Both the position numbers and the translations under genes were made by a program. Shown here piece after piece: positions 1 to 64,000 of a stretch of 64,000 nucleotides of DNA (the first letter of the stretch is position 1; every line of letters begins with the position of its first letter). The notes under the pieces are model-generated. The model ran no database searches, had not been told where the DNA came from, and saw nothing but the letters and a program-made list of their open reading frames with translations. The stretch lies in NCBI GenBank assembly GCA_009837355.1, contig VXTR01000024.1, forward strand, positions 1 through 64,000, in the 5' to 3' direction. The stretch comes from Chloroflexota bacterium. GTDB taxonomy: Bacteria > Chloroflexota > Dehalococcoidia > Lucifugimonadales > UBA3495.

Positions 1-1
1 C

Positions 2-625
2 CCCTCCCCTCCCTCCGAGCGTACCATCGGCACCGGGCCGTATAAACTGAGCGGCGCCGACCGCCAGCAATGGTTCGACATGCTCAACCGGCTGCGAAAC
101 TCCTTCGTCGGCACGATGGTCGAAGAGCGCGGCGACCGGCTGCGGCTATCTCCCGAGCAGGTTGGCGACGCCCGCCTCTACGTCGGCGTGGAAGCCGTGG
201 AGTACGGCCTGGCCGACGCAATTGGCAGCGACGCCGAAGCCATCGTCAAGGCCGCGGAACTCGCCGGCCTCTCAGACTATGACGTCGCCGACGTCAACCT
301 GCTGGTGCTGCGTGATACGCTGCGCTTCCTGCGCTCCGAACTGCCGCCGACGGCCGTCGACGGCGAATCCCCCACCCTCTGGACCGGAGAAGGCTGGGCC
401 GACGGCTACGGCTACCCCCTGTCGCTGCTCACCGAGAGCGCGCCGGGAGAAACGCCTCCGGGCTTCCCCGCCGGCGGCCAGCGCCCGACCTTCTATTACT
501 ACTACCCCGGCGAGGGCTGGACCGAACCTCAGGTAAACTATTCCCCTAGCCCTTATCCCCTCGCAATCGGGAATCCGGACAACAATGCAGAAGCGGGTTC
601 TCTACTGCGCGGGAACGACGAGTAA
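2..625 (+). CDS. S49-family signal peptide peptidase (SppA-like), C-terminal part
   Basis: The reading frame is open from the first bases of the window, so the gene starts upstream and about 207 C-terminal residues are visible. The stretch with GPYKLSG, then an arginine-rich helix, then ARLYVGVEAVEYGLADAIG matches the end of the S49 peptidase fold, where the A-x-x-Y-x-G-x-x-A...GL-x-D-x-x-G pattern is highly conserved. S49 enzymes are membrane serine peptidases that degrade signal peptides or process membrane proteins. The catalytic Ser/Lys lie upstream and cannot be seen. The last 60 residues are proline- and tyrosine-rich (a run FYYYY) and look like a disordered tail unlike textbook SppA. 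The following gene begins 10 bp downstream, suggesting co-transcription. Confidence 0.75.
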   Translation, partial: PSPPSERTIGTGPYKLSGADRQQWFDMLNRLRNSFVGTMVEERGDRLRLSPEQVGDARLYVGVEAVEYGLADAIGSDAEAIVKAAELAGLSDYDVADVNLLVLRDTLRFLRSELPPTAVDGESPTLWTGEGWADGYGYPLSLLTESAPGETPPGFPAGGQRPTFYYYYPGEGWTEPQVNYSPSPYPLAIGNPDNNAEAGSLLRGNDE

Positions 626-634
626 CTGAATACC

Positions 635-2029
635 ATGCGGAGAATATTCACCAGGGCCTCCGCCGCGTTGGCGGCTAAAATATTGGGCGTCCTCGCGCTG
701 GCGGCGGTCTGTGGCGGCATCGCCTACGGAGTCGGCAGCCTTCTGCTGGAGCGCAGCGCCTACGACGCCCCGGCATCCCCGGTCATCGGCCAGCCTCCGC
801 CGGCAGGGTCCGCCACCTCCGGGTTCGGCCTGCCCCGCAGCGTCCACCAGCCGACCCGGCCGGCGCCGGCCGCGGGCAACCGCGCGAAAGCCGGCGGTGT
901 GCTCCTCGTTGACGCGGCCCATCGCAACGCCTTCTGGGAGCCTGAAATCGAAAACTTCCTGGCCCTGGTGTCCAACCGCGGTTACGAGGTGCAGTTCCTG
1001 GGCGAGTTCCGCGACATCGAAGGCGGCCAGCGCGTCGCCCTGCTGGAGGAGAAGCTGCGCGGCGCCGGCAGCCTGCTGGTCATCTTGCCCCGCACCGAGT
1101 ACACCGATGCCGAGGCAACGGTCGTGGAGCGGTTCGTGGCCCGGGGCGGCCGCCTCCTGCTCATCTCCGACCCGACGCGCCCACAGAACATCAACACCCT
1201 CGCCGAGCGGTTTGGCCTCAGCTTCCAGCCCGACTACCTGTACAACCTGGTGGAAAACGACCGCAACCACAGCCACATCTACGTGCGCGACTTCCAGCCC
1301 GAGGAACTTACCGCCGGCTTGGGCACCGTGGCCCTGTACACCGCCGGCACGATTCGCACCGTGGGCGCGCCGCTGGCCTACGCCGACGACAACACGCAGT
1401 CGTCGCTGGCTGGGAACGGGTCTGGGCTGTCACCGCTGGCGTGGGGCAGCAGCCGCAACGTGCTGGCACTGGCCGACATCACCTTCATCATTCCCCCGCA
1501 CAACGCCTTTGCCGACAACAGCCGGCTGCTGTCCAACCTGGCCGACTACCTTACCGCCGGCGTCCGCGAGTACGAGTTGGCCGACTTCCCCAGCTTCTAC
1601 GCCGCCGGCCCGTCGGGCGGCGTGGACGTGCTGACGGGCCGGCCGGAGTTGCTGGACACCGCCGCCACGCTGCGCACCGGCCTCGCCGAGCACGGCATCA
1701 ACGCCGCTGTGCGCACCGCCGAGGACGTGAGCCGGGATACCGTCTTCATTGGCCTGTTCGAGGACGCCCTGCAGGTGCAGCCCTACCTGGCCAACGCCGG
1801 CATCCGCGTTGACGACACTCTGGGCGCGCCCTTCGCCGGAGAGGTTTCCCTGGACGGCGCCACCCTTACCCTGCTGGACGCCGGCCCGGGCCGCCATGTT
1901 CTCATCGTCCTCGCCGACACCCCCGAGGGCTTGAGCAAGGCCGTCCGCAGCCTCCTGAACGGCGGCTTCCGCAACAACCTGGTCAGCGACCTGGCCGCCA
2001 TCAATCTATCCCCCGCAGAGAGCGAATAA
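635..2029 (+). CDS. Membrane-anchored DUF4350-like protein
   Basis: The 464-residue product has one N-terminal membrane segment (about residues 10-38), then a proline-rich linker, then an alpha/beta domain. That domain begins GGVLLVDAAHRNAFWEPE and includes LLVILPRTEYTDAEATVVERF and GGRLLLISDP. These are hallmarks of DUF4350/GATase-like domains, in which a Rossmann-type core is tethered outside the membrane. A second half (about 300-460) repeats an alpha/beta pattern (GGVDVLTGRPELLDTA...). No catalytic triad is apparent, so an enzymatic role is not claimed. It is probably co-transcribed with the upstream S49 peptidase and the downstream lipoprotein (3 bp gap), suggesting a cell-envelope quality-control unit. 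The start is the first ATG after the upstream stop; the ribosome site is weak. Confidence 0.6.
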   Translation: MRRIFTRASAALAAKILGVLALAAVCGGIAYGVGSLLLERSAYDAPASPVIGQPPPAGSATSGFGLPRSVHQPTRPAPAAGNRAKAGGVLLVDAAHRNAFWEPEIENFLALVSNRGYEVQFLGEFRDIEGGQRVALLEEKLRGAGSLLVILPRTEYTDAEATVVERFVARGGRLLLISDPTRPQNINTLAERFGLSFQPDYLYNLVENDRNHSHIYVRDFQPEELTAGLGTVALYTAGTIRTVGAPLAYADDNTQSSLAGNGSGLSPLAWGSSRNVLALADITFIIPPHNAFADNSRLLSNLADYLTAGVREYELADFPSFYAAGPSGGVDVLTGRPELLDTAATLRTGLAEHGINAAVRTAEDVSRDTVFIGLFEDALQVQPYLANAGIRVDDTLGAPFAGEVSLDGATLTLLDAGPGRHVLIVLADTPEGLSKAVRSLLNGGFRNNLVSDLAAINLSPAESE

Positions 2030-2032
2030 CTT

Positions 2033-3460
2033 ATGACAGGAACTTCCATCGCCCGTTTTTTCCGGCGGCTGCCGGCATTGGCTCTGCTGCCCGTGTTGCC
2101 CCTTGTGGCCGCCGCCGCCATCGCCTGCACCGCCGCTGAGGTTGCGCCGCCGGAGTCCGCTCCTGCTGCCACGCCGGCGATGTCCGGTCAGACCGCCGCG
2201 CCGGCGTCGTCGCAAGCCGAAATCGCCGATTTCGTCAGCCGCCAGGAAGCCGTCAGTGCGCAGTGGGATGAAATTCGCCACGACTTTGACCAATGGAGCG
2301 CGGGGCTCGACGCCTGCCGCCCCGGCGCCATGCGGCAGGCGCTCAATGGGTTTGCGGTGTCGTTCAACGACGTAACCGAACAGGCGCGCGGGCTGAGCCG
2401 CAGCGAAACCGCCAGCGAGCTGGCCGACCTGCTCATCGTCGCTGCCGAGGAAGAGGAGGCGGCCTTCCGCCGGCTCCGCGACCACTGGCAGCCCAGCAAC
2501 GTGTCCCTCTTTGAAGAAGTGGAGGTGCAGCGCAGCGCAGCGGCCCGTGCCCGGCAAGCAACTGAAGACCGGGCTATCGAGCTGCAGAAGTCCTTTGAAG
2601 ACGGCCTGGCCGCTACAGACGCTGCCGACGACGAGTTTGCGGAGTCATTCGCGTCCGTTGCCGAGGATTGGGCACAACTGCACGAGGACTACGCCGGCCT
2701 GCGCGAAGACACGGATGCACTGGACGGCGACTCCGCGTCGCAGTTCGCCGAAGCGATGGCTGCTATCGTTGATGCCCTGGACGCGCTGCCCGACCCATCA
2801 GAGGATGCGGAGGATGCGATTGAGGCTCTCCGGACGGCGGCGCAGGAGGAACTGGCAGCCTTCCAGGCCGCCGCTGAGGCGGCTTCGTCGGAAACCGGCC
2901 TGGCGTCGGACGGCGAAGCGCCGGCCGCCACTCCTGACCCGGCAGCGAAATTTGATATCGATATCGTTGACGCCGCTGTGAACGAAGCCAAAGAGGCTCT
3001 GGAATCGGCCATCGACACCATCGGTGAAGCCGACGAAGCGGAGGATGATGGCGAGATTGATCCCGAACAGGGCTTGGCCGAGTTGCAAGATTTCCGCACT
3101 GAGTACAACCGCCTCGTGAGGGCGTGGGACGCGTTCCACGACGGCTACAACGAATGGCGCGGCGACGAGGGCGGATGCGACCGCGTCGCCGTTATGCAGA
3201 CGCTGGACGAGTACAGCCTGAGCGTCAGCCAGCTGGCCCGCGAAGTGCGCGCGCTGCCTAGCACCGGCTCCCTGCTCCCCGTGTACACCCTGCTGACCGA
3301 TGCCGCGGCCCGGGAGGAAAACGCCATCCGCAGCCTCCGCAACACCTGGCAGCCCTTTACCCTGGACGCATTCCGGGCCGTTCACCAGGAGCGAATCAAC
3401 TCCGACGGCCTGCGCCGGCAGGCGGACATCGCCGTGCAGGAGCTGCAAAACCGATTCTAA
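2033..3460 (+). CDS. Lipoprotein with two copies of a helical domain
   Basis: An N-terminal signal segment ends in a lipobox (AAAIAC, Cys about residue 32), predicting a lipid-anchored protein of 475 residues. Two homologous helical units are visible. One runs about residues 65-185 (FVSRQEAVSAQWDEIRHDFD ... HWQPSNVSLFEEV). The other is near the C terminus, about 345-475 (DFRTEYNRLVRAWDAFHDGY ... TWQPFTLDAFRAV). Both carry a central Cys after an acidic/aromatic helix and the motif (H/T)WQP. They are joined by a long acidic, alanine-rich helical linker. The unit is not one I recognise, and the linker suggests a coiled coil. It lies 3 bp after the DUF4350-like gene, so an envelope operon is likely. 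Confidence 0.6.
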   Translation: MTGTSIARFFRRLPALALLPVLPLVAAAAIACTAAEVAPPESAPAATPAMSGQTAAPASSQAEIADFVSRQEAVSAQWDEIRHDFDQWSAGLDACRPGAMRQALNGFAVSFNDVTEQARGLSRSETASELADLLIVAAEEEEAAFRRLRDHWQPSNVSLFEEVEVQRSAAARARQATEDRAIELQKSFEDGLAATDAADDEFAESFASVAEDWAQLHEDYAGLREDTDALDGDSASQFAEAMAAIVDALDALPDPSEDAEDAIEALRTAAQEELAAFQAAAEAASSETGLASDGEAPAATPDPAAKFDIDIVDAAVNEAKEALESAIDTIGEADEAEDDGEIDPEQGLAELQDFRTEYNRLVRAWDAFHDGYNEWRGDEGGCDRVAVMQTLDEYSLSVSQLAREVRALPSTGSLLPVYTLLTDAAAREENAIRSLRNTWQPFTLDAFRAVHQERINSDGLRRQADIAVQELQNRF

Positions 3461-3483
3461 TCCGTACCACTAGGGGGTTCACC

Positions 3484-4395
3484 ATGGCGCTGCCTCCCGA
3501 CCGCATTGACTACCTGCCCATCACCGACCGGCCCGTCATCAAGTGGCCCAACGACGCCCGGGTCGCACTTTGGGTCTCTCCCAACGTGGAGCACTACGAG
3601 TACTTTCCGATAAACGAGGGCGTGCGCAACCCGTGGCCCCGCACTCCGTACCCCGACGTGCAGCAGTACACCTATCGGGATTACGGCAACCGCGTCGGCT
3701 TCTGGCGGATGCTGGAGCCGCTGGACAAGCACGGCATCCGCTGTTGCATCTCGCTGAACCTGGCCGTGCTGGAACACTTCCCCGAAATCGCCGAGGCCAT
3801 GATTGAGCGTGATTACGACTATATGAGCCACGGCATCTACAACACCCGCTACCTGTACACCTGCACGGAAGACGAAGAGCGGGAGTTTTACCGGGACTGC
3901 ATCGACACCCTAAAAAGGCACACAGGCAAGCAGTTGAAGGGGATGCTGGGGCCGGCCATCACCGGCACGGTGAATACCCCGGACCTGATGGCCGAGGCCG
4001 GGTTGATTTACCACACCGACTGGTTCCACGACGACCAGCCCACCCCCATCAAGGTGAACAACGGCGGCAAGCTGGTGTCGGTCCCCTACTCCATCGAGCT
4101 GAACGATTCATCCGTGCTGCGGGACAACCACTACACCGCCGAGTACTTTGCCGACATCTGCAAGCGGCAATTCGACCGACTGTACGAGGAGGGCGCGGAG
4201 AGCGGACAGGTAATGTGCATTGCCCTGCACCCCTTCCTCATCGGTCAGCCTCACCGCATCAAGTATCTGGACGACGTGCTGGGTTACATCATGGCCCACG
4301 ATGGCGTCTGGCAGACCACCGCCGACGAAATCGCCGAATACTACGTTGCCAATTACTACGACCAGGCCATGGCCCACGCCCGGCAGCTGGCGTAA
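3484..4395 (+). CDS. Polysaccharide-deacetylase-fold hydrolase (PuuE/allantoinase-like)
   Basis: The 303-residue protein has the NodB-homology pattern of the PuuE branch of the polysaccharide deacetylase family. N-terminal RVALWVSPNVEHYEYFP is followed by RVGFWRMLEPLDKHGIRCC, the metal-site-like MSHGIYNTR and the closing motif ALHPFLIGQPHRI. Members of this branch hydrolyse allantoin or other cyclic amides rather than sugars. The usual N-terminal Asp-Asp pair of sugar deacetylases is not evident, so substrate is uncertain. The next gene encodes a second, divergent member of the same family, and amidohydrolase and hydantoinase genes follow. This supports a ureide/amide catabolic role. The start ATG follows a GGGGG ribosome site at about 3472-3476. 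Confidence 0.75.
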   Translation: MALPPDRIDYLPITDRPVIKWPNDARVALWVSPNVEHYEYFPINEGVRNPWPRTPYPDVQQYTYRDYGNRVGFWRMLEPLDKHGIRCCISLNLAVLEHFPEIAEAMIERDYDYMSHGIYNTRYLYTCTEDEEREFYRDCIDTLKRHTGKQLKGMLGPAITGTVNTPDLMAEAGLIYHTDWFHDDQPTPIKVNNGGKLVSVPYSIELNDSSVLRDNHYTAEYFADICKRQFDRLYEEGAESGQVMCIALHPFLIGQPHRIKYLDDVLGYIMAHDGVWQTTADEIAEYYVANYYDQAMAHARQLA

Positions 4396-4450
4396 CGACC
4401 CTCGTCTTGTCAGTCCTGCTCCGGCGGGAATCCATAACGGAGCCTCCAAA

Positions 4451-5368
4451 ATGCCTGCTCAACGCACTTTCGGCATGGACCATCCTCATCACGAATGGTC
4501 TCCAATCATTAGTCGCCCCACGCTGCGCTGGCCGGCAAACGCGCCGGTGGCGCTGTGCGTGGTTCTGGTTCTGGAACACATGGAATGGCAGGCGCCGGAA
4601 GGCAGCTTCCAAGTCGAAAACCTGGCCGGCGCCTCCGTGCCACGGGCTTTCCCGGACTACGCTCGCCTGTCCCATCGCGAATACGGGCATCGGGTGGGGA
4701 TCTTCCGGCTGCTGGATACGCTGGAGAAGCATGGCATCACCGCCACCATCGCGATGGACGCCCTCACCGCCGAGCACTATCCCTACCTGGTGCGCCACTG
4801 TCTTGACCGAGGCTGCGAAATCATCGGGCACGGCGTTTCGGTCAGCCGCATGATTACCGACAATATGTCCGAAGCGGAAGAACGGGCATACATCCAGCAG
4901 TCCATTGACGCGCTGAGCAGGGCCACCGGGCGGACGCCCCAGGGTTGGTTTGGACCGGAATACGGCGAATCGCAAAACACGCCCCGCCTGCTGGCCGAGG
5001 CCGGCCTGCGCTACGTCTGCGATTGGGCTAACGACGAGCAGCCTTACCCGATGACCACCGGGCCGAACCCATTCTTCGCTCTGCCGCTGCTCTACGAGCT
5101 GGATGATGTGGCATCCCTGGCCCAGCGCAAGGTAACCGTAGCCGACTACCAGCGCCGGCTTACGGAGAGCTTCGACACCCTCCGCGAGGATGGTGAAAGC
5201 AGCGGCCAGGGCCGGCTGCTGGCGTTGAACTGGCATCCCTGGCTGGTAGGACAGCCATTCCGCATCGGCGCCGTTGACGCGGCGTTGGAGCACATGATGG
5301 CCTCGGGCGGCGTTTGGCCGGCAACGGGCTCGCAAATCGTAGAGTGGTATCAGTCCCAAAACACTTGA
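4451..5368 (+). CDS. Second polysaccharide-deacetylase-fold hydrolase (PuuE-like paralogue)
   Basis: The 305-residue product is paralogous to the preceding gene. It has NAPVALCVVLVLEHMEW at the start, HREYGHRVGIFRLLDTLEKHGI in the middle, the IIGHGVSVSRM site and the terminal LNWHPWLVGQPFRIG. The reading frame stays open upstream to 4220, but I place the start at ATG 4451. It has CGGAG eight bases upstream, and the residues before it are an out-of-frame shadow of the previous gene. Tandem paralogues of this fold may act on two related cyclic amides or form a heteromer. The amidohydrolase gene begins 12 bp downstream, so all three are probably one transcript. Confidence 0.75.
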   Translation: MPAQRTFGMDHPHHEWSPIISRPTLRWPANAPVALCVVLVLEHMEWQAPEGSFQVENLAGASVPRAFPDYARLSHREYGHRVGIFRLLDTLEKHGITATIAMDALTAEHYPYLVRHCLDRGCEIIGHGVSVSRMITDNMSEAEERAYIQQSIDALSRATGRTPQGWFGPEYGESQNTPRLLAEAGLRYVCDWANDEQPYPMTTGPNPFFALPLLYELDDVASLAQRKVTVADYQRRLTESFDTLREDGESSGQGRLLALNWHPWLVGQPFRIGAVDAALEHMMASGGVWPATGSQIVEWYQSQNT

Positions 5369-5380
5369 CGGAGTGAAGCC

Positions 5381-6916
5381 ATGGCATCCTCACTGATTCG
5401 CGGTAAGTACGTCATCAGCCCGACGGGTTCCGGCGGCGTCGCCACCAGGCACGATGCGGCGGTGTATCAGGAGCATGGCATAATCAAGGACGTGGGGCCG
5501 TATCGGGAACTGCGGGGGCGGCACCAGTTTGACGGGGAACTTGGCGGCCCAAACTTCGCCATCATTCCGGGGTTGGTCAACTCACACCATCACGGGCGCG
5601 GCGTCACCACGCTGCAGATGGGCACCTGCGATGACTGCCTGGAGATGTGGATACTGGCCGGGTGGGGTCGGCGTCCCTATGACCACTACCTGATGACCCT
5701 GTACACCGCCCTGAACATGCTGGAGTCCGGCACCACCGCTGTGATGTACAACCACCCGCAGACGGCGGCGGCCACTTTGAAGGCGGACGTGGACGCCGTG
5801 TTGCGCGGGTTCCTGGACGCCGGTATGCGGGTGGCCTTTTCCAGCTACCTGCGCAACCAGAACCGTGTGGTCTATGCCGGCGACGAGGAGTTTCTGGCCG
5901 TGCTGCCGGCGGATTTGGCCGACGACGTGCGCCGCTACCTGTCGATTACCGAGATGAGCGATGACGAATACTTCGCTTTCTGCGGCGAAATGCACCGGGA
6001 GTATCACAACCATGCGTCGGGCAAGGCGCGGGTGCTGCTTAGCCCCGCCAACGTGCAGTGGAACTCGGACGAATTCCTGCTGCGCTGCAAGGAGGAAGCC
6101 GCTCGTCATCAGACCGGTATTCACATGCACCTGGTGGAAAGTCTTTACCAGAAGGACTACGGCATACGCACCTGGGGCAAGACTCCGGTGGAACACCTGC
6201 AGGATTTGGAGTTCCTGGGGCCGGAAGTGTCGTTCGCTCACGCCGTGTGGCTTACCGAGGGGGACATTGAGCTGCTGGCCGACACCGGGGCAACAGTCTG
6301 CCACAACGCCAGCTCCAACCTGCGCCTCAAGAACGGCATTGCGCCGGTGAATCCCATGCTGGCGGCTGGCGTCAACGTGGCCATGGGGACTGACAGCACC
6401 GCCATCAACGACGATGACGACCTGCTGCAGGAGATGCGGCTGGTCAGCAAGCTGCACCGACAGCCAGGGCTGGAAGCATCCGCCATCACCGTGGACAACG
6501 TGCTGGCTATGGCTACGGCCAACGCCGCTGCCCCCACGGGCTTCGCTGGCGAAATCGGCGCGCTGGAGCCGGGCCGGCGGGCCGATATGGTTCTGATCCG
6601 TCTCGATGTGCTGGAAGACCCTTACCTTGACCCGGATTTACCGGCGGCAGAGTTCGTGTTGGGACGGGCGAGGTCGCAGGACGTGGCCGCCGTCATTGTG
6701 GACGGGCAAGTTGTGCTCCAGGACGGCGTCCATACCCGGGCCAGCAAGGCCGACGTGGCTAAAGAACTGCGGGAGCAGTTGGCCCGTCCCCTGGAACCCG
6801 AAACGCTGGCGACGCGGCGAATGGCAGGCCGGCTGTCCCCATACGTGGAGCGGTTTTACCGCAGTTGGCCACCAGCCATGGGCGCACCGCACTACGTATA
6901 TAACAGCCGCACGTAA
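5381..6916 (+). CDS. Amidohydrolase (chlorohydrolase/cytosine-deaminase type)
   Basis: This 511-residue metal-dependent hydrolase shows the expected motifs in order. The N-terminal beta-barrel leads to PGLVNSHHHG (HxH metal site), then HMHLVESLYQK, VSFAHAVWL (metal-ligand His), VCHNASSNLRL and AMGTDSTAINDDDDLLQEM (the Asp ligand). The C terminus returns to the barrel with ALEPGRRADMVLI. This is the subtype III amidohydrolase layout of the AtzA/TrzN/SsnA/guanine deaminase group, which deaminates or dechlorinates nitrogen heterocycles. The exact substrate cannot be read from sequence. Its position after two PuuE-like hydrolases and before HyuAB argues for heterocycle or ureide catabolism. A REP-like repeat with GGGAATGACGG follows the stop. 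Confidence 0.85.
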   Translation: MASSLIRGKYVISPTGSGGVATRHDAAVYQEHGIIKDVGPYRELRGRHQFDGELGGPNFAIIPGLVNSHHHGRGVTTLQMGTCDDCLEMWILAGWGRRPYDHYLMTLYTALNMLESGTTAVMYNHPQTAAATLKADVDAVLRGFLDAGMRVAFSSYLRNQNRVVYAGDEEFLAVLPADLADDVRRYLSITEMSDDEYFAFCGEMHREYHNHASGKARVLLSPANVQWNSDEFLLRCKEEAARHQTGIHMHLVESLYQKDYGIRTWGKTPVEHLQDLEFLGPEVSFAHAVWLTEGDIELLADTGATVCHNASSNLRLKNGIAPVNPMLAAGVNVAMGTDSTAINDDDDLLQEMRLVSKLHRQPGLEASAITVDNVLAMATANAAAPTGFAGEIGALEPGRRADMVLIRLDVLEDPYLDPDLPAAEFVLGRARSQDVAAVIVDGQVVLQDGVHTRASKADVAKELREQLARPLEPETLATRRMAGRLSPYVERFYRSWPPAMGAPHYVYNSRT

Positions 6917-6974
6917 CCGCCGGTGGTGGATTCCTGGCAAAGCGGGAATGACGGCGGCAAATGGGGTGCCCCTG

Positions 6975-7550
6975 CTACGAGCTTTCCTGAATCGCCGCCC
7001 GGAAGTCGGGGTTCAGCATGTAGGTGTTGATGGCCTTGTGGAACTCCACCGGGCGCGGCAGGCTGACGTTACCGTTGTCGCGCTGCACACGGCGCAGGGC
7101 GTGACCGATGCTGACTTGAGTGGTTCGTATCGCGTCCACGGCAATGCCCAGTTGGGCCGTCAGCGATTCGCGGGTTACGCCGTCCGCTCCCGACGCTGCC
7201 AGCACCGCCACTAGGCGCCGCGCGGCATCGGTCATGTTGCTCACCAACTCGTTGCACAGGTGGCTGTCCCACTGGGCGGGAGTGGGAAGTGGCTCCGGCG
7301 CCGGTTGGCGCCGTACCGCTCCACTGGCTCCATTCTCCCACAGCCGCTGGTAACGGGTCGGCATCTGCGCCGGGGTTCCCGATGAAGCGGATGCGGGCAG
7401 GTCCGCCGTCGGCTCCGTTTCTAGGCTTGACAATACATCGGCGGCGGCAGTGGATTCTTTCCCGACGCCCACGCCGGCGATGCGCCGCAGGGCGGCTATA
7501 GACCCCTCCGGATCTCCTTCAATGCTGATGGTTACTGAAATCGACGCCAT
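6975..7550 (-). CDS. Uncharacterised protein with C-terminal helical (possible winged-helix) domain
   Basis: The 191-residue protein is transcribed away from the hydantoinase gene and toward the amidohydrolase. Residues 1-35 form a short beta-rich segment (ISVTISIEGDPEGSIAALRRIAG), followed by a low-complexity linker rich in Ser, Thr and Pro. The C-terminal 95 residues are helical (VSNMTDAARRLVAVLAASGADGVTRESLTAQLG...), with spacing compatible with a winged helix. No family name can be given with confidence. It may regulate the divergent HyuAB genes, but that is inference from orientation only. Confidence 0.55.
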   Translation of the reverse strand: MASISVTISIEGDPEGSIAALRRIAGVGVGKESTAAADVLSSLETEPTADLPASASSGTPAQMPTRYQRLWENGASGAVRRQPAPEPLPTPAQWDSHLCNELVSNMTDAARRLVAVLAASGADGVTRESLTAQLGIAVDAIRTTQVSIGHALRRVQRDNGNVSLPRPVEFHKAINTYMLNPDFRAAIQESS

Positions 7551-7611
7551 TCTACGCTCCGATAATTACTCTAGCGGCAAATCTGATGCTAATAATATCA
7601 CGGTTTGTTGC

Positions 7612-7617
7612 TATACT
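7612..7617 (+). promoter_or_regulatory. Possible -10 box for hyuA
   Basis: TATACT lies 38 bp upstream of the HyuA start in an AT-rich island unlike the surrounding GC-rich DNA. No convincing -35 hexamer is present at 16-18 bp, so this is a weak call. Confidence 0.3.
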
Positions 7618-7654
7618 AACGGCCGTTCCGGCATCCTAGACTAACGGGAAAACT

Positions 7655-9736
7655 ATGGCAGCCTATGCCCTTGCCGTCGATGTTGGCGGCACATTCACCG
7701 ACATCGTCCTCTGCAACCTGGAATCCAACGCCCAGAGCGTCCACAAAACCCCGTCCACTCCCGACGACCCGTCAGTAGGCTTTATGACCGGATTGGCCGA
7801 GATTCTGGACGCCAACGACGTCAGCCCCGATGACCTGGCCCACGTATTCCACGGCACCACCATCGCCACCAACTCGGTGCTGGAGAACAAGGGCGCGCCG
7901 GTGGGTTTGCTGGTAACCACCGGTTACAAGTACGTTTTGGAGATTGCCCGCCACGGCACGCCGCGCCTGGCGAACCCCAACACCTGGGTTAAGCCGGAAC
8001 AGCCGGTGCGTCCGCGAGACTGCCTGGAGGTTCGCGAGCGCACCGCGTTCAACGGCGCAATCCTGCAGCCTCTGGACGAGTCCGACGTGCGCCGGGCAGC
8101 GCGGCACTTTGCCCGGGCCGGCGTCGCCACCGTTGCGGTCGCTTTCCTGCACTCCTACGCCAACCCGGCCCACGAGCAGCGCGCCCGGGCAATACTGGCG
8201 AAGGAGCTTCCCGGCGTTCCCGTATCGCTATCCTCGGAAGTGCTGCCCGTGTACCGGGAATACGAGCGGGCCATCACGACCGTACTCAATGCCTATGTAA
8301 CGCCACGGGTCAGCCGCTATATTGACAACCTGAAGCAGTCGCTGGAATCTTTCGGGACGTCTGCCGCCTTCTCCATTATGAAGTCCAACGGCGGCATCAT
8401 CGGCGCGGACACCGCCGTGCGGCAGCCCGTTTATACCGCCCTCTCCGGCCCGGCGGCCGGCGTAATGGCTGCCGCGCAGATTGCCGAAGCTGTCGGAGTT
8501 GAAAACTGCATCTCCTTTGACATGGGCGGCACCAGCACCGACGTGTCCCTGCTGCGCAACCGGGAACCCGGCCTGACCCTGAACGGACGGCTGGGCGACT
8601 GGCCCATCCAACTGCCGATGCTGGACATCGCGACGATAGGTTGCGGGGGCGGCAGTATCGCGGCGGTGTCGCCCTACGGCAGCCTCACCGTAGGCCCGGA
8701 CAGCGCCGGCGCCGATCCGGGCCCGGCCTGCTACGGCAAAGGCGCAACTCGACCCGCCGTAACCGACGCCAACCTGGCGCTGGGCCGGGTGAATACCAGG
8801 ATTGCCGGCGGACAACTTACGCTGGACGCCGACGCGGCAAAACAGGCCATCATCGATGCCGTGGCCGCGCCGCTGGGCCTGGACGTTGCCACCGCCGCCA
8901 GCGGCATCCTGAAAATCGCCAACAACGCAATGGTGGGGACAATTCGCAACGTCAGCGTTGAGCGGGGCCATGACCCTCGCGATTTCGCGCTGGTGGCCTA
9001 CGGAGGCGCCGGGCCGATGCATGCCATCGACGTGGCCAACCTGCTGGGCATCGGAACCGTGGTCGTGCCGGCGCATCCCGGCATCACCTCGGCCTACGGG
9101 TTGCTGGCGGCTGAGTTCAAGAACGACTACGCTCGAACTTTCTCACAACCCGGCGGCGATTACGACCTGGAGGGGATGGCCGCCGTATTTGACGCGCTGG
9201 AAAGCGAGGGACGAGAGTGGCTGCATGGTGAGGGCGTCCCCGTCGCCAGCCACAGCATTACCCGCTCCGCAGACCTTCGCTACGCGCACCAGGGATCGGA
9301 GTTGACGATCGCTTACCCGCAAGGGCTGGTCAACCAGGAAGGCCTGGGGGAAATGCTGGCGGCGTTTCACCAGCAGCACGAACAGCTATACGGCTTCTCT
9401 TTGGAGCAACCCGTGGAAATAGTTACCCTGCGCGCAACGGCTTCCGGCCAGGTTGGCCAGGTTAAAACGCAAATCTTGACCGCAGCCAACGGCCACGCTA
9501 CTACTGCCAGCCTCAAAAGTGCCCTGATTGAACGGCGTCAAGTATTTTTCGACGAAACGGCAGGCTTCGTTCAGTGCCCAATCTACCGCCGGGAGAGCCT
9601 GCCGCCGGCAACCGAACTCAACGGGCCGGCCATCCTGGAAGGCATGGATTCAACCGTCGTCATCAACCCCGACTGGCAGGCCCGCATCGACCAATACGGC
9701 AACTGCATACTGCGCTCCGAAGGCAAAGGTGATTGA
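7655..9736 (+). CDS. hyuA: Hydantoinase/oxoprolinase subunit A
   Basis: The 693-residue protein has the sugar-kinase/actin-like ATPase signature VDVGGTFTDIVL at its N terminus and the second nucleotide-site motif ISFDMGGTSTDVSLL near residue 290. GCGGGSIAAV and GHDPRDFALVAYGGAGPMHA follow. Length and motifs match the N-methylhydantoinase A / 5-oxoprolinase A family. These proteins couple ATP hydrolysis to opening of cyclic imides such as hydantoins or 5-oxoproline, acting as a heteromer with HyuB. The stop overlaps the start region of the next gene, giving translational coupling with HyuB. The substrate (hydantoin, oxoproline, or acetone in the related carboxylases) is not determined by the sequence. 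Confidence 0.92.
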   Translation: MAAYALAVDVGGTFTDIVLCNLESNAQSVHKTPSTPDDPSVGFMTGLAEILDANDVSPDDLAHVFHGTTIATNSVLENKGAPVGLLVTTGYKYVLEIARHGTPRLANPNTWVKPEQPVRPRDCLEVRERTAFNGAILQPLDESDVRRAARHFARAGVATVAVAFLHSYANPAHEQRARAILAKELPGVPVSLSSEVLPVYREYERAITTVLNAYVTPRVSRYIDNLKQSLESFGTSAAFSIMKSNGGIIGADTAVRQPVYTALSGPAAGVMAAAQIAEAVGVENCISFDMGGTSTDVSLLRNREPGLTLNGRLGDWPIQLPMLDIATIGCGGGSIAAVSPYGSLTVGPDSAGADPGPACYGKGATRPAVTDANLALGRVNTRIAGGQLTLDADAAKQAIIDAVAAPLGLDVATAASGILKIANNAMVGTIRNVSVERGHDPRDFALVAYGGAGPMHAIDVANLLGIGTVVVPAHPGITSAYGLLAAEFKNDYARTFSQPGGDYDLEGMAAVFDALESEGREWLHGEGVPVASHSITRSADLRYAHQGSELTIAYPQGLVNQEGLGEMLAAFHQQHEQLYGFSLEQPVEIVTLRATASGQVGQVKTQILTAANGHATTASLKSALIERRQVFFDETAGFVQCPIYRRESLPPATELNGPAILEGMDSTVVINPDWQARIDQYGNCILRSEGKGD

Positions 9737-9738
9737 AT

Positions 9739-11577
9739 ATGACGCTGCCAGGAACCTCGCCTAAGACCCACTCCGTTGACCCCGTTACCCGCCAGCTCGT
9801 GCGAGGCGGCCTGCGCGCGGCGAGGCTGGAGTGTGAGCTGATTATCGAACGCACTGCAATGTCGGCGTTCATCCGGGAGAAGAAGGACTACACCGTCAGC
9901 TTCCTTGACCACAGCGGCCGGGAAATCTATGGCGACACCATGGGCAGCGACATTCTCGGCTGCGTATGGGAGTACTACCCCGTGGAGTCCATGCGGCCCG
10001 GCAATTTATACTGGTACAACGACCCCTATCTCTCCCAGGGCAGCATCACCCATACGCCCGACATGGTATTCATCGCGCCGGTGTTTTACGAGGGCGACGT
10101 GGTTGCCTACTGCCATTCTTTCGCTCATTTCTGGGACTTGGGCGGTTCCCGTCCGGGCAGTATCGGGCCGGCCAACACCGAGATATTCCACGACGGCACA
10201 CTGGTGCCGCCCATCAAAATTATCGACGCTGGCACGCTCAACGACGAAGCGTATCGCATCATCCTGCGCAACTCTCGCTACCCCGACCTGCTGGAAGGCG
10301 ACTCCCGCGCTCTGATGTCCGCCGCCAACCGAGCCCAGGAGCGACTGCTGGAGATGTTTGGTCGCTTCGGCAAGAAGACGATGCTGGCCGCCATCGACGA
10401 CGACCAGGTGGACACCGCCCGGCTGGTGCGCGAGAAAACCCTGGAGATGATCCCCGAAGGCGAGTACTCGGTGCGGGATTATATGGACCACGCCGGGGTG
10501 GGCGACCAGTGGCATTCCTTCCATCTCAAGCTCAGCCGCAGGGGCGACGAGGTGCTGCTGGACGCTACCCAGAGCGACGACCAGGCCCACGGCTCCATCA
10601 ATTTCCTCGCCAGCGACGGCGCGCTGAAAGCCTACTTCGGGCAGTACTTCCACCAGTTTGACAGCTCGTTGCTGGCCAATCACGGGCTGCTGGCGGGCAT
10701 CGACGCCGTGAAGCTGCGTCCCGGCAGCATCCTGCGCCCGGAATGGCCGGCCGCGTTGGGCTGCCGCGCTCATACCTTCACCAAGCTGAAGAGCGCCGTC
10801 CGCGCGGTGGTGGCCCAGGCTGCCGAAGGCAACGTGATGGCCGGGGCCGCCGTGTACGTCATCGCCTACTGGCGGATGAAAGAGGGCGACAACGGCAACT
10901 GGCTGCTCTGCACCGATGGCATCGCCGTGGGCCACGGCGCACGGCCCTTCGGCGACGGCCTGGACGCTATCTACCAGCGGCACAACGAAAACTACCCCGG
11001 CGAGTTTATGGAGATGGAGTATCCGCTGCGGCTGGAACGCTACGCCATCTCCACCGACTCCGGCGGCCCGGGCAAGTTCCGCGGCGGATGCGGCGTCATC
11101 CGGGACGTGCGGCTGCTGGCGGACGAGGGCACCTTCGGGCTGCGGGTTGAGAACAACCTGTTCCCGGCCTGGGGCGTCGCCGGCGGCATGGGCGGGGGGC
11201 TGTCCCGGGTGGTGCTCAATCCCGACACGCCGGACCAGCGGGAAATCCGCGCCTTCTCTGACGACAACCACTGGAAGCGCGGCGACCTGGTTCGCATCTA
11301 CACCGCCGGCGGCGGGGGTTGGGGGGACCCGTTGGAGCGGGACGCCGCCATGGTGCTGGATGACGTGCTGGACGGCTTCGTATCCATGGACAGCGCCCGC
11401 GAGAGTTACGGCGTCGTCGTTAATCCCGACACGCTGCAGGTGGACGGCGAGGCTACCGAGGAGCAGCGGCAGAGCATCAGCGACGCCCGTGGCGATGTCA
11501 AGATGTTCCACCGCTTCGACTACTTCCAGACCGCCGATGAGGAACTGCGGTGGGTTGAGCGGAATATGCCGCGTTGA
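9739..11577 (+). CDS. hyuB: Hydantoinase subunit B
   Basis: The 612-residue protein carries the HyuB family pattern: FIREKKDYTVSFLDHSG, GNLYWYNDPYLSQGSITHTPDM, AYCHSFAHFWDLGG, and the glycine-rich end with RVENNLFPAWGVAGGMGGG and GGGGWGDPLERD. This is the metal-binding partner of HyuA in ATP-dependent hydantoin/oxoproline hydrolysis. A TTG at 9733 is possible, but ATG 9739 has an AAAGGTG ribosome site at the better distance. The gene follows hyuA with a 2 bp gap, and the next gene (M20 hydrolase) could take the N-carbamoyl or ring-opened product further. Confidence 0.92.
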   Translation: MTLPGTSPKTHSVDPVTRQLVRGGLRAARLECELIIERTAMSAFIREKKDYTVSFLDHSGREIYGDTMGSDILGCVWEYYPVESMRPGNLYWYNDPYLSQGSITHTPDMVFIAPVFYEGDVVAYCHSFAHFWDLGGSRPGSIGPANTEIFHDGTLVPPIKIIDAGTLNDEAYRIILRNSRYPDLLEGDSRALMSAANRAQERLLEMFGRFGKKTMLAAIDDDQVDTARLVREKTLEMIPEGEYSVRDYMDHAGVGDQWHSFHLKLSRRGDEVLLDATQSDDQAHGSINFLASDGALKAYFGQYFHQFDSSLLANHGLLAGIDAVKLRPGSILRPEWPAALGCRAHTFTKLKSAVRAVVAQAAEGNVMAGAAVYVIAYWRMKEGDNGNWLLCTDGIAVGHGARPFGDGLDAIYQRHNENYPGEFMEMEYPLRLERYAISTDSGGPGKFRGGCGVIRDVRLLADEGTFGLRVENNLFPAWGVAGGMGGGLSRVVLNPDTPDQREIRAFSDDNHWKRGDLVRIYTAGGGGWGDPLERDAAMVLDDVLDGFVSMDSARESYGVVVNPDTLQVDGEATEEQRQSISDARGDVKMFHRFDYFQTADEELRWVERNMPR

Positions 11578-11637
11578 CAGGGGCCGGGGGCCTCTTTACA
11601 CTCGCGGATGCACCCAACCCGTCGGAGGAGGCCGGAT

Positions 11638-13002
11638 ATGGCTAGGCCGGAGCTTGCTGACCTGTTTGCCCAGGTTGACGCCGCGCAAGATGACATTATC
11701 GCTTTGGAGCAGGCGCTGGTTCGCATCCCGTCGGTGAACACCGGATTTATGCCGACGGGGGACGAGACGCCGGTTTGCGAGTTGGCGCGGGACTTCCTGG
11801 CGGAGGACGGCATCGGGTCTGAAATCCTGGAATCGGCGCCGAATCGGGGGAACCTGATTGCCCGGCTGGAAGGGCGCTCCGGAAACGCCGGCCTGATGTT
11901 CATGTCCCACACCGACGTGGTGCCGGTGGAGGATCCGGCCGAGTGGCGGTTCGAGCCGTTCAGCGCGACCATCGCCGACGGGCGCATCTTCGGGCGCGGG
12001 GCGTCGGACTGCAAGGGGCTGCTGACGGCGCAGCTGATGGCCATTCGAATCCTCACCCGCAACGATATTGCCCTGCAGGACGGGCTGATCCTGGCGGCCG
12101 GCGCAGACGAGGAACACGGCGGACGCTACGGCTTCGGCTGGCTGGCGGACAACCACCCCGACAAGCTGGCCGCGCCCTACGCCGTCAACGAGGGTGGGGG
12201 AACTCCCATTCCGGCGGCCGGCGCGTTGACGTACATCCTGGGCGTTGGGGAGAAGGGGCGGCTGCAGGTGGAGATTGACGTGAAGGGCGTCAGCGCCCAC
12301 GCGTCGCTGCCGTGGCAGGGGACGAACGCGCTGTACCGGCTGAACCGCGCCCTCACCTCAATAGAGGGCTACGAGGCGGACCGGGATACGTCCGGGGACA
12401 TCTTTGACCACCTGTCCACCTTTGCTATCGAGCACAAGCCGTCGTCGGAAAACGTGGACGACATCATCGCCGAAATTGCGCCGGACAATCCGCGTTTCGC
12501 GTCGATGCTGCGGGCGCTCTCGCGGATGACGCTGACGCCGACGATGGTGCGGGGCGGCATCAAGTCCAACAGCGTGCCGGAGTCCATTCGATTGACCTGC
12601 GACGTGCGGACGCTGCCCCACCAGGATGAGGAGTACGTGCGGGCGCAGCTGGACGAAGTGCTGGCGGACATTCCCGGCGTGTCCTATGAGATCGATTACA
12701 TGGCGCGGCCCAACTCGTCGCCCTTTGAGTCGCCGCTGGCGGACAGCATCCGCAGCGTGACCGCCCAGGCGTTGCAGCGTGGGGACATTCAGTGGGTGCC
12801 GGCCATCAGCAACGGGTTCACCGATTCGCGGTTCACCCGACCGCTGGGCACCGTAACCTACGGGTTCTCCGGCGCGCATCCCGACGACGACCCGATGCTG
12901 AACTTCACCCACGGGGCCAACGAATCGGTGGGTATCAAGAGCTTGGTGAGCGGAACCAAGATAATGCTGGGGCTGGCCTGCGATATGCTGGCAGTAAAGT
13001 GA
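11638..13002 (+). CDS. M20-family metallopeptidase/amidase
   Basis: The 454-residue protein has the di-zinc M20 layout. LMFMSHTDVVPVE supplies the first His and Asp. GRGASDCKGLL supplies the bridging Asp, and AAGADEEHGG the catalytic and ligand Glu. The dimerisation domain begins GRLQVEIDVKGVSAHASLP. Family members include dipeptidases, acetylornithine/succinyl-DAP deacylases and N-carbamoyl amino acid hydrolases. After HyuAB, an N-carbamoyl or N-acyl amino acid role is plausible but inferred. The frame is open from ATG 11608; I choose ATG 11638 because GGAGGAGG ends six bases before it. Confidence 0.88.
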   Translation: MARPELADLFAQVDAAQDDIIALEQALVRIPSVNTGFMPTGDETPVCELARDFLAEDGIGSEILESAPNRGNLIARLEGRSGNAGLMFMSHTDVVPVEDPAEWRFEPFSATIADGRIFGRGASDCKGLLTAQLMAIRILTRNDIALQDGLILAAGADEEHGGRYGFGWLADNHPDKLAAPYAVNEGGGTPIPAAGALTYILGVGEKGRLQVEIDVKGVSAHASLPWQGTNALYRLNRALTSIEGYEADRDTSGDIFDHLSTFAIEHKPSSENVDDIIAEIAPDNPRFASMLRALSRMTLTPTMVRGGIKSNSVPESIRLTCDVRTLPHQDEEYVRAQLDEVLADIPGVSYEIDYMARPNSSPFESPLADSIRSVTAQALQRGDIQWVPAISNGFTDSRFTRPLGTVTYGFSGAHPDDDPMLNFTHGANESVGIKSLVSGTKIMLGLACDMLAVK

Positions 13003-13003
13003 T

Positions 13004-13801
13004 ATGGCTTATGAGAGCCTGACGGTGGAGCGGGACGGGCAGATTGCCGTCGTTACGCTGAACCGGCCGGAAAAGCTGAATGCCATCGACCGGGCGCTGC
13101 ACCTGGAGATGATGGACGCCGGCCGGGAGTTGCGGGATGACGACGGCGTGCGTGCGGTGATATTCACTGGCGCCGGGCGGGGGTTCTGCTCCGGGGCTGA
13201 CCTGACCGCCGACCGTTCGCGTCCTGAGAATCCGGCCCGGGGCGAGCGTCTGGACGAATACAACTGGGTGGGACGGCAGGCGATGATGATATACCGGGAG
13301 CTGGACAAGCCGACCATTGCCGCCGTGAACGGCGTGGCGGCCGGCGCCGGTATGGGGCTGGCGCTGGCCTGCGATATGCGGGTGGGCTGCGAAAACACGC
13401 GGTTCAAGACGGTGTTCATCGAGCGCAGCCTGAGTCCCGACTCTGGCCTGTCGTGGTTTCTGCCGCGCATCGTGGGGGTGAGCCGGGCGATGGATTTGGT
13501 GTACACCAGCCGGAGCGTGGACGCTGAGGAAGCGTGGCGGCTGGGGCTGCTGGACCGGATGTCAACCGCCGAGAACCTGCTGGCCGACGCCAAGGAGTTG
13601 GCGCGGCAGATCGCGTTCTGGCCGCCGGTGGCGATGCAGATGTCCAAGCGCGCCCTGCAACGCAGCCTGGACGCTGACCTGGAAGACCAGTTGCGGTATG
13701 AGACGCACAGCATCGTATTCGCGCGGCGGGCTCCGCACGACGTGGCGGAGGCGGCGGCGTCATTCCGGGAACGGCGGGCGCCGAATTTTACGGGGGAATG
13801 A
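13004..13801 (+). CDS. Enoyl-CoA hydratase/isomerase family protein
   Basis: The 265-residue crotonase-fold protein has VVTLNRPEKLNAID, the oxyanion-hole segment TGAGRGFCSGADL, and AAVNGVAAGAGMGLALACDMRV with the second oxyanion glycine. SLSPDSGLSWFLPRIVG has an acidic residue in the catalytic region. The full-length crotonase domain is present. It starts one base after the stop of the M20 gene, so the two are translationally linked. The family covers hydration, isomerisation and dehalogenation of acyl-CoA thioesters. No substrate can be deduced, but it could process an acid released by the upstream hydrolases. Confidence 0.85.
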   Translation: MAYESLTVERDGQIAVVTLNRPEKLNAIDRALHLEMMDAGRELRDDDGVRAVIFTGAGRGFCSGADLTADRSRPENPARGERLDEYNWVGRQAMMIYRELDKPTIAAVNGVAAGAGMGLALACDMRVGCENTRFKTVFIERSLSPDSGLSWFLPRIVGVSRAMDLVYTSRSVDAEEAWRLGLLDRMSTAENLLADAKELARQIAFWPPVAMQMSKRALQRSLDADLEDQLRYETHSIVFARRAPHDVAEAAASFRERRAPNFTGE

Positions 13802-13847
13802 CAGGCAGAGAACGGAAACGACGGGTACAACGCAAAGGAGCGGGATT

Positions 13848-14993
13848 ATGACCAGCGCAGATTGGGGTGATATTTACAAGGAACTGGGGGCGAAGCCCGT
13901 TATCAACGCGACGGGCAGCGTAACGATGCTGGGCGGTTCGACGCCGATTCCCGAAGTTCGGGAGGCGATGGCGCAGGCGGACGGCGCGTACATCCCGCTG
14001 ATGGAGTTGCAGGAAGCGGCCGGCGCGGCCATCGCGCGGATGGTCAACGTGCCGGCGGCGTACATCACGTCGGGGGCCGGCTCGGCGCTGATGCTGGCGA
14101 CGGCGGCGGCGATGGCCGGAGACGACGATGACCGCATCCAGCAGCTGCCCAACACGGCGGGGATGAAGAACGAAATCCTCATCCAGACGCGGCAACGGTA
14201 CTGGTATGACCGCTGCCTGGAGCTGGCCGGGGCAAAGCTGGTGATGTTCGGCAGCGAGGAGCGCACGACGGCGGAGGATTTGGAAAAGGCCATCGGGCCG
14301 AACACCGCCGCCGTGCACTACTACGCCGTGGAGCAGGAATACGATCCCGACGCGCTGTCGCTGGAGGACACCATTGCCATCGCCCACGCGCACGACGTGC
14401 TGGTTACGGTGGACGCGGCCGGCCAGATTTATCCGCTGGAGAACTTCGGCAAGTACGTGCGGATGGGCGCCGATTTCCAGTGCATCGCCGCAAAGTACAT
14501 GGGGTCGCCGCAGTCAACTGGGCTGGCGCTGGGTTCGGAGGAAATGATACGCAGGATTGGCCTGCAAGCCTTCGCCAGCTACGAAGGCCGGAGGGTGCGG
14601 GGCGTGGGCCGTCCGCAGAAGGTTGACCGGCAAGAGATGATCGGCGCGGTGGCCGCCGTGCGTTACTGGATGACGATGAACCACGAGGACCGGCTGGCCG
14701 ATTCGGAGCGGCGGAGCCGGGTGATTCTGAACGCGGTGGCGGGCATCCCCGGGCTGCGGGCCGAGCTGATTGACAACGTGATAGGACACCACGCCTACGG
14801 GCTGAACGTGTGGGTGGACGCCGCCGTTGCCGGATTCGACATCTACGACCTGCGAGACCGGCTGAAGGACGGCGATCCGCCGGTATGGACGCGGGTGCGT
14901 GACGACGAGGACTTCATCACCGTCCATATGTTCGGGCTGAACCCCGGAGAGGAAATCACCGTTGGGGAACGAATCGCCGCGCTGTTCGGGTAA
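13848..14993 (+). CDS. PLP-dependent enzyme of the SelA-like family
   Basis: The 381-residue protein begins DIYKELGAKPVINATGSVTMLGGS, the typical start of selenocysteine synthase-like PLP enzymes. VTVDAAGQIYP supplies the cofactor-binding Asp, and FQCIAAKYMGSPQSTG includes the likely Schiff-base lysine. It is shorter than true SelA (about 460 residues) and lacks its N-terminal tRNA-binding extension. It is more likely an ammonia-lyase or aldolase-type relative (DgaE-like) than a selenium transferase. I choose ATG 13848, seven bases after AAAGGAG; the frame is open from 13698. It ends the plus-strand catabolic run and converges on the SDR gene. Confidence 0.75.
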   Translation: MTSADWGDIYKELGAKPVINATGSVTMLGGSTPIPEVREAMAQADGAYIPLMELQEAAGAAIARMVNVPAAYITSGAGSALMLATAAAMAGDDDDRIQQLPNTAGMKNEILIQTRQRYWYDRCLELAGAKLVMFGSEERTTAEDLEKAIGPNTAAVHYYAVEQEYDPDALSLEDTIAIAHAHDVLVTVDAAGQIYPLENFGKYVRMGADFQCIAAKYMGSPQSTGLALGSEEMIRRIGLQAFASYEGRRVRGVGRPQKVDRQEMIGAVAAVRYWMTMNHEDRLADSERRSRVILNAVAGIPGLRAELIDNVIGHHAYGLNVWVDAAVAGFDIYDLRDRLKDGDPPVWTRVRDDEDFITVHMFGLNPGEEITVGERIAALFG

Positions 14994-14999
14994 TCGCCG

Positions 15000-15776
15000 C
15001 TACCGCCGCGGCGACGGGCCAAGGTGGGAGCCGGCGTCCACGAGGATGGTTTCGCCGGTTACGTGGGCGGCGGATTCGAGGAGCCAGACTATGGGGTCGG
15101 CGACCGCTTCGGTGGTGCCGGCGGTTTTGAGTGGGGCGGATTCGGCGTAGCGTTCAATGAAGGCGTCGTAGCCGTCGCCGAGGCCGTCCCTCCACCAGCG
15201 GGTTTGCATGACGCCGGGGCAGACGGCGTTGACCCGAATCTCCGGGGCCAGAGCGCGGGCCAGTGAGAAGGTCATCACGTTCAGGGCGGCTTTGGAGGCA
15301 GCATAGGCGATGGAGCTGCCGGAGCCGCTGAATCCCGAGCCGGAGGACACGTTGACGATGGCTCCGTTGCCGTGCTGCTGCATGGCCGGCGTCACCGCAC
15401 GCGCCATCTGGAAGGCCCCGACTACGTTCACGTCCAGAACGCGCCGGAAGTCGTCCGAGGAGAGCCCTTCCAGGTCGTGGTGGGGCACGATGACCGAGGT
15501 GGCGGCGTTGTTGACCAAGCCGTCGATGCGGCCCCATTGGTCGAGGGCGGCCTGGGCCATGCGGCGGCAGTCCTCGTCCACAGAGACGTCGGCCTGGCAA
15601 AGTATGGCATCGCCGCCCAGCTCGCGGCAGGCGTCTGCCGTGGCTTCAGCCTCGGCCAAGCTGCGGGTGTAGTTGACGACGACGCGGCCGCCTTTGCCGG
15701 CCAGACGCTGGGCTACGGTTGCGCCCAGCCCGGTGGCCGAGCCGGTTACGATGAAAACTGCGCCGGACACGTCCAT
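15000..15776 (-). CDS. Short-chain dehydrogenase/reductase
   Basis: The 258-residue Rossmann-fold oxidoreductase has the cofactor motif TGSATGLG (TGxxxGxG), the NNAATS loop, the catalytic serine in NVSSGSGF and the YAASK catalytic Tyr-Lys. The Val-Asn-Tyr-Thr-Arg stretch after beta-2 suggests NADP(H) preference, a weak inference. It is the last gene of the minus-strand group after the two betaine methyltransferases, separated from the nearer one by 85 bp containing a palindromic repeat. It may therefore be in the same transcript. The substrate is unknown. Confidence 0.85.
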   Translation of the reverse strand: MDVSGAVFIVTGSATGLGATVAQRLAGKGGRVVVNYTRSLAEAEATADACRELGGDAILCQADVSVDEDCRRMAQAALDQWGRIDGLVNNAATSVIVPHHDLEGLSSDDFRRVLDVNVVGAFQMARAVTPAMQQHGNGAIVNVSSGSGFSGSGSSIAYAASKAALNVMTFSLARALAPEIRVNAVCPGVMQTRWWRDGLGDGYDAFIERYAESAPLKTAGTTEAVADPIVWLLESAAHVTGETILVDAGSHLGPSPRR

Positions 15777-15815
15777 GGAGATACTCCTAATCTGTGGAGG
15801 AACCCCTCACCCCAA

Positions 15816-15838
15816 CCCTCTCCCGCCAGGGGAGAGGG
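15816..15838. repeat. GC-rich intergenic palindrome
   Basis: CCCTCTCCC and GGGAGAGGG form a 9-bp stem with a 5-base loop, followed on the plus strand by GG and TTTT. It lies between the methyltransferase stop and the SDR start. The CCCTCACCCCAACCCTCTCCC type of sequence is a common dispersed bacterial palindrome. It may attenuate transcription. Confidence 0.5.
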
Positions 15839-15861
15839 GGTTTTCGGACACCCGCCCAAGG

Positions 15862-16632
15862 TTACTTTTTGGCGACCTGGATTACAAAGTCCGGTTCGTA
15901 GAAGTCGTAACCGGCGGCGAAGTCGCCATAGCGTTCCACGCTGCTGAAGCCGGTGTCCTTGAGGAGGTCGGTGACGTAGTCTTGGCGGATGGGGCAGAGG
16001 CTGAGGAAGTGGACGTCGCCGTCGGCGTATTCGTAGCGCATCGTCAGTATCTCTTCGGTCATCTCTTCGGGGCTGACGTGGACGGTTTCGCCGAGGTAAT
16101 AAGACTGGTGCTTACTGTGGAAGCCGTTGTCCAGGATGGCGTCGTAGTTGCGCTGGTCAATGATGGCGATGCCGTCTTCGTTTAGGAGGCGGTACACCTG
16201 GTTGAGGGTTCGCACCCGGTCGGATTCCTCAAACAGGTGGGTGAACGCGTTGCCCAGGCAGATGACGGCGTCGAACCGCTCGCCGGAAAAGGCTTCGTTG
16301 AGCCGGGTCCACTCGGCTTCGACCAGGCGAAGGTCGTCCATGCCGAAGCGCTGGGCGTTCTCCTTGGCCTGGGCCAGCATATTGGGCGCGCCGTCGGCGC
16401 CGGTGACGTCGAAACCGTCGGCGGTGAGGGTTACGACGTGGAAGCCGGTGCCGCAGGCGATGTCGAGGACGGTTTCGGCGCCGTGCTCTTTCAGGATGCC
16501 CTGGAAGAAATTGTTTTCGGCATCGGCACGGCGCTGCCAATCAATCAGTTCGTCCCAGCGGCCGGCGAATTCCGGTGAGTACTGTTCTTTGTAGAGGTCT
16601 CTAGGGACGATCGTGTCGTCGTTTTGGCACAT
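15862..16632 (-). CDS. Glycine/sarcosine N-methyltransferase
   Basis: The 256-residue protein matches glycine/sarcosine methyltransferases along its whole length. It has an N-terminal YSPEFAGRWDELIDWQRRA helix, SAM motif I VLDIACGTGFHVVTL, and the strongly conserved AVICLGNAFTHLFEESDR. IIDQRNYDAILDNGFHSKHQ and the terminal YGDFAAGYDFYEPDFVIQV follow. The family transfers methyl groups from S-adenosylmethionine to glycine and sarcosine, the first two steps of glycine betaine synthesis. The gene lies 42 bp after the dimethylglycine methyltransferase gene on the same strand, giving the complete pathway. The role would be osmoprotection in the cytoplasm. Identification rests on remembered family motifs. 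Confidence 0.85.
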   Translation of the reverse strand: MCQNDDTIVPRDLYKEQYSPEFAGRWDELIDWQRRADAENNFFQGILKEHGAETVLDIACGTGFHVVTLTADGFDVTGADGAPNMLAQAKENAQRFGMDDLRLVEAEWTRLNEAFSGERFDAVICLGNAFTHLFEESDRVRTLNQVYRLLNEDGIAIIDQRNYDAILDNGFHSKHQSYYLGETVHVSPEEMTEEILTMRYEYADGDVHFLSLCPIRQDYVTDLLKDTGFSSVERYGDFAAGYDFYEPDFVIQVAKK

Positions 16633-16674
16633 ACTTACCCCTTTGGTTGTATCGAGAACGAGGCCGTTGATATT

Positions 16675-17508
16675 TCAGCCGGAAGGTCTGGCTACGAAGA
16701 GGGCCCAGCCGATGTTGCCGGCGTTGCCGGAGTCCACCCAGAAAGACAGGGCAGCAACGGTGTTGTCGATGGTTTCGGCGCCGACGCGGGGCAGCAAGGC
16801 GTGCCGCTGTTCCTGCAGGCGGTCGCGAACCCAGGCGTAGGAAGGGGCGACGTGTTGCGACCAGTCTTCCTCACGCGTCACCGTGAGTTCCAAGGCGGCG
16901 AGAGCCTTGCGGTAGTCGGGCAGGTCCCACATATCCGGCGATTTCACCCGGTCGTAGATTCTGGCCCGGTCGGCGTCGGGGGTATCTCGGCGCACCAGGA
17001 TGTCGGTGAATATGAGGGTACCATCGGGTTTCAGGACGCGCCGGCATTCGGACAGAACGGCGTTTTTGTCCGCGGCGTGGAGGAAGGCTTCCTGGCTCCA
17101 AACCACGTCGTAGGAATCGTCGGGGTAGGGCAGGCGATGGAAGTCGCCGTACTCGAAAGAGAGGAGCGAGTCAAGTCCGGCCTCACGGCTGCGGACGCGG
17201 GCCAGCTCCAGTTCCTTCTCGCTGATGTTGGTTCCGGTTACGCGGCAGCCGTAGTTGGCGGCCAGGTAGCGGGCGGTGGCGCCGTAGCCGCAGCCCAAGT
17301 CGAGGACGTGGGATTGCGGGGTCAGGGGCACGGCCTGGGCCATGATGGCGTTGGTGTTTTCCATAGCCTCCGGGTGCGAGCAGCCGTCGTAGGAGGGTAC
17401 GCCGAGGTGGAGGTTGTCGCCCCAGATGGTGCGGTAGATTTCGTCGGCCGGCCCGTCGTAGTAGGCCTGAGTGTCGGCAACGATGGCGCCGACGTTAGGT
17501 TGGGTCAT
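16675..17508 (-). CDS. Sarcosine/dimethylglycine N-methyltransferase
   Basis: The 277-residue protein has IWGDNLHLGVPSYD, motif I VLDLGCGYGATARYLAANYG, YPDDSYDVVWSQEAFLHAAD and the C-terminal ALSFWVDSGNAGNIGWALF. All are typical of sarcosine/dimethylglycine methyltransferases, which finish glycine betaine synthesis. I place the start at ATG 17508 (MTQPNVG). The eight bases overlapping and upstream of it (CATAAAAG on the plus strand) are the target-site duplication of the adjacent transposon. No Shine-Dalgarno sequence remains within reach, because the transposon end is 5 bp away. An in-frame GTG at 17556 inside the transposon could add 16 residues. The lost site AGGAG is still visible at 21116-21120, beyond the transposon. 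Confidence 0.85.
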   Translation of the reverse strand: MTQPNVGAIVADTQAYYDGPADEIYRTIWGDNLHLGVPSYDGCSHPEAMENTNAIMAQAVPLTPQSHVLDLGCGYGATARYLAANYGCRVTGTNISEKELELARVRSREAGLDSLLSFEYGDFHRLPYPDDSYDVVWSQEAFLHAADKNAVLSECRRVLKPDGTLIFTDILVRRDTPDADRARIYDRVKSPDMWDLPDYRKALAALELTVTREEDWSQHVAPSYAWVRDRLQEQRHALLPRVGAETIDNTVAALSFWVDSGNAGNIGWALFVARPSG

Positions 17509-17513
17509 AAAAG
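17506..17513. repeat. Target-site duplication, left copy
   Basis: CATAAAAG directly abuts the left terminal inverted repeat and is repeated exactly at 21102-21109. An 8-bp duplication is what IS1595-family transposition leaves. Confidence 0.88.
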
Positions 17514-17545
17514 GGGGCCTATATACCTGGCTACACACGGGTCGC
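17514..17545 (+). repeat. Left terminal inverted repeat
   Basis: These 32 bp are identical to the reverse complement of 21070-21101. The repeat includes a TATATA stretch about 10 bp inside the end that could act as an outward -10 box toward the methyltransferase gene. Confidence 0.9.
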
Positions 17546-17562
17546 CTAACGCACAAACCCCT

Positions 17563-18201
17563 TCACACCATATCCGCCCTCAGTCCCGGCACCAACGCAG
17601 CCCTCCTAATAGCATCGACCGCTTCGTCAAGTGTCAACGGCTTCGGCCATGGAAATGGCTCAATAGCGTGCAGGGAACCGGCGATTGCCGCAAGTCCGCT
17701 TTCCTCTCGGCATTCAAAAGCATAGCCCCAGCGAAGAACTTCCGCTTGGATGACATTCAGTACATCCCACACGAACCCCTCCGGTAAATCCTCACCGATA
17801 AGGAGGAATCCCACCGGGCGACGTTGCGATAGGAAGCGCATGGCGTGCTCCACCGGCTCGTCAAACTTTCGTATGCGGGCGCGCTTGGGTTGTTCCGGCA
17901 CGGTTAGGGCGTCCGAATGCAGGTTGAGCAAGAGCACGTGAAAATCGGGAGCCTGCATAATGGAATCGTGGGTGATGCCTGCGAATGGCTCCACGCCGAA
18001 GCGTTCAAGATACGGCCCAGCTTTGGATGCGTCCGGGTCGTAGGCGTAGGCGATTTCAAGGTCGGCTTTAACGGCGGCGTCAGCCATCCGACCGTCGCCG
18101 CCATAGAGGTCAGCGCAGCGGAGAAATCCGGTAGTGGCGGGGACTCGGGGATGTAGCAAGTTCTCAATAGTCCGTTCAATAAATTGTTCGTAGTTTACCA
18201 C
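17563..18201 (-). CDS. Dcm-like cytosine methyltransferase homologue lacking the catalytic loop (transposon passenger)
   Basis: The 212-residue protein starts like C5-cytosine methyltransferases. LRCADLYGGDGRMADAAVK resembles motif I (DLFAGxGG), IAYAYDPDASKAGPYLERFG resembles motif II, PFAGITHD motif III and DFHVLLLNL motif IV. Where active enzymes have Pro-Cys-Gln, this protein has LNLHSDAL, so the nucleophilic cysteine is missing. The target-recognition half is also replaced by a short helical C terminus. It is therefore probably not an active methyltransferase; it may bind SAM or DNA. It lies just inside the left end of the IS1595-family element, reading outward. Confidence 0.55.
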   Translation of the reverse strand: MVNYEQFIERTIENLLHPRVPATTGFLRCADLYGGDGRMADAAVKADLEIAYAYDPDASKAGPYLERFGVEPFAGITHDSIMQAPDFHVLLLNLHSDALTVPEQPKRARIRKFDEPVEHAMRFLSQRRPVGFLLIGEDLPEGFVWDVLNVIQAEVLRWGYAFECREESGLAAIAGSLHAIEPFPWPKPLTLDEAVDAIRRAALVPGLRADMV

Positions 18202-18258
18202 GGCTTACCCCCTGGTGTGCTGTCTGCGGAAAGGATAGATCCGATTCGCCAGGCGCTG

Positions 18259-18756
18259 TCAATGGATGGGATTAGCCAGTTTCGGAAAATGGAGCGCGAA
18301 TTCAGCGCGGACTTGCTGCCAGAGGGAATCGTCCAAAGCACCAGTCCCATTGATTTTGTTGACTACGTTATATCCGGCAGCATCCAGGTCGTTGATGAGT
18401 TGTCCTTCCATTGCAAGCATTTGTTTCCTATTCCCGCCAAATTCGTCTCTGTTGTTAGTCACAGGATAAATCGGGCCAACGGCTACCATCCGAATTTCTC
18501 CACACTGCCACGGGTCGATGTCCGCGAAATCGGGGGAATCTCTGAAGACGGAATATGTTTTACTCTTTGGTGGGTGCGGGTCAAGATGCCACCAAAAACG
18601 ACGAAACGCTGACTTTGAGTTTCGTAAGTCGTTGCTTCCAGTCATCCCGACGTAAATTAGTTCCCCTTTTGGAGATTCCACCCGAAGCGCATAAAGCCAG
18701 AAGCCATCAGCGACGGCGACGCCTGGGGCTGACAGAATGTGAGTGCGTAATAACAT
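18259..18756 (-). CDS. GIY-YIG-like domain protein (transposon passenger)
   Basis: This 165-residue protein shows WLYALRV followed by LIYVGMTGS, resembling the paired GIY and YIG strands of GIY-YIG nucleases. A basic helix SAFRRFWWHL and a glutamate in AMEGQLINDL sit where the family has its Arg and metal-binding Glu. The middle (YSVFRDSPDFADIDPWQCGE) is unfamiliar. I choose ATG 18756 (MLLRTHILSAPG), preceded by GAAGAGGAA. The frame is open to 18849, but those residues run through the divergent promoter region. It lies 57 bp upstream of the Dcm-like gene on the same strand, so the two may be co-transcribed. Assignment is by motif only. Confidence 0.5.
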   Translation of the reverse strand: MLLRTHILSAPGVAVADGFWLYALRVESPKGELIYVGMTGSNDLRNSKSAFRRFWWHLDPHPPKSKTYSVFRDSPDFADIDPWQCGEIRMVAVGPIYPVTNNRDEFGGNRKQMLAMEGQLINDLDAAGYNVVNKINGTGALDDSLWQQVRAEFALHFPKLANPIH

Positions 18757-18779
18757 TTCCTCTTCCCTTGTTCTCGTAC

Positions 18780-18813
18780 TTGACACGTTTGTTCTCCGTA
18801 CTATTCCATGGAA
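18780..18813 (+). promoter_or_regulatory. Possible promoter and operator between divergent passenger genes
   Basis: TTGACA at 18780-18785 is followed by a perfect 10-bp palindrome TTCCATGGAA at 18804-18813 where a -10 box would be expected. It sits between the divergent genes at 18756 and 18851. The -10 match is poor, so the assignment is tentative. Confidence 0.25.
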
Positions 18814-18850
18814 CGGACATAACATCGTACACGCGCACCGGAGGAACAAG

Positions 18851-19192
18851 ATGAATTACCAGCAAACTACCAAATTCCATGATTGCATGATCGAATGCGC
18901 CATACACATGGCACGGGAAATGGTTACCTATGGAACCCAACATGAAGAACCAAATGTTCAGTGGGACTGCTTTGAACATTGGCTCCTAGAGGGCAACAAT
19001 AGGATAATATTAGGTGAAACAATCCTCGCCATGCCCGGTATTGAGGAACGCATTGTTGACAATTTCGTTGACTGTCTCCATGACCTTTTCGTGGATGTTG
19101 ATGGAGGAACCGTGTGGGCTGATAACAAACTCAATGACGTGGAGAAGCTCACCGTCCGCCGTATCACGATGGACATGGTCAACGCGGACTAA
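18851..19192 (+). CDS. Uncharacterised 113-residue protein (transposon passenger)
   Basis: ATG 18851 is preceded by GGAGG (18840-18844) at good distance; the open frame upstream to 18743 overlaps a divergent promoter. The protein is rich in acidic residues and His/Cys, with helices such as HDCMIECAIHMAREMV and IEERIVDNFVDCLHDLFVDV. It has no recognisable motif. Lower GC content than the surroundings supports acquisition with the transposon. Its function is unknown. Confidence 0.5.
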   Translation: MNYQQTTKFHDCMIECAIHMAREMVTYGTQHEEPNVQWDCFEHWLLEGNNRIILGETILAMPGIEERIVDNFVDCLHDLFVDVDGGTVWADNKLNDVEKLTVRRITMDMVNAD

Positions 19193-19244
19193 CCCGCCAT
19201 ATACCCGCACGGTTGAGCCGCAGGAAGCTTAGGCACCCTGCGGC

Positions 19245-19580
19245 TCATTCCTTGCTTGCCCGCCTCCGTCGGATGGTGCGATAGGTTTTGACGCCCAGAG
19301 CAATCGCTCCTATGAGAATGGCAAAATCCACAATGACGAAGAAGACGGTTTCCATCACAGGGAGCGAGCCGGTCGAATAACTGGAGATCACACGCCATAA
19401 GAGCATGATCGGGAGGTAGACGCCGACGCTGACGACAAGGCCGATCATGATAGCGGCAGCCTTGCCCCTTTCCTTGATGGGCAAAGAAGAAGCAACACTA
19501 CAATCAGCGCACTGCTGCTCCCATGTAGCGGCATCCACATTTAGAGGCGCACCACATTTCGCGCATTGTCTGCTGGTCAT
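19245..19580 (-). CDS. Zinc-ribbon protein with two membrane helices (transposon passenger)
   Basis: The 111-residue product begins MTSRQCAKCGAPLN, and a second pair QQCADC completes a CxxC...CxxC zinc ribbon (about residues 6-28). Two hydrophobic segments follow (about 42-63 and 76-97), with a basic C-terminal tail KTYRTIRRRRASKE. The layout suggests a membrane-anchored small regulator or chaperone with the ribbon in the cytoplasm. It lies inside the IS1595-family element, and its 5' region overlaps a strongly structured intergenic stretch. No named family is assigned. Confidence 0.6.
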   Translation of the reverse strand: MTSRQCAKCGAPLNVDAATWEQQCADCSVASSLPIKERGKAAAIMIGLVVSVGVYLPIMLLWRVISSYSTGSLPVMETVFFVIVDFAILIGAIALGVKTYRTIRRRRASKE

Positions 19581-19614
19581 TCGGGAACCCCCTTGCGGTT
19601 CAGGATAGGGCCAC

Positions 19615-19732
19615 TTGGCATAGTCGCCGGGTTCCCGTCAGCACAGGGCTTCCCGCAAGGAGGCATGATGCCTCTATCCGGTTGAGAAAACCCCGTGATG
19701 TAAAAAGCGGGCCGACCCCGCGACTATGCCAA
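19615..19732. other. Structured intergenic stretch (possible leader RNA)
   Basis: TTGGCATAGTCGC (19615-19627) and its exact reverse complement GCGACTATGCCAA (19720-19732) bracket about 92 bp. The interior contains smaller hairpins (AGGCAT/ATGCCT) and GGG/CCC pairings. On the minus strand the structure lies directly upstream of the zinc-ribbon gene. On the plus strand it precedes the transposase by about 115 bp. It resembles a closed multi-branched RNA, but I do not recognise a known riboswitch. Confidence 0.4.
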
Positions 19733-19847
19733 TGCCATCCTATCACAGGTCAGCGGCCGGGGGAATATCGATTTCGTTCAACCCGGCGGACGCGTCACTT
19801 GACAACCTTCCGTAGTGCGCGCTTAGCCTAAGGTTAGGAGGTGCACC

Positions 19848-20801
19848 ATGCCAAATAACCGTAAGATGAGCGTATTCGAACTATTAGAACGCGTCGCGAC
19901 CGAAGGGGATGCCGTAGATTTCCTCGAAGAATGCCGCTGGGGCGATACGCCACGTTGTCCGCGTTGCGCCTCAACTAATGTGGCCCGAACCCCACCAACC
20001 GCACCGATGCCTTGGCGCTGTCCGGCGTGCCGCAAATACTTCAACGTCCGCACCAACACGGTGATGGCCCAAAGCCAAATCCCGCTCAAAAAGTGGTGTC
20101 TGGCAATCTACTTGTTCCATAATAGCCGCAAGGGAATCTCGGCGCTGCAATTGGGGAGGGAACTAGGCCTGACTCCCAAATCCGCCAGGTTCTTGGCTAT
20201 GCGCATCCGTGAGGCCATGACCGTTGATCTGCCATTGCTGGATGGCGTAGTTGAAGCCGACGAGACTTATATCGGCGGCAAACCCCGCAGCAAACACGCT
20301 TGGCAGCGCGAACGAGACCGCGAAAAACGAGAAGCCGGCGTGCCCACGCGCCAAGTGGTGATGGGTATTAGGCAGCGCGACGGCAAGGTCGTTGCCTTCC
20401 CCATCGACCGGGCAGACCGTTATAACCTACAAATGGCAATTGGTGCGCACGTGGAACCCGGCAGTACGGTTTATACCGACGGCCACGGCGGATATCAGAA
20501 TATGCACGCCTACAACCATGATTGGGTCAACCACTCCGCTGGTGAATACGTTCACGGCATGGCGCACACCAACAGCATTGAATCGTTCTGGGCGTTGCTC
20601 AAACGGGGATACACGGGCACGTTCCACTTCTTCACCTTCAAACACCTGCATCGTTACGTGAACGAATTTGCGTACCGCCTGAATGCTGGCCCCGGCAATG
20701 ACTTTGGCGTCATCGCGGAGACCGTTCTGAATATGGAAGGCAAGCGCCTAACCTATAAGCAGCTTATCGGAGGAGAAATCGAATTCATAGATAGGGATTA
20801 G
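19848..20801 (+). CDS. IS1595-family transposase (ISXO2-like DDE)
   Basis: The 317-residue transposase has an N-terminal zinc ribbon (CPRCAS ... CPACRKYFNV), then an HTH region ALQLGRELGLTPKSARFLAMRIRE. The catalytic domain has VVEADETYIGGK (first Asp), STVYTDGHGGY (second Asp) and the C-terminal signature HTNSIESFWALLKRGYTGT followed by KHLHRYVNEFAYRLN. This is the ISXO2-like arrangement of the IS1595 family. GGAGG lies 6-10 bases before the ATG. It is intact and full length, and the surrounding 32-bp inverted repeats and 8-bp duplication show that it has moved as a unit. Confidence 0.93.
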   Translation: MPNNRKMSVFELLERVATEGDAVDFLEECRWGDTPRCPRCASTNVARTPPTAPMPWRCPACRKYFNVRTNTVMAQSQIPLKKWCLAIYLFHNSRKGISALQLGRELGLTPKSARFLAMRIREAMTVDLPLLDGVVEADETYIGGKPRSKHAWQRERDREKREAGVPTRQVVMGIRQRDGKVVAFPIDRADRYNLQMAIGAHVEPGSTVYTDGHGGYQNMHAYNHDWVNHSAGEYVHGMAHTNSIESFWALLKRGYTGTFHFFTFKHLHRYVNEFAYRLNAGPGNDFGVIAETVLNMEGKRLTYKQLIGGEIEFIDRD

Positions 20802-20831
20802 GCAGACCCCGGAGACCTTGATATACTGGAA

Positions 20832-20861
20832 GAGCCCCGGACGAGGCAACGTCCGGGGCTC
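20832..20861 (+). terminator. Strong hairpin after the transposase gene
   Basis: GAGCCCCGGACG and CGTCCGGGGCTC form a perfect 12-bp stem with a 6-base loop, 31 bp after the transposase stop. There is no T-run, so it may stabilise the transcript end rather than terminate it alone. Confidence 0.5.
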
Positions 20862-20908
20862 GGCGCAATCCAAGTGTTGCCCCTACCAAGAACAACAAGG
20901 AGGGAGTT

Positions 20909-21070
20909 GTGGATACTACCCCAGGACTGCTTATACCAGTAAAAATCAGACGCAAAAACCAGCGTAAGTCAAATCATCACAGTCATTCCATCAAATTTGC
21001 AAGGAAGCCCAACGGCAAACCACGGGAACGAAGACTGCGGGGACGCAGGGCGATGTGGCCGCATTGTTAG
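20909..21070 (+). CDS. Small basic ORF at the right end of the transposon
   Basis: A GTG at 20909, preceded by AAGGAGGG at 20898-20904, opens a 53-residue frame. It is very rich in Lys and Arg (VKIRRKNQRK, RERRLRGRR) and ends exactly at the inner edge of the right inverted repeat. The strong ribosome site and position argue for translation. Composition suggests nucleic-acid binding. No family is recognised, and chance cannot be excluded. Confidence 0.35.
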   Translation: MDTTPGLLIPVKIRRKNQRKSNHHSHSIKFARKPNGKPRERRLRGRRAMWPHC

Positions 21071-21101
21071 CGACCCGTGTGTAGCCAGGTATATAGGCCC
21101 C
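21070..21101 (-). repeat. Right terminal inverted repeat
   Basis: These 32 bp match the left end perfectly in inverted orientation and are followed immediately by CATAAAAG. Confidence 0.9.
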
Positions 21102-21109
21102 CATAAAAG
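21102..21109. repeat. Target-site duplication, right copy
   Basis: CATAAAAG is identical to 17506-17513. Downstream, on the minus strand, AGGAG (21116-21120) would sit 11 bases from the methyltransferase ATG if the transposon were removed. Confidence 0.88.
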
Positions 21110-21322
21110 CAGTGTCTCCTCTGGTAACCGGCCAGTGCAAGGCACAGGCATAAAATCGGGCTGTCTGGTTCCCCTGGACAGCCCAAGGTTGTGAATTTGT
21201 TGCCGGAAGTGGTAGTGGTACCTCTAAGAGTACCGTAATGCGACCTTTGTCCTACTCTTGGTGACAGGCCGTTCAATGTGGTAGCCGACCCGTGGCTCCA
21301 AACAGGACTACCTTATTCAGAC
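21110..21322 (-). other. Displaced upstream region of the betaine synthesis genes
   Basis: No gene is seen here. Before insertion this DNA lay directly upstream of the dimethylglycine methyltransferase. It still carries AGAGGAG on the minus strand at the expected place for its ribosome site. A promoter was not identified with confidence. Confidence 0.5.
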
Positions 21323-22099
21323 TCATTCTTCCTCGGTGGTTAAGTCCGTGGCATCGTTCTGTACCAGTTCCTGTCTCTGCCGGTACATACCCACCCCGAC
21401 AATGAATAGACAGAGTGCTCCGACGGACAGCAGTGAATTGTTGACCCCCAGCACCAGGTCAAGGGCGATAGCAGGAAAGTGCTGGGCGACAACGAAGTTA
21501 ATAAACCCCGCGACCCCGATCACAAAAAGGCCGATGGAGGCAATCTTGTATATGTTCAACGACTTGAACCGGGGGGCCAGTCCCAGTCCTACCATCATGG
21601 AAGCGGAGGGATAGATGGAAAGGAAAGCGAGTATGAGCCCCGCCATGTCCGCATAGCCGTTCAGCGCGGCATCGAAAAGTAGGCTTTGCAACACCGGGTC
21701 CCCGGACGATTCCACGCTCCGCTGCATCAGGTGTACCGTCATATGGCGTTTTCCCATGGCGATAAGAAAGATGCCCCAGCCAAAAAGGCTGGTGATGACT
21801 CCATACTGCAGGAGGGAAGAAAATTTGCTGCCGGGGATGGAACGCAGTCCCAGCAGTCCCAGGAGCCCGTAGCCGTAAAGCAGCATGGAAATGGCGGCTG
21901 CCATTGCCGTCACGTGGGCAAGGCTGGGGTACTTTGCCAGCACCTCCAGGGTTTCGACGTAATTTGTCTGGTCCACCGGGCTGATCAGCCATCCACCTGG
22001 CGTGAACACCGACGGAAAAAGGGTTACCACTACACCGGCCATCAGGGATATTCCTGCGGTGCGGGGATTGGGCAACAACTGTGAACCTGTTAACGCCAT
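21323..22099 (-). CDS. Multi-pass membrane protein of unknown function
   Basis: The 258-residue protein has six or seven hydrophobic helices, for example AGISLMAGVVVTLFPSVF, AMAAAISMLLYGYGLLGLLG, YGVITSLFGWGIFLIAMG, IASIGLFVIGVAGFINFVV and LLSVGALCLFIVGVGMY. The C-terminal tail is acidic. I place the start at ATG 22099 because GAGGAAGAA precedes it; a start 15 bases earlier is possible. No catalytic motif or transporter signature is recognised. It stands alone between the transposon and a permease fusion gene. Confidence 0.6.
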   Translation of the reverse strand: MALTGSQLLPNPRTAGISLMAGVVVTLFPSVFTPGGWLISPVDQTNYVETLEVLAKYPSLAHVTAMAAAISMLLYGYGLLGLLGLRSIPGSKFSSLLQYGVITSLFGWGIFLIAMGKRHMTVHLMQRSVESSGDPVLQSLLFDAALNGYADMAGLILAFLSIYPSASMMVGLGLAPRFKSLNIYKIASIGLFVIGVAGFINFVVAQHFPAIALDLVLGVNNSLLSVGALCLFIVGVGMYRQRQELVQNDATDLTTEEE

Positions 22100-22444
22100 T
22101 TCTTCCTCAATCACTTCACCGAGCGCAACGGCGCTTCGGAAACTAAACGCCCCTAAATTCGCAGCTTGTAGGAGGGCAGCTAACTTTCAGCTTGCCTTCC
22201 CATCTTTATGAGGCTCTATTGATGGGCAATCCAGTGACACAACAACTGGTCTGGTACCCCTAAGCTTACCATATTGCGAACGTTCCGCTGGGAGGTTTCG
22301 CTCTAAACTAACGGGGGCACTGAGATGGCTGTGCCGTGATGCTAACCCAAAGCACTCGACGTGTCCAAGGTGCCGGACATCGCTCAAATCTGAATGTCAA
22401 CACGTACTGGGGTCGGTGTGAGAGGAGATCCTTGACCGGGCCGT
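22100..22444. other. 345-bp intergenic region with a dispersed repeat
   Basis: No supported gene is seen. It contains a copy of a roughly 94-bp repeat (22278-22371), and TGGTACCCCTAAG (22253-22265) resembles TGGTACCTCTAAG near 21212. Confidence 0.5.
22278..22371 (+). repeat. Dispersed intergenic repeat, copy 1
   Basis: This stretch aligns to 28867-28960 at roughly 70-75 percent identity by eye. Shared blocks are TTCCGCTGGGA, AAACTAACG, TGTGCC and TGATGCTA. Both copies are intergenic. Confidence 0.55.
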
Positions 22445-24187
22445 CTATCTTTCGGATTCAACCGCGACCTGCACTGTGATCACCTCAGTCTCATGATATT
22501 GGCGGTGGTTCACGGAAGTCGCCAAGTGTCGGAGGACACGCATGGGCGTATCACCGACGGATAGCATACCTTCTAATTCTGGCGGCGGTTCTCCCAGCAA
22601 CGCGAATTGGTCCTCGAGGTTCTCGGAATCGCTGGGCCCGGTTATGAACTCCAATTCTGCGCCGCGGCCCGAACTGGCGGCGGTGATTCGGAGGCGTAGT
22701 TGCCGGTCGGAAACCTCACGTTGCGTCAGCACTAGCAGGGTCTCTTCCGCCACTGCCTGCAGCCGACCCGTTGTTCGTTCGTTCCAACGATTGCGCGCCG
22801 AGAATTCCTCGACGAACCGGTTGATTGTGGGAAGTTCGTCAACGCTCAGCGACAGGTTCAAACGGCGACGCCTAGGACCGGTAGCCTCCAACGCCAGGGT
22901 CAGCAGGATAACCGAGATGCCGCCTGAGGTGATAGCCTTCTGCAGGGTGGATTCCCACAATTGGTTGATGGGCAAGTCTATCAGTTGGTACTGGAAGGCA
23001 ATCCCAATAACCAGCGAGATACCCACGACCAGGCTCTTGGAGTAATCGGGCTTGGCCTGGACGATTGCCCGCATGCCCTCAACAAACATCGGCGCCAGCA
23101 CCACCAACAGGTGCGCCGCCATCACCGGTACGGGGATGATGAGGAGCAACGCCCAGGCTTTGGGGAAAAAGGCCAGGGCGACGAAAATGATGCCGATGAG
23201 GACTCCAACATCCCTGGACGCGCATCCAGTCTGCTGGACGAACATACTACCCCTGGGGGTGGCTATCATGGGGATGGAGCCGGCCAATCCTGCCAGAATG
23301 TTGCCCAGGGAATTGCCGACCACGCCTCCCTGAACGGCACGGAAGTCCACCGCCCGGTTGCCGGGTCGTGAGACGCGGTGGGCGATGTAGGACAGGGAGT
23401 TTGTCTGGACCACCGTCAACGCCGATATGAAAAGGAAAGCCGGGGCCAGAGTCCAGAAAGCACCGCCGAAGTCATACCCGGCGCCACCCCACCCATCAAG
23501 GGGAACCCCGACCCACAGGGCATGCCGCAGAACCTGCCAGTCGAGAATCCCAAACCCTGCTGCCGCTGCGCATCCCAAGGTCAGACCAAACAACGGCCCC
23601 CAGACGCGCCAAAACCCGGGATTTCTGAGCAGGAACGCCAGAGTGCTGACCAGGGTAATGGCGCCGCACAGCAATCCTGCCGCATTCACGCCACCGGCGG
23701 GTACGTCATCCACCTTCTCCAACAGGACCGAAATGATGGTGATGGCCAGCAGAATGGAGATGGTCCCGGTCACCGTCGGGTTGAAAACGCGCCTAAGCGC
23801 TGAAAGACGTAGCGCCACGCCCAATCCGAAGAGCCCGGCAATGAAGACTAGGGCCGCGAGCATCTTGGGGCCACCCTCCACCAATGCCAGGGCGCAGAAC
23901 GGTATCGCCACTGGCGAGGGGCATGCGCTGAGATGGAATCCGCTGCCTACGATCCCCGTCCGGATGGTCTGGAGAACCATCGTTACGCCGGTAACTACCA
24001 GTGAGATGAACACCAACCAGTCGGCTAGGGCCGGACTCCCGCCTGCGATCTGGACCGTGATCAACGGGAAGAGCACAATGGCGGGAACATTCAACAGAGC
24101 GCCCTGCGCTGAAAGGCCCAACGCCGCCAACGGCGCTGGCCTTTCGTGGAGTCCGTAACGATGGGGTCGCGTCCCGGTCTGAGCCAT
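22445..24187 (-). CDS. NCS2-type nucleobase permease fused to a C-terminal HATPase-like domain
   Basis: The 580-residue protein has about 12 membrane helices (residues about 15-445) of the xanthine/uracil permease type, beginning PLAALGLSAQGALLNVPAIVL. A cytoplasmic domain of about 120 residues follows (PTINRFVEEFSARNRWNERTTGRLQAVAEETLLVL ... VLRHLATSVNHRQYHETEVITVQV). The second part resembles RsbW/anti-sigma-type HATPase folds: a helix with E at the N-box position and a C-terminal helix-strand. The glycine-rich ATP lid is degenerate. I choose ATG 24187, preceded by GGAGGAG, rather than the in-frame GTG/ATG region to 24358. It is divergent from the binding-protein gene at 24589. Two paralogues are at 42944-44689 and 58385-60124. 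Confidence 0.7.
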   Translation of the reverse strand: MAQTGTRPHRYGLHERPAPLAALGLSAQGALLNVPAIVLFPLITVQIAGGSPALADWLVFISLVVTGVTMVLQTIRTGIVGSGFHLSACPSPVAIPFCALALVEGGPKMLAALVFIAGLFGLGVALRLSALRRVFNPTVTGTISILLAITIISVLLEKVDDVPAGGVNAAGLLCGAITLVSTLAFLLRNPGFWRVWGPLFGLTLGCAAAAGFGILDWQVLRHALWVGVPLDGWGGAGYDFGGAFWTLAPAFLFISALTVVQTNSLSYIAHRVSRPGNRAVDFRAVQGGVVGNSLGNILAGLAGSIPMIATPRGSMFVQQTGCASRDVGVLIGIIFVALAFFPKAWALLLIIPVPVMAAHLLVVLAPMFVEGMRAIVQAKPDYSKSLVVGISLVIGIAFQYQLIDLPINQLWESTLQKAITSGGISVILLTLALEATGPRRRRLNLSLSVDELPTINRFVEEFSARNRWNERTTGRLQAVAEETLLVLTQREVSDRQLRLRITAASSGRGAELEFITGPSDSENLEDQFALLGEPPPELEGMLSVGDTPMRVLRHLATSVNHRQYHETEVITVQVAVESER

Positions 24188-24399
24188 CTCGATCTGAGCT
24201 CCTCCGCAGCCTAAGCCCGCCTGAGATCGTACTTGGTGCCTACCTCGACCGGCCCCATACCGGCATCGATCTATTCTCACGGAGCGTTTGCTATTATAGG
24301 GTATCGGCCCGACCCGGAGACTACCACGATTTGCGGTGGTTCCATTGTGTACAATCAACGAGCGATGCGGTTACTGATTGAGTCGGTGGCTTTGGCCGA
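24188..24399. other. Divergent promoter region
   Basis: This stretch lies between the permease fusion (minus) and the small ORF and binding protein (plus). AT-rich TATTATAGGGTATC near 24291-24304 and TGTACAATC near 24349 are candidate promoter elements. No gene is seen. Confidence 0.4.
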
Positions 24400-24573
24400 G
24401 TGGTATTCGGCGCCGTCCGGCTTGGCGACTTGACGAAAGACTGGACCTTTCCCCGGGTCTTGAGTGCGGACGGCTTTACCCAGGACGAGGAAGACGCCAT
24501 CTGCTGGGAAAATCTGGAGAGTTTGCCGGGGATTTATCCATCGCGTAAATCGCAAAAGCCTGCTGAATTTTGA
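24400..24573 (+). CDS. Possible 57-residue protein upstream of the binding protein
   Basis: A frame from GTG 24400 to TGA 24573 encodes a 57-residue sequence with protein-like composition (RLGDLTKDWTFPRVLSADGF, DEEDAICWENLESLPGIYP). Its stop overlaps the ribosome site TGAGGAG of the next gene, an arrangement seen in coupled genes. It could be the tail of a decayed gene, since the ribosome site of its own start is poor. No family is recognised. Confidence 0.3.
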   Translation: MVFGAVRLGDLTKDWTFPRVLSADGFTQDEEDAICWENLESLPGIYPSRKSQKPAEF

Positions 24574-24588
24574 GGAGCAGAAGACCTG

Positions 24589-25854
24589 ATGATGACATAC
24601 ATAGTCGCAAACGCCCGGAGCGCGATAACCGTGGCGCTATTCGCAGTTGCAGCCATGTCCATGGTTTTTGCGGTGGCGTGCCAGGAAACGCCCGCCCCCT
24701 CGAATCAGGGCGAATCGGAAACCTCTCCCCAAGCCATGACGGCCATGGCGAATGAGGGGAGTCCGGGCATATTTGACGACCGGATTTTGTTCGGGCAATC
24801 CGCCGCGTTCAGCGGGCCGGCCCAGGCGCTGGGACAGGGGATGCGCTTGGGAATCCAGGCGGCGTTCCACGAACAGAACCAGTTGGGCGGCGTACATGGC
24901 CGGATGCTGGAGTTGACTACCCTGGACGACCAATATGAGCCGCACCTGGCTTATGGCAACACCTTCAACCTGATCAACAGGGAACGCGTTTTCGCGCTAA
25001 TCGGGGAGGTAGGAACACCGACCTCCCGTTCAGCGTCGCCGTTGGCTAACGCGGAGGGCGTGCCTTTCATCGCGCCCTTTACCGGCGCCGGCTTCCTCCG
25101 GGAGGCCGAGCTGGAGAATGTGGTGAACCTGCGAGCTTCGTACCATCAGGAAGCGGAGGAGATGGTGGCGCGCCTGACTGAAGACTTGGGGATAACCCGC
25201 GTTGCCGTGATGTACCAGAACGACTCCTACGGCCAGTCCGGGCTGGACGGAGTGGTTGACGCGCTGAGGAAGCGCGGCCTGGAGCCGGTGGAATCCTGGT
25301 ACTACCAGCGCAACAGCGACGCGGTGAAGGCCGCCGTTTTCCACATCGCACAGGCCGATCCTGAAGCCGTCATCATGATTGGAGCGTATGCTCCGGTGGC
25401 TAAAGCCATTACCGTGGCCCGGGAGGATATAGATCCCGTATTTATGGCGGTATCCTTTGTGGGCAGCAACGCTTTGGCGCAAGAGTTGGGACCGGACGGC
25501 GTCGGGGTGTACGTGACCCAGGTGGTGCCGTTGCCCGGTGATGTCGGGGTTCCCGCAGTTGCCGCCTATCGAGCCGCCCTGAAGTCATTTGACGCCAATG
25601 CCGCGCCGGGATTCGTCTCGCTAGAGGGCTACTTGGCCGGGCGACTGGCAATCATTGGCCTCGAAAATTGTGGCCGGGACGTCAGCCGGAAGTGCTTCCT
25701 GGACGGCATGCGAAACTCCGGGACGATTGACCTCAATGGTCTGGCCCTCCAGTACGGTCCCGGCGACAATCAGGGATCGGATGCTGTGTTTGTGACCGTC
25801 ATCGGAGATGACGGGAACTACCACCTGGTCAACAATTTGGAGGGGGCGCAGTGA
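24589..25854 (+). CDS. Periplasmic-type binding lipoprotein (branched-chain amino acid/amide family)
   Basis: The 421-residue protein has a signal segment ending in a lipobox (VFAVAC, Cys about residue 31). A type I periplasmic binding fold follows: ILFGQSAAFSGPAQALGQGMRLGIQAAFHEQNQLGGV, then FALIGEVGTPTSRSASPLA and VAVMYQNDSYGQSGLDGV. This is the Leu/Ile/Val or amide (Peripla_BP_6) family. No ABC permease or ATPase gene is in the window, so it may be an orphan receptor. It overlaps by one base with the next gene, a membrane sensor, which suggests it delivers a ligand signal to it rather than feeding transport. The ribosome site is GAGGAG at 24572-24577. Confidence 0.82.
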   Translation: MMTYIVANARSAITVALFAVAAMSMVFAVACQETPAPSNQGESETSPQAMTAMANEGSPGIFDDRILFGQSAAFSGPAQALGQGMRLGIQAAFHEQNQLGGVHGRMLELTTLDDQYEPHLAYGNTFNLINRERVFALIGEVGTPTSRSASPLANAEGVPFIAPFTGAGFLREAELENVVNLRASYHQEAEEMVARLTEDLGITRVAVMYQNDSYGQSGLDGVVDALRKRGLEPVESWYYQRNSDAVKAAVFHIAQADPEAVIMIGAYAPVAKAITVAREDIDPVFMAVSFVGSNALAQELGPDGVGVYVTQVVPLPGDVGVPAVAAYRAALKSFDANAAPGFVSLEGYLAGRLAIIGLENCGRDVSRKCFLDGMRNSGTIDLNGLALQYGPGDNQGSDAVFVTVIGDDGNYHLVNNLEGAQ

Positions 25855-28001
25855 TGGCAAAACCCCGCATAACCGCGCCCCTCCTTATTGGCGTCGTGGG
25901 CGCACTGGCAATCATCATCGCCTCAGCAGTGGCCGGCTGGCTGGTTATCGACAACTTGGAGGCTGAGAACCGGAGCAGCCTTGACGCCGAGGTCCTGGTC
26001 GACATCGCCGCAGTAATCAAGCAATCGGGCGCCATGGCGTCGGCGGCATCCGTACCAACCAACGCCCGGATGACACCCGAAAGCATAGCTGAGGCGAGGA
26101 CTGCCATTGCCAGCAGTGAAGCCCAGCTGGCCGAACATCTATCAGCCTTGGAGGGGAAGGGTCATAACGACAGAGTGGAGCGTGTTCGTCAACAAGCCGA
26201 TCGGCTCGTCGCCAATGTGTCGCGGATCGAGGATCACCGGCCCGCTCTGTTAGAGGCTATCCTGGCCGGAGAACGCAGCTGGCAACAGCTTCTTTTTTCC
26301 ACCAACCAAAAACTGCTCCCGGCAATCAGTTCCAGTCTGGATAACCAGTTCTACTACGTGATGACGGGCAAGAGCGATTTCAGAGATGATGTGGGGGCGG
26401 CCTCCGACACTCTGTCCGAAGTGGAATATCTGCGGTATTGGCACCTGGCCACGCTGTTGGAGTGGACCTTCAGCGCCCACCGTAGCATGCTGGCGGCAAA
26501 TCTGAGCAGCCAGGATGACCCGACGCGGTTGGCCAGCAATGAGGAGAGCTTTGATACGGCGGCCCAGCGGATGGAGTATAGCATCGAGTATCTTGCCGAC
26601 AATGGCGGGCCGGAGCTGGACCCTGAGGTGATTCCCCTTGCCAATCGGCTGTTGGCCGCCGGCGCCGGAGAGAACAGCACCCTGGAGGCCATGAGGCTTA
26701 GGGCGTCAATGGTCGCGCGAGAGCGCCAGCTTATCGGGGCGAACAGGCAAATTTTGGCCGGGCTGCAGGAGGAAGTGAACGGTCTGGTAGCGGAAGTCAG
26801 GCAGAGTTCGGCGGCGGATCGTTATAGTCAGGCGGTGTCCAGTGGGCGCACCGTCATCCTGGTGATAGCCATCGTTGGAATCGTGGGGACCCTGCTGGTT
26901 GTCGGCTACTTCGGCTTCAGGTCGCAGCGGCGAATATCCGTCCGCTTGGCCGTCGGTTCCGTGGGCGCGCTGGCGATTATCATCGCCTCGGCGGTGGCTG
27001 GTTGGCTGGTGATTGACAATCTTGAGGCTCAGAGTCCGGGCCGCGGCGACGTCGAGGTTCTGGCCGCGACGGCGGAGATAACGCGAGGCTCGAGCGCGCT
27101 AGCATCAGCGGCATCCGTGGCCAGCAACGTCCGGATGACTCCCGAAAGCATCGCCGAGGCCGGCGCAGGCATCGCCAGCAATGAGGCCCAGTTGACCGAG
27201 CACCTGTTGATCCTGGAGGGCCGGGGCTATGAAGGCAGGGTGGAGCGTGCAAGTCGGCAGGTTAACCTGCTGACGGCCAATGCGTCCAGGATTGAGGACG
27301 GACGGCCGGCTTTGTTGGAGGCCATTCTAGACGGCGAGCGGAACTGGCAGGAACTCAGCATCTCCACTAACTATGAGCTTTTTCCCGCCATAGGTACGAG
27401 CTTGGACAACCAGTTCTACTACCTGATGACGGGCAGGAGCGATTTCAGAGATGGGAATCCTCCGAGCTCCGGTCATCTGTCCGAAGAGGAATACCTTCGG
27501 TACTGGCATATGGCCACGCTGATGGAGTCGCTGTCAAGAGGATATTGGACGCTCGACTTTGCCAACAGATTGACGATTCCGGCGCTTGCGACACGGGTGG
27601 AAGAGACCTTCGATACGGCGGCCCAGCGGATGGAGCGCAGTATCGCGTATCTCGCGGACAACGGAGGGCCGGACCTGGATCCTGAGGTGATTCCCCTAGC
27701 CAATCGGTTGTTGGACGCCGGCGCAGGAGAGGACAGCGCCCTGGACGCCATGAAGTTGAGAACGGCAATGGTAGCGCGGGAGCGCAAGCTGATTGGAGCC
27801 AACCGGCAAATTCTGGCCGGATTGCAGGAGGAAGTGGACGAGCTGGTTTCAGAAGTCAGGCAGAATGTGACCGCCGCATCGGCCCGCTATGAGCAAGCGG
27901 CCACCAATGGGCGCATTATCATCCTGGTGATAGCCGTAATTGGAATCGTTGGGACGTTGCTGATGGCCGGCTACAACAGCATGAGGGGTTCGCCAAGCTG
28001 A
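25854..28001 (+). CDS. Tandemly duplicated membrane sensor (NIT-like), no output domain
   Basis: The 715-residue protein contains two copies of one module. Each has an N-terminal helix VGALAIIIASAVAGWLVIDN, an extracytoplasmic helical domain of about 300 residues and a second helix (VILVIAIVGIVGTLLVVGY; IILVIAVIGIVGTLLMAGY). Conserved pairs include RPALLEAILxGERxWQ, LDNQFYYxMTGxSDFRD and NGGPxLDPEVIPLANRLL. The domain resembles nitrate/nitrite-sensing NIT domains of bacterial receptors. No HAMP, kinase, methyl-accepting or cyclase domain follows, which is unusual. Start ATG 25854 overlaps the upstream stop (TGATG), and GGAGGGGG is at 25839-25846. Its partner is probably the upstream binding lipoprotein. 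Confidence 0.65.
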   Translation: MAKPRITAPLLIGVVGALAIIIASAVAGWLVIDNLEAENRSSLDAEVLVDIAAVIKQSGAMASAASVPTNARMTPESIAEARTAIASSEAQLAEHLSALEGKGHNDRVERVRQQADRLVANVSRIEDHRPALLEAILAGERSWQQLLFSTNQKLLPAISSSLDNQFYYVMTGKSDFRDDVGAASDTLSEVEYLRYWHLATLLEWTFSAHRSMLAANLSSQDDPTRLASNEESFDTAAQRMEYSIEYLADNGGPELDPEVIPLANRLLAAGAGENSTLEAMRLRASMVARERQLIGANRQILAGLQEEVNGLVAEVRQSSAADRYSQAVSSGRTVILVIAIVGIVGTLLVVGYFGFRSQRRISVRLAVGSVGALAIIIASAVAGWLVIDNLEAQSPGRGDVEVLAATAEITRGSSALASAASVASNVRMTPESIAEAGAGIASNEAQLTEHLLILEGRGYEGRVERASRQVNLLTANASRIEDGRPALLEAILDGERNWQELSISTNYELFPAIGTSLDNQFYYLMTGRSDFRDGNPPSSGHLSEEEYLRYWHMATLMESLSRGYWTLDFANRLTIPALATRVEETFDTAAQRMERSIAYLADNGGPDLDPEVIPLANRLLDAGAGEDSALDAMKLRTAMVARERKLIGANRQILAGLQEEVDELVSEVRQNVTAASARYEQAATNGRIIILVIAVIGIVGTLLMAGYNSMRGSPS

Positions 28002-28051
28002 GCTACATTGGCTTTCACTCCTGAGCGGGCAGTTCGGCCGGGGCCTGCCGA

Positions 28052-28369
28052 CTACCGTACTGCCTTCACTTCGAGCTGGACGCCTTCGTGCTCCTGGATA
28101 CGACTGATGACCTCAAACAGGTTGCGAGCGTAGGGATTGCCAGTCGGCCCGAACATACGCATGAGGCTCTTGGGCGGCTTGTCGGTAAGGGACCCAAGCT
28201 CCTCGAACCCCATGGTGGAGTTGATGTAGTCGCGAAGCACGATCTTGCCTGTATCGACGTCCCCGGCGAGCAGACATTCGATGCCTTCCTTCAGCAATTC
28301 CTCACGGAAGGCCGGGTCGCGCTCGGCGCGGGCTTGCACGGTCTCTTTGAAGTCACGGGTGAGCGGCAT
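28052..28369 (-). CDS. HigA-like antitoxin (HTH, addiction module)
   Basis: The 105-residue protein begins with an acidic helical segment and ends in a helix-turn-helix, with IVLRDYINSTMGFEELGSLT and KSLMRMFGPTGNPYARNLFEVISR. These match the COG3636-type addiction-module antidote family. It lies 3 bp after the toxin gene, and its ribosome site GGAGG is inside the toxin's last codons. The toxin-first order is that of HigBA-type modules. It would neutralise the toxin and repress the promoter, probably through the palindrome at 28711-28730. Confidence 0.8.
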   Translation of the reverse strand: MPLTRDFKETVQARAERDPAFREELLKEGIECLLAGDVDTGKIVLRDYINSTMGFEELGSLTDKPPKSLMRMFGPTGNPYARNLFEVISRIQEHEGVQLEVKAVR

Positions 28370-28372
28370 ATC

Positions 28373-28711
28373 TTATACCTCCTGCTGCTTCCGACGCCTG
28401 TACTCACGCCATAGCTCGCGAGCGTCCTCAATGTCCCTCTGCTGGCGCGCCTTGGTGCCACCGCCCAGCAGGACTATCATGGTTTCTCCGTCTCTGCCAA
28501 AATATACCCGGTAGCCTGGACCAACGTTGATGCGGTACTCCAGCACACCGCCGCCGACACCCCTCACGTTAGACATGTTGCCGGCCTCCATGCGGGCTAG
28601 GGCGGTCCTGACCCTGGCGGCGGCCCTGGAGTCGAGAGCGTCAAACCAGCGACCGAAGGGGCTACGGCCACGTTCGTCAACGTATTCTCTGACATTGGGC
28701 ATCCAGGACAT
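28373..28711 (-). CDS. RelE/ParE-superfamily toxin (HigB-like)
   Basis: The 112-residue protein has EYVDERGRSPFGRWFDALDSRAAARV, then GGVLEYRINVGPGYRVYFGRDGETMIVLLGGGTKARQQRDIE. This is the hallmark of the COG3657 branch of RelE/HigB-like ribosome-associated mRNA interferases. The start at 28711 is chosen from family length; 28702 and 28738 are alternatives. It forms an operon with the HTH antitoxin downstream. The promoter region carries a perfect inverted repeat touching the start codon, consistent with autoregulation. Confidence 0.8.
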   Translation of the reverse strand: MSWMPNVREYVDERGRSPFGRWFDALDSRAAARVRTALARMEAGNMSNVRGVGGGVLEYRINVGPGYRVYFGRDGETMIVLLGGGTKARQQRDIEDARELWREYRRRKQQEV

Positions 28712-28730
28712 GGTAACGTCTATGTTACCA
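28711..28730. promoter_or_regulatory. Inverted-repeat operator of the toxin-antitoxin operon
   Basis: TGGTAAC and GTTACCA are perfect 7-bp arms separated by GTCTAT, immediately upstream of and touching the toxin ATG. Position and symmetry fit binding of the HTH antitoxin as a dimer. Confidence 0.55.
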
Positions 28731-28738
28731 AAATGCAA

Positions 28739-29267
28739 TCCCGGGAAGACTCTCTATCAGCCAGTTCAGAGGCTGTCGGCGGGGATGTGCCGGAGCGGGT
28801 ACCAAAGCGCTGGCCGTCACCTTCTACGGATGCCACCGATTTAGCGTTCAGTACCAAGGTCAATGAGAACTTTCCGCTGGGAAGTTTCCCTTCAAACTAA
28901 CGAAGGATGCTGAAAGGGTTGTGCCTTGATGCTAGCCCAAGTCTCTTGGGGTGTCTAGGTCATTAGAGAAACAGCAACTGGTGTGCCATCGCCTCCGCCA
29001 GCTAACGCCCACAGTATCCAAGCGCCGCGCAAATGACGCGCCTGCGACCGGGCCTCTACCCCGTCACTTCTAGCCTCATGCCCCGGTTTACGGCAGGCCC
29101 TTGAGGTAGCCGACTTACGGCTTGGCGAAGAAATACTGGCGGTGACCTCCGTCCTCGCAGCGCCGCTTGCACCTGAGGGAGGTCAATGCGAACGTCGCTC
29201 CAGCCTCGCCGTTCTGAAAGGCACCCATGGCCCCAGTCCATCGGCAAGGCATGATCAGATTGATGCC
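28739..29267. other. 529-bp region without a supported gene
   Basis: It contains a copy of the dispersed repeat (28867-28960). The remaining sequence has only short overlapping frames and no recognisable protein. Confidence 0.5.
28867..28960 (+). repeat. Dispersed intergenic repeat, copy 2
   Basis: Aligns to 22278-22371 with shared blocks TTCCGCTGGGA, AAACTAACG, TTGTGCC and TGATGCTA. Confidence 0.55.
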
Positions 29268-29468
29268 TCACACCGTCTCGAACTGCAGCGCTGAGAGATT
29301 GAGGTTGGATGAGCGTTTGGAGAGATGGAGCAGTTCCACCCCTACCACTTCGTTCGCTTCGTTGTAATCGAGCACCACGCCCGGCGAAACCTCCTCGGAC
29401 TCGGCAATGGGAGAGTCGTCGAGCCGTAGATAGAGGACGTCCGCTTCCTTGTCCACGTTCAGCTTCAT
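29268..29468 (-). CDS. DUF2283 family protein
   Basis: The 66-residue protein MKLNVDKEADVLYLRL...SEEVSPGVVLDYNEANEVVGVELLHLS is a typical complete DUF2283 domain. DUF2283 genes usually follow DUF4258 genes in small two-gene cassettes proposed as toxin-antitoxin-like. Here the start codon overlaps the stop of a frameshifted DUF4258-like frame (ATGA overlap). Function is unproven in the family. Confidence 0.82.
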   Translation of the reverse strand: MKLNVDKEADVLYLRLDDSPIAESEEVSPGVVLDYNEANEVVGVELLHLSKRSSNLNLSALQFETV

Positions 29469-29723
29469 AGCACACCTCTCATGCTTCGATCGAAGAATAC
29501 GCTCGCTACGCGCCAGGGAATAGCGCGGGTGTTGACGGCAACGCGCGGAACGCGGTCTCCATGTTCCGATACGCGAAGAAAAAACCGCTCCACCTCAGGA
29601 TCGTTGGGGTCCGACGCGTAGAGTCGGTTTCGCTACTGCTGCTTTCACCCAATCCTTGGGAAACGCGCGCTCTGCCATGGCGTGGGCCGCGTGCATGGTA
29701 TATTCCAGAGACGGCGGTTCCAT
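29465..29723 (-). pseudogene. DUF4258-like gene with a frameshift
   Basis: From ATG 29723 the frame reads EYTMHAAHAMAERAFPKDWV and KAAVAKPT, the start of a DUF4258 domain, then ends early near 29590. Shifting by one base, the sequence continues SDPNDPEVERFFLRVSEHGD and IPWRVASVFFDRSMRGVL, the family's C-terminal half, ending at 29465 on the start of DUF2283. The span is 259 bp, one more than a multiple of three, consistent with a single-base insertion (or two-base loss) near 29610-29625. It is either a real inactivation of the putative toxin or a sequencing error. Confidence 0.65.
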
Positions 29724-29952
29724 GATGCCTTTTCTTTCGCCAGGTACGCACCTGCGCCTTTCACAGTTATCTTGAGTAGGACGTCAACAGAATGGCGAAG
29801 GGCCTGCAAGGGGTGCATGGCGTTTTGCGAAGCTCTGCGCGTCTACAGGGTGGGTTGCGAAGCAGACGGGCGCGATAGCCGGTTGCTCCACTCGAATCTG
29901 AATGCCAACAACTGGAGGCTGTTGGTCCAGGAAATCGCCGGCAACTCTACTG
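29724..29952. other. Intergenic stretch, nothing recognised
   Basis: About 230 bp with no supported gene, between the DUF4258-like frame and the ARPP-1 gene end. Confidence 0.4.
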
Positions 29953-30885
29953 CTAAGATCCGGTGAAGCACGCGACAGCGTGTACGGTGGCATTGCCCAG
30001 AGTCAATGCGTGTCCCACGTATCCCTTGCCTTCTACGTGGTGTTCGTTGCCCATTCCCACGGCGTCAAGAGGACGGCGACTTTCCATGCTCATGCGGGTC
30101 AGAATCCGCAGGGCCGGCCCCACGGCGGCATCCCATTCCAGTGGGGACTGGCCTGGGGCCTGGGTAGACACCCGCTCCGACAGGTGAGCGCGGACCAACC
30201 GTTCCCAATGGGCGGCAAACAGGGCCGGGGAACCCATTATATCGGCGGAGACGGCGCGGTTTCGGTGGGCCACGACCAGTCCGCATTGACCCGGTAGCGG
30301 GCCAAGCTTGGTCAGTTCGTTGGCGGCAGCGTTCCTTTCGGGGTCTTGCAACATCGGGGCGTCGTCGGCGTCGGCCATGGCCTGGTTCTGGGAGATCACT
30401 CCCCTGGTTTGCAGTTCGCCGCGCACGTCCTCCCAGACCCGCCCTTGATCGCTTTCCTGAGAGGACTGGGCACCACAGGCCGAGGCGCCCACGCTGCGCA
30501 GCAACGTCATTCTCACCGAGTTCGGAGCGATAGCGGATCCACGGGCAAAATTGCGCCGGTTCCCCCAACGCCCCTGCTCCAGACACGACACCGGAACCTG
30601 CCGCCGGCCCAAGGGCGGAATCAGCACGCTCACGTTGAGGGTCCGGTTCTGGTCTCCGCCGACCAACTGCTCACCCTGAATCGCCAGGATCGGGCGATGC
30701 GTCGGGTTTGCGACGCTCAGAGTCGCCACTTCCGGGCTGTCTAACTCGTTGACCTCCAATCCTGAATCGTCGCCGGTGGCAATGTCCGGCAGGGCATTGG
30801 TCATCAGATAAACCGGAATGAACGAAATACCCAGGCGATTGACGGGCCTACCTAAAGTCATGGTTTCAATATTGGGTAACGCCAT
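29953..30885 (-). CDS. ARPP-1 family protein
   Basis: The 310-residue protein has LEVNELDSPEVATLSVANPTH...PILAIQGEQLVGGDQNRTLNVS and RRQVPVSCLEQGRW, the signature of the ARPP-1 (DUF6569) family. That family is named for association with ADP-ribosylglycohydrolases and rhodanese/phosphatase-superfamily proteins. It is thought to be a partner in ADP-ribose or phosphate-linked signalling; its biochemical role is not established. I place the start at 30885 (MALPNIETMTL), because a TATAAT box lies about 44 bp upstream within the longer open frame. It is divergent from the TPR-phosphatase gene. Confidence 0.72.
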   Translation of the reverse strand: MALPNIETMTLGRPVNRLGISFIPVYLMTNALPDIATGDDSGLEVNELDSPEVATLSVANPTHRPILAIQGEQLVGGDQNRTLNVSVLIPPLGRRQVPVSCLEQGRWGNRRNFARGSAIAPNSVRMTLLRSVGASACGAQSSQESDQGRVWEDVRGELQTRGVISQNQAMADADDAPMLQDPERNAAANELTKLGPLPGQCGLVVAHRNRAVSADIMGSPALFAAHWERLVRAHLSERVSTQAPGQSPLEWDAAVGPALRILTRMSMESRRPLDAVGMGNEHHVEGKGYVGHALTLGNATVHAVACFTGS

Positions 30886-30928
30886 AGTTGCGGAATACTC
30901 CACGCTAATCGGGTTTTGGGAACGCGGG

Positions 30929-30934
30929 ATTATA
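30929..30934 (-). promoter_or_regulatory. -10 box of the ARPP-1 gene
   Basis: A perfect TATAAT on the minus strand lies 44 bp before the chosen ATG. A weak -35 (TGGCGA) sits 18 bp upstream of it. This supports the shorter start. Confidence 0.5.
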
Positions 30935-31175
30935 GCATCGCGACTGGAGTTTTCGCCATTAGCGCCGTCAAACCCGCCGACGCCTGGCCTAAGCGGGCTC
31001 CCGGGTAATGCCGAGACTTGTGCTCCGACGTACCACAGTAACGGGAACCGAACGCCGAGCCGCAAAACGAAACTGCCTTGGGCGACGGCATCGACCGACA
31101 CGGCCGCAGCTGCGTACCCCCGAGGGAGTTAGTAGGCCTAGGTGGTAGAATACATAGGCCCGGAGAGGAGACGGT

Positions 31176-33155
31176 ATGATCGCACCAATCGTGGCGGCGT
31201 TGCAGCAAGCCCTTAGCGCCATTGGAAACGAAAACCAAGACGGACGAGGCTACGCCTATCACTGCGGCGAAGCTGCGGGAATAGCCGCTGCTGCTGGTGT
31301 ATTCGGCATCAAAGCCCTGGAAATGTGTGATGACATATCAGGCGCTTACGAAGACGTTGATGTGGATTTCATGCGCTATATCCTGAGTGAAGCGTTGGAA
31401 CGTCCTGACAATGGCAACGAGCATTACGCCCGCACCCGGGACCCCGAAATTTACGCCCTTGAATTTGAGGCCGCATTACAGGAAGCGATGCGCGCCAAAC
31501 TAGAAGGAGACTTGGAACGCTACTCGCTGATGATTGGTTTCACGGTTGGCCTGATGTTCCAGCAACAGGGCCCGAGTTCTGGACCAGGAGAAGTGCGCGC
31601 CAGGATAATCGCCGCATACGAAACTAGTTCCGACGAAATTCTGCAGCAGGCTCAGGGACCCCTGGCCTTTGGCGCGCGTATGAGCGACCCAATGGGATTC
31701 ATGGGCAAGGAGAGAGCCGCCCGGTATTACGAGGAACGGGTGCGGACGATGCGCTGGGTGCAGAATTTCGGCTTGCGCCAAGCTCGTTCAACCGACGGAG
31801 CGGTGGCAATCCCGAACTCCTTGTCCATCAACTACCAGCTCACTCAACGGGATGGTGAGGAAAATCTGATGCCCGTTGAGGATGCCGAGGTAGGCTCGCT
31901 GGAAGGCGCCCCCGAAGCCGCTGCTTACGTCAACAGTGGAACCGCAAAGCATAAGGATGGCGACTACGACGGAGCCATTGCGGACTTTGACCGCGCCATC
32001 GCAATTGAGCCGGATAACGTCGAAGCCATCGTCAATCGAGCCGTCTGTAAGCAGAATAAGGACGACCGCCTTGGTGCAATCGCCGACTGGAACCGCGCTC
32101 TGCAACTCAAACCAGACGACGGTGGGTGGTACGTCAATCGAGGTATGGTCAAAGAAAACATTGGCGACTACGACGGTGCGCTCGCTGACTACAACCGCGC
32201 GGCCGAAGCAGAGCCGGACTACGAAGTGGCCTACATCGCCCGTGCCGGTGTCAAGACGAAACAAGGCGATTACGAAGGCGCGATTGCCGAATACGACCGA
32301 GTGATAGCGCTTTGGCCGGATAACGCGGCGGCTTTCGATGACCGGGGCCTGGCCAGGAGTCATCTAGGCGATTACGACGCGGCGATTGTCGACTTCAGTC
32401 GCGCCATTGAACTCCAACCGTCTAATGCAGGGTACCACTTGAACCGTGGCACCGCCAAAGCAAACGCAAAAGATTATCCCGGGGCGATCGCCGATTTCGC
32501 CCGGGCTGTTGAGCTTGACCCACGCCAGGCCGGCAACGCCGGCAACGCCGACGAAGCGGGGGCGACTGTCGTCAACACCATAGCGGACTCCCTTGAGGCT
32601 AGCCAGATGACAAATCAAGAACAATCCGAAAATCCGCCCCACCCAATCCACCACTGCTACTGGGTAGTCCCCGGCAAACTCCTCGCCGGCGAGTATCCCC
32701 GCAACGTTGATGAAGCGTCGTCGAAGGAAAAGTTGCGGTATCTTACTGATGCCGGCGTTTCAGCCTTCATCGACCTCACCGAGCCCAACGAACTCACCCA
32801 GCACGGTCCTTTGAAATCTTACGCTCACTTGCTCGAACTTCCGGCCCACCACCACCGGTTCGCCATCCGCGATCAAGGTGTGCCCGCATCCGAGGAGTTG
32901 ACCCGGCGAGTGCTGGACGCCATAGACGCCCACATCGCCGCCGGCGAGAGGGTGTACGTCCACTGCTGGGGCGGCGTCGGGCGTACCGGTACCATCATCG
33001 GTTGCTGGCTCGCCCGACACCACGAACCCGGCCACGCCGCGCTGGGGCGGCTTGCGAAACTGTGGCAGGAAAATCCCAAGTCCTGCACGCGCTGTTCGCC
33101 GGAAACGCCCGAACAGGTGCGGTATGTGCTGGAATGGGGCGAAAGCGACTCCTAA
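31176..33155 (+). CDS. Helical domain-TPR-dual-specificity phosphatase fusion
   Basis: The 659-residue protein has three parts. Residues 1-240 are an unrecognised helical domain. Residues about 249-452 form six 34-residue tetratricopeptide repeats (for example [20 protein letters not shown]). The C-terminal part, about 485-659, is a protein tyrosine/dual-specificity phosphatase with [12 protein letters not shown], in which Cys597 is the nucleophile and the Arg binds phosphate. An internal ATG at 32607 could give the phosphatase alone. GGAGAGGAG precedes the start. It is divergent from ARPP-1 and converges with the ADP-ribosylglycohydrolase, with a 4-bp overlap of the stops. The phosphatase-glycohydrolase-ARPP-1 set suggests a common ADP-ribose or phospho-substrate. 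Confidence 0.82.
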
Positions 33156-34129
33156 CCCCCGTGATCCCACAACTCATCGGCCAACTGTGCAATGAACTTG
33201 CCCATCGCGACGCGGTCCCGCCATTCCACCGGAATGCCGTCAACGCCGTAGTACGCTCCGGCAATCTGCCCATAAATCGCAGCGGTGGTATCGGTGTCGC
33301 AGCCCAGGTTCACCGCCAGCAGGCAGCCATCGCGGAAGTCGGTGGAGTGGTAAAACGCCCATAGCGCCGCCTCCAGCGACTTCACCACGTACCCGCTGCC
33401 GATAATCCCTGCCGGCGGCTTGCTGCGCGGACCCGCATCGGTCTCTATGATTTCCGACCGGGGCGCGTCGCGGAAGGAACCCGCCGCTATCTCGTCAATC
33501 TCGACGCACAAGGGCTGGCGTTCCCACAAACCGGAAACCGGCGAATACCGCGCGGATAATAAAGTATCCTTGTCCACGCCTTGAACCGCCCCAACCAGCA
33601 GCCCACCGAAGTAGCGGCAGGCGTCCACGCAGGTGGCGGCACCGTGGGTGGTGCGAGAACTCTCTCCGCTCATGCGAATCGCCAGCTCCGGGTCGGACGC
33701 GAAGAACAACGGCGCCGGCGCCAGCCGCATCAGGCTGCCATTGCCGGCCGATTTCGGGTTGGTAGAACCGGAAAAGGGTTCGCCGGTATCCCGATAGAGT
33801 CTCAAGGCGTCGCTCGTGGCGTTGCCGATGTCAAAACACTCTCCGGTGCTGCTGAGGTAGCCCTCCTTCCACCAACGGACGTAGCGGCTCATCTGGTCAG
33901 CAGCGTCAAAACCTCCACAGGCGATGAGGCTGCCGGCCAGGCACAGGGCCATCGACGTGTCATCCGTCCATTGACCCGGTTCCAGCGGCACACGGAACGG
34001 CCCTCCACCAGTCATATCGGTGACAGGAGGGAACGTGCCCGGCTTCTCGAACTCAACGGTAACGCCGACAGCGTCGCCAACGGCCAACCCTATCAGGGAA
34101 CCTTGATATCGTTGTTGCGTCGTAATCAT
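33152..34129 (-). CDS. ADP-ribosylglycohydrolase family protein
   Basis: The 325-residue protein has the full DraG/ARH signature. It includes [32 protein letters not shown] (metal-binding Asp-Asp), [23 protein letters not shown] and [22 protein letters not shown] with its DxDT metal site. Such enzymes remove ADP-ribose from proteins or nucleic acids. I choose ATG 34129, with AGGAG seven bases upstream; the frame is open to 34228. It converges on the TPR-phosphatase gene. With ARPP-1 it makes an association known between these families in other bacteria. Confidence 0.88.
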
Positions 34130-34385
34130 CGGTTTCTCCTCGGTGTATTCCGCATCGAAAAATCCTCCTCCCTTTGTGAGAGAGAGCTGGAGCCGGCACC
34201 ACTTCATTGAACCGCCGTATCGCCTCAATTTGACGGCTCATCCGGCGTTAGAGTCCACGTACTCATTGACCTCACTCCCATTGGGCCGTAGACAACAGGG
34301 GGAGCAGCCGCCATTCCGCTGTTTTTCGTAGCCGGCCCGAGCGCGCGGAGGCGCATTTGGGACCCTGCCCGGTCAACGCCTCCGT

Positions 34386-36779
34386 CTATCCCATAGTTTT
34401 ACTCCTTTCCATCCGGTAACCCACGCGAGGTTCATTGAAGATGTAGGCAGGGTTGTCGGCAGGGTCGCCCAGCTTCCTGCGGAGATTCTTTACCACCCTA
34501 CGCACGGGCCCGGAGTGCCCGGGGTGACCCGGTCCCCACACTCGCTGCAGCAGGTTCTCGTGGGTCATCACACGTCCGGCGTTGGCAGAGAGCTGACACA
34601 GGAACCGGTATTCCAGGTCGGTTAGCCGAACTGGAATACCGGCAAGGTACACCCGCCGCTCGGCGTAATCGATCGTCAGGTCGCCCAGTACGTAGGGTTC
34701 GGACGGCGAATCCGGTTCCGGCCCGGTTTGCCTGCGTAAGGCCGTGTGGATTCTCGCCACGAGCTCCGTCGGCGAGAAGGGTTTCACGATATAGTCCTCG
34801 GCGCCGGCCTCCAGCGCTTTGGCAACGAGCTCGTCCCGGCCATAGGCTGAGATGAAGATCACTGGCAAGTCGCTCAGAGCAGGGATATTCTCCAGGAGCT
34901 CTATCCCGTCCGTCCCGGGCAGCATCAGGTCGAGCAGCACCAGGTGGGGCCTTTCTGTCTCCATCAGTTGCTCTACCCCATCGGGGTCGGCGGTTACGGT
35001 GGCGGCGAATCCCGCCTCCGTCAGTGTGTCCCGGACGTACCTGAGCGATTGCGGGTCGTCGTCGACTACCAAGACGCGGGTACGTCTCCCCCTTGACTGG
35101 CGCGGCCGACCGGGGGCCTGGGAGCGGTCTTCCGACACGTCGTGCCCAGCGTCTCCAACAACGGGCAGGATGAAGGAGAACCGCGCGCCCTTGTTGGGTC
35201 CCTCGCTCTCCGCCCAGATCCGGCCGCCGTGGGCTTCCACTATTCCCTTGCAAATCGCCAGCCCCACGCCGGATCCCGCGATACCGTCAGGATCCTTTTC
35301 GTCAATGCGGGAGTGCTTCCTGAAAAGGTGCGGCAGTCGGTCGGTAGGCACGCCCACGCCTTCGTCGGCAACGGAAAAGGCGACGTGGACGCCGTCCCTC
35401 CTCGCGCTCGCCGTGATTACTGAGGACTCGGGCGAGTGTTTGGCGGCGTTGTTCAAGAGGTTGACCAGGACCTGCATAATGCGCCGCGGGTCCGCCATAA
35501 CCTGAGGCAGGTCGATCTCCATATCGACGTATATGCTGTGGTGGCCGCCCCCGCTCAGGAAAGCGTTCCTGGCCCGGTCCACCAGGACCGCCGGCTCGGA
35601 GGCCTCCGGGGACGTCGATAGGGTGCCCGTCTCGATGCGCGCCACGTCCAGCAGGTCGGTGATCAGGCTGCGCATCTGTTCCACCTGATCGTCGATGATG
35701 CGGTGGAATTGGAGGACCTCGGCCGGGTCCAGCGAGTCGCCCGATGAGATGAGGGTGGCGGCCGAGCCTTTGATGGCAGTGAGCGGGGTACGCAACTCGT
35801 GACTTACCATCGTCAGGAACTCCGCGCGCAGCCGCTCCAGTTCCTCCAGCGGCGTCATATCCTGGAAGGTAACCACCACCGATTCCACCTCACTCCCTTC
35901 CGAACGGATGGAAGTGACGTTCATCAGCGCCGTGATCGAGCGGCCGCCGGGCGCCAGGAGGACGACCTCCTCCAGCCGCACATTCTCACCCCACCTGCTC
36001 GCCTCCGCTATTGGAAACTCCTCCAGGGGCACCTCGCGCCCGTCGCCGCGCCGCACGGTCATGCCCCGGAGCAGGTCTTCCGGAAGTTGGTCCGGAGTCC
36101 GCAGCAGGTCAAATATCCTCCTGGTCTCCCGGTTGTAGGACACTGGACGCCTGGCTCTGGTGTCGAACACGACGACTGCCACCGGAGAGGTGTCCACCAG
36201 CGCTTGCAGGTCAGCCCTGGCCCGCTGCTCCTCACGGTGCTGCCAGGCATTGGAGATCACCAACGCTGCCTGGGAGGCAAACATCACCAGAGTTTCCTCG
36301 TCCTCCTCGGTAAATTCCCGTCCACCCTCCTTCTCTCCCAGGTAAATGCCCCCGATTCGATCGTCCCGGTGCTGGACCGGCGCCCCCAGGTAAGAAAGGG
36401 CCGGGCTGACGGGCATGGGCGGATTGAGTTCGGGCAAGCCAAGGGACCGCATATGAGCCTGAAGGTCCCTCAGCCTGGTGGGGGCGGATATCGTGGTGAG
36501 GTACCGGAACATCTCTACCCCACCGGGCACGCGGGCAAGCCACCGGTCATCCTCGGCGGACATACCCGAGGAAAGGTAGTCCTGGATCTGGCCCGAATCG
36601 TCGAGAATGATGAGAACGCCGTAGCGGGCTTCAGTCAGGGCTCGGGCACTGTCCAGTGCACCCTGTAGCACCGTCTCCAGATCCAGGCTCTCGTTGATGC
36701 GCAGGCTGGCCTCGCTGAGCCTGGACAGCCGCTCCCGCAATGCCGCGTTCTCTCTTCCGAGTTCCTCGGACGACCTCAT
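34386..36779 (-). CDS. One-piece histidine kinase-response regulator with winged-helix output
   Basis: The 797-residue protein runs in order: N-terminal coiled helix, GAF domain (about 30-190), PAS domain (about 195-310), and HisKA with FLTMVSHELRTPL (His327). The HATPase has LLNNAAKHS, VADEGVGVP and GSGVGLAICKGIVEAHGG. A linker leads to a receiver (RTRVLVVDDDP ... LVLLDLMLPG, Asp617, lysine in VKPFSP) and an OmpR-type winged helix (PYVLGDLTIDYAERRV ... RVGYRMERS). Fusing sensor kinase, receiver and DNA-binding output makes a complete phosphorelay in one chain. No membrane helices are present, so the GAF/PAS domains sense cytoplasmic signals. A paralogue is at 46631. Start 36779 follows AGGGGG. 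Confidence 0.88.
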   Translation of the reverse strand: MRSSEELGRENAALRERLSRLSEASLRINESLDLETVLQGALDSARALTEARYGVLIILDDSGQIQDYLSSGMSAEDDRWLARVPGGVEMFRYLTTISAPTRLRDLQAHMRSLGLPELNPPMPVSPALSYLGAPVQHRDDRIGGIYLGEKEGGREFTEEDEETLVMFASQAALVISNAWQHREEQRARADLQALVDTSPVAVVVFDTRARRPVSYNRETRRIFDLLRTPDQLPEDLLRGMTVRRGDGREVPLEEFPIAEASRWGENVRLEEVVLLAPGGRSITALMNVTSIRSEGSEVESVVVTFQDMTPLEELERLRAEFLTMVSHELRTPLTAIKGSAATLISSGDSLDPAEVLQFHRIIDDQVEQMRSLITDLLDVARIETGTLSTSPEASEPAVLVDRARNAFLSGGGHHSIYVDMEIDLPQVMADPRRIMQVLVNLLNNAAKHSPESSVITASARRDGVHVAFSVADEGVGVPTDRLPHLFRKHSRIDEKDPDGIAGSGVGLAICKGIVEAHGGRIWAESEGPNKGARFSFILPVVGDAGHDVSEDRSQAPGRPRQSRGRRTRVLVVDDDPQSLRYVRDTLTEAGFAATVTADPDGVEQLMETERPHLVLLDLMLPGTDGIELLENIPALSDLPVIFISAYGRDELVAKALEAGAEDYIVKPFSPTELVARIHTALRRQTGPEPDSPSEPYVLGDLTIDYAERRVYLAGIPVRLTDLEYRFLCQLSANAGRVMTHENLLQRVWGPGHPGHSGPVRRVVKNLRRKLGDPADNPAYIFNEPRVGYRMERSKTMG

Positions 36780-37019
36780 GTCACCCCCTGGGCATATTTG
36801 CTTCACGGTGGCATCTCCACCGTCGTGCCTAGAGTCAAACTCTGAGCCTGATTTCAGGATGTCTGACCTTTATCCGCCCGGACGTGGCACCATAGCAGAA
36901 AACACACAAAAAAGACACGCATAAATCCTTTGCAGCACACACATACCGCACATCTATCCGTATAGCATTGAGGGCTGACGGGCATGGGAAGGCTGAACTC
37001 GGACAAGGGAGGACTTCAA

Positions 37020-37514
37020 TTGGCGCTACCGATTGCCATGAAGCAAGGTGCAGTACGCCGCATACTGCTGGCGGCAGCCATTGGGCTGCTGTTGACGTTG
37101 GCCTGCGGGACGGAGATGGCGGACAAATCGGATCCGCCGCGCTACGCGCAGGCCCTGGTCAATGAAGCGGTGGAACGATACGAGAGAGACGGGCGCGACA
37201 AGACGCTGGCCTACTACAACAGCCAGGCCAGCCAAGACGGAGAATGGTACGTTTTCGTCTATGACGACACCGGCGAGATAATCGCTCGCTTTGACCGTAA
37301 GTTTGTCGGGCAAAATTTCAACCGGGAGCTGCGTGAGGACAGCAATGGATACGCTTACGGGCCGGAAATGCTGACCGCAACCGAATCCGGCAAGTGGGTG
37401 AGCTACGTTTTTGAAAATCCGGGCGCCAACAATGCGCTGACTCCGAAACACACGTGGACCGTCAGAAGGGACGACTTGTTCTTTGGCGCCGGCTGGTACG
37501 AGGGCATCAAATAA
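37020..37514 (+). CDS. Cache-like domain lipoprotein
   Basis: The 164-residue protein has a signal segment and lipobox (LLLTLACG). A single Cache-like sensory domain follows: AQALVNEAVERYERDGRDKTLAYYN, then DGEWYVFVYDDTGEIIARFDR, GYAYGPEMLTATESGKWVSYVF and DDLFFGAGWYEGIK. TTG 37020 is chosen because GGGAGGA ends six bases before it; ATG 36984 or ATG 37038 are alternatives. The domain is normally the extracellular part of a receptor, but here it is a free lipoprotein. It must signal through a partner, possibly the kinase divergently encoded upstream. Paralogues lie at 45963, 49066 and, in part, 41675. Confidence 0.72.
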   Translation: MALPIAMKQGAVRRILLAAAIGLLLTLACGTEMADKSDPPRYAQALVNEAVERYERDGRDKTLAYYNSQASQDGEWYVFVYDDTGEIIARFDRKFVGQNFNRELREDSNGYAYGPEMLTATESGKWVSYVFENPGANNALTPKHTWTVRRDDLFFGAGWYEGIK

Positions 37515-37520
37515 CGATAT

Positions 37521-38336
37521 GTGGCAATGTGGAATATCGAACGCACTGGCCCATTTGACACGTTTGATAAGACCGACAGGATGACGGCTTCGCGGGACCA
37601 TCGGGTCTTGGTTTCGACCCTGCTGGGGGTGGCGGCGGTGTCCTGGCTGGGGCTTTGGCTGTGGGAGCGGTTAGGAGCTGGCCACGCGCACGGTCATGGC
37701 CAATCCTGGGACACCGCATCGTTCCTGCTATTCACAGCAGGGTGGGTCTTGATGACTTCAGCCATGATGCTTCCCACTGCTATCCCGCTGGTCGCCATAT
37801 TTCGGAGGTTGACCAGACGACGAAAAGACGGAGCTTGGCTGACTCTGCTGCTGGTTCTCGGGTATATGGCGGTGTGGTCCGTATTCGGCGCGGCGGCTTG
37901 GGCGGGGGATCTCGCGGTGCACAGGCTCGTGAACGCGCTGGACTGGCTGACCGCTAACGCGTGGGCGGTCAGCGCGACAGTGCTCTTGGCCGCAGGGGTG
38001 TACCAGTTTACGCCGTGGAAATACGCCTGCCTGGACCGATGCAGGGCTCCCTTGGGTTTTATCACCCGGCGCTGGACCGGGCGCGGGAGCCGGGAAATTC
38101 AGTCCCTGCGCGTTGGGTTAGACCACGGCGCGTGGTGCGTCGGCTGTTGCTGGTCCCTGATGCTGGTGATGTTCGCCGTGGGGTTGGGCAGCGTCCTGTG
38201 GATGCTTGCGCTGGGCGTGGTCATGGTGATTGAGAAGAACTTGCCGGGAGGTCGACGACTGACCACTCCCGTGGGAATCGTGCTAGTCGTCGTCGGCTTG
38301 ACGACCACAGCACAAGGATATTTTGGGAGTTTGTGA
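37521..38336 (+). CDS. DUF2182 family membrane protein
   Basis: The 271-residue protein has six or seven membrane helices and the DUF2182 hallmarks: TASFLLFTAGWVLMTSAMMLPTA, GVYQFTPWKYACLDRCRAP and GLDHGAWCVGCCWSLMLVMF. A histidine-rich loop (GHAHGHG) near the N terminus and conserved cysteines point to metal handling. The family has been proposed to bind copper or other metals, without firm proof. It precedes a DUF1326 gene by 22 bp, a pairing common in bacteria. The start is GTG 37521, or ATG 37527 two codons later. Confidence 0.82.
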   Translation: MAMWNIERTGPFDTFDKTDRMTASRDHRVLVSTLLGVAAVSWLGLWLWERLGAGHAHGHGQSWDTASFLLFTAGWVLMTSAMMLPTAIPLVAIFRRLTRRRKDGAWLTLLLVLGYMAVWSVFGAAAWAGDLAVHRLVNALDWLTANAWAVSATVLLAAGVYQFTPWKYACLDRCRAPLGFITRRWTGRGSREIQSLRVGLDHGAWCVGCCWSLMLVMFAVGLGSVLWMLALGVVMVIEKNLPGGRRLTTPVGIVLVVVGLTTTAQGYFGSL

Positions 38337-38358
38337 ACCACCACAAAGGAGGAGAGAG

Positions 38359-38961
38359 ATGTCATACAGGCTTGAAGGTCAACTGCTGGAAGTCTGCGAC
38401 TGCAAGGTCCTGTGCCCGTGCTGGATTGGCGAAGATCCGGACAACGGCACGTGCGACTCGGTGGTCGCTTACCTCATCGAACGAGGGGAGATCCAGGGTA
38501 TAGACGTGTCCGGGATGGCGCTGGCGCAACTGCTCCACATACCGGGTAACGTGTTGGACGGCGAGTATCGCTGTGTGCTGATCCTTGACGACCGGGCGAC
38601 CCTCGAACAGCAGAACGCGTTGACGAAGGCATGGAACGGGGAACTGGGCGGCGCCTTGGAGGAGATGGCCGAACTGGTCGGAACTCTGGTGGAGGTGCGG
38701 GCCGAGCCCATGGAATGTTCCGTGGTCGAAGGCCGAGGCATACTTCGCATCGGCAACGCGGTGTCGGCGGACATGGAGCCTTACCGCGGACCCGACGGCG
38801 AGGTAACCACGCTGAACGACAGCATCCACACCACTATTCCGGGAAGCCCGGCCTACGTTTCCCGGGCGACTCACTGGACGGCCCTGGAGCCTCAACTCGG
38901 CTGGAACATCAGCTTGGAAAACCACAACGCCATCCAGGGCGCGTTCCGCTTCGAGGGCTGA
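38359..38961 (+). CDS. DUF1326 family protein
   Basis: The 200-residue protein begins MSYRLEGQLLEVCDCKVLCPCWIGEDPDNGTCDSVVAY, the cysteine-rich start (EVCxCxxxCPC) that defines DUF1326. It continues with IPGNVLDGEYRCVLILDDRA and a C-terminal beta-rich half. Genes of this family regularly follow DUF2182, as here, suggesting joint metal binding or redox work. AAAGGAGGAGAG lies just before the ATG at 38359. A strong terminator hairpin follows the stop. Confidence 0.85.
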   Translation: MSYRLEGQLLEVCDCKVLCPCWIGEDPDNGTCDSVVAYLIERGEIQGIDVSGMALAQLLHIPGNVLDGEYRCVLILDDRATLEQQNALTKAWNGELGGALEEMAELVGTLVEVRAEPMECSVVEGRGILRIGNAVSADMEPYRGPDGEVTTLNDSIHTTIPGSPAYVSRATHWTALEPQLGWNISLENHNAIQGAFRFEG

Positions 38962-39003
38962 CATCAGCTCCCAAGTAGCCGCAAGGTTACAATTGCTACC
39001 TGG

Positions 39004-39037
39004 GCAGAAGGAGGAACTACCCCGTTCCTCCTTCTGC
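39004..39037 (+). terminator. Terminator-like hairpin after DUF1326
   Basis: GCAGAAGGAGGAAC pairs perfectly with GTTCCTCCTTCTGC (14 bp) around a TACCCC loop, 42 bp after the stop. The T-run is weak. Confidence 0.6.
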
Positions 39038-39129
39038 CTTAGTGGTCTTCTGGTCCGGCGTGTGGAAACGGCTCCTGCCTGCACTCGCTTTCGACTCCCG
39101 TTGCTCCGTCTCTGACGCCGGAGAGTATT

Positions 39130-39149
39130 CATATAGAGGTTCGTATAAT
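39130..39149 (+). promoter_or_regulatory. CATATR-N8-TAYAAT element, copy 1
   Basis: CATATA (39130-39135) is followed after 8 bp by a perfect TATAAT (39144-39149). Spacing and bases match three other copies in the window. It is upstream of the collagen-like gene and a remnant of a surface-protein gene. An 8-bp inverted repeat GCGATAGT/ACTATCGC (39154-39161, 39193-39200) follows. Confidence 0.45.
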
Positions 39150-39284
39150 AGGGGCGATAGTTATTATGTGCATCATATGTATTTACGAATACACTATCGC
39201 TACCAATGGCGGGGTGTAAAAGGTGATTGCTATGAAACAAGCCCGGACCACGTTGACCGGGGCTTCATTCCGCCCCATGGGCGC

Positions 39285-39329
39285 GGCAACGACTGCTGGA
39301 ACCAGGTGATTTGGTCAGCCTCCCAGTGA
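39285..39329 (+). pseudogene. Remnant of a surface-protein C terminus
   Basis: The frame ending at TGA 39329 reads GNDCWNQVIWSASQ, clearly related to the last residues of the large surface protein at 57114 (GGDCWNLVIW). The DNA around it also matches the stretch before the second collagen-like gene. A longer related gene has probably been lost here. Confidence 0.5.
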
Positions 39330-39353
39330 ACCGAACGCCGGAACCGGCGGAAA

Positions 39354-39385
39354 GCCTGGCCCCGTTGTAGGCGACGGGGCCGGGC
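39354..39385 (+). promoter_or_regulatory. Leader hairpin before the collagen-like gene
   Basis: GCCTGGCCCCGT pairs with ACGGGGCCGGGC (12 bp, one G-U) around an 8-base loop, shortly before the ribosome site CAGGAG. It could be a terminator of upstream transcription or a leader structure. Confidence 0.4.
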
Positions 39386-39410
39386 AGAACCACAACAGGA
39401 GCAAATCGTT

Positions 39411-40115
39411 ATGGGAAGATACGGAATTTTGGCGACGGCATTGATTGCCCTGATGTTGGCGCTGCCCCTGGGGTTGGTTGCGGCCCAGGACGGTGGGACG
39501 GCGTCCAGTCCGAACATACCGCCCGCGTTCATCTTCGGCACTGCCACCATTGACGGCATTCCGGTGCCCGAAGGCACCATGGTCGTGGCCATGGCCGGGG
39601 AAACGAGGCTGGACTCGACGATGGCCATGGTCGGCGGCAAGTTCCAGCTGGAACTGCCACAGCCCCCCGCTGGGGATAACATGGTGTCGTTCACGGTTGG
39701 CGACCGTACGTGCAGCTGGCAGTACGAGTGGATGTCCGGCGGTCGGGAAATGATCGAGTTGAATGCCGATCTCAGGGCCATGATTGAGGAGATCCCGCCG
39801 GGACCTGCCGGCGTTGAAGGGCCTTCCGGAATACCCGGACCAACCGGCGCCGACGGTACGGATGGCGCCGCGGGGCCTGCTGGCCCGGCCGGTCCGATGG
39901 GTTCGGTGGGACCCGAGGGCCCGGCCGGCGCCGACGGGGGCCAGGGCGCCCAAGGCGTAGCCGGACCCGCCGGGCCTCCGGGTTCTAACGGCGCAGTGGG
40001 CCCCGCGGGTCCGTCCAGTCCTATGGGCGTCGTTGCGCTGATAGTGGCCATCGTGGCCGCCATTATCGCAGTGGCCGCCATCATCATGACCCGGCCTCTC
40101 ACCCGCACCATGTAA
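39411..40115 (+). CDS. Collagen-like surface protein
   Basis: The 234-residue protein has a signal peptide (residues 1-26, ending LVAAQ). A beta-rich domain of about 90 residues follows ([20 protein letters not shown] ... [12 protein letters not shown]). Next is a collagen-like Gly-X-Y region (about 128-200, for example [19 protein letters not shown]) and a C-terminal membrane helix ([20 protein letters not shown]). It would be displayed on the cell surface, anchored at its C terminus. A paralogue is at 57241, with the same domains and even similar upstream DNA. The role may be adhesion or matrix formation, inferred only. Confidence 0.78.
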
Positions 40116-40163
40116 CGCCCGAAGCAGTCCGCTGACCTGTCCGTTTCCTACCCGGGCCGGTCG

Positions 40164-40202
40164 GCGAGAGGCTTCCGCCGGCACACCGCGGGGGCCTTTC
40201 GC
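40164..40202 (+). terminator. Hairpin after the collagen-like gene
   Basis: GCGAGAGGC pairs with GCCTTTCGC (9 bp, one G-U) with a 21-base loop, followed by AAAATT. It is a possible terminator 48 bp after the stop. Confidence 0.35.
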
Positions 40203-40236
40203 AAAATTACTCTTTCCGAACCTTTGAGGTGTAATC

Positions 40237-41085
40237 ATGGCCGAATACGCGCATCCCGAATCCCTGGTATCCACCCAGTGGGTGGCCGACCACGGCGGCG
40301 ACGCCAACGTGCGACTGGTGGAGGTTGACGTAGACACGTCGGCCTACGACGAGGGCCACGTCGCCGGCGCCGTCAGCTTCAACTGGCAGTCGCAATTGCA
40401 GCAGAACGTGGTCCGAGACATCGTTTCCCGCAGCGAGATGGAGGCCCTGCTGAGCGGCAGCGGCATCGCGCCGGACACCACCGTCATCCTGTACGGCGAC
40501 AACAACAACTGGTTCGCGGCTTGGGCGTTCTGGCAGCTGAAGTACTACGGCCACAACGACGTGCGGCTGATGAACGGCGGGCGCGCCCTGTGGCTGGCCG
40601 AGGGCCGGCCGGTCACCACGGACGTGCCGTCCCACGCCGCCACGCAGTACAGCATCAGCGCCGAGAACGGCGACCTGCGGGCGTTGCGGGACTACGTGTT
40701 GCAGGCGGTGAACAGCGGCAGCCACGCCCTGGTGGACGTGCGCTCGCCCGACGAGTTTTCCGGCGCGCTGAACGCGCCGCCCAACGTGCCGCAGGAGGGT
40801 TCGCAGCGCAACGGGCACATCCCGGGCGCGGCCAACATCCCCTGGGGCCAGGCGGTGAACGAGGACGGTACGTTCAAGTCGGCGGACGACCTGAGCGCGC
40901 TGTACGGCGGCAAGGGCGTGGACGGCTCGCGGGAGACCATCGCCTACTGCCGCATCGGGGAACGCTCCTCGCACACGTGGTTCGTGCTGAGCCAGCTGCT
41001 GGGCTACGACAACGTGCGCAACTACGACGGCTCGTGGACGGAGTGGGGCAGCATCGTGGGCGTGCCCATCCAGCGGGACGTGTAA
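40237..41085 (+). CDS. Sulfurtransferase (two-domain rhodanese)
   Basis: The 282-residue protein has two rhodanese domains. The inactive N-terminal one contains VRLVEVDVDTSAYDEGHVAGAVSFNWQ. The C-terminal one contains VDVRSPDEFSGAL, GHIPGAANIPWGQAV and the active loop AYCRIGERSSHTWFVL with catalytic Cys238. The loop CRIGERSS is typical of thiosulfate sulfurtransferases of this bacterial group. It transfers sulfane sulfur to cyanide or thiol acceptors in the cytoplasm. The gene stands alone, with GAGGTG before the ATG. Confidence 0.9.
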   Translation: MAEYAHPESLVSTQWVADHGGDANVRLVEVDVDTSAYDEGHVAGAVSFNWQSQLQQNVVRDIVSRSEMEALLSGSGIAPDTTVILYGDNNNWFAAWAFWQLKYYGHNDVRLMNGGRALWLAEGRPVTTDVPSHAATQYSISAENGDLRALRDYVLQAVNSGSHALVDVRSPDEFSGALNAPPNVPQEGSQRNGHIPGAANIPWGQAVNEDGTFKSADDLSALYGGKGVDGSRETIAYCRIGERSSHTWFVLSQLLGYDNVRNYDGSWTEWGSIVGVPIQRDV

Positions 41086-41187
41086 AGGCGCACCAAGCGG
41101 CCCCATCGGCAGCGGCGGTAGCCTCTGTCTAATGCCCGAACAACGCGAGGTCTTGCCTAATGTCAGAGCTACGTATTTTGCTTGGGT

Positions 41188-41358
41188 TCACAACCACCCT
41201 GGAGCTGACGGTCCTGGCCTCTTTAGCAGGTGGGCGAAAGGCGCCGCCTGGCTGCCGGCGTCGGGATCAGTGGGAAACCGAAAGCTGACCCAGGACTCAT
41301 CAATGACGGTAGAGCCGACGATTTCGTGCAGGGTGGCATTGATCTCCTGCTGGGTCAT
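41188..41358 (-). CDS. Possible 56-residue ORF or gene fragment
   Basis: The minus-strand frame from ATG 41358 reads MTQQEINATLHEIVGSTVID, then SWVSFRFPTDPDAGSQAAPF, with protein-like composition. No ribosome site is obvious and no family is recognised. It may be part of a decayed gene. Confidence 0.22.
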   Translation of the reverse strand: MTQQEINATLHEIVGSTVIDESWVSFRFPTDPDAGSQAAPFAHLLKRPGPSAPGWL

Positions 41359-41408
41359 ACCGGCCCTGATAGCGGCATCGATGTAAAACGCGGCAAGGGT
41401 GGCCTAGG

Positions 41409-41555
41409 CTACCATACACTGGGGTTATGACGGGCCGGTTTGGCCGGATTAGGCTCGTGCCCGCAATGCAGGCAGATGGTAATGCCATACCGCCAATGCA
41501 TTTGTCCTCTGGGGCATTTGGGACAGGGTTCAAGATGTGGGCTATGGTTGGCCAT
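41409..41555 (-). CDS. Small zinc-ribbon protein
   Basis: A 48-residue frame from ATG 41555 has GGAGG ten bases upstream. It carries two cysteine pairs, PCPKCPRGQMHW and ICLHCGHEP, spaced as a zinc ribbon. Small free zinc ribbons are common nucleic-acid or protein-binding adaptors. The 5' end overlaps, in another frame, the tail of a transposase remnant, so the ribosome site may be coincidental. Confidence 0.45.
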   Translation of the reverse strand: MANHSPHLEPCPKCPRGQMHWRYGITICLHCGHEPNPAKPARHNPSVW

Positions 41556-41640
41556 GGCAGTGAAACCTCCGCATCAGGTTGACGTTGTGTGCTGTGTAGC
41601 CCAGCAACGGAATGGCCTCGTTGGCTTTGGTCTTGTCATG
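41542..41640 (-). pseudogene. Transposase C-terminal remnant
   Basis: The frame ending at 41542 reads KTKANEAIPLLGYTAHNVNL and MRRFH. This resembles the end of DDE transposases of the IS5/IS1182 type, where a leucine-rich strand precedes NLMRRF. It is stopped upstream at 41641. No inverted repeats were identified. Confidence 0.4.
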
Positions 41641-41674
41641 CTATTTCCTAATTGGTTGATTTCAGGTGGCCGGG

Positions 41675-42898
41675 TTATCGCAATGGAGGGGCGAAAATCT
41701 GTCCGCCGCGGGGACATTCACTGCAGGGCGCGTTGGCCCACAGGGCGTTGCGGCTGCCCTCGCGTTCGAGTCCCAGCGGGCTCAGATGACGGTCATAAAT
41801 CTCTCCGTAGTTGCCCACTCCACGAATCACGTCCTGGGCTACCGTGTTCGGCAGCCCCAGGGCTTCCTGCCCGTAGAAACCTTCCAGCCCCATTAGCCGG
41901 TCAACCGCGGTATCGCCGGTGGCGGTGGTAGGTACGTTGTCCGACGTTACGCCGTAGGCTTCAGCGTGGACGAGGATGGCCATCACGATATTGACGAGGG
42001 CAAACCATAGGTCATCGCCGTGAGGGACCACCGGGCCAAGGGGCTCTTCGGATATGGTGCCGGGCAGGATGACGTGGTCTTCTGGAGTCTCAAATCCGGC
42101 CCGCGTGCTGACCAGTCCGGAGCGGTCGGTGGTAAGAGCATCACATTGACCTCTCTGGTAGGCTTCATTGCTCGAAATGTTGTCCGGGAACGTCAGGATG
42201 TCGAAATTCATGCTGTTCTGGTTGTCAAAGTCCTGGATGTTCAACTCCGTGGTCGTGCCCTGCTGCACGCATACGCTGGCGTCCCTCAGTTCCATCATGC
42301 CTGTGATCCCCAGGCTCCGGGGCGCCATGAAGCCCTGGCCGTCATAGAACATGGTCTGCGCGAAATTGCCCCAGGTCGCATCTCGCGAGCTGGTCCAGGT
42401 CGTGTTGCGGGACATGATGTCGATTTCGCCGGACTGGATGGCCGGACCGCGTTCGGCGGCGGTGGTCGTTCGGAATTCCACCGCGTCGGGATTGCCCAGC
42501 ACTGCGGCGGCGACGGCGCGGCACAGGTCAACGTCGAAGCCGACCGTGTTCCCGCCGGCGTCCAGGAAACCGAACCCGGCGACGCTGTTGTTGCTGGCGC
42601 AGACCAGCGTGCCACGGTCTCGCACGATTTGAAGCCGGTCCACCCCCTGGTTGTTCATCGCGGTGGCTTGGCTGGTGATAGGCGCCGCGGCCGCCTCGCC
42701 GTTGTAGTAGGCAAGGGTCTCAGCCCGCCCGTCCTTCGGGTAGCTTTCGATGGCTTCGTTGACCAGGTATTGGGCATACTCCCTCGAGTGTGCTTTCTCC
42801 AGCTGCCCCGGACTTCTATCGTCCCCGCAAGCTAGGGCGGTCAGCAACAGGCCCAGCGCCGCCGCAATCACCAATGGCGCCATCCAGGTCTCGCTCAT
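41675..42898 (-). CDS. Amino-acid-type binding lipoprotein with a Cache-lipoprotein leader
   Basis: The 407-residue protein has a lipobox (LLLTALACGDD) and a short helix REYAQYLVNEAIESYPKDGRAETLAYYNG. That helix closely matches the start of the Cache-like lipoproteins in this window. A family 3 solute-binding domain then begins (RLQIVRDRGTLVCASNNSVAGFGFLD, then GFDVDLCRAVAAAVLGN and IDIMSRNTTWTSSRDATWG). The second part resembles AapJ-type general L-amino-acid binding proteins. No ABC permease or ATPase is nearby. It lies downstream of a permease-HATPase gene and two DUF1330 domains on the same strand. The start is ATG 42898; GTG 42916 with GGGAG upstream is an alternative. Confidence 0.78.
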   Translation of the reverse strand: MSETWMAPLVIAAALGLLLTALACGDDRSPGQLEKAHSREYAQYLVNEAIESYPKDGRAETLAYYNGEAAAAPITSQATAMNNQGVDRLQIVRDRGTLVCASNNSVAGFGFLDAGGNTVGFDVDLCRAVAAAVLGNPDAVEFRTTTAAERGPAIQSGEIDIMSRNTTWTSSRDATWGNFAQTMFYDGQGFMAPRSLGITGMMELRDASVCVQQGTTTELNIQDFDNQNSMNFDILTFPDNISSNEAYQRGQCDALTTDRSGLVSTRAGFETPEDHVILPGTISEEPLGPVVPHGDDLWFALVNIVMAILVHAEAYGVTSDNVPTTATGDTAVDRLMGLEGFYGQEALGLPNTVAQDVIRGVGNYGEIYDRHLSPLGLEREGSRNALWANAPCSECPRGGQIFAPPLR

Positions 42899-42943
42899 CG
42901 TTATCGTCGGTCTCACAATGCTGACTCCCAATCGACGGGCGGG

Positions 42944-44689
42944 CTAGCTTTCCACCCGGACCATGATGATGTCCATGCCGTGGTACTTTTGGTGCCGGAC
43001 CGACGAAGCGTAATGCCTCAGCAGCCGGAGCGAGACGTCCCTTTCGTCCAGCACCTCGGGTTCGTCTTCCAGGTAAGCCAGGCGGTCGCCCAGGTTCTCC
43101 TCTCCGACCAGGGAAACAAACTGCAGGTCCACCGCCTTGCCGTCGGGCTGTGCGGATACCACCAGGCGTGGCGGGTCTCTCCGGGGAGTAGTCTCGGCCG
43201 CGTCGGGGACGGGTTGCAGCAGGCAGGAGATGGCCTCCTCGCCGGCCGAGCGCAGGCGGTTGCTGGCGGGTTCGTCCCAGCCTCTCCGGTCGGCGGTGGC
43301 CTTGAGGAAAGCGTCAATCCGAGCCAGCTCGGCGAAGTCCAGCCGGGTGGCCAGCCGCCCGGGACGGGGCCGGCTCAAATCCATGAACAGGGTCAGGAGG
43401 ATGGCCGTCAACCCACCCATGACGACGCCGCTGCCCAGCAGCAGGTGCCAGGGGGGCGCCAGCAGTCCCTCGAAGACGTTCCTGAACTCCATCCCCGCGC
43501 CGATGGCCAGGGACAACCCGATGGTGGCGGACTTGGGAGCGTCGATGCCTTCCTGGATGACGGACTGTATGCCCTGGACTAAGAACATGCCAAGGCAAAT
43601 CAACAGGACGATCCCCAACACCGGGGTGGGAATTGACATGAACAGGCCGATTAGCGTAGGGGAAAAGGCTGCCGCCAGCAGGATGACCGCCATGGCGTAG
43701 CCAACGTAGCGGGAAGCCACGCCGGTGATGGTCGTCAGCGAGGCGGTCAACGACGAAAAAAAGGACGTGGGAAGTATGCCCAGGAAGGCTGCGGCGAGGA
43801 TGCCGAAAACGTTGGCATACAGGGTGCCCTGCAGCATCCGGTAGTCGGTGGCCCGGGGCCGTCGCCGGCAGGCGTGTTGCACCACCGTGGCGTCGCTGAT
43901 GGACTTGACGGCGTGGACCACGGGCACCACGGCGAACATCGGCGCCAGGGCCCAGAACTCGGCCGGAAGCGCGAGATCCAGCCCCGGGAACCAGGGTTCG
44001 GGAACGCCCACCCAGGCCGCGCTTGCCACCGGCCCCGTGTCCCAGAGTCCGAAGAGCGCGGCCAGCACCCATCCGCCGACTATCCCGATGAACAACGACC
44101 ATGAACGTAGTGGCGCAGGGGCGCGTAGGGACAGTACGACGAACATGACCAATATTACCGCAGATACGTACAAGCCCGCGCCGGGCAGCGTTCCCGCCGG
44201 CACATCGGTAATCAGGTTCAAGGCGATGGGCAAGGCCGAGATGCTGATAATCATCATGACCACGCCCGAGACCAGCGGGGTAATCACCCGGCGTACCAGG
44301 GGCAGCCAGAGGGGAACGGCCAGGTAGCAGAGCCCCGAAAAAACCGTCAGGCTGAGCAGCAGGGTGGGGCCACCCGCTGCCAGGGCCACCACCGACGCGG
44401 GGATATAGTTGATCGAGTACAACGGCACGTAGGGGTGGCCGGCGCCAACTCGCCCGATGCGGGACGCCTGCAACGTGGTGACCGCCGCCGACAGCAGCAT
44501 CCCGCCGAAAATCATCCAGGTGAACTGCTTTTCATCGAGGTCAGCAGCGTGAGCCAAGGCCGCGAGCAGCAATACCACGAAGGGCATCCCAATCACGACG
44601 CCCTGAAATCCCACCAGCAGTGCCAGTAATGGCGGACAACGCTCGTGCGGTTCGTAACGCAGCGTGATTTCAGGGTGGGTTGAGGCCAT
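42944..44689 (-). CDS. NCS2-type nucleobase permease fused to a C-terminal HATPase-like domain
   Basis: The 581-residue protein has about 12 membrane helices (residues about 18-440), starting RYEPHERCPPLLALLVGFQGVV and containing VVPVVHAVKSISDATVVQ. The C-terminal domain contains LARIDAFLKATADRRGWDEPASNRLRSAGEEAISCLL and LRLLRHYASSVRHQKYHGMD. The membrane part is of the xanthine/uracil permease type. The C-terminal domain matches the RsbW-like HATPase layout, with the N-box glutamate but without the glycine-rich lid. It starts 8 bp after the tandem DUF1330 gene (ATG 44689), so the two are coupled. The amino-acid-type binding protein follows 45 bp later. It is paralogous to 22445-24187 and 58385-60124. 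Confidence 0.75.
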   Translation of the reverse strand: MASTHPEITLRYEPHERCPPLLALLVGFQGVVIGMPFVVLLLAALAHAADLDEKQFTWMIFGGMLLSAAVTTLQASRIGRVGAGHPYVPLYSINYIPASVVALAAGGPTLLLSLTVFSGLCYLAVPLWLPLVRRVITPLVSGVVMMIISISALPIALNLITDVPAGTLPGAGLYVSAVILVMFVVLSLRAPAPLRSWSLFIGIVGGWVLAALFGLWDTGPVASAAWVGVPEPWFPGLDLALPAEFWALAPMFAVVPVVHAVKSISDATVVQHACRRRPRATDYRMLQGTLYANVFGILAAAFLGILPTSFFSSLTASLTTITGVASRYVGYAMAVILLAAAFSPTLIGLFMSIPTPVLGIVLLICLGMFLVQGIQSVIQEGIDAPKSATIGLSLAIGAGMEFRNVFEGLLAPPWHLLLGSGVVMGGLTAILLTLFMDLSRPRPGRLATRLDFAELARIDAFLKATADRRGWDEPASNRLRSAGEEAISCLLQPVPDAAETTPRRDPPRLVVSAQPDGKAVDLQFVSLVGEENLGDRLAYLEDEPEVLDERDVSLRLLRHYASSVRHQKYHGMDIIMVRVES

Positions 44690-44696
44690 TGGACGT

Positions 44697-45320
44697 TTAG
44701 ACGCCTTCCACGACGAAGGCGTGGGTGTCGGCGTACTGGTGCCGCTCCATTCTGAGGGCGACGAACTCCGGCACCCCCATGAGGATGCGAGCGTCGGCCA
44801 GGCTGGGGAACTGCACGATGGTAATGCGCTCCGGGACGGGGAAGCCGTCGTTGATGGAGTGGATGGTCCCGCCCCGCACCAGGTCAAAACCACCGTTGGC
44901 CTCCTGAACTGCCTGCAGACGCTGGGAGAGGTGCTCGAGGGCGGGGCGGTCGCTGATTGCCGCGTCAAGCACGACGTAGTAGCCCTTGGTGGAGTCGGAC
45001 GTGGGCGGACTTGGCGGGTTGGGCACGCCCTCCACCACGAAGACGCTGGGGGTGGAGTACCGGCGGCGCTCCTCCCGAATTTCGGCCAGTTCCGGATCAT
45101 TGAAGAGTTCCAGAGCCTCGTCGACGCTGTCAAACTCCAGGAAGGTAATGCGGGCCGGGGGCACGGAGCCGTCGTGCATGGGGTAGATGGCGCCGCCACG
45201 TACCAGGATGTCCCCCCGGTCGCGTCGCAGCATGGTTTGGATACGTTCGTTCAGGGCGGCCAGGCCCTCGGGATCCCTGATTTCCGCGTCAATTGCCAAT
45301 AGATATCCTTTGCTCATCAT
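44697..45320 (-). CDS. Tandem DUF1330-like protein
   Basis: The 207-residue protein has two copies of a ferredoxin-like DUF1330 domain. One spans residues 1-98 (GYLLAIDAEIRDPEGLAALN ... GGAIYPMHDGSVPPARITFLEF ... STPSVFVVEGV). The other spans about 110-207 (GYYVVLDAAISDRPALEHLS ... RGGTIHSINDGFPVPERITIV). Single-domain versions are at 50389 and 58044. It is first in an operon with the permease-HATPase and binding-protein genes. AAGGAGAAGC precedes ATG 45320. DUF1330 proteins are dimeric; their biochemical role is not settled. Confidence 0.75.
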   Translation of the reverse strand: MMSKGYLLAIDAEIRDPEGLAALNERIQTMLRRDRGDILVRGGAIYPMHDGSVPPARITFLEFDSVDEALELFNDPELAEIREERRRYSTPSVFVVEGVPNPPSPPTSDSTKGYYVVLDAAISDRPALEHLSQRLQAVQEANGGFDLVRGGTIHSINDGFPVPERITIVQFPSLADARILMGVPEFVALRMERHQYADTHAFVVEGV

Positions 45321-45429
45321 CGCTTCTCCTTGATGTTCGGTTTTCTGGACAGGTGCAAGTCCGCATCTAACGCTTCATCCGTCTGGGTGGATTCGAGTGC
45401 CATATAGACACCGCCCACCAACTGCACAG

Positions 45430-45585
45430 TCGGATTTTCAGTCCAGTTGGTTGGTAGGATAGGCGGATAATCGTATGAAGTACATAATAAAGTTCTCAGT
45501 TTTCATATGAATATACGTACAATGAGTTTTGAGGGAAGTAGAGCAGCTCGCCATCCAAGTGGTGAGGGATGGCCGCCAACTAACC
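45430..45585 (+). repeat. Intergenic regulatory repeat, copy 1
   Basis: CGGATTTTCAGTCCAGTTGG begins a stretch that matches 46464-46625 and 50858-51008. It includes the CATATG-N8-TACAAT core and a trailing GGAAGTAGA...CTCGCC-like part. Confidence 0.6.
45504..45523 (+). promoter_or_regulatory. CATATR-N8-TAYAAT element, copy 2
   Basis: CATATG (45504-45509), 8 bp, TACAAT (45518-45523). No good -35 box lies 17 bp upstream, so CATATG may be an activator site. It sits upstream of a decayed kinase gene. Confidence 0.5.
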
Positions 45586-45589
45586 AGCC

Positions 45590-45850
45590 CTGCGACCTCT
45601 GACCGATGCCGGCTACGGGGTGATGACGCGCCAGGACGAAACCGGACGAGTGCAGGAATCTCTCTACTCGGGAATGATCAGCCAAGTTGGAGACCTTGCC
45701 CACGGGTATGGCGAACTTCGACCAGGGCCCGCGACGGCGTTGAAATAGGCGTTCTCGGCCTGTGTGAAGACCCGGATGCAGCGGCGAGTTTTGCCGGGAA
45801 GACTTTGACCTCTTTGAGTTGGGCGGCAACTATATGCCATTGCCCTATGG
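45590..45850 (+). pseudogene. Decayed copy of the kinase GAF region
   Basis: Bases around 45600-45680 closely match 46770-46855 of the intact kinase gene. Shared blocks are GGTGATGACGCG, GACGA or GATGA, GTGCAGGAAT and CTCTACTCGGGAATGA. A later part reads IGVLGLCEDPDAAASFAGKT, resembling the end of the GAF domain. Frames are broken and most of the gene is gone. Confidence 0.55.
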
Positions 45851-45962
45851 GCCCGGCCCTGGAAGTTGGGCGAAGAGGAGTAGTTCCGCATGTTTCCACG
45901 ACCTGCTCTGTCGTTCAGCCGTAGATGCACCAGCACCTCCGCTCGCTGGCGATTGTCGCTTG

Positions 45963-46484
45963 CTATTTGATGCCTTCGTACCAACCGGAGCCAAAAAACA
46001 GGTCGCCATCCCTGGCCACCCAGGAGTGTTTCGGCTGCTGTTCCCGGGTTTCTGGATTCAGGAAAGTGTACGATAGCCACTTGCCTTGGCTGGTGGTATC
46101 CCTCATGTCGAGCCAGAAGTTGTAACCAGAAGGGTCCGTTCCCAGATCGCCGTTCATGTTTTCACCCACCAGTTCCTGGTCAGCCGTAGCCAGTAGCTCA
46201 CCACCCGAATGGACCATGAAAACGTACCATTCCCCATCCTTGCCGGCATCGCTGTTTAGGTAAGCCACCGTATTCTCGAACCCGTCTTTCTGGTATCGCT
46301 CCATGGCCTGGCTGACCAGATGCTGCGCATACGCCGCCGGATCCGATTTGTCCGGTGCGCTCTCCTGCCCACAGGCCAACACCCCCAGCAGCAGCGCAGT
46401 CAGTGTCAGCAATATCAGACCCGTAACGGGCGTCGTCTCGCATCCTCTCAATACCACCACTGTGATTGTCCTCCTGCGCCGCAT
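45963..46484 (-). CDS. Cache-like domain lipoprotein
   Basis: The 173-residue protein has a basic N terminus, a lipobox (LLLGVLACGQ) and one Cache-like domain. The domain reads AQHLVSQAMERYQKDGFENTVAYLN, DGEWYVFMVHSGGELLATADQ, GYNFWLDMRDTTSQGKWLSYTF and GDLFFGSGWYEGIK. It is closely related to 37020-37514. It is divergent from the one-piece kinase at 46631, across the repeated regulatory element. This supports a pairing in which the lipoprotein senses an external ligand and the kinase responds, but the kinase has no membrane segment, so a link is missing. Confidence 0.72.
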   Translation of the reverse strand: MRRRRTITVVVLRGCETTPVTGLILLTLTALLLGVLACGQESAPDKSDPAAYAQHLVSQAMERYQKDGFENTVAYLNSDAGKDGEWYVFMVHSGGELLATADQELVGENMNGDLGTDPSGYNFWLDMRDTTSQGKWLSYTFLNPETREQQPKHSWVARDGDLFFGSGWYEGIK

Positions 46485-46625
46485 TTTCAGACCAGTTGGT
46501 TGGTATCATCATAGGAAAGGATTCGCATTATGCGTATAACAATGACCTCCATTTTCATATGAATATCTGTACAATTCTCGCTGTAGGAGATAAAATGGCT
46601 CACTACCCTAATGGTGAGGTTTCAT
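46464..46625 (+). repeat. Intergenic regulatory repeat, copy 2
   Basis: Starts GATTGTCCTCCT, continues TTTTCAGACCAGTTGGTTGG and contains the core CATATG-N8-TACAAT. Lies between the lipoprotein and kinase genes. Confidence 0.6.
46556..46575 (+). promoter_or_regulatory. CATATR-N8-TAYAAT element, copy 3 (kinase promoter)
   Basis: CATATG (46556-46561), 8 bp, TACAAT (46570-46575), 55 bp before the kinase ATG. It is the probable promoter of the one-piece kinase-regulator, perhaps autoregulated by its winged helix. Confidence 0.55.
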
Positions 46626-46630
46626 AGTTG

Positions 46631-49069
46631 ATGAGCCAGCCGTATCAACTACGACCAGATGATGACGAGCTGTACGAGCACCTGATGGGGTCGAGCGACG
46701 ACAGTCTCGGCGCCAACGATAGGCCGGTGTCCCACGCCACTTTGCAGAGAATCCTCGACTCTGCCCGGTCGCTGGCCGACGCTCGCTACGGAGTGATGAC
46801 GCGTCACGATGAAACAGGACGCGTGCAGGAATTTCTCTACTCGGGAATGACCAGCCAGGAGGCGCGCCAGTTCCGGAACAGCCCAGAGGCGCGTCAGCTA
46901 TATGAGCATCTGGACAAGATTACGGACCCGCTGCGGGTATCAAACCTCGCGGCGTATCTGGAAGAGAACGGCCTGACCGAGTTCCTCTCTCCATTTCCAA
47001 CAGCGCCGGTTATAGCCTTTCTGGCCGCTCCCGCTGAGCACCGGGGGCAGCGCGTCGGGAACATCTGCCTGATCGAGAAACACGGGCGGAGAGAGTTCAC
47101 CCGTAAGGACGAAGAGCTCTTGACAATGCTCGCCTCCTATGCGGGGATGGCCATCATCAGGTCCCGCCGTTACCGTGCCGAGCAGCGAGCCAGGACCGCC
47201 CTGGACAGCATCCTGGAGACCTTGCCCGTAGGCGTGGTCATCTTCGACGGTGAAACCGGGCTGCCCGTGTCCGCCAATCGTGAGACCGCCCGTATTATTG
47301 GCAGTCTGCGCGAGCCGGGCCAGCCCCTGGCAGAATTCCTCGACGCGTTGACCTACGTGCGTTCCGACGGGCAGGAGGTGCCCATCAAGGGCTTCCGGCT
47401 GTCCCCAGCGACCAACATCGAGCGGGCCGTACTGCCCGGAGAGGACATCCCGCACGTTCCTGGAGGCCGACCGGAGCCGTCAACATCTCCGGTCACCCTG
47501 CGTGTTCCCAACGGCCGCAGCATCAGCATCCTGCGCAATGCCACGGCGGTCCGTTCCTCGGCCGGCGATGTCAAATCAGTCGTAATAACCCTGCAGGACA
47601 TGACGCCGCTGGAAGAGATGGAATTCATGCGGGCGGAGTTTCTGGCCATGGTCAGCCACGAACTACGCACCCCTCTGGCCGCCATCAAGGGCTCCACCAC
47701 CACCCTCCTCAGCGATTCCTCGGACTTGGACCACGCGGTAACGGCTCAGTTCCACCGGATTATCGACCAGCAGGTTGATCATATGCAAGGTATAATCCGC
47801 GACTTGCTGGACGTGGCGCACATCAATACGGGTACCTTGTCGATCTATCCGGAGCCGGTGGATGTGGCGGAGATAGTGGACGGGGCGAGAAACCGGTCCC
47901 CGAACGCCGGGGTGCGGGAGCGGCTGCAGGTTGACCTGCCGCCGAACCTTCCTCCGGTCATGGCTGACCGACGACGCATCTCACAGGTATTGATCAACCT
48001 GCTGTCCAACGCTGCAGCCAACGCCCCGGACGGGTCCCTCATCCAAGTGACCGCCGTGCGCGATGGCATCTACCTGGCAGTCTCGGTCTCCGACCAGGGC
48101 CGTGGCATCCCCGAGGACAGCATGCCCTTTCTATTTCGGAAGTTCTCGCGTATTGACAATTTTCTTGATATTGACCACACCGGGTCAGGCCTTGGCCTTG
48201 CCATCTGCAAGGGCATCGTCGAGGCCCACGGCGGCCGAATCTGGGCGGAGAGCGATGGACCCGGCCAAGGCGCCCAGTTCACCTTCCTCATTCCCGTAGC
48301 CGAGCAGAACACAGTCAGTTCGTCCCCTATCGCCTTTCCCTCCTCCCAGGATACGCCCCCGAACAAGCTGCGCATACTCGCCGTGGACGACGACCCTCAC
48401 GCCCTCCGCTACGTTCGCGACATCATTGCCAAGGCGGGCTACACTCCCATCGTTACCGGCGACCACAGCGACGTGCACAATCTCATCGACGAGGCAAAAC
48501 CCCACCTGGTCCTCCTCGACCTGATGCTTGGGGCAGCCAACGGTATCGAGCTGATGAACGACATCCATAAGCAATCTGACGTGCCGGTCATTTTCGTATC
48601 CGCATACGGTCAGGAGAACGTCGTGGCCAGGGCCTTCGACATGGGCGCCTCCGACTACGTGGTCAAGCCCTTCTCACCCACCGAATTGACCGCGCGGATT
48701 GCGGCGGCGTTGCGCCGGCGCGCCGCTCCCGATGTGCCCGAACCGGCACAACCCTACCAGGCGGGTGACCTTGCCATCGACTACCCTCGCCGTCGGGTGA
48801 GTGTGGACGGCCACCCGGTGGAACTCACCCCCACCGAGTACGCGTTGCTCTACGAACTTTCCGTCCATGCCGGCCGGCCACTCACTCACGACCACCTACT
48901 GCAACGTGTTTGGGGCCCGGAGCGAAAAGGCGAACCCTGGCTCGTGCGTGAAGTAGTCAAGAGGCTTCGCCACAAGCTGGACGACGACGCCAAAAACCCG
49001 GTCTATATCCTCACCGAGCCTCGCGTCGGCTACTCTATGCCCGAGAACAGCAAGGCGCAACCGGGCTAG
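46631..49069 (+). CDS. One-piece histidine kinase-response regulator with winged-helix output
   Basis: The 812-residue paralogue of 34386-36779 has a GAF domain (about 35-185, GVMTRHDETGRVQEFLYSGM), a PAS domain and HisKA with FLAMVSHELRTPL (His343). The HATPase has LLSNAAANAPDG, VSDQGRGIP and GSGLGLAICKG. The receiver has RILAVDDDPHALRYV and LVLLDLMLG (Asp630), with VVKPFSP. An OmpR-type winged helix ends RVGYSMPEN. ATG 46631 is preceded by GTGAGG. It has no membrane segments. Its stop overlaps by 4 bp that of the tandem Cache lipoprotein gene on the other strand. It likely regulates the neighbouring transport/lipoprotein genes. Confidence 0.9.
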   Translation: MSQPYQLRPDDDELYEHLMGSSDDSLGANDRPVSHATLQRILDSARSLADARYGVMTRHDETGRVQEFLYSGMTSQEARQFRNSPEARQLYEHLDKITDPLRVSNLAAYLEENGLTEFLSPFPTAPVIAFLAAPAEHRGQRVGNICLIEKHGRREFTRKDEELLTMLASYAGMAIIRSRRYRAEQRARTALDSILETLPVGVVIFDGETGLPVSANRETARIIGSLREPGQPLAEFLDALTYVRSDGQEVPIKGFRLSPATNIERAVLPGEDIPHVPGGRPEPSTSPVTLRVPNGRSISILRNATAVRSSAGDVKSVVITLQDMTPLEEMEFMRAEFLAMVSHELRTPLAAIKGSTTTLLSDSSDLDHAVTAQFHRIIDQQVDHMQGIIRDLLDVAHINTGTLSIYPEPVDVAEIVDGARNRSPNAGVRERLQVDLPPNLPPVMADRRRISQVLINLLSNAAANAPDGSLIQVTAVRDGIYLAVSVSDQGRGIPEDSMPFLFRKFSRIDNFLDIDHTGSGLGLAICKGIVEAHGGRIWAESDGPGQGAQFTFLIPVAEQNTVSSSPIAFPSSQDTPPNKLRILAVDDDPHALRYVRDIIAKAGYTPIVTGDHSDVHNLIDEAKPHLVLLDLMLGAANGIELMNDIHKQSDVPVIFVSAYGQENVVARAFDMGASDYVVKPFSPTELTARIAAALRRRAAPDVPEPAQPYQAGDLAIDYPRRRVSVDGHPVELTPTEYALLYELSVHAGRPLTHDHLLQRVWGPERKGEPWLVREVVKRLRHKLDDDAKNPVYILTEPRVGYSMPENSKAQPG

Positions 49070-49935
49070 TTCTGCAATCCATGTCGATGCCAGCCGGAAG
49101 CGAACAGCCAGCCGTCGTGCTCCATTACCCAAAACCGGAACGACTCGGTCTCCAGCCAATTCCCGGCGTTGCTCGCTTCAAGATCGGCCAGGCCCGGCAA
49201 GTCCGCAACCTGGCGGCCCAGCAGCGACCGGTCATGGCTGTGCACGACAATGCCGTCGGGGTTGGCGATAAAGGCGAACCAGGCTCCTTCGATGGTGTCA
49301 ACGCTGTTGTAGTAGTCCATGGTGGATGCCAGGCCAGAGAACACGGTCTCCGGCCTGGCGAAGTACGCGGCCACTCTCTCCAGGCCGCCCAGCCGGAATT
49401 GCTCCACGCCGGCGGCGACGAATGATTGGGTGAACTCGTCGCTGTTGACGTTCCAGCCTGAGCCGAACAGCAGGCTGTCATGGCGCACCACCCAGAGGTT
49501 CCTCAGCTCCAGGGGACCGGAGCCGATGCGCCGGCCATTGGGGTTGCGGTACACGTAGGAGACCCACTTGCCATCCTCGGTGGCCGTTAGCAGTTCCGGC
49601 CCGAAGTGATAGCCGTTGGCGTCGGCCCCCACCCAGTAGTTCACGTGAAGGCCCAGGCGGGTAGGATTGGGGTGGGCGATGACCTCCTCGCGCCAGTCGA
49701 TGATGAATATGTGCCACTGGCCGTCCCGGCTCTCATCGCTGCTGTAGTAGGCCAGAGTAGCCTCCCGCCCCTTCTCCTCGTAGCGACGGATGGCCTGGTC
49801 AACGAAATGCCTGGTGTAGTCGGCGGCGGCGGATTTTGGCGGCGCGGCCTCCTTTCCGCCGCAGGCCACCAACAGAACCAGCACCAAGAGGATGCCCGCG
49901 GTTCCAACCGCCGCTCCGATTATCCGGTTTTTCAT
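49066..49935 (-). CDS. Lipoprotein with two Cache-like modules
   Basis: The 289-residue protein has a lipobox (LVLLVACGGK). The first module (about 35-165) contains YTRHFVDQAIRRYEEKGREATLAYY, DGQWHIFIIDWREEVIAHPN and HDSLLFGSGWN. The second (about 168-289) contains FVAAGVEQFRLGGLERVAAYF, GAWFAFIANPDGIVVHSHD and HDGWLFASGWHRHG. The tandem layout resembles a dCache-like sensor detached from its receptor. It converges with the kinase gene and is downstream, on the same strand, of the small membrane protein and DUF1330 genes. Confidence 0.72.
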   Translation of the reverse strand: MKNRIIGAAVGTAGILLVLVLLVACGGKEAAPPKSAAADYTRHFVDQAIRRYEEKGREATLAYYSSDESRDGQWHIFIIDWREEVIAHPNPTRLGLHVNYWVGADANGYHFGPELLTATEDGKWVSYVYRNPNGRRIGSGPLELRNLWVVRHDSLLFGSGWNVNSDEFTQSFVAAGVEQFRLGGLERVAAYFARPETVFSGLASTMDYYNSVDTIEGAWFAFIANPDGIVVHSHDRSLLGRQVADLPGLADLEASNAGNWLETESFRFWVMEHDGWLFASGWHRHGLQN

Positions 49936-50079
49936 CCCTCACCCCCCCAGTGTTGCTCATGGTCGGAGTCAGTGCCGACGACTCGGCCAGAACCGATGAA
50001 GCGACCTTTCTGAATCCGCAGGTGGAGTTTAGCAAAAACGGCCGCTGAACGGGCCGTCGCACGATTCTGTCGCCAAGCA

Positions 50080-50105
50080 AGCGGCGGCGCAATGATGCCG
50101 CCGCT
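50080..50105 (-). terminator. Hairpin after the small membrane protein gene
   Basis: AGCGGCGGC pairs with GCCGCCGCT (9 bp) around GCAATGAT, 3 bp past the stop on the minus strand. No T-run. Confidence 0.4.
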
Positions 50106-50108
50106 TCG

Positions 50109-50381
50109 TCATGCCCGGATGCTGCGCCGCCGCAGGGTCTCTGCCAGGGCAGTGATGAGGGTCAGCAGCGCCACGCTGCCGATAGTGAACGGCGCCGTCA
50201 TCATGACCACCATCACCCAGGCTTCCGGATATATGCCGGCCAGCATCACGCCGGATATCCTGACCACGGCGATGAACATGGCCACTGCCAGTAGCAGGCC
50301 GACTCCGGCGGTGGCCACCAGCAGCGTCCAGGGATAGTAGCCCGCAACCGGTGGTACCCGCGCCAACAGTCCATGACCCAT
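50109..50381 (-). CDS. Small two-helix membrane protein (MMTAPFT family)
   Basis: The 90-residue protein has two membrane helices (WTLLVATAGVGLLLAVAMFIAVV and VMVVMMTAPFTIGSVALLTLITAL) and ends ETLRRRSIRA. The stretch GIYPEAWVMVVMMTAPFT and the ALAETLR end are shared with the protein at 60393-60611, also next to a permease-HATPase gene. It starts 7 bp after the DUF1330 gene stop, so the two are co-transcribed. Function unknown; small size and pairing suggest an accessory subunit. Confidence 0.6.
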   Translation of the reverse strand: MGHGLLARVPPVAGYYPWTLLVATAGVGLLLAVAMFIAVVRISGVMLAGIYPEAWVMVVMMTAPFTIGSVALLTLITALAETLRRRSIRA

Positions 50382-50388
50382 ATTGGCG

Positions 50389-50685
50389 TCAGACTCCTTC
50401 GACGATGAAGACGCTGGCGGTGATCAGCTGTTGGCGCAAGTTGGCCAGCCGGTCATATTCCGGGTCATCGAAAAGGGAGCGGGCGGCGGCGACGCTGTCG
50501 AACTCGGCAACCATGATGCGCGGCGGCGGCGTGGAGCCGTCGTTCATGGAGTGGATGGCTCCGCCCCGCACCAGCACTTTCCCGCCGGCGCGGTCAAGAA
50601 TGTCCTGCACCTGGTCGTACATGGCCTCCATTCCCTCGTCGTCGATGACCTCTTCGGCGATTCTCACGATGTAGGCTTTGGCCAT
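50389..50685 (-). CDS. DUF1330-like protein
   Basis: The 98-residue single-domain protein has MAKAYIVRIAEEVIDDEGME, GGKVLVRGGAIHSMNDGSTPPPRIMVAEFDS and LITASVFIVEGV. It is paralogous to each half of 44697-45320 and to 58044-58337. ATG 50685 is chosen, with AAAGGAGAAG upstream. It forms a small operon with the two-helix membrane protein. Confidence 0.75.
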   Translation of the reverse strand: MAKAYIVRIAEEVIDDEGMEAMYDQVQDILDRAGGKVLVRGGAIHSMNDGSTPPPRIMVAEFDSVAAARSLFDDPEYDRLANLRQQLITASVFIVEGV

Positions 50686-50721
50686 GGCAATCACTTCTCC
50701 TTTCGCTGTGCCTTCAGGGAA

Positions 50722-50826
50722 CTAGAGCCCTTCTACGACGAAGGCGTAGGTATCGGCGTACTGGCGCTGCTCTGTTCTAACTGTGGCAAACTCCAGAACT
50801 CCCATGAGGATTCGCGCGTCGGCGCC
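50722..50826 (-). pseudogene. Decayed DUF1330-like fragment
   Basis: The frame ending at 50722 reads ADARILMGVLEFATVRTEQR and QYADTYAFVVEGL. This matches the last third of the tandem DUF1330 protein (ADARILMGVPEFVALRMERH). The N-terminal part is missing and the regulatory repeat copy 3 follows immediately. Confidence 0.6.
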
Positions 50827-50857
50827 GTTCCCCCAGCCTGGCAATGCCGCAACCGGG

Positions 50858-51008
50858 ATTGTCCTCCTTCGTCGGATTTTCCGTCCAGTCCGTTAGCATC
50901 ATAGGCGAGAATTAGTATGGTATGTGTAATAATAGGCTCTGTTTCCATATGAATACGTGTATAATTTACCTTTCTGGAAGTAGAATGCCTCGCCCATCCC
51001 CCTAAAAG
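50858..51008 (+). repeat. Intergenic regulatory repeat, copy 3
   Basis: Starts GATTGTCCTCCTTCG, contains GTCCAGTCCGTTAGCATCAT and the core element, and ends near CCTAAAAGTGAGG. No kinase gene follows this copy. Confidence 0.6.
50946..50965 (+). promoter_or_regulatory. CATATR-N8-TAYAAT element, copy 4
   Basis: CATATG (50946-50951), 8 bp, TATAAT (50960-50965). It now points into the 3' end of a toxin gene on the other strand and appears orphaned. Confidence 0.5.
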
Positions 51009-51041
51009 TGAGGCCTTACCGTCAATGAATGTGTTCCGGCT

Positions 51042-51428
51042 TCACCACAGGCGACGAACGCCGTACGCGTCGAAAAGCGTCTCATTGGATACGAGCAAGA
51101 GGTCGCGCACCTGAGCCTGGGTGATGAGGATCCGGTCGAAGGGGTCGCGGAGCGGGCCGGGGAGGGAGCCGGCCCGGACGGCATCGGCCACGGTAATCGG
51201 CAGTTCGGTGAAGTCCTGGGAAGCAATTGCCCCGGACACGTCCCGGGCCAGAGCTGCCGTGCCCGGCAGTCTGCCAAGCCGGGATTTGGTGGCGACTTCC
51301 CAGGCGGACGCGGCGCTGACCAGCACCTCATTCTCTTCATCCGCGATCGCCAGCTGAGCCGGCTCAGACAGCCGTCTGTTGCCTTCAAGCCACCAGATTA
51401 GCGCATGGGTGTCGAGCAGCAACCGCAC
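51042..51428 (-). CDS. VapC-type PIN-domain toxin
   Basis: The 128-residue protein has the PIN acidic residues in LLLDTHALIWWL, SAASAWEVATKSRLG and DPFDRILITQA, the layout of the PIN branch with a DTHxxLW start. PIN toxins are Mg-dependent endoribonucleases. The GTG start lies 3 bp after the stop of the Phd/YefM-like antitoxin. It is an operon second gene. Confidence 0.88.
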   Translation of the reverse strand: MRLLLDTHALIWWLEGNRRLSEPAQLAIADEENEVLVSAASAWEVATKSRLGRLPGTAALARDVSGAIASQDFTELPITVADAVRAGSLPGPLRDPFDRILITQAQVRDLLLVSNETLFDAYGVRRLW

Positions 51429-51431
51429 GGG

Positions 51432-51665
51432 TTACGCCCCCTCCCAGGCCGTTATCTCCTCGTCGGGCAGCCGGTCGAAGAAACCGTCGTCAAGGGTGAT
51501 CAACCCCTGCATGGAGCCGAACTGCCGTTGGCCGCGCTTGGGGACGCTGACCAGGCGGGCCACCGGCTTGCCGTTGCGGGCGATGACGACCTCTTCGCCG
51601 TCCTCAACCCGGGCCAGCAGGCGGGACAGGTGGGTCTTTGCCTCGTGGACGTTCACCGTTACCAT
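51432..51665 (-). CDS. Phd/YefM-type antitoxin
   Basis: The 77-residue protein begins VTVNVHEAKTHLSRLLARVEDGEEVVIARNGKPVARLV, the standard Phd/YefM fold. The C-terminal tail (FFDRLPDEEITAWEG) would bind the toxin. ATG 51665 is chosen, with GGAG six bases upstream. It is the first gene of the pair, behind a promoter with two direct repeats. Confidence 0.88.
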   Translation of the reverse strand: MVTVNVHEAKTHLSRLLARVEDGEEVVIARNGKPVARLVSVPKRGQRQFGSMQGLITLDDGFFDRLPDEEITAWEGA

Positions 51666-51694
51666 CTCCATCTCCTTGCCGGCAAGCTTGACTA

Positions 51695-51723
51695 ATGTTA
51701 AGACTAATCTGGACACCCGTCAA
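51695..51723 (-). promoter_or_regulatory. Promoter of the first Phd/VapC pair
   Basis: On the minus strand TTGACG (51718-51723), a 17-bp spacer and TAACAT (51695-51700). Two direct repeats ATTAGTC (51690-51696 and 51702-51708) overlap the -10 region and may be the antitoxin-binding sites. Confidence 0.5.
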
Positions 51724-51905
51724 TTGAAGGCTGGTCGCGAGCGGTCTCCCACATCGCGAAAGCCACCGCTGTCCAGATGCTCATGGTCTCCTATGCGGCA
51801 GCGGGGGTGCACTCCAACGCCGCCGGTAGAGCCAGGGTTTCAGTACGTACAGCACGGGGAACAACACGAAATCTATAGCCAGCCATACCGGGGAGCGGAA
51901 CGGTA

Positions 51906-52307
51906 TCAACAGGACGGGTTGACCGTTTGCACTTCCAGATAGTCGAAATCGCGATCGTTCCGCGTTGCCACAGCTAGCCGGTGCACGGTGGCCGCCGCCG
52001 CAATCATGGCGTCCTGCTGCAACGTATCCGATCTCCGGTGCATCAGCCTGGCCCATCCCCGTAACGCCGACCCGTCCTCCGGCAATACCCGATAGGTGTC
52101 CATCACCCGGCCCAGCCACTGGTTCAGCTCTTCGGCCTTGGCCGCATCCTGATCCCGGGTAATCTCGATCCCGGCCTGGATCTCTCCAATGGGCACCGCG
52201 CACAGGTGGAGGTCTGCCTCGGATGCGCCTGCAGTCCAGGCGACTACCGCCGGATTGGAACGTGGTCTCCGAACTGCGGAGACCACGTTGTTATCCAGCA
52301 GGTGCAT
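51906..52307 (-). CDS. VapC-type PIN-domain toxin (second module)
   Basis: The 133-residue protein has MHLLDNNVVSAVRRP, LCAVPIGEIQAGIEI, QQDAMIAAAATVHRLAVATRNDRDFDYL. The acidic set D-E-D-D of PIN domains is complete. It overlaps by 17 bp the end of its antitoxin gene, giving tight coupling. Its sequence is quite different from the toxin at 51042. Confidence 0.88.
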   Translation of the reverse strand: MHLLDNNVVSAVRRPRSNPAVVAWTAGASEADLHLCAVPIGEIQAGIEITRDQDAAKAEELNQWLGRVMDTYRVLPEDGSALRGWARLMHRRSDTLQQDAMIAAAATVHRLAVATRNDRDFDYLEVQTVNPSC

Positions 52308-52572
52308 AAGGTCGCTCGAAGGCCACCGGAGGCCGACTGCGATACTGCGGCCTGGGCGGAGTCAGCTCTTCCGTGCGGGCCTCTCTTGCCAGCAGCAGGT
52401 CCTTGAGGCCGGGCTTAGTCATCCGCTCCAAGCGACGCCACTGTTCGATGGGCACCAGCACCGCCGTCTCCACGCCGCGCTTGGTCACAATTTGGGGGCC
52501 TTCGACCAGGCTGGTTTCCAGCATCTCGCTGAAGCGGGCCTTGGCTTCCTGCACCTGCCAAGTATTGCTCAT
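52291..52572 (-). CDS. Phd/YefM-type antitoxin (second module)
   Basis: The 93-residue protein begins MSNTWQVQEAKARFSEMLETSLVEGPQIVTKRGVETAVLVPIEQW, typical of Phd/YefM antitoxins. The extended C-terminal tail is Arg- and Pro-rich. It is upstream of, and overlaps, its PIN toxin. TTGACT and ACTAGTC lie in the upstream region but no full promoter was defined. Confidence 0.88.
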   Translation of the reverse strand: MSNTWQVQEAKARFSEMLETSLVEGPQIVTKRGVETAVLVPIEQWRRLERMTKPGLKDLLLAREARTEELTPPRPQYRSRPPVAFERPYAPAG

Positions 52573-52722
52573 GCGCCATCCTTATAATGCCCCGTGCCGT
52601 TCCTATCAGACTAGTCAATTGCACGGACTGAGTCAAGCCGTTCGATGCTCGGGTTCTAAAAGCAATGGGACACCCAGGTTACGGCCCACGCTGAGCCCCG
52701 AATTTGTCAGCGCGGCCTCAGG

Positions 52723-53100
52723 TCATTCCGACGACTGACGAGGCGACGTTTCCCCATTGCGGCGGCGTTGAAATTCAGCCTGACCGATCATCCAGCCGGT
52801 GGTCTTGTCCCCGTGATGGGCCGCGGCATCCGGCCGTCCGAATCTGACCCGTCCCCGTTGCTGCAACCGGCGACAGATGGCCAGCACTACCGTGGGGGCG
52901 TAGGTGCTGCCCCTGGGGCCGGGCAGTTGCTCTATCAATCCCAGCCGTTCCGCGATGACGGCGGTGCGCACGTAGGACTCATTCTCCAGCGCCAGTTGAA
53001 AGAGCGCCTGCAAGACGGCTTCCTCCAGCTGGCGGATGGCGTCCTGGACCAGCGCATGGGCTTGGACCGTTTGGCTGCGTGGCGGCAATCGTTCAGTCAT
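52723..53100 (-). CDS. Uncharacterised protein, possible winged helix
   Basis: The 125-residue protein contains AIRQLEEAVLQALFQLALEN, TAVIAERLGLIE and APTVVLAICRRLQQRGRVRFGRPD. The spacing fits a winged helix such as those in restriction or mobile-element regulators. Its ATG overlaps the last bases of the upstream HTH gene, so the two are coupled. Not assigned to a family. Confidence 0.5.
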   Translation of the reverse strand: MTERLPPRSQTVQAHALVQDAIRQLEEAVLQALFQLALENESYVRTAVIAERLGLIEQLPGPRGSTYAPTVVLAICRRLQQRGRVRFGRPDAAAHHGDKTTGWMIGQAEFQRRRNGETSPRQSSE

Positions 53101-53731
53101 CGTCGGCCTCAATTATCGCAGCCACTTCCGCCTCCGAGAGCAGCAGCGCGCTACGGCCCCGGCGGGAAGGGTCTCGCAGGTAGCCCATGCGCGCAATTTT
53201 AGCATCATTGGCCCACCAGTGCAGACGTGCGGTTGGCACGTCAAATTTGCGGGCAGCGTCCGAGACGGTAATCAAGCCTTCCGGTAGCTCGTAGTAGGTG
53301 GGCAACGTGGTCGTCCGGACATTGGGAGCCGCGGCATCATCACCGTCCGGCATACCCTCGGGCTCCGGCGGCAGTCCCAGGTAATGCCGGAGCGCCGCCT
53401 CGGCGACCACCGTGAGCGCCCTGCCGCCGGTCTTGCCGCCGCCGTGTCGCCGGCTGGTTCGGCCGGCGACCGGCAGCATCCCCCGGTACACGGCCACGTT
53501 CAGCGTGTTGTGCCTGACACCGTACTTCTTGGCGGCGTCGGGCAGGGTAATCATGCCGGCCGGCACCTCGTCGTATTCGATCCCTCCCGGATGCTCGGTC
53601 CAGGTCTCCGTGGTCAATGACGGAGCCGGAGCCACGGCCACCATGGTGAAGATTTCGCCACGGGCGATGCCGGCCGCCAGGGCGCGGTCAATGGCGGAAC
53701 GCAACTCCTCGGCGGCAGCGCTGGTGGTCAT
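53093..53731 (-). CDS. Protein with two excisionase/MerR-like HTH domains
   Basis: The 212-residue protein contains two related HTH units. One is VPAGMITLPDAAKKYGVRHNTLNVAVYRGML...GGRALTVVAEAALRHYLG (about 55-125). The other is LPEGLITVSDAARKFDVPTARLHWWAND...GRSALLLSEAEVAAIIEA (about 145-210). Single units of this type are DNA-binding; two in one chain suggests recognition of a bipartite site. Direct repeats GTTACAATAGC lie just upstream (53790-53843). It is co-transcribed with the gene at 52723. Confidence 0.62.
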   Translation of the reverse strand: MTTSAAAEELRSAIDRALAAGIARGEIFTMVAVAPAPSLTTETWTEHPGGIEYDEVPAGMITLPDAAKKYGVRHNTLNVAVYRGMLPVAGRTSRRHGGGKTGGRALTVVAEAALRHYLGLPPEPEGMPDGDDAAAPNVRTTTLPTYYELPEGLITVSDAARKFDVPTARLHWWANDAKIARMGYLRDPSRRGRSALLLSEAEVAAIIEADDD

Positions 53732-53789
53732 GGTCCAAAAAAAGGGCTAAAACTTCGCTGTGTCGTAATGAACTCGTAACACTTGGTCG

Positions 53790-53843
53790 GTTACAATAGC
53801 CGGTACTGTAATCCGTCCGTAATGACGCACGAGTTACAATAGC
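53790..53843 (+). repeat. Two direct repeats upstream of the double-HTH gene
   Basis: GTTACAATAGC occurs at 53790-53800 and 53833-53843, with related GTAATGA words nearby. TACAAT inside each is also a -10-like box reading toward the surface-protein gene. They are possible operators. Confidence 0.4.
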
Positions 53844-54003
53844 ATGACGCCAGATGCCAGGCAAACGCTCGCGTTGCCACCCTTCAGGAGGTGCAGACAC
53901 CGAACACTAGCCAAGTCCCCGGGTTCCCACCGGCGAGGGAAGAGTGGGGAGAACCGACGAAAGAGATGTTCCTGAATCTTTCAATTCGAGGAGATTCTGT
54001 CAA

Positions 54004-57000
54004 ATGAGAAACAAAACCAGAAAATTCATCTGGTCAGCGCCGCTGGTAGCGGCCCTCGCCATTATTGGCGCGCTGACCCTTGCCGGCGTTCTGCTCATGC
54101 CTAACGCCGACACCGCCCAGGCTGATGAGTTCAACGTAGCTCCCGCAGCCCCGGCCAACGTTAATGTGGAACCCGGCGATGACTCGCTGGTGGTGACTTG
54201 GACCGGCTTGAACCCTTCCGATCAGGGGCTCCCAACAGCAAATGCCTGGAACGTTGAAGTCATCGAGTCCGAAACCCCGCCGGCAGATGATGCCACGTGG
54301 ACCGTTTCCGAAGTGTCAGGACTTACTACTCTGACTGATACGTTGACTGAAACAGACGACGGCGTTTCGAACGGCAATTCGTACTACGTCCGAGTTGCGG
54401 CCGCCAATGATACTGGCACTGATCGCGGAGTAGGCGCATACACGATGTCCGGCCCGCATGTTCCCAACGTAGCGCCTGCTGGTGTTACCGCAGACAGCGT
54501 GGAGGCAGAGGCCGGCACTTTCGGCAGCACTTTGACCGTTGAGTGGGATGGCACTACGGGCACCAACACTGGCGGCGATGTCGACCGCTACTACGTGCGC
54601 TACCGGACGTCGGCAATTGCGGCGGATGATACCGTCACACCTGCTATCGTGGAAGCAGACGCTGGTGCCTGGGTGCCTGAAGACGCCTTGGACGCTACTC
54701 CCACTGAGGGTATGGAAGTTACTGAGGAAATGGTGACTATCACCGGCCTGGACGCTGGCACGATGTATGACGTGCAGGTGACTCCCGGCAACGCGGTCGG
54801 CGCTGTCGCTTTTACAACTTGGGCGGTCGCTCCTGGTACAGCCGTAGCAGTCGGTGGTGCCCAAGCCACGACCGCCGCAACCATTTCGACCCCTGGGACG
54901 GACGCATTCAGCGACAGCAGCACTTCGTCCGGTGCCGGTGTGGAACTGAAGCTGACCATCGGCAACCTGGAAGAGAACATGGTGGCCGGCAGTTCCGTTG
55001 AGCTGTACCTGGAAGACGACTTCAGGGTGCCGGACAGCATTGACCGGGGCGACGTGTACTTCATCGTCACCAACCCGACTACCCCTACCACCAACGACGG
55101 TGGTCGCGTTTACCCCACCACCGCAGTGGGAATTGATGACGACGACCACTTCGGCGGCGACGACGACTGGTCCATCCAGGTCTTCATACCCGACATGGAC
55201 ACCTCCGATCAGGATGCCGCGGCCGGATTCAACGGTCCCGTTGCGGGTCAGACCCTGACGCTGGTCATCACTGAGGACGCCGGCATCAAGAACCCCACCG
55301 AGGCCGGCACCCACAGCGTGGGCTATGCCGTGCTGGGCCCCGACGATGATGCCAACGACGGCCCCCAGACTACCCTGGGCACCGTGCCGACCTACGCCAA
55401 GATCAGCCTTTCCGACGAGGACAACTCGCGCGGCTACGAGCTGACGGTAACCGGTTCCGGCTTCAACAACGGAACCTCCGCCGGCGTATACGTGCTGCAC
55501 ACGACCGGGGCTGCGCCCTCCTGTGCGGACGTTATCCGGAACGGCACCCGGGTCGGCGCCGGCACCGTGGGCAGCGACGACAAGGTGGCCATCACCTTTG
55601 AAGTTACCGTGCCCACCTTCATGCCCGGCAACGACAACTACATCTGCATGGCTGACGGCGAAGGCCGGCTTGCCGACGGCGAAGGCGATCCTACCAAGGA
55701 GGACGTTGAGCAGTTCGAGTTGGAGCCTTCCATCAGCATTTCACCCAAGACCGCCAACGTCGGCGACACCGTCACCATCTTCGCCCAGGACTTCCCGGCG
55801 AACGACACTGGTGCCGCCGCCGAGCCGGTTCTGCTGGCCAGCCGGACGATTTCCACTTCCAGCGGGCCCATCGGCAGGGATGGTTCCGGAACAACGACCT
55901 TCTCGGTCCCCGGTTGGGCCGAGGGCACACTGCGCCTGGACGCCTGGGGTGAGGACACCAAGCTGACCGTCATCGGCTCAAAGCTGAGCATCAGCAAGTC
56001 CTCCGCGCTGCCCAACGAGCTGATTACCGTAACCGGCGACGGCTTCGGGACTGGAACCGGCAACTACGTCGATGCGGCGAGAGTCACCATCGACGGCGTG
56101 CCGCTGGAAGTCCATGAGGACTCCCTGAACCGGGACGGCGAGATTGACGTCTCCAACTCCGGCCAGTTCGTGGCCACGGTCGTGCTGTGGCCGGAAGACG
56201 TTGACGGCACCAACCCGACGCTGACCGCCGGCGTCCACACCATCAAGGTCGTGGACAGCCTGGGCTTCTCCGGGTCGGCGACCATCACCGTCCCCGAGCC
56301 CACCGTCACGCTGACGCCGACTATCGCCGGCCCCCGGGACGTCATCACCATCGCTGGTGAGAACTGGCCGGTGGACAACATCGAAGGCAGCACCCCGCCG
56401 ACGGTGAACATTGCCGTGGACGACGGACGCCCGCGCGAGTACAGTGCCCTGCCCGACAGCGCCGGACGCTGGTTCGTGGAGCACCGGGTTTCCAGCGCGG
56501 TGGCCATTCCGTCCACCAACCGGGTAACCGCATCCGTGGGTTCGGAAATCGTTAAGGTAACCACCTTCGAGGTCCCCGCGGCCATCATCGAGGTAACCCC
56601 TGGTAGCGGACAGCCCGGCGCCGCCATCACCCTGATGGTGGACAAGATGCCGGTGTACGCAGCGGTTGACAGCATCCAGATTGCCGGCCGCGACGTGCTC
56701 CCCGTGGGCAACTTCAGCACCGACCGCACCGGTTCGGTAACCGTTGAAGGCGTGGTCCTGCCCGGCCTCGACCCCGGCACCTACAGTGTCCTGATGGACA
56801 TTGACGGCACCGTGGCCATCGGCTCCGTGGAAGTTCTGGCGGAAGTCGTCGGAACCGACACCGCCATTGCCGACGCGCTGGCGCCGTTGGGCGACAGCCT
56901 GGTTGCCGCCTTCTACTTCGACAACATCAGCAAGGGCTGGTCGTTCTACGACCCGCGTCCAGAGTTCGCTGAATTGAACACCCTGACCTCGCTGATTAGC

Positions 57001-57114
57001 GGCGAAGCCTACTGGGTGCTGGTCAGCGGCGACGTTGACGACGTGGTGCTCAACAACAAGAGCCGCACCCTCACCTGCAGCGGCGGCGACTGCTGGAACC
57101 TGGTGATTTGGTAA
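54004..57114 (+). CDS. Large secreted surface protein with Fn3 and Ig-like domains
   Basis: The 1,036-residue protein has a signal peptide (residues about 1-42, LVAALAIIGALTLAGVLLM). Two fibronectin type III-like domains follow (about 48-150 and 152-285, with TYxVxVxA-like strands). Acidic beta-rich regions come next, then several Ig/IPT-like modules (SISISPKTANVGDTVTIFAQ, VTLTPTIAGPRDVITIAGEN). A conserved C-terminal domain contains GWSFYDPRPEFAELNTLTSL and ends CSGGDCWNLVIW. It is probably an S-layer or adhesion protein. ATG 54004 is chosen with GAGGAG upstream; residues before it in the same frame are not protein-like. A decayed relative of the C terminus is at 39285. Confidence 0.75.
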   Translation: MRNKTRKFIWSAPLVAALAIIGALTLAGVLLMPNADTAQADEFNVAPAAPANVNVEPGDDSLVVTWTGLNPSDQGLPTANAWNVEVIESETPPADDATWTVSEVSGLTTLTDTLTETDDGVSNGNSYYVRVAAANDTGTDRGVGAYTMSGPHVPNVAPAGVTADSVEAEAGTFGSTLTVEWDGTTGTNTGGDVDRYYVRYRTSAIAADDTVTPAIVEADAGAWVPEDALDATPTEGMEVTEEMVTITGLDAGTMYDVQVTPGNAVGAVAFTTWAVAPGTAVAVGGAQATTAATISTPGTDAFSDSSTSSGAGVELKLTIGNLEENMVAGSSVELYLEDDFRVPDSIDRGDVYFIVTNPTTPTTNDGGRVYPTTAVGIDDDDHFGGDDDWSIQVFIPDMDTSDQDAAAGFNGPVAGQTLTLVITEDAGIKNPTEAGTHSVGYAVLGPDDDANDGPQTTLGTVPTYAKISLSDEDNSRGYELTVTGSGFNNGTSAGVYVLHTTGAAPSCADVIRNGTRVGAGTVGSDDKVAITFEVTVPTFMPGNDNYICMADGEGRLADGEGDPTKEDVEQFELEPSISISPKTANVGDTVTIFAQDFPANDTGAAAEPVLLASRTISTSSGPIGRDGSGTTTFSVPGWAEGTLRLDAWGEDTKLTVIGSKLSISKSSALPNELITVTGDGFGTGTGNYVDAARVTIDGVPLEVHEDSLNRDGEIDVSNSGQFVATVVLWPEDVDGTNPTLTAGVHTIKVVDSLGFSGSATITVPEPTVTLTPTIAGPRDVITIAGENWPVDNIEGSTPPTVNIAVDDGRPREYSALPDSAGRWFVEHRVSSAVAIPSTNRVTASVGSEIVKVTTFEVPAAIIEVTPGSGQPGAAITLMVDKMPVYAAVDSIQIAGRDVLPVGNFSTDRTGSVTVEGVVLPGLDPGTYSVLMDIDGTVAIGSVEVLAEVVGTDTAIADALAPLGDSLVAAFYFDNISKGWSFYDPRPEFAELNTLTSLISGEAYWVLVSGDVDDVVLNNKSRTLTCSGGDCWNLVIW

Positions 57115-57156
57115 GCCTCACGGCAAACCCAATCGCAAGGCAACAGCACGAGCCAA

Positions 57157-57215
57157 CCCTCGCTTTCCTCTCCGTCATTCCGGCGAAAGCCGGAATCTAG
57201 GAGGGGAAGCGAGGG
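57157..57215 (+). repeat. Long hairpin with a REP-like core
   Basis: Core ATTCCGGC-GAAA-GCCGGAAT (57177-57196) is a perfect 8-bp stem with a GAAA loop. Outer arms CCCTCGCTTT and GAAGCGAGGG extend it. It lies between the surface-protein stop and the collagen-like gene. Confidence 0.55.
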
Positions 57216-57240
57216 GGAACCACCACAGGAGCACATTGAT

Positions 57241-57948
57241 ATGAAAAGATACGGAACGGTAGCGGCGGCGGCATTGATTGCCCTGCTGTTGGCGTTGCCC
57301 CTGGGGCTGGTCGCAGCCCAGGACGGGGGCACCACCAACGTGAACGTGCCGCCGGCGTTCATCTTCGGCACGGCCACCGCCGACGGCATCCCGGTGCCCG
57401 AAGGCACCATGATTGTGGCCATGGCCGGGGAGATGAAACTCGACTCAACCATGGCCATGGAAGGCGGCAAGTTCCAGCTGGAACTGATGCAGCCCCCCGC
57501 CGGGGAGAACATGGTGTCCTTCATGGTTGGCGACCGGATGTCCGAGTACATGTACGACTGGATGTCCGGCGGCCGGGAAATCCTGATGCTGGAAGCCAAC
57601 CTTGAAGCCATGATGGCGCCTGCCGAGCCCGGCCCGCCCGGCCCTGGCGGAGCGCCGGGTGTCCCCGGCCCTGCCGGCGCTGACGGCATGGACGGCGCCA
57701 TGGGACCTGCTGGCCCCGCTGGCTCAACCGGCCCTGCCGGTCCCGCCGGCGCTGACGGCGCCCAGGGCGCCCAGGGCGCCCAGGGCGTAGCCGGACCTCC
57801 GGGCCCTCCGGGTCCCGCCGGCGCTGACGGCGCAGTCGGCCCTGCCGGCGCGCCCAGCCCCATGGGCATCATCGCCTTGATCGTCGCCATCGTGGCCGCG
57901 GTCATCGGCGTGGCGGCCATCATCATGGGCCGGCGCAGCAGCTCGTAA
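57241..57948 (+). CDS. Collagen-like surface protein (paralogue)
   Basis: The 235-residue protein repeats the layout of 39411-40115. It has a signal peptide, a beta domain ([20 protein letters not shown] ... [12 protein letters not shown]), Gly-X-Y repeats ([19 protein letters not shown] and so on) and a C-terminal membrane helix ([20 protein letters not shown]) with an Arg-rich end. ACAGGAG precedes the ATG. It follows the large surface protein by 126 bp and may be exported with it. The Gly-X-Y run is about 70 residues, long enough for a triple helix. Confidence 0.8.
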
Positions 57949-57969
57949 CGAGCATTAGCGCAAACCATT

Positions 57970-58007
57970 GTCGGGGTCGTCCCTGCGCCGGCGGGGATGA
58001 CCCCGAC
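57970..58007. repeat. REP-like hairpin after the collagen-like gene
   Basis: GTCGGGGTCGTCCC and GGGGATGACCCCGAC form an imperfect stem across GCGCCGGC. It lies between the collagen-like gene and the DUF1330 gene. Confidence 0.45.
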
Positions 58008-58043
58008 TTCTATTGCTATCCCAACAGCAAGGAGAAGTTAGGA

Positions 58044-58337
58044 ATGAAAAGCTATGTGGTGATTATCGACACCGAGATCAGAGACGCCGATAGCCTGGCG
58101 AATATGTCCAACCATGTCCGCGATGTGGTAACCCGCAATCACGGCGAGGTTCTGATTCGCGGCGGAGCCATCACTCGCAGCCATGGTGATGCCGATCCTC
58201 CGGTACGAATGACGGTGGTCGAATTTAACAGCGTTGAGGACGCCAACGCCGTCCTGGAAGACCCCGAGGTTATCGAACTCCAACAACTCCGCCGCCAGTA
58301 CGCCACCGCCACCATGTTCATTATCGATGGCGTTTAG
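58044..58337 (+). CDS. DUF1330-like protein
   Basis: The 97-residue protein MKSYVVIIDTEIRDADSLAN ... RGGAITRSHGDADPPVRMTVVEFNSVEDA ... ATMFIIDGV is a single DUF1330 domain. It precedes the permease-HATPase gene by 47 bp, repeating the DUF1330-permease order seen at 45320-42944. AAGGAGAAG is the ribosome site. Confidence 0.78.
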   Translation: MKSYVVIIDTEIRDADSLANMSNHVRDVVTRNHGEVLIRGGAITRSHGDADPPVRMTVVEFNSVEDANAVLEDPEVIELQQLRRQYATATMFIIDGV

Positions 58338-58343
58338 CCTTCC

Positions 58344-58369
58344 GAGGGAGACGGCCTGCCGTCTCCCTC
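58344..58369 (+). promoter_or_regulatory. Hairpin between DUF1330 and permease genes
   Basis: GAGGGAGACGG and CCGTCTCCCTC form an 11-bp stem with a CCTG loop, just before the TTG start of the permease gene. It may attenuate expression of the second gene. Confidence 0.45.
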
Positions 58370-58384
58370 CACTCCCCACAAGCC

Positions 58385-60124
58385 TTGAACTCCTCTAACA
58401 GCCAGCTCCGCTACGAAGCAAACGAGAGCTGTCCGCCGCTGTTGTCTCTGCTGGTGGGTTTCCAGGGAGCCGTACTCGGCTTGCCCACCCTGGTGATGAT
58501 GGCCATGGCCTTCGGCGCCGTCAGCGGACAGGATCAGGAGCGTCTGGCCTGGACGATGTTCGGCGCGCTGCTGATGTCGGCGGGCGTCACCGCGCTGCAG
58601 GCGTCTCGCATCTGGCGATTCGGAGTTCGCCACATCTTCCTCACCGCCCTCTCGACCAACCACCTGGTGGTGTGCGTGCTGGCCCTGGAAGCGGGCGGGT
58701 ACACATTGATGACCAGCCTGCTGATTGTTTCGGCGCTCTGTTATCTGGCCGTGGCTACCTGGCTGCCGCTGCTGCGCCGGGTGATTACCCCGACGGTAAC
58801 GGGCGTAGTCTTCATCATGATTTGCGTCTCAGCCCTGCCCCTGTGCATGGAGTTGATGACCGATGCGCCGGCAGGGACGGCCCCCGGCCAAGACCTGTAC
58901 GTGGCCGGGGCGACGCTGGCCGTTTTCACCCTGCTGATTATGCGCGCTCCCCCGCGCCTCCGCGTGTGGGCGACGCTAGTCGGGATGGCCTGCGGATGCG
59001 CGCTGGCGGCGCCCTTTGGCTTCTTCGACCTGGAACCATTGTACGGCGCGTCCTGGGTCGGGTTCCCCAGCGTCAAGTTGCCGGGTTTGGACCTCATGCC
59101 GCCGGCCGAGTTCTGGGCCATGGCGCCGATGTTCGCCATGGTGACGCTGGTGCAGGGGGTCAAGGGAATCGGCGACGCGATAGTGGTTCAACAAGTCTCC
59201 CAGCGACAACCTAGGGCTACTGATTTCCGCATCGTGCAGGGCACGCTGTATGCCAACGGCGTCGGCTTCGTGGCGTCGGCCTTTTTCGGCATACCCCCTA
59301 CGGCGTTTTTCACTTCGATGACTTCCTCCCTGGTGACCCTCACCGGAGTTGCGTCCCGCTACGTCGGATACGTCGTGGCGGTGATTCTGCTGGCGATAGC
59401 CCTTTCTCCAAAACTGACCAGCATATTCCTGCTGATTCCCAGCCCGGTGCTGGGGGCCATTCTGCTGGTCGCAGTCGGCCTGTTCTTCATGCAGGGCGTG
59501 CAGTCCATCATCCAGGATGGGATTGACGCCACCAAAACTATCATAGTTGGCCTGGCCTTCGCGGCCGGAACCGGGATGGAGTTTCAGAACATCTTTGAAG
59601 GACTGATTGCATCCCCCTGGGACCTGTTGCTTGGCAGCGGCGTAACGATGGGAGGTCTGGTGGCGGTTGTCTTGACCCTTTTCGTGGAGCTGAGCAGGTC
59701 GCGTCCCAGGCGGCTGACGACCCGGCTGGACCTCTCCGAGCTGGCCGGGATTGACAACTTCCTGAAAGACGTCGCCGCCAGGATGGCGTGGAACGAAGCC
59801 GCCACCGACCGCCTTCGCTCAGCGGGTGAAGAGTCGGTATCCAGCTTGCTGCAACCCGACAATGAATTTGCGGAAGCCGGGTCCCAGGACAATCCACCAC
59901 GCCTGATGATATCCGCGCGCCCCGACGGGAAGGCTGTGGACCTGGAATTTATTTCCGTTTTAGAAGAAGAGAACCTCGGCGACCGGTTGCTATTCCTGGA
60001 AGAGGAACCGCAGGTGGTGGACGAAAGAGAAGTGTCCTTCCGATTGCTGCGGCACTACGCTTCGTCGGTCAAGCACCAGAAGTACCACGGGATGGACATC
60101 ATCACGGTGCGGGTGGAGAACTAG
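58385..60124 (+). CDS. NCS2-type nucleobase permease fused to a C-terminal HATPase-like domain
   Basis: The 579-residue protein begins at TTG 58385 (RYEANESCPPLLSLLVGFQGAV follows) because no ATG fits. It has about 12 membrane helices of the xanthine/uracil permease type. The C-terminal domain contains LAGIDNFLKDVAARMAWNEAATDRLRSAGEESVSSLL, DNPPRLMISARPDGKAVDLEF and FRLLRHYASSVKHQKYHGMD. It is the closest paralogue of 42944-44689. The conserved RHYASSVxHQKYHGMDI end is more conserved than the loops, implying a real function for the fused domain. It is downstream of DUF1330 and upstream of a two-helix membrane protein. Confidence 0.78.
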   Translation: MNSSNSQLRYEANESCPPLLSLLVGFQGAVLGLPTLVMMAMAFGAVSGQDQERLAWTMFGALLMSAGVTALQASRIWRFGVRHIFLTALSTNHLVVCVLALEAGGYTLMTSLLIVSALCYLAVATWLPLLRRVITPTVTGVVFIMICVSALPLCMELMTDAPAGTAPGQDLYVAGATLAVFTLLIMRAPPRLRVWATLVGMACGCALAAPFGFFDLEPLYGASWVGFPSVKLPGLDLMPPAEFWAMAPMFAMVTLVQGVKGIGDAIVVQQVSQRQPRATDFRIVQGTLYANGVGFVASAFFGIPPTAFFTSMTSSLVTLTGVASRYVGYVVAVILLAIALSPKLTSIFLLIPSPVLGAILLVAVGLFFMQGVQSIIQDGIDATKTIIVGLAFAAGTGMEFQNIFEGLIASPWDLLLGSGVTMGGLVAVVLTLFVELSRSRPRRLTTRLDLSELAGIDNFLKDVAARMAWNEAATDRLRSAGEESVSSLLQPDNEFAEAGSQDNPPRLMISARPDGKAVDLEFISVLEEENLGDRLLFLEEEPQVVDEREVSFRLLRHYASSVKHQKYHGMDIITVRVEN

Positions 60125-60392
60125 GTGCTTTGATCGCTCTCCGGAACCCGCTAGCAGATTGACTTTTGCTTCCATCAGCAACACCCGTGGTCACCGGTTG
60201 TCTCTTGAATGTTGAACGAGCACCACGCAACCATACTGTCCTGGAGTCGGAAACCAGGGCGATGAGAGCGAAATTGGCGGGTCGTGCGCAGGAATTTCTA
60301 TGCAACCGCCCTGGGCCGTATGCTAGATTCACATTCTTTCCCTGAATTGCGTCAATAACCGTGCTGAATGGTGTAGGAAGGAGGTCAGACCG

Positions 60393-60611
60393 ATGAGCCG
60401 ATACCGCTGGACCGGGCGGATTGCATTCGCTGGCGTGGCCGCGCTCGCACTAATCATCGTCTTCGTCACGACCGTGAGGTTTCTCGATGTGGCTGTCGCC
60501 GGCGTCCAGCCCGAGGCTTTCGTACTTACGGCAATGATGACGGCTCCGTTTACCGTAGGCGCGGTGATTGTATCCACCATGGCGGCCGCTCTGGTGGAAA
60601 CCCTGCGGTAG
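60393..60611 (+). CDS. Small two-helix membrane protein (MMTAPFT family)
   Basis: The 72-residue protein has two membrane helices and GVQPEAFVLTAMMTAPFTVG, then ALVETLR, clearly related to 50109-50381. GGAGG precedes the ATG. It lies 268 bp after the permease-HATPase gene. The region between has no gene. Confidence 0.62.
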   Translation: MSRYRWTGRIAFAGVAALALIIVFVTTVRFLDVAVAGVQPEAFVLTAMMTAPFTVGAVIVSTMAAALVETLR

Positions 60612-60754
60612 CTCAACCGGTGTGTCGGCACCTGACTTTGTTGCCAATGCCTCGTGCGCCCCGGGAAGCGTCCAATGAAGGGAGCGCGATGCCCTACTTT
60701 GGGTGGAGCCTCCGGAACGCACAATTGCCTCACCGAAAACCGTCCAAGGCGATG

Positions 60755-62548
60755 CTAACGGGGCTGTGGAGTAGCGTGGGCGTACACCCCGTTGGGAAAT
60801 GAACCGAAGTACAACACGCCCTCATGGACCGTGTAGTTGCTAAGGCCCAAGAAGTAACCCTTCTCATATTCCCTGATGACTTGGCCGTTGGCAGCGTCCA
60901 CCGCCATCAGTTTGCCCAGGTCCGACTCCACGTACAGTACGCCCTCGGCAATCTTCAGCCCCTGCAGCCCACCGCCCTCAGTGGTCACGGTCCAAAATTC
61001 GGCGCCAGTTGCGGCGTCCACTGCAAGGATTTCTCCGGACTCCGTGGCCGCGAACACCACGCTGTTGGCGACCACCGGCGCGGCGCTGATTGGACCGTGG
61101 GCACTGTACCTCCAGAGTTCCTCTCCCGTGGCGGCGTCCAGGGCGTGGAGGAATTCGTCCGGCGAGAGGTAGTACACGCCGTCGACCACCAGGGCGGGAA
61201 AGTCTCTGGCCGGGAACCGTTCGGTGTCGTAGCTCCAGATGACCTCCCCGGTCATCTCACTCAAGGCGTAAGCTTTGTTGACCACCGTCAGGTACACCAC
61301 CCCGTTGTGGACTGTCGGAGCTGACTCGACGTAGCCGCCGACGGTAGCGGTCCAGGCGACTTCACCCGTTGTGGTGTCCAGGGCGTGAAAGACGCCGTAG
61401 TCCGCCCCTGGCACATACACCAAGTTGCCCGCCACGGTGGGGCTGACCTGAGAGTCAAAAGCGGTCGGAACCTGGGTGACCCAGAGGAGTGTTCCCGAGG
61501 AAGCGTCTAGGGCCGCCACCCTGGGCTCTCCGTTGACCAGCGTGCTGGCGTAGACCCGGCTAACGCTGACCGTGGGCGAGTGCCGGACCCGGGCGCCGGT
61601 TTCGTAGGTCCAGAGCAAGGTTCCGCCGGCGGCGTCGAGAGCGTAAAGATGGTGACCGTTGGAACCGGCGTAAACCACGTTACCCTCCACCGTGGGTGTA
61701 GAGTGGACCGAGTCGCCGGCGGTAAAGCTCCACAGCTCGCTGCCGGTGGCGGCGTCCAGAGCGTAAACCCGGTGGTCGTCGGAGCCGATGTACACGACGC
61801 CGTCGGCCACCGCAGGCGCCGCGCTTACCCATCCCCTGGTGGCGAAACTCCACAGCGCGGTTTCATCCTGACCGGCAGCCGTCTGTGGGAAGCAGGTCTC
61901 CAGACCGAAGAAAAACCCGAACAGCGCAAGCGCCTGTTCCGGCGTAGCATCGAGCCTGGAGCCGGCCAGCAGGGCCACCGCATCAGCGTCGGCCAGCAGG
62001 GACTGGATGCAGGCGTCGTTCTCCATCGTCAACTCGGCCTGAGGGACCATTTGATTGATGAACAGCGCACGGAAGGCAACGGCGGCGGTCTCTTGCCCCA
62101 GGCAATGGAATATTGCAAGCTCCCATTCCCGGGTTTCGTCCTCATGGAAGACCGGGCCCGCCAGCGCCGGAGCAAGCTGGCCGTCGCCTAGTTCGCGGCG
62201 GATGCAGACCTGCTCCCGCTCGGTGAAGGCCGGGAATACATCGCCCCAGCGAGCATCCGGCCCAATTTCTGAAAGAACGCCAACCAGATCCACCACCGGC
62301 GGCGTGGCGGTGGTGGATGTCGGAGTGGGGTCGGGCTCGACAGTGGCCGTGGGCGCGGCGGCTTGCCGAGTGGCATCTATGCTGCCCAGCCTTGCCTCGA
62401 CGGTGGCCTGGATGTCCGGTTCGAACCGTGGTGTGGCCTCCGGCTGTTCGTCGCCGAATAGCCCACAGCCCAGGACTAGCCAGCACAGCGACGTGAGGGC
62501 CACGATGATGGTGAAACTTGAAGCGCGGCAACGAATGATGCTCCTCAT
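60755..62548 (-). CDS. PQQ-type beta-propeller lipoprotein
   Basis: The 597-residue protein has a lipobox (CWLVLGCG). A Thr/Pro-rich linker follows, then a helical region with two cysteines (about 95-215). An eight-bladed-type propeller follows, with repeats such as VYALDAATGSELWSF, LYALDAAGGTLLWTY, LHALDAATGEELWRY and ILAVDAATGAEFWTV. Such propellers (BamB/PQQ_2 type) act as scaffolds or enzymes outside the membrane; the residues for PQQ binding are not evident. The start ATG 62548 is chosen with GAGG upstream rather than the longer frame to 62623. Confidence 0.78.
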   Translation of the reverse strand: MRSIIRCRASSFTIIVALTSLCWLVLGCGLFGDEQPEATPRFEPDIQATVEARLGSIDATRQAAAPTATVEPDPTPTSTTATPPVVDLVGVLSEIGPDARWGDVFPAFTEREQVCIRRELGDGQLAPALAGPVFHEDETREWELAIFHCLGQETAAVAFRALFINQMVPQAELTMENDACIQSLLADADAVALLAGSRLDATPEQALALFGFFFGLETCFPQTAAGQDETALWSFATRGWVSAAPAVADGVVYIGSDDHRVYALDAATGSELWSFTAGDSVHSTPTVEGNVVYAGSNGHHLYALDAAGGTLLWTYETGARVRHSPTVSVSRVYASTLVNGEPRVAALDASSGTLLWVTQVPTAFDSQVSPTVAGNLVYVPGADYGVFHALDTTTGEVAWTATVGGYVESAPTVHNGVVYLTVVNKAYALSEMTGEVIWSYDTERFPARDFPALVVDGVYYLSPDEFLHALDAATGEELWRYSAHGPISAAPVVANSVVFAATESGEILAVDAATGAEFWTVTTEGGGLQGLKIAEGVLYVESDLGKLMAVDAANGQVIREYEKGYFLGLSNYTVHEGVLYFGSFPNGVYAHATPQPR

Positions 62549-63358
62549 ATCTAACCTCGACGGTCTACGCCTCGCTGCCGACGGCTGGTACATATGGCAC
62601 CGCTGGCCGGCAGAGTACAACACAGGCTACGGCATTTATCATAGCCTGTCTCTATCTGCTCAACAGGTATTGCAGGATGTCGCAACGGTGGGCACCAGAG
62701 ACCCGTCGGACCGGCATCCTCCTGAACCAACGCCAAAACACGCTTCAACAACAACCACTCAAGTTCGGTGGCAGCCGTTCGGAGTTTTCGAGCATCCCTC
62801 CGGCAGCCGACCGGTATCGGTGTCATAGGCCGACTTCAGTCGCAAGACTACGGGTCAGCCGCCACTGAAGGCGAGGCACAGACCCGCCGCGAAGACGGTG
62901 CAACGCGACTCCCTCCTTGGAAACTCGCCGGGGAACATCGGGCTGGGCTCCGCTTGCACCACCATTCGGATAGCCTGACCCGGATTGGGGCGGAGTTCGT
63001 GTCGCCTCTCGGCGATCCGACCGAGCCCGCCGGCCAAAAATGGCCGTCCCTGCCAGGCTGTGGATTTGGGAATAGGCGTTCCGAGCGCCTGTAGGTGTTC
63101 CGGCAGCCAATGAACAGGCGTAGTTGCAGTGGTTTCACCAAAGCGGAGAAAACCGCGCCGTGCGGCCGGTTTGATGCTGGCCAACCGCGGGTACCCACAA
63201 CCTAAATTTAGGCAGCCCGCATACGGGGGTCAAAGTATTGACGCTCCTAAAAGTAGATTCCCTGCTCATACCCGAGCCGGCTTTGGAGCAATGCTTCCGC
63301 GGCGTTGCCCAAGCTGGTTGAAGCTGGTAACCTACAAAATAGTGAGGAGGATCCCCGG
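62549..63358. other. 810-bp region without a supported gene
   Basis: Frames of about 110 residues are open on both strands over 62848-63198, but none has a convincing ribosome site or family match. I see no RNA gene or repeat. Confidence 0.45.
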
Positions 63359-63719
63359 GTGACTACTCAGCAGTATCAACAAGCGAGCGAGCGATTCCTG
63401 GTACAGGCTAGGCAGGAACTAGCCGCCGGGCGACTTGGCGCAGGCATCCGAGAAGGGTTGGGGGGCTACGGTCCAGATCCTGAAAGCCGTCGCCGACCAA
63501 CGCGGCTGGGAACATAGTCGCTTCCGGCATCACCTCATCATGGTCAGCCGGCTTAGGGCTGAGACCGGAGACGGCGAAATTCGCCGCCTATTCCGGGTCG
63601 CCTGTGAGCTCCACGAGAACTTCTACGAGAACACGATGCCGGCTTTCGAGGTAGCAGAAAGCCTGGACGACATCGAGGTCATGGTGGGCAAACTCCTGCC
63701 CTTGCTGAACCAGGCGTAG
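63359..63719 (+). pseudogene. PaREP1-like protein gene with a frameshift
   Basis: GTG 63359, with GGAGG eight bases upstream, opens TTQQYQQASERFLVQARQEL. The same protein continues one frame over as AQASEKGWGATVQILKAVAD, then RRLFRVACELHENFYENTMP and ends at 63719. The halves join naturally if one G in the GGG near 63428-63430 is extra (AAGDLAQASEKGW is the family's pattern). The span is 361 bp, one over a multiple of three. PaREP1-type proteins are small helical proteins often found in mobile or toxin-antitoxin settings. Confidence 0.6.
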
Positions 63720-63932
63720 TCCCGGCGACTCTGCCCCGCGGTGTACCGAAATAGCTTACTCGTTGAGGCGATTCCTGAACCAGCCTAGTTGGCTACTTGC
63801 GGCCCGGTGTCCCGCGGTGCCCATACTGGCCGAATCGGCGTCGTTTGTTCTTGCCGGTTGGGATTGCCCCGCCGCAGAAACATCGCCAGGCGGCAACTGG
63901 CGACGGGAGATTGCGGGCGGACGGAGACCGAC

Positions 63933-64000
63933 GTGATTCCTGCTGACTTTGCCGCCGTCATGGCCCGCCAGGGCTTTGCCGAACTACCGAGGCGCCATTC
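63933..64000 (+). CDS. Possible start of a further gene, cut by the window end
   Basis: GTG 63933 has GGAG six bases upstream, and the frame (IPADFAAVMARQGFAELPRR) stays open to the last base. Too little is visible to assign a function. Confidence 0.3.
   Translation, partial: MIPADFAAVMARQGFAELPRRH

Follow-up and report, generated by a model that had tools for sequence, protein, structure and literature searches.

A Catalytically Dead Methyltransferase Fold, Probably Kept as a Partner of Transposition, in a Complete IS1595-Family Transposon of a SAR202-Type Bacterium

The stretch of DNA analyzed here, 64,000 nucleotides in its full length (the window), contains a complete IS1595-family transposon of 3,588 bp (positions 17514-21101) in a lineage of SAR202-type bacteria (Dehalococcoidia, Chloroflexota). 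Together with its transposase the element encodes a half-length, Dcm-like 5-methylcytosine methyltransferase that is catalytically dead, the fold of which has probably been retained as a noncatalytic partner of transposition in an element that is itself probably mobile. An enzyme that once belonged to a restriction-modification system appears to have been retained and put to a new use.

Structure of the Transposon and Its Insertion Site

The element is bounded by perfect terminal inverted repeats (TIRs), each adjoined on its outer side by an exact copy of the target duplication (Table 1). The coordinates and identity of the TIRs, and the duplication bounding 3,588 bp, were reproduced as they had been given in the initial annotation; the repeat finder reported 33 bp for the TIRs, the extra pair being the G that ends and the C that begins the duplication. 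By chance, the expectation for such a pair in 4.6 kb is ∼10^7 position pairs × 4^-32, and a perfect match over 32 bp is therefore not accidental. In the survey described below, true ends scored 28-32 of 32, and the next-best pairs at those loci seldom exceeded 25. The TIRs are the putative recognition sites of the transposase. A duplication of 8 bp, which had been taken as established for IS1595, is indeed listed as a feature of the family in PMC8101967 (citing Siguier et al. 2009), and the other complete elements surveyed have duplications of the same length.

Table 1. Features of the IS1595-family transposon in the window
Feature	Position	Strand	Remarks
Left target duplication copy	17506..17513	.	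CATAAAAG, 8 bp, exact
Left TIR	17514..17545	+	32 bp, GGGGCCTATATACCTGGCTACACACGGGTCGC
Dead half-length 5-methylcytosine methyltransferase (Dcm-like)	17563..18201	-	212 aa, GTG start
GIY-YIG-nuclease-like protein	18259..18756	-	165 aa from ATG 18756
113-aa ORF	18851..19192	+	present
Terminator-like hairpin	19215..19250	.	between convergent genes
Zinc-ribbon and transmembrane protein	19245..19580	-	111 aa; weak matches just under Pfam cut-offs
Long stable hairpin	19615..19732	.	118 bp; 18-bp arms, 94% paired
IS1595 (ISXO2-like) DDE transposase	19848..20801	+	317 aa, N-terminal zinc ribbon, intact
Terminator-like perfect hairpin	20832..20861	.	after transposase gene
Basic 53-aa ORF	20909..21070	+	open; gene status doubtful
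Right TIR	21070..21101	-	32 bp, identical to left TIR over 32 bp
Right target duplication copy	21102..21109	.	CATAAAAG, 8 bp, exact

The transposase passes the cut-offs of PF12762 (DDE_Tnp_IS1595; 1.7e-39, 135.7 bits, cut-off 27), the zinc ribbon PF12760 (2.6e-08, 34.1 bits, cut-off 25.4), and NF033547 (3.1e-52, 177.6 bits, cut-off 75), and retains the family blocks VEADETYIGG, YTDGHGGY, and TNSIESFWALLKRG, in agreement with its initial description as an intact ISXO2-like enzyme. It therefore combines the DDE_Tnp_IS1595/ISXO2-like domain with an N-terminal zinc ribbon, the latter being a feature of IS1595 transposases except those of the IS1016 group. The ends, the duplication, and the transposase profile matches agree with the first annotation in identifying a complete transposon of the IS1595 family that carries passengers.

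The element is inserted where a minus-strand SAM-methyltransferase gene (16675-17508) starts; the start codon of this gene, CAT on the plus strand, is overlapped by the left duplication copy. The upstream part of the locus, the left flank, is ∼81% identical in two congeners from which the element is absent, but the right flank is not conserved, and consequently the search for empty sites gave this one-sided match and no clean empty site. A search for the same 3.6-kb unit elsewhere gave no identical copy; the genome itself holds only diverged elements, so that present-day mobility, although probable, is unproven. From what PMC5704250 describes for the family, the mode of mobility would be replicative. 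Neither of the two refuting observations named in the initial annotation was made: in no genome did these genes occupy the site with the repeats missing, nor were the repeats found apart from a transposase. TIRs were not found for several loci at contig ends, and a TIR-pattern search allowing 3 mismatches was rejected as mostly noise, its controls being as frequent as its matches, so that it was usable only for pairs.

The long hairpin at 19615-19732 separates the zinc-ribbon gene from the transposase gene and is upstream of both; a 156-nt fold has a free energy of -78.7 kcal/mol (z -5.4). Rfam gave no match in the window, this hairpin included, and the congeners have only weak partial matches to it; a regulatory RNA is one possibility, and a nested palindromic repeat another. 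The 36-bp hairpin at 19215-19250 is 92% identical to positions 3399-3434 of L009, an otherwise diverged element of the same genome, and has apparently been exchanged or conserved between the two.

The Methyltransferase-like Protein

Common ancestry of the Dcm-like protein and M.HhaI-type 5-methylcytosine methyltransferases is well supported. A profile built from dead members alone matches residues 12-192 of M.HhaI (4.8e-07), and a model of the window protein made with AlphaFold2 (pLDDT 77.8, pTM 0.78) has M.HhaI as its best Foldseek match (1.2e-07), with a VIA Z score of 16.9 over 180 residues (rmsd 3.3). Profile, model, Foldseek, and VIA thus agree on common ancestry with PF00145 and on the catalytic-domain fold. 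Cytosine methyltransferases of the DNMT2/DNMT1 type also match the fold, with scores below that of M.HhaI, but these have a full-length catalytic domain, whereas the window protein is of half length and its catalytic motifs are gone.

Both M.HhaI and the window protein have the Rossmann catalytic-domain fold, but the latter covers motifs I-VIII only and stops after the core. The absence of the Pro-Cys loop, noted in the initial annotation, was confirmed and proved to be more extensive: the catalytic Pro-Cys of motif IV (His-Ser in the window), the Glu of ENV in motif VI, the QRR of motif VIII, the target-recognition domain, and motif X are absent from 15 of 15 members of the dead family. Because the catalytic residues are absent, the window element does not contain the active cognate methyltransferase of a type II restriction-modification system. 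The SAM-binding motif I (FxGxG-like) reads YGGDG in the window but is eroded in L050, L051, L053, L054, L059, L063, and L071, which represent a derived branch of the family, while a helix-strand stretch of the core, LRFLRVRRPxxFLL, is kept.

A search with a profile built from seven sequences defined this family of 15 members, of which 14 adjoin an IS1595 transposase (the window, L050-L054, L059, L063, L067, L068, L071-L073, and L076). The fifteenth is a remnant in the same genome as the window (G000:C43), which contains one stop and has no transposase found nearby; in a scan of 50 host-family genomes, the only other dead copies that do not adjoin an IS1595 transposase are two near contig starts. 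No dead methyltransferase was found in plasmids or phages, and a conserved-stretch search based on a close subset of the family matched six loci in genome_contigs but nothing in viral_contigs. The named hosts of relatives are SAR202 cluster bacterium bin87, uncultured Dehalococcoidia, and Chloroflexota MAGs.

The dead gene is under purifying selection, as measured in one pair, the closest (L053/L054), with dN 0.034, dS 0.250 (dN/dS ∼0.14), and a third-position excess (p 5e-6); the constraint on the transposase of this pair is nearly equal (dN 0.032, dS 0.291). The dead protein also co-diversifies with the transposase: in the 13 elements compared, the identities of the two are correlated (Mantel r 0.819, p 2e-4), and on the transposase tree the presence of the dead gene requires 3 changes as compared with 11.2 in shuffles. 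It lies directly downstream of the transposase gene in L051, L067, and L068 and is divergent from it in L050, L052-L054, L059, and the window. The sister elements L009 and L016, which carry the GIY-YIG gene and group together with strong support in a branch nested next to the larger dead group, have no dead protein, and transposition is therefore not strictly dependent on it.

Other Passengers of the Element

The assignment of the protein initially described as GIY-YIG-like rests on its conserved motifs: the catalytic set of the superfamily (Tyr, Tyr-x-Gly, Arg, Glu) is present, with Tyr22, Tyr35-Val36-Gly37, Arg53, His57, and Glu117 invariant in six relatives, although its matches to Pfam PF01541 (E 0.15-0.27) are under the cut-off. 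A single-sequence structure model (pLDDT 41) was too poor for use, and a PDB search with the alignment gave chance-level matches only. On its motifs, it is a putative nuclease cargo that may be active. Homologues occur in L009 (57% identity), L016, L017-L019, and one Agrobacterium plasmid; in the last of these (A. pusense plasmid pC, L159 4001-7456), the source of one of the six relatives, the gene is annotated as hypothetical and adjoins an MmeI-like restriction-modification (methyltransferase) gene.

The 113-residue and zinc-ribbon membrane ORFs of the initial annotation are present, the former, searched as a longer frame in Pfam, NCBIfam, and PHROGs, matching no family there or in PADLOC. 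The basic 53-residue frame is open, as annotated, but its status as a gene is doubtful, since no relative was found by tblastn among the surveyed loci. The combination of passengers had been called unfamiliar; the exact set was found in no other element examined, but two of its members, the Dcm-like and GIY-YIG proteins, recur. With at least three passengers, the element differs from the usual single-gene IS1595.

IS1595 Transposons and Their Cargo in Chloroflexota

Elements of this family were surveyed in 49 host-family (Dehalococcoidia/SAR202) genomes, in which PF12762 identified ∼46 transposase places, and in a phylum-wide Chloroflexota sample of 20 loci. In the host family, a finder that asked for matching 24-bp ends and a duplicated 8-bp target (at least 7 of 8) on either side of the transposase, the runner-up scores at the same loci serving as the null, yielded 15 complete elements, including that of the window (2.4-10.3 kb); 16 of the 20 phylum-wide loci were complete (1.4-4.9 kb). 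A typical IS1595 element is small and encodes just the transposase, although a single gene is not obligatory; none of these 31 complete transposons (1.4-10.3 kb) has the transposase as its only gene. One survey of insertion sequences gives a length of 700-1,287 bp for the family (PMC7371123).

Methyltransferase genes of restriction-modification type are present in 12 of the 31 complete elements, and genes of toxin-antitoxin type in two more (HicB-like in L148, PIN in L149). By Pfam, an N6/N4 methyltransferase is accompanied by HNH or Mrr in L056, L057, and L061 and stands alone in L060; L058 has a 5-methylcytosine methyltransferase with a 260-aa protein, L066 a D12 methyltransferase with NotI, and L078 D12 with PDDEXK_11. 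L138 carries a large N6-methylase with an HsdR N-terminal domain and L144 an N6/N4 methyltransferase with PIN, and L143, L155, and L156 match the methyltransferases of L078 or L057/L060 by tblastn. Some of these genes appear frame-broken (L060, L061, and L155), and hence not all of the cargo need be active. The order transposase, methyltransferase, restriction-type protein (tnp-M-R) of L058 recurs inside IS1595 ends in L113, which belongs to a different order of the class, with the duplication TTTCTAAA. The unit of transposase, 5-methylcytosine methyltransferase, and 250-260-aa protein, seen in different families of the class, spans 4770-7882 in L113 and 761-3628 in L058; its third protein has no Pfam match but contains a stretch, DVExNGCAWSxKTVK, like those of PD-(D/E)XK nucleases.

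The window genome (G000) contains two further complete IS1595 transposons. L009 (contig C38; 4,360 bp, duplication CATCCCGG) has the GIY-YIG passenger in common with the window and interrupts what appears, from its translated ORFs, to be a GMC-oxidoreductase-like gene; L050 (contig C89; 4,427 bp, duplication GCGCACGT) has the Dcm-like passenger family in common with it. Elsewhere, L051 (6833-17150, duplication GCTCGGGC) is a 10.3-kb transposon with many ORFs, unusually long for the family, and a second recurrent passenger, of no assigned function, occurs at L063 4784-5257 and L073 5184-6278 and also in L053 and L064 (∼41-95% identical).

Origin and Role of the Dead Methyltransferase

The transposase would cut at the 32-bp ends and join them to target DNA, generating the 8-bp duplication, in an element that appears to belong to a set of Chloroflexota IS1595 transposons with selfish or defense cargo (restriction-modification and toxin-antitoxin). 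The ancestor of the Dcm-like gene was most likely an active 5-methylcytosine methyltransferase of a tnp-M-R transposon like L058 and L113, which contain its active-type relatives in different families of the class, the direction of change being inferred. Catalysis and the target-recognition half would then have been lost and the Rossmann core kept. Because the protein is conserved beside the transposase and persists there under transposase-like constraint as its enzymatic parts erode, it is most likely a noncatalytic partner or regulator of the transposase, although the elements without it (L009 and L016) and the variation in gene order and strand count against an obligate partnership. More tentatively, and with somewhat less than an even chance of being correct, this may be an exaptation, in which a restriction-modification methyltransferase without catalysis or target recognition, and in a derived branch also without cofactor binding, became a conserved subunit or regulator of IS1595 transposition; its role could then be in target choice, target immunity, or control of the transposase.

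A function in defense or counter-defense is rather unlikely. The dead methyltransferase would then have cargo nucleases, for example the GIY-YIG protein, and not the transposase as its partners, serving as a subunit that senses DNA or regulates, or it would be a decoy against host restriction. The origin of the protein in restriction-modification cargo, the conserved catalytic residues of the GIY-YIG protein, and the restriction-modification and toxin-antitoxin genes in other IS1595 elements of the phylum would fit such a function, but the constant neighbor in the dead clade is the transposase rather than a nuclease, a GIY-YIG gene is missing from most dead-class elements, the GIY-YIG elements L009 and L016 have no dead gene, and PADLOC gave no match above noise for the window proteins.

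It is decidedly unlikely that the Dcm-like gene is a functionless, decaying leftover of a restriction-modification system (5-methylcytosine methyltransferase and GIY-YIG nuclease) once carried by the element. Many transposons of the family carry active-type methyltransferases with nucleases, the same genome has the stop-bearing remnant, and the GIY-YIG homologue of the Agrobacterium plasmid has a restriction-modification neighbor, all as expected of a relic; however, independent decay is disfavored because ∼15 divergent copies are open, of similar length, and missing the same parts, and because of the low dN/dS and the co-diversification with the transposase. Split methyltransferases of the M.AquI type are known, and a protein covering just motifs I-VIII might be one half of such an enzyme with the other encoded elsewhere in the element, but this was rejected as scarcely credible, since no C-terminal half was found in any dead-class element and the Cys and Glu needed for catalysis, which the first half would have to supply, are gone in all 15 members.

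Retention of the dead fold as a partner of transposition can be set against systems already known, which include IS1595 elements with passengers (PMC5704250) and mobile restriction-modification systems (PMC3031569). Passenger-bearing members are an accepted exception to the single-gene rule in the family, and PMC5704250 describes tISCpe8 of Clostridium perfringens (lincomycin resistance) and MTnSag1 of Streptococcus agalactiae; these resemble the window element in having an IS1595 DDE transposase, TIRs, a target duplication, and passengers between the ends, but its recurrent passenger is a dead methyltransferase, and its relatives carry restriction-modification modules in place of resistance or mobilization genes. 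PMC3031569 and its references describe restriction-modification genes that are on transposons, flanked by insertion sequences, or inserted with long target duplications, including PluTI and a transposon-like system of Rhizobium. There, as in the surveyed elements, the restriction-modification unit moves within a mobile element, L058, L066, L078, L113, and others combining transposase, methyltransferase, and nuclease within IS1595 ends and an 8-bp duplication; the window element differs in that its methyltransferase is dead. In a literature that represented the family-defining 2009 paper through citing papers only, no description was found of a dead methyltransferase that is conserved as a partner of IS1595, or of IS1595 elements that regularly carry restriction-modification modules.

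Throughout the phylum Chloroflexota, IS1595 elements have the appearance of vehicles for restriction-modification and toxin-antitoxin modules, and in one branch all that remains of the methyltransferase, beside the transposase, is its inactive core. The transposase and the dead methyltransferase form a small protein pair that is directly testable, and if the core acts in transposition, it would show a selfish cargo gene becoming part of the machinery of a transposon.
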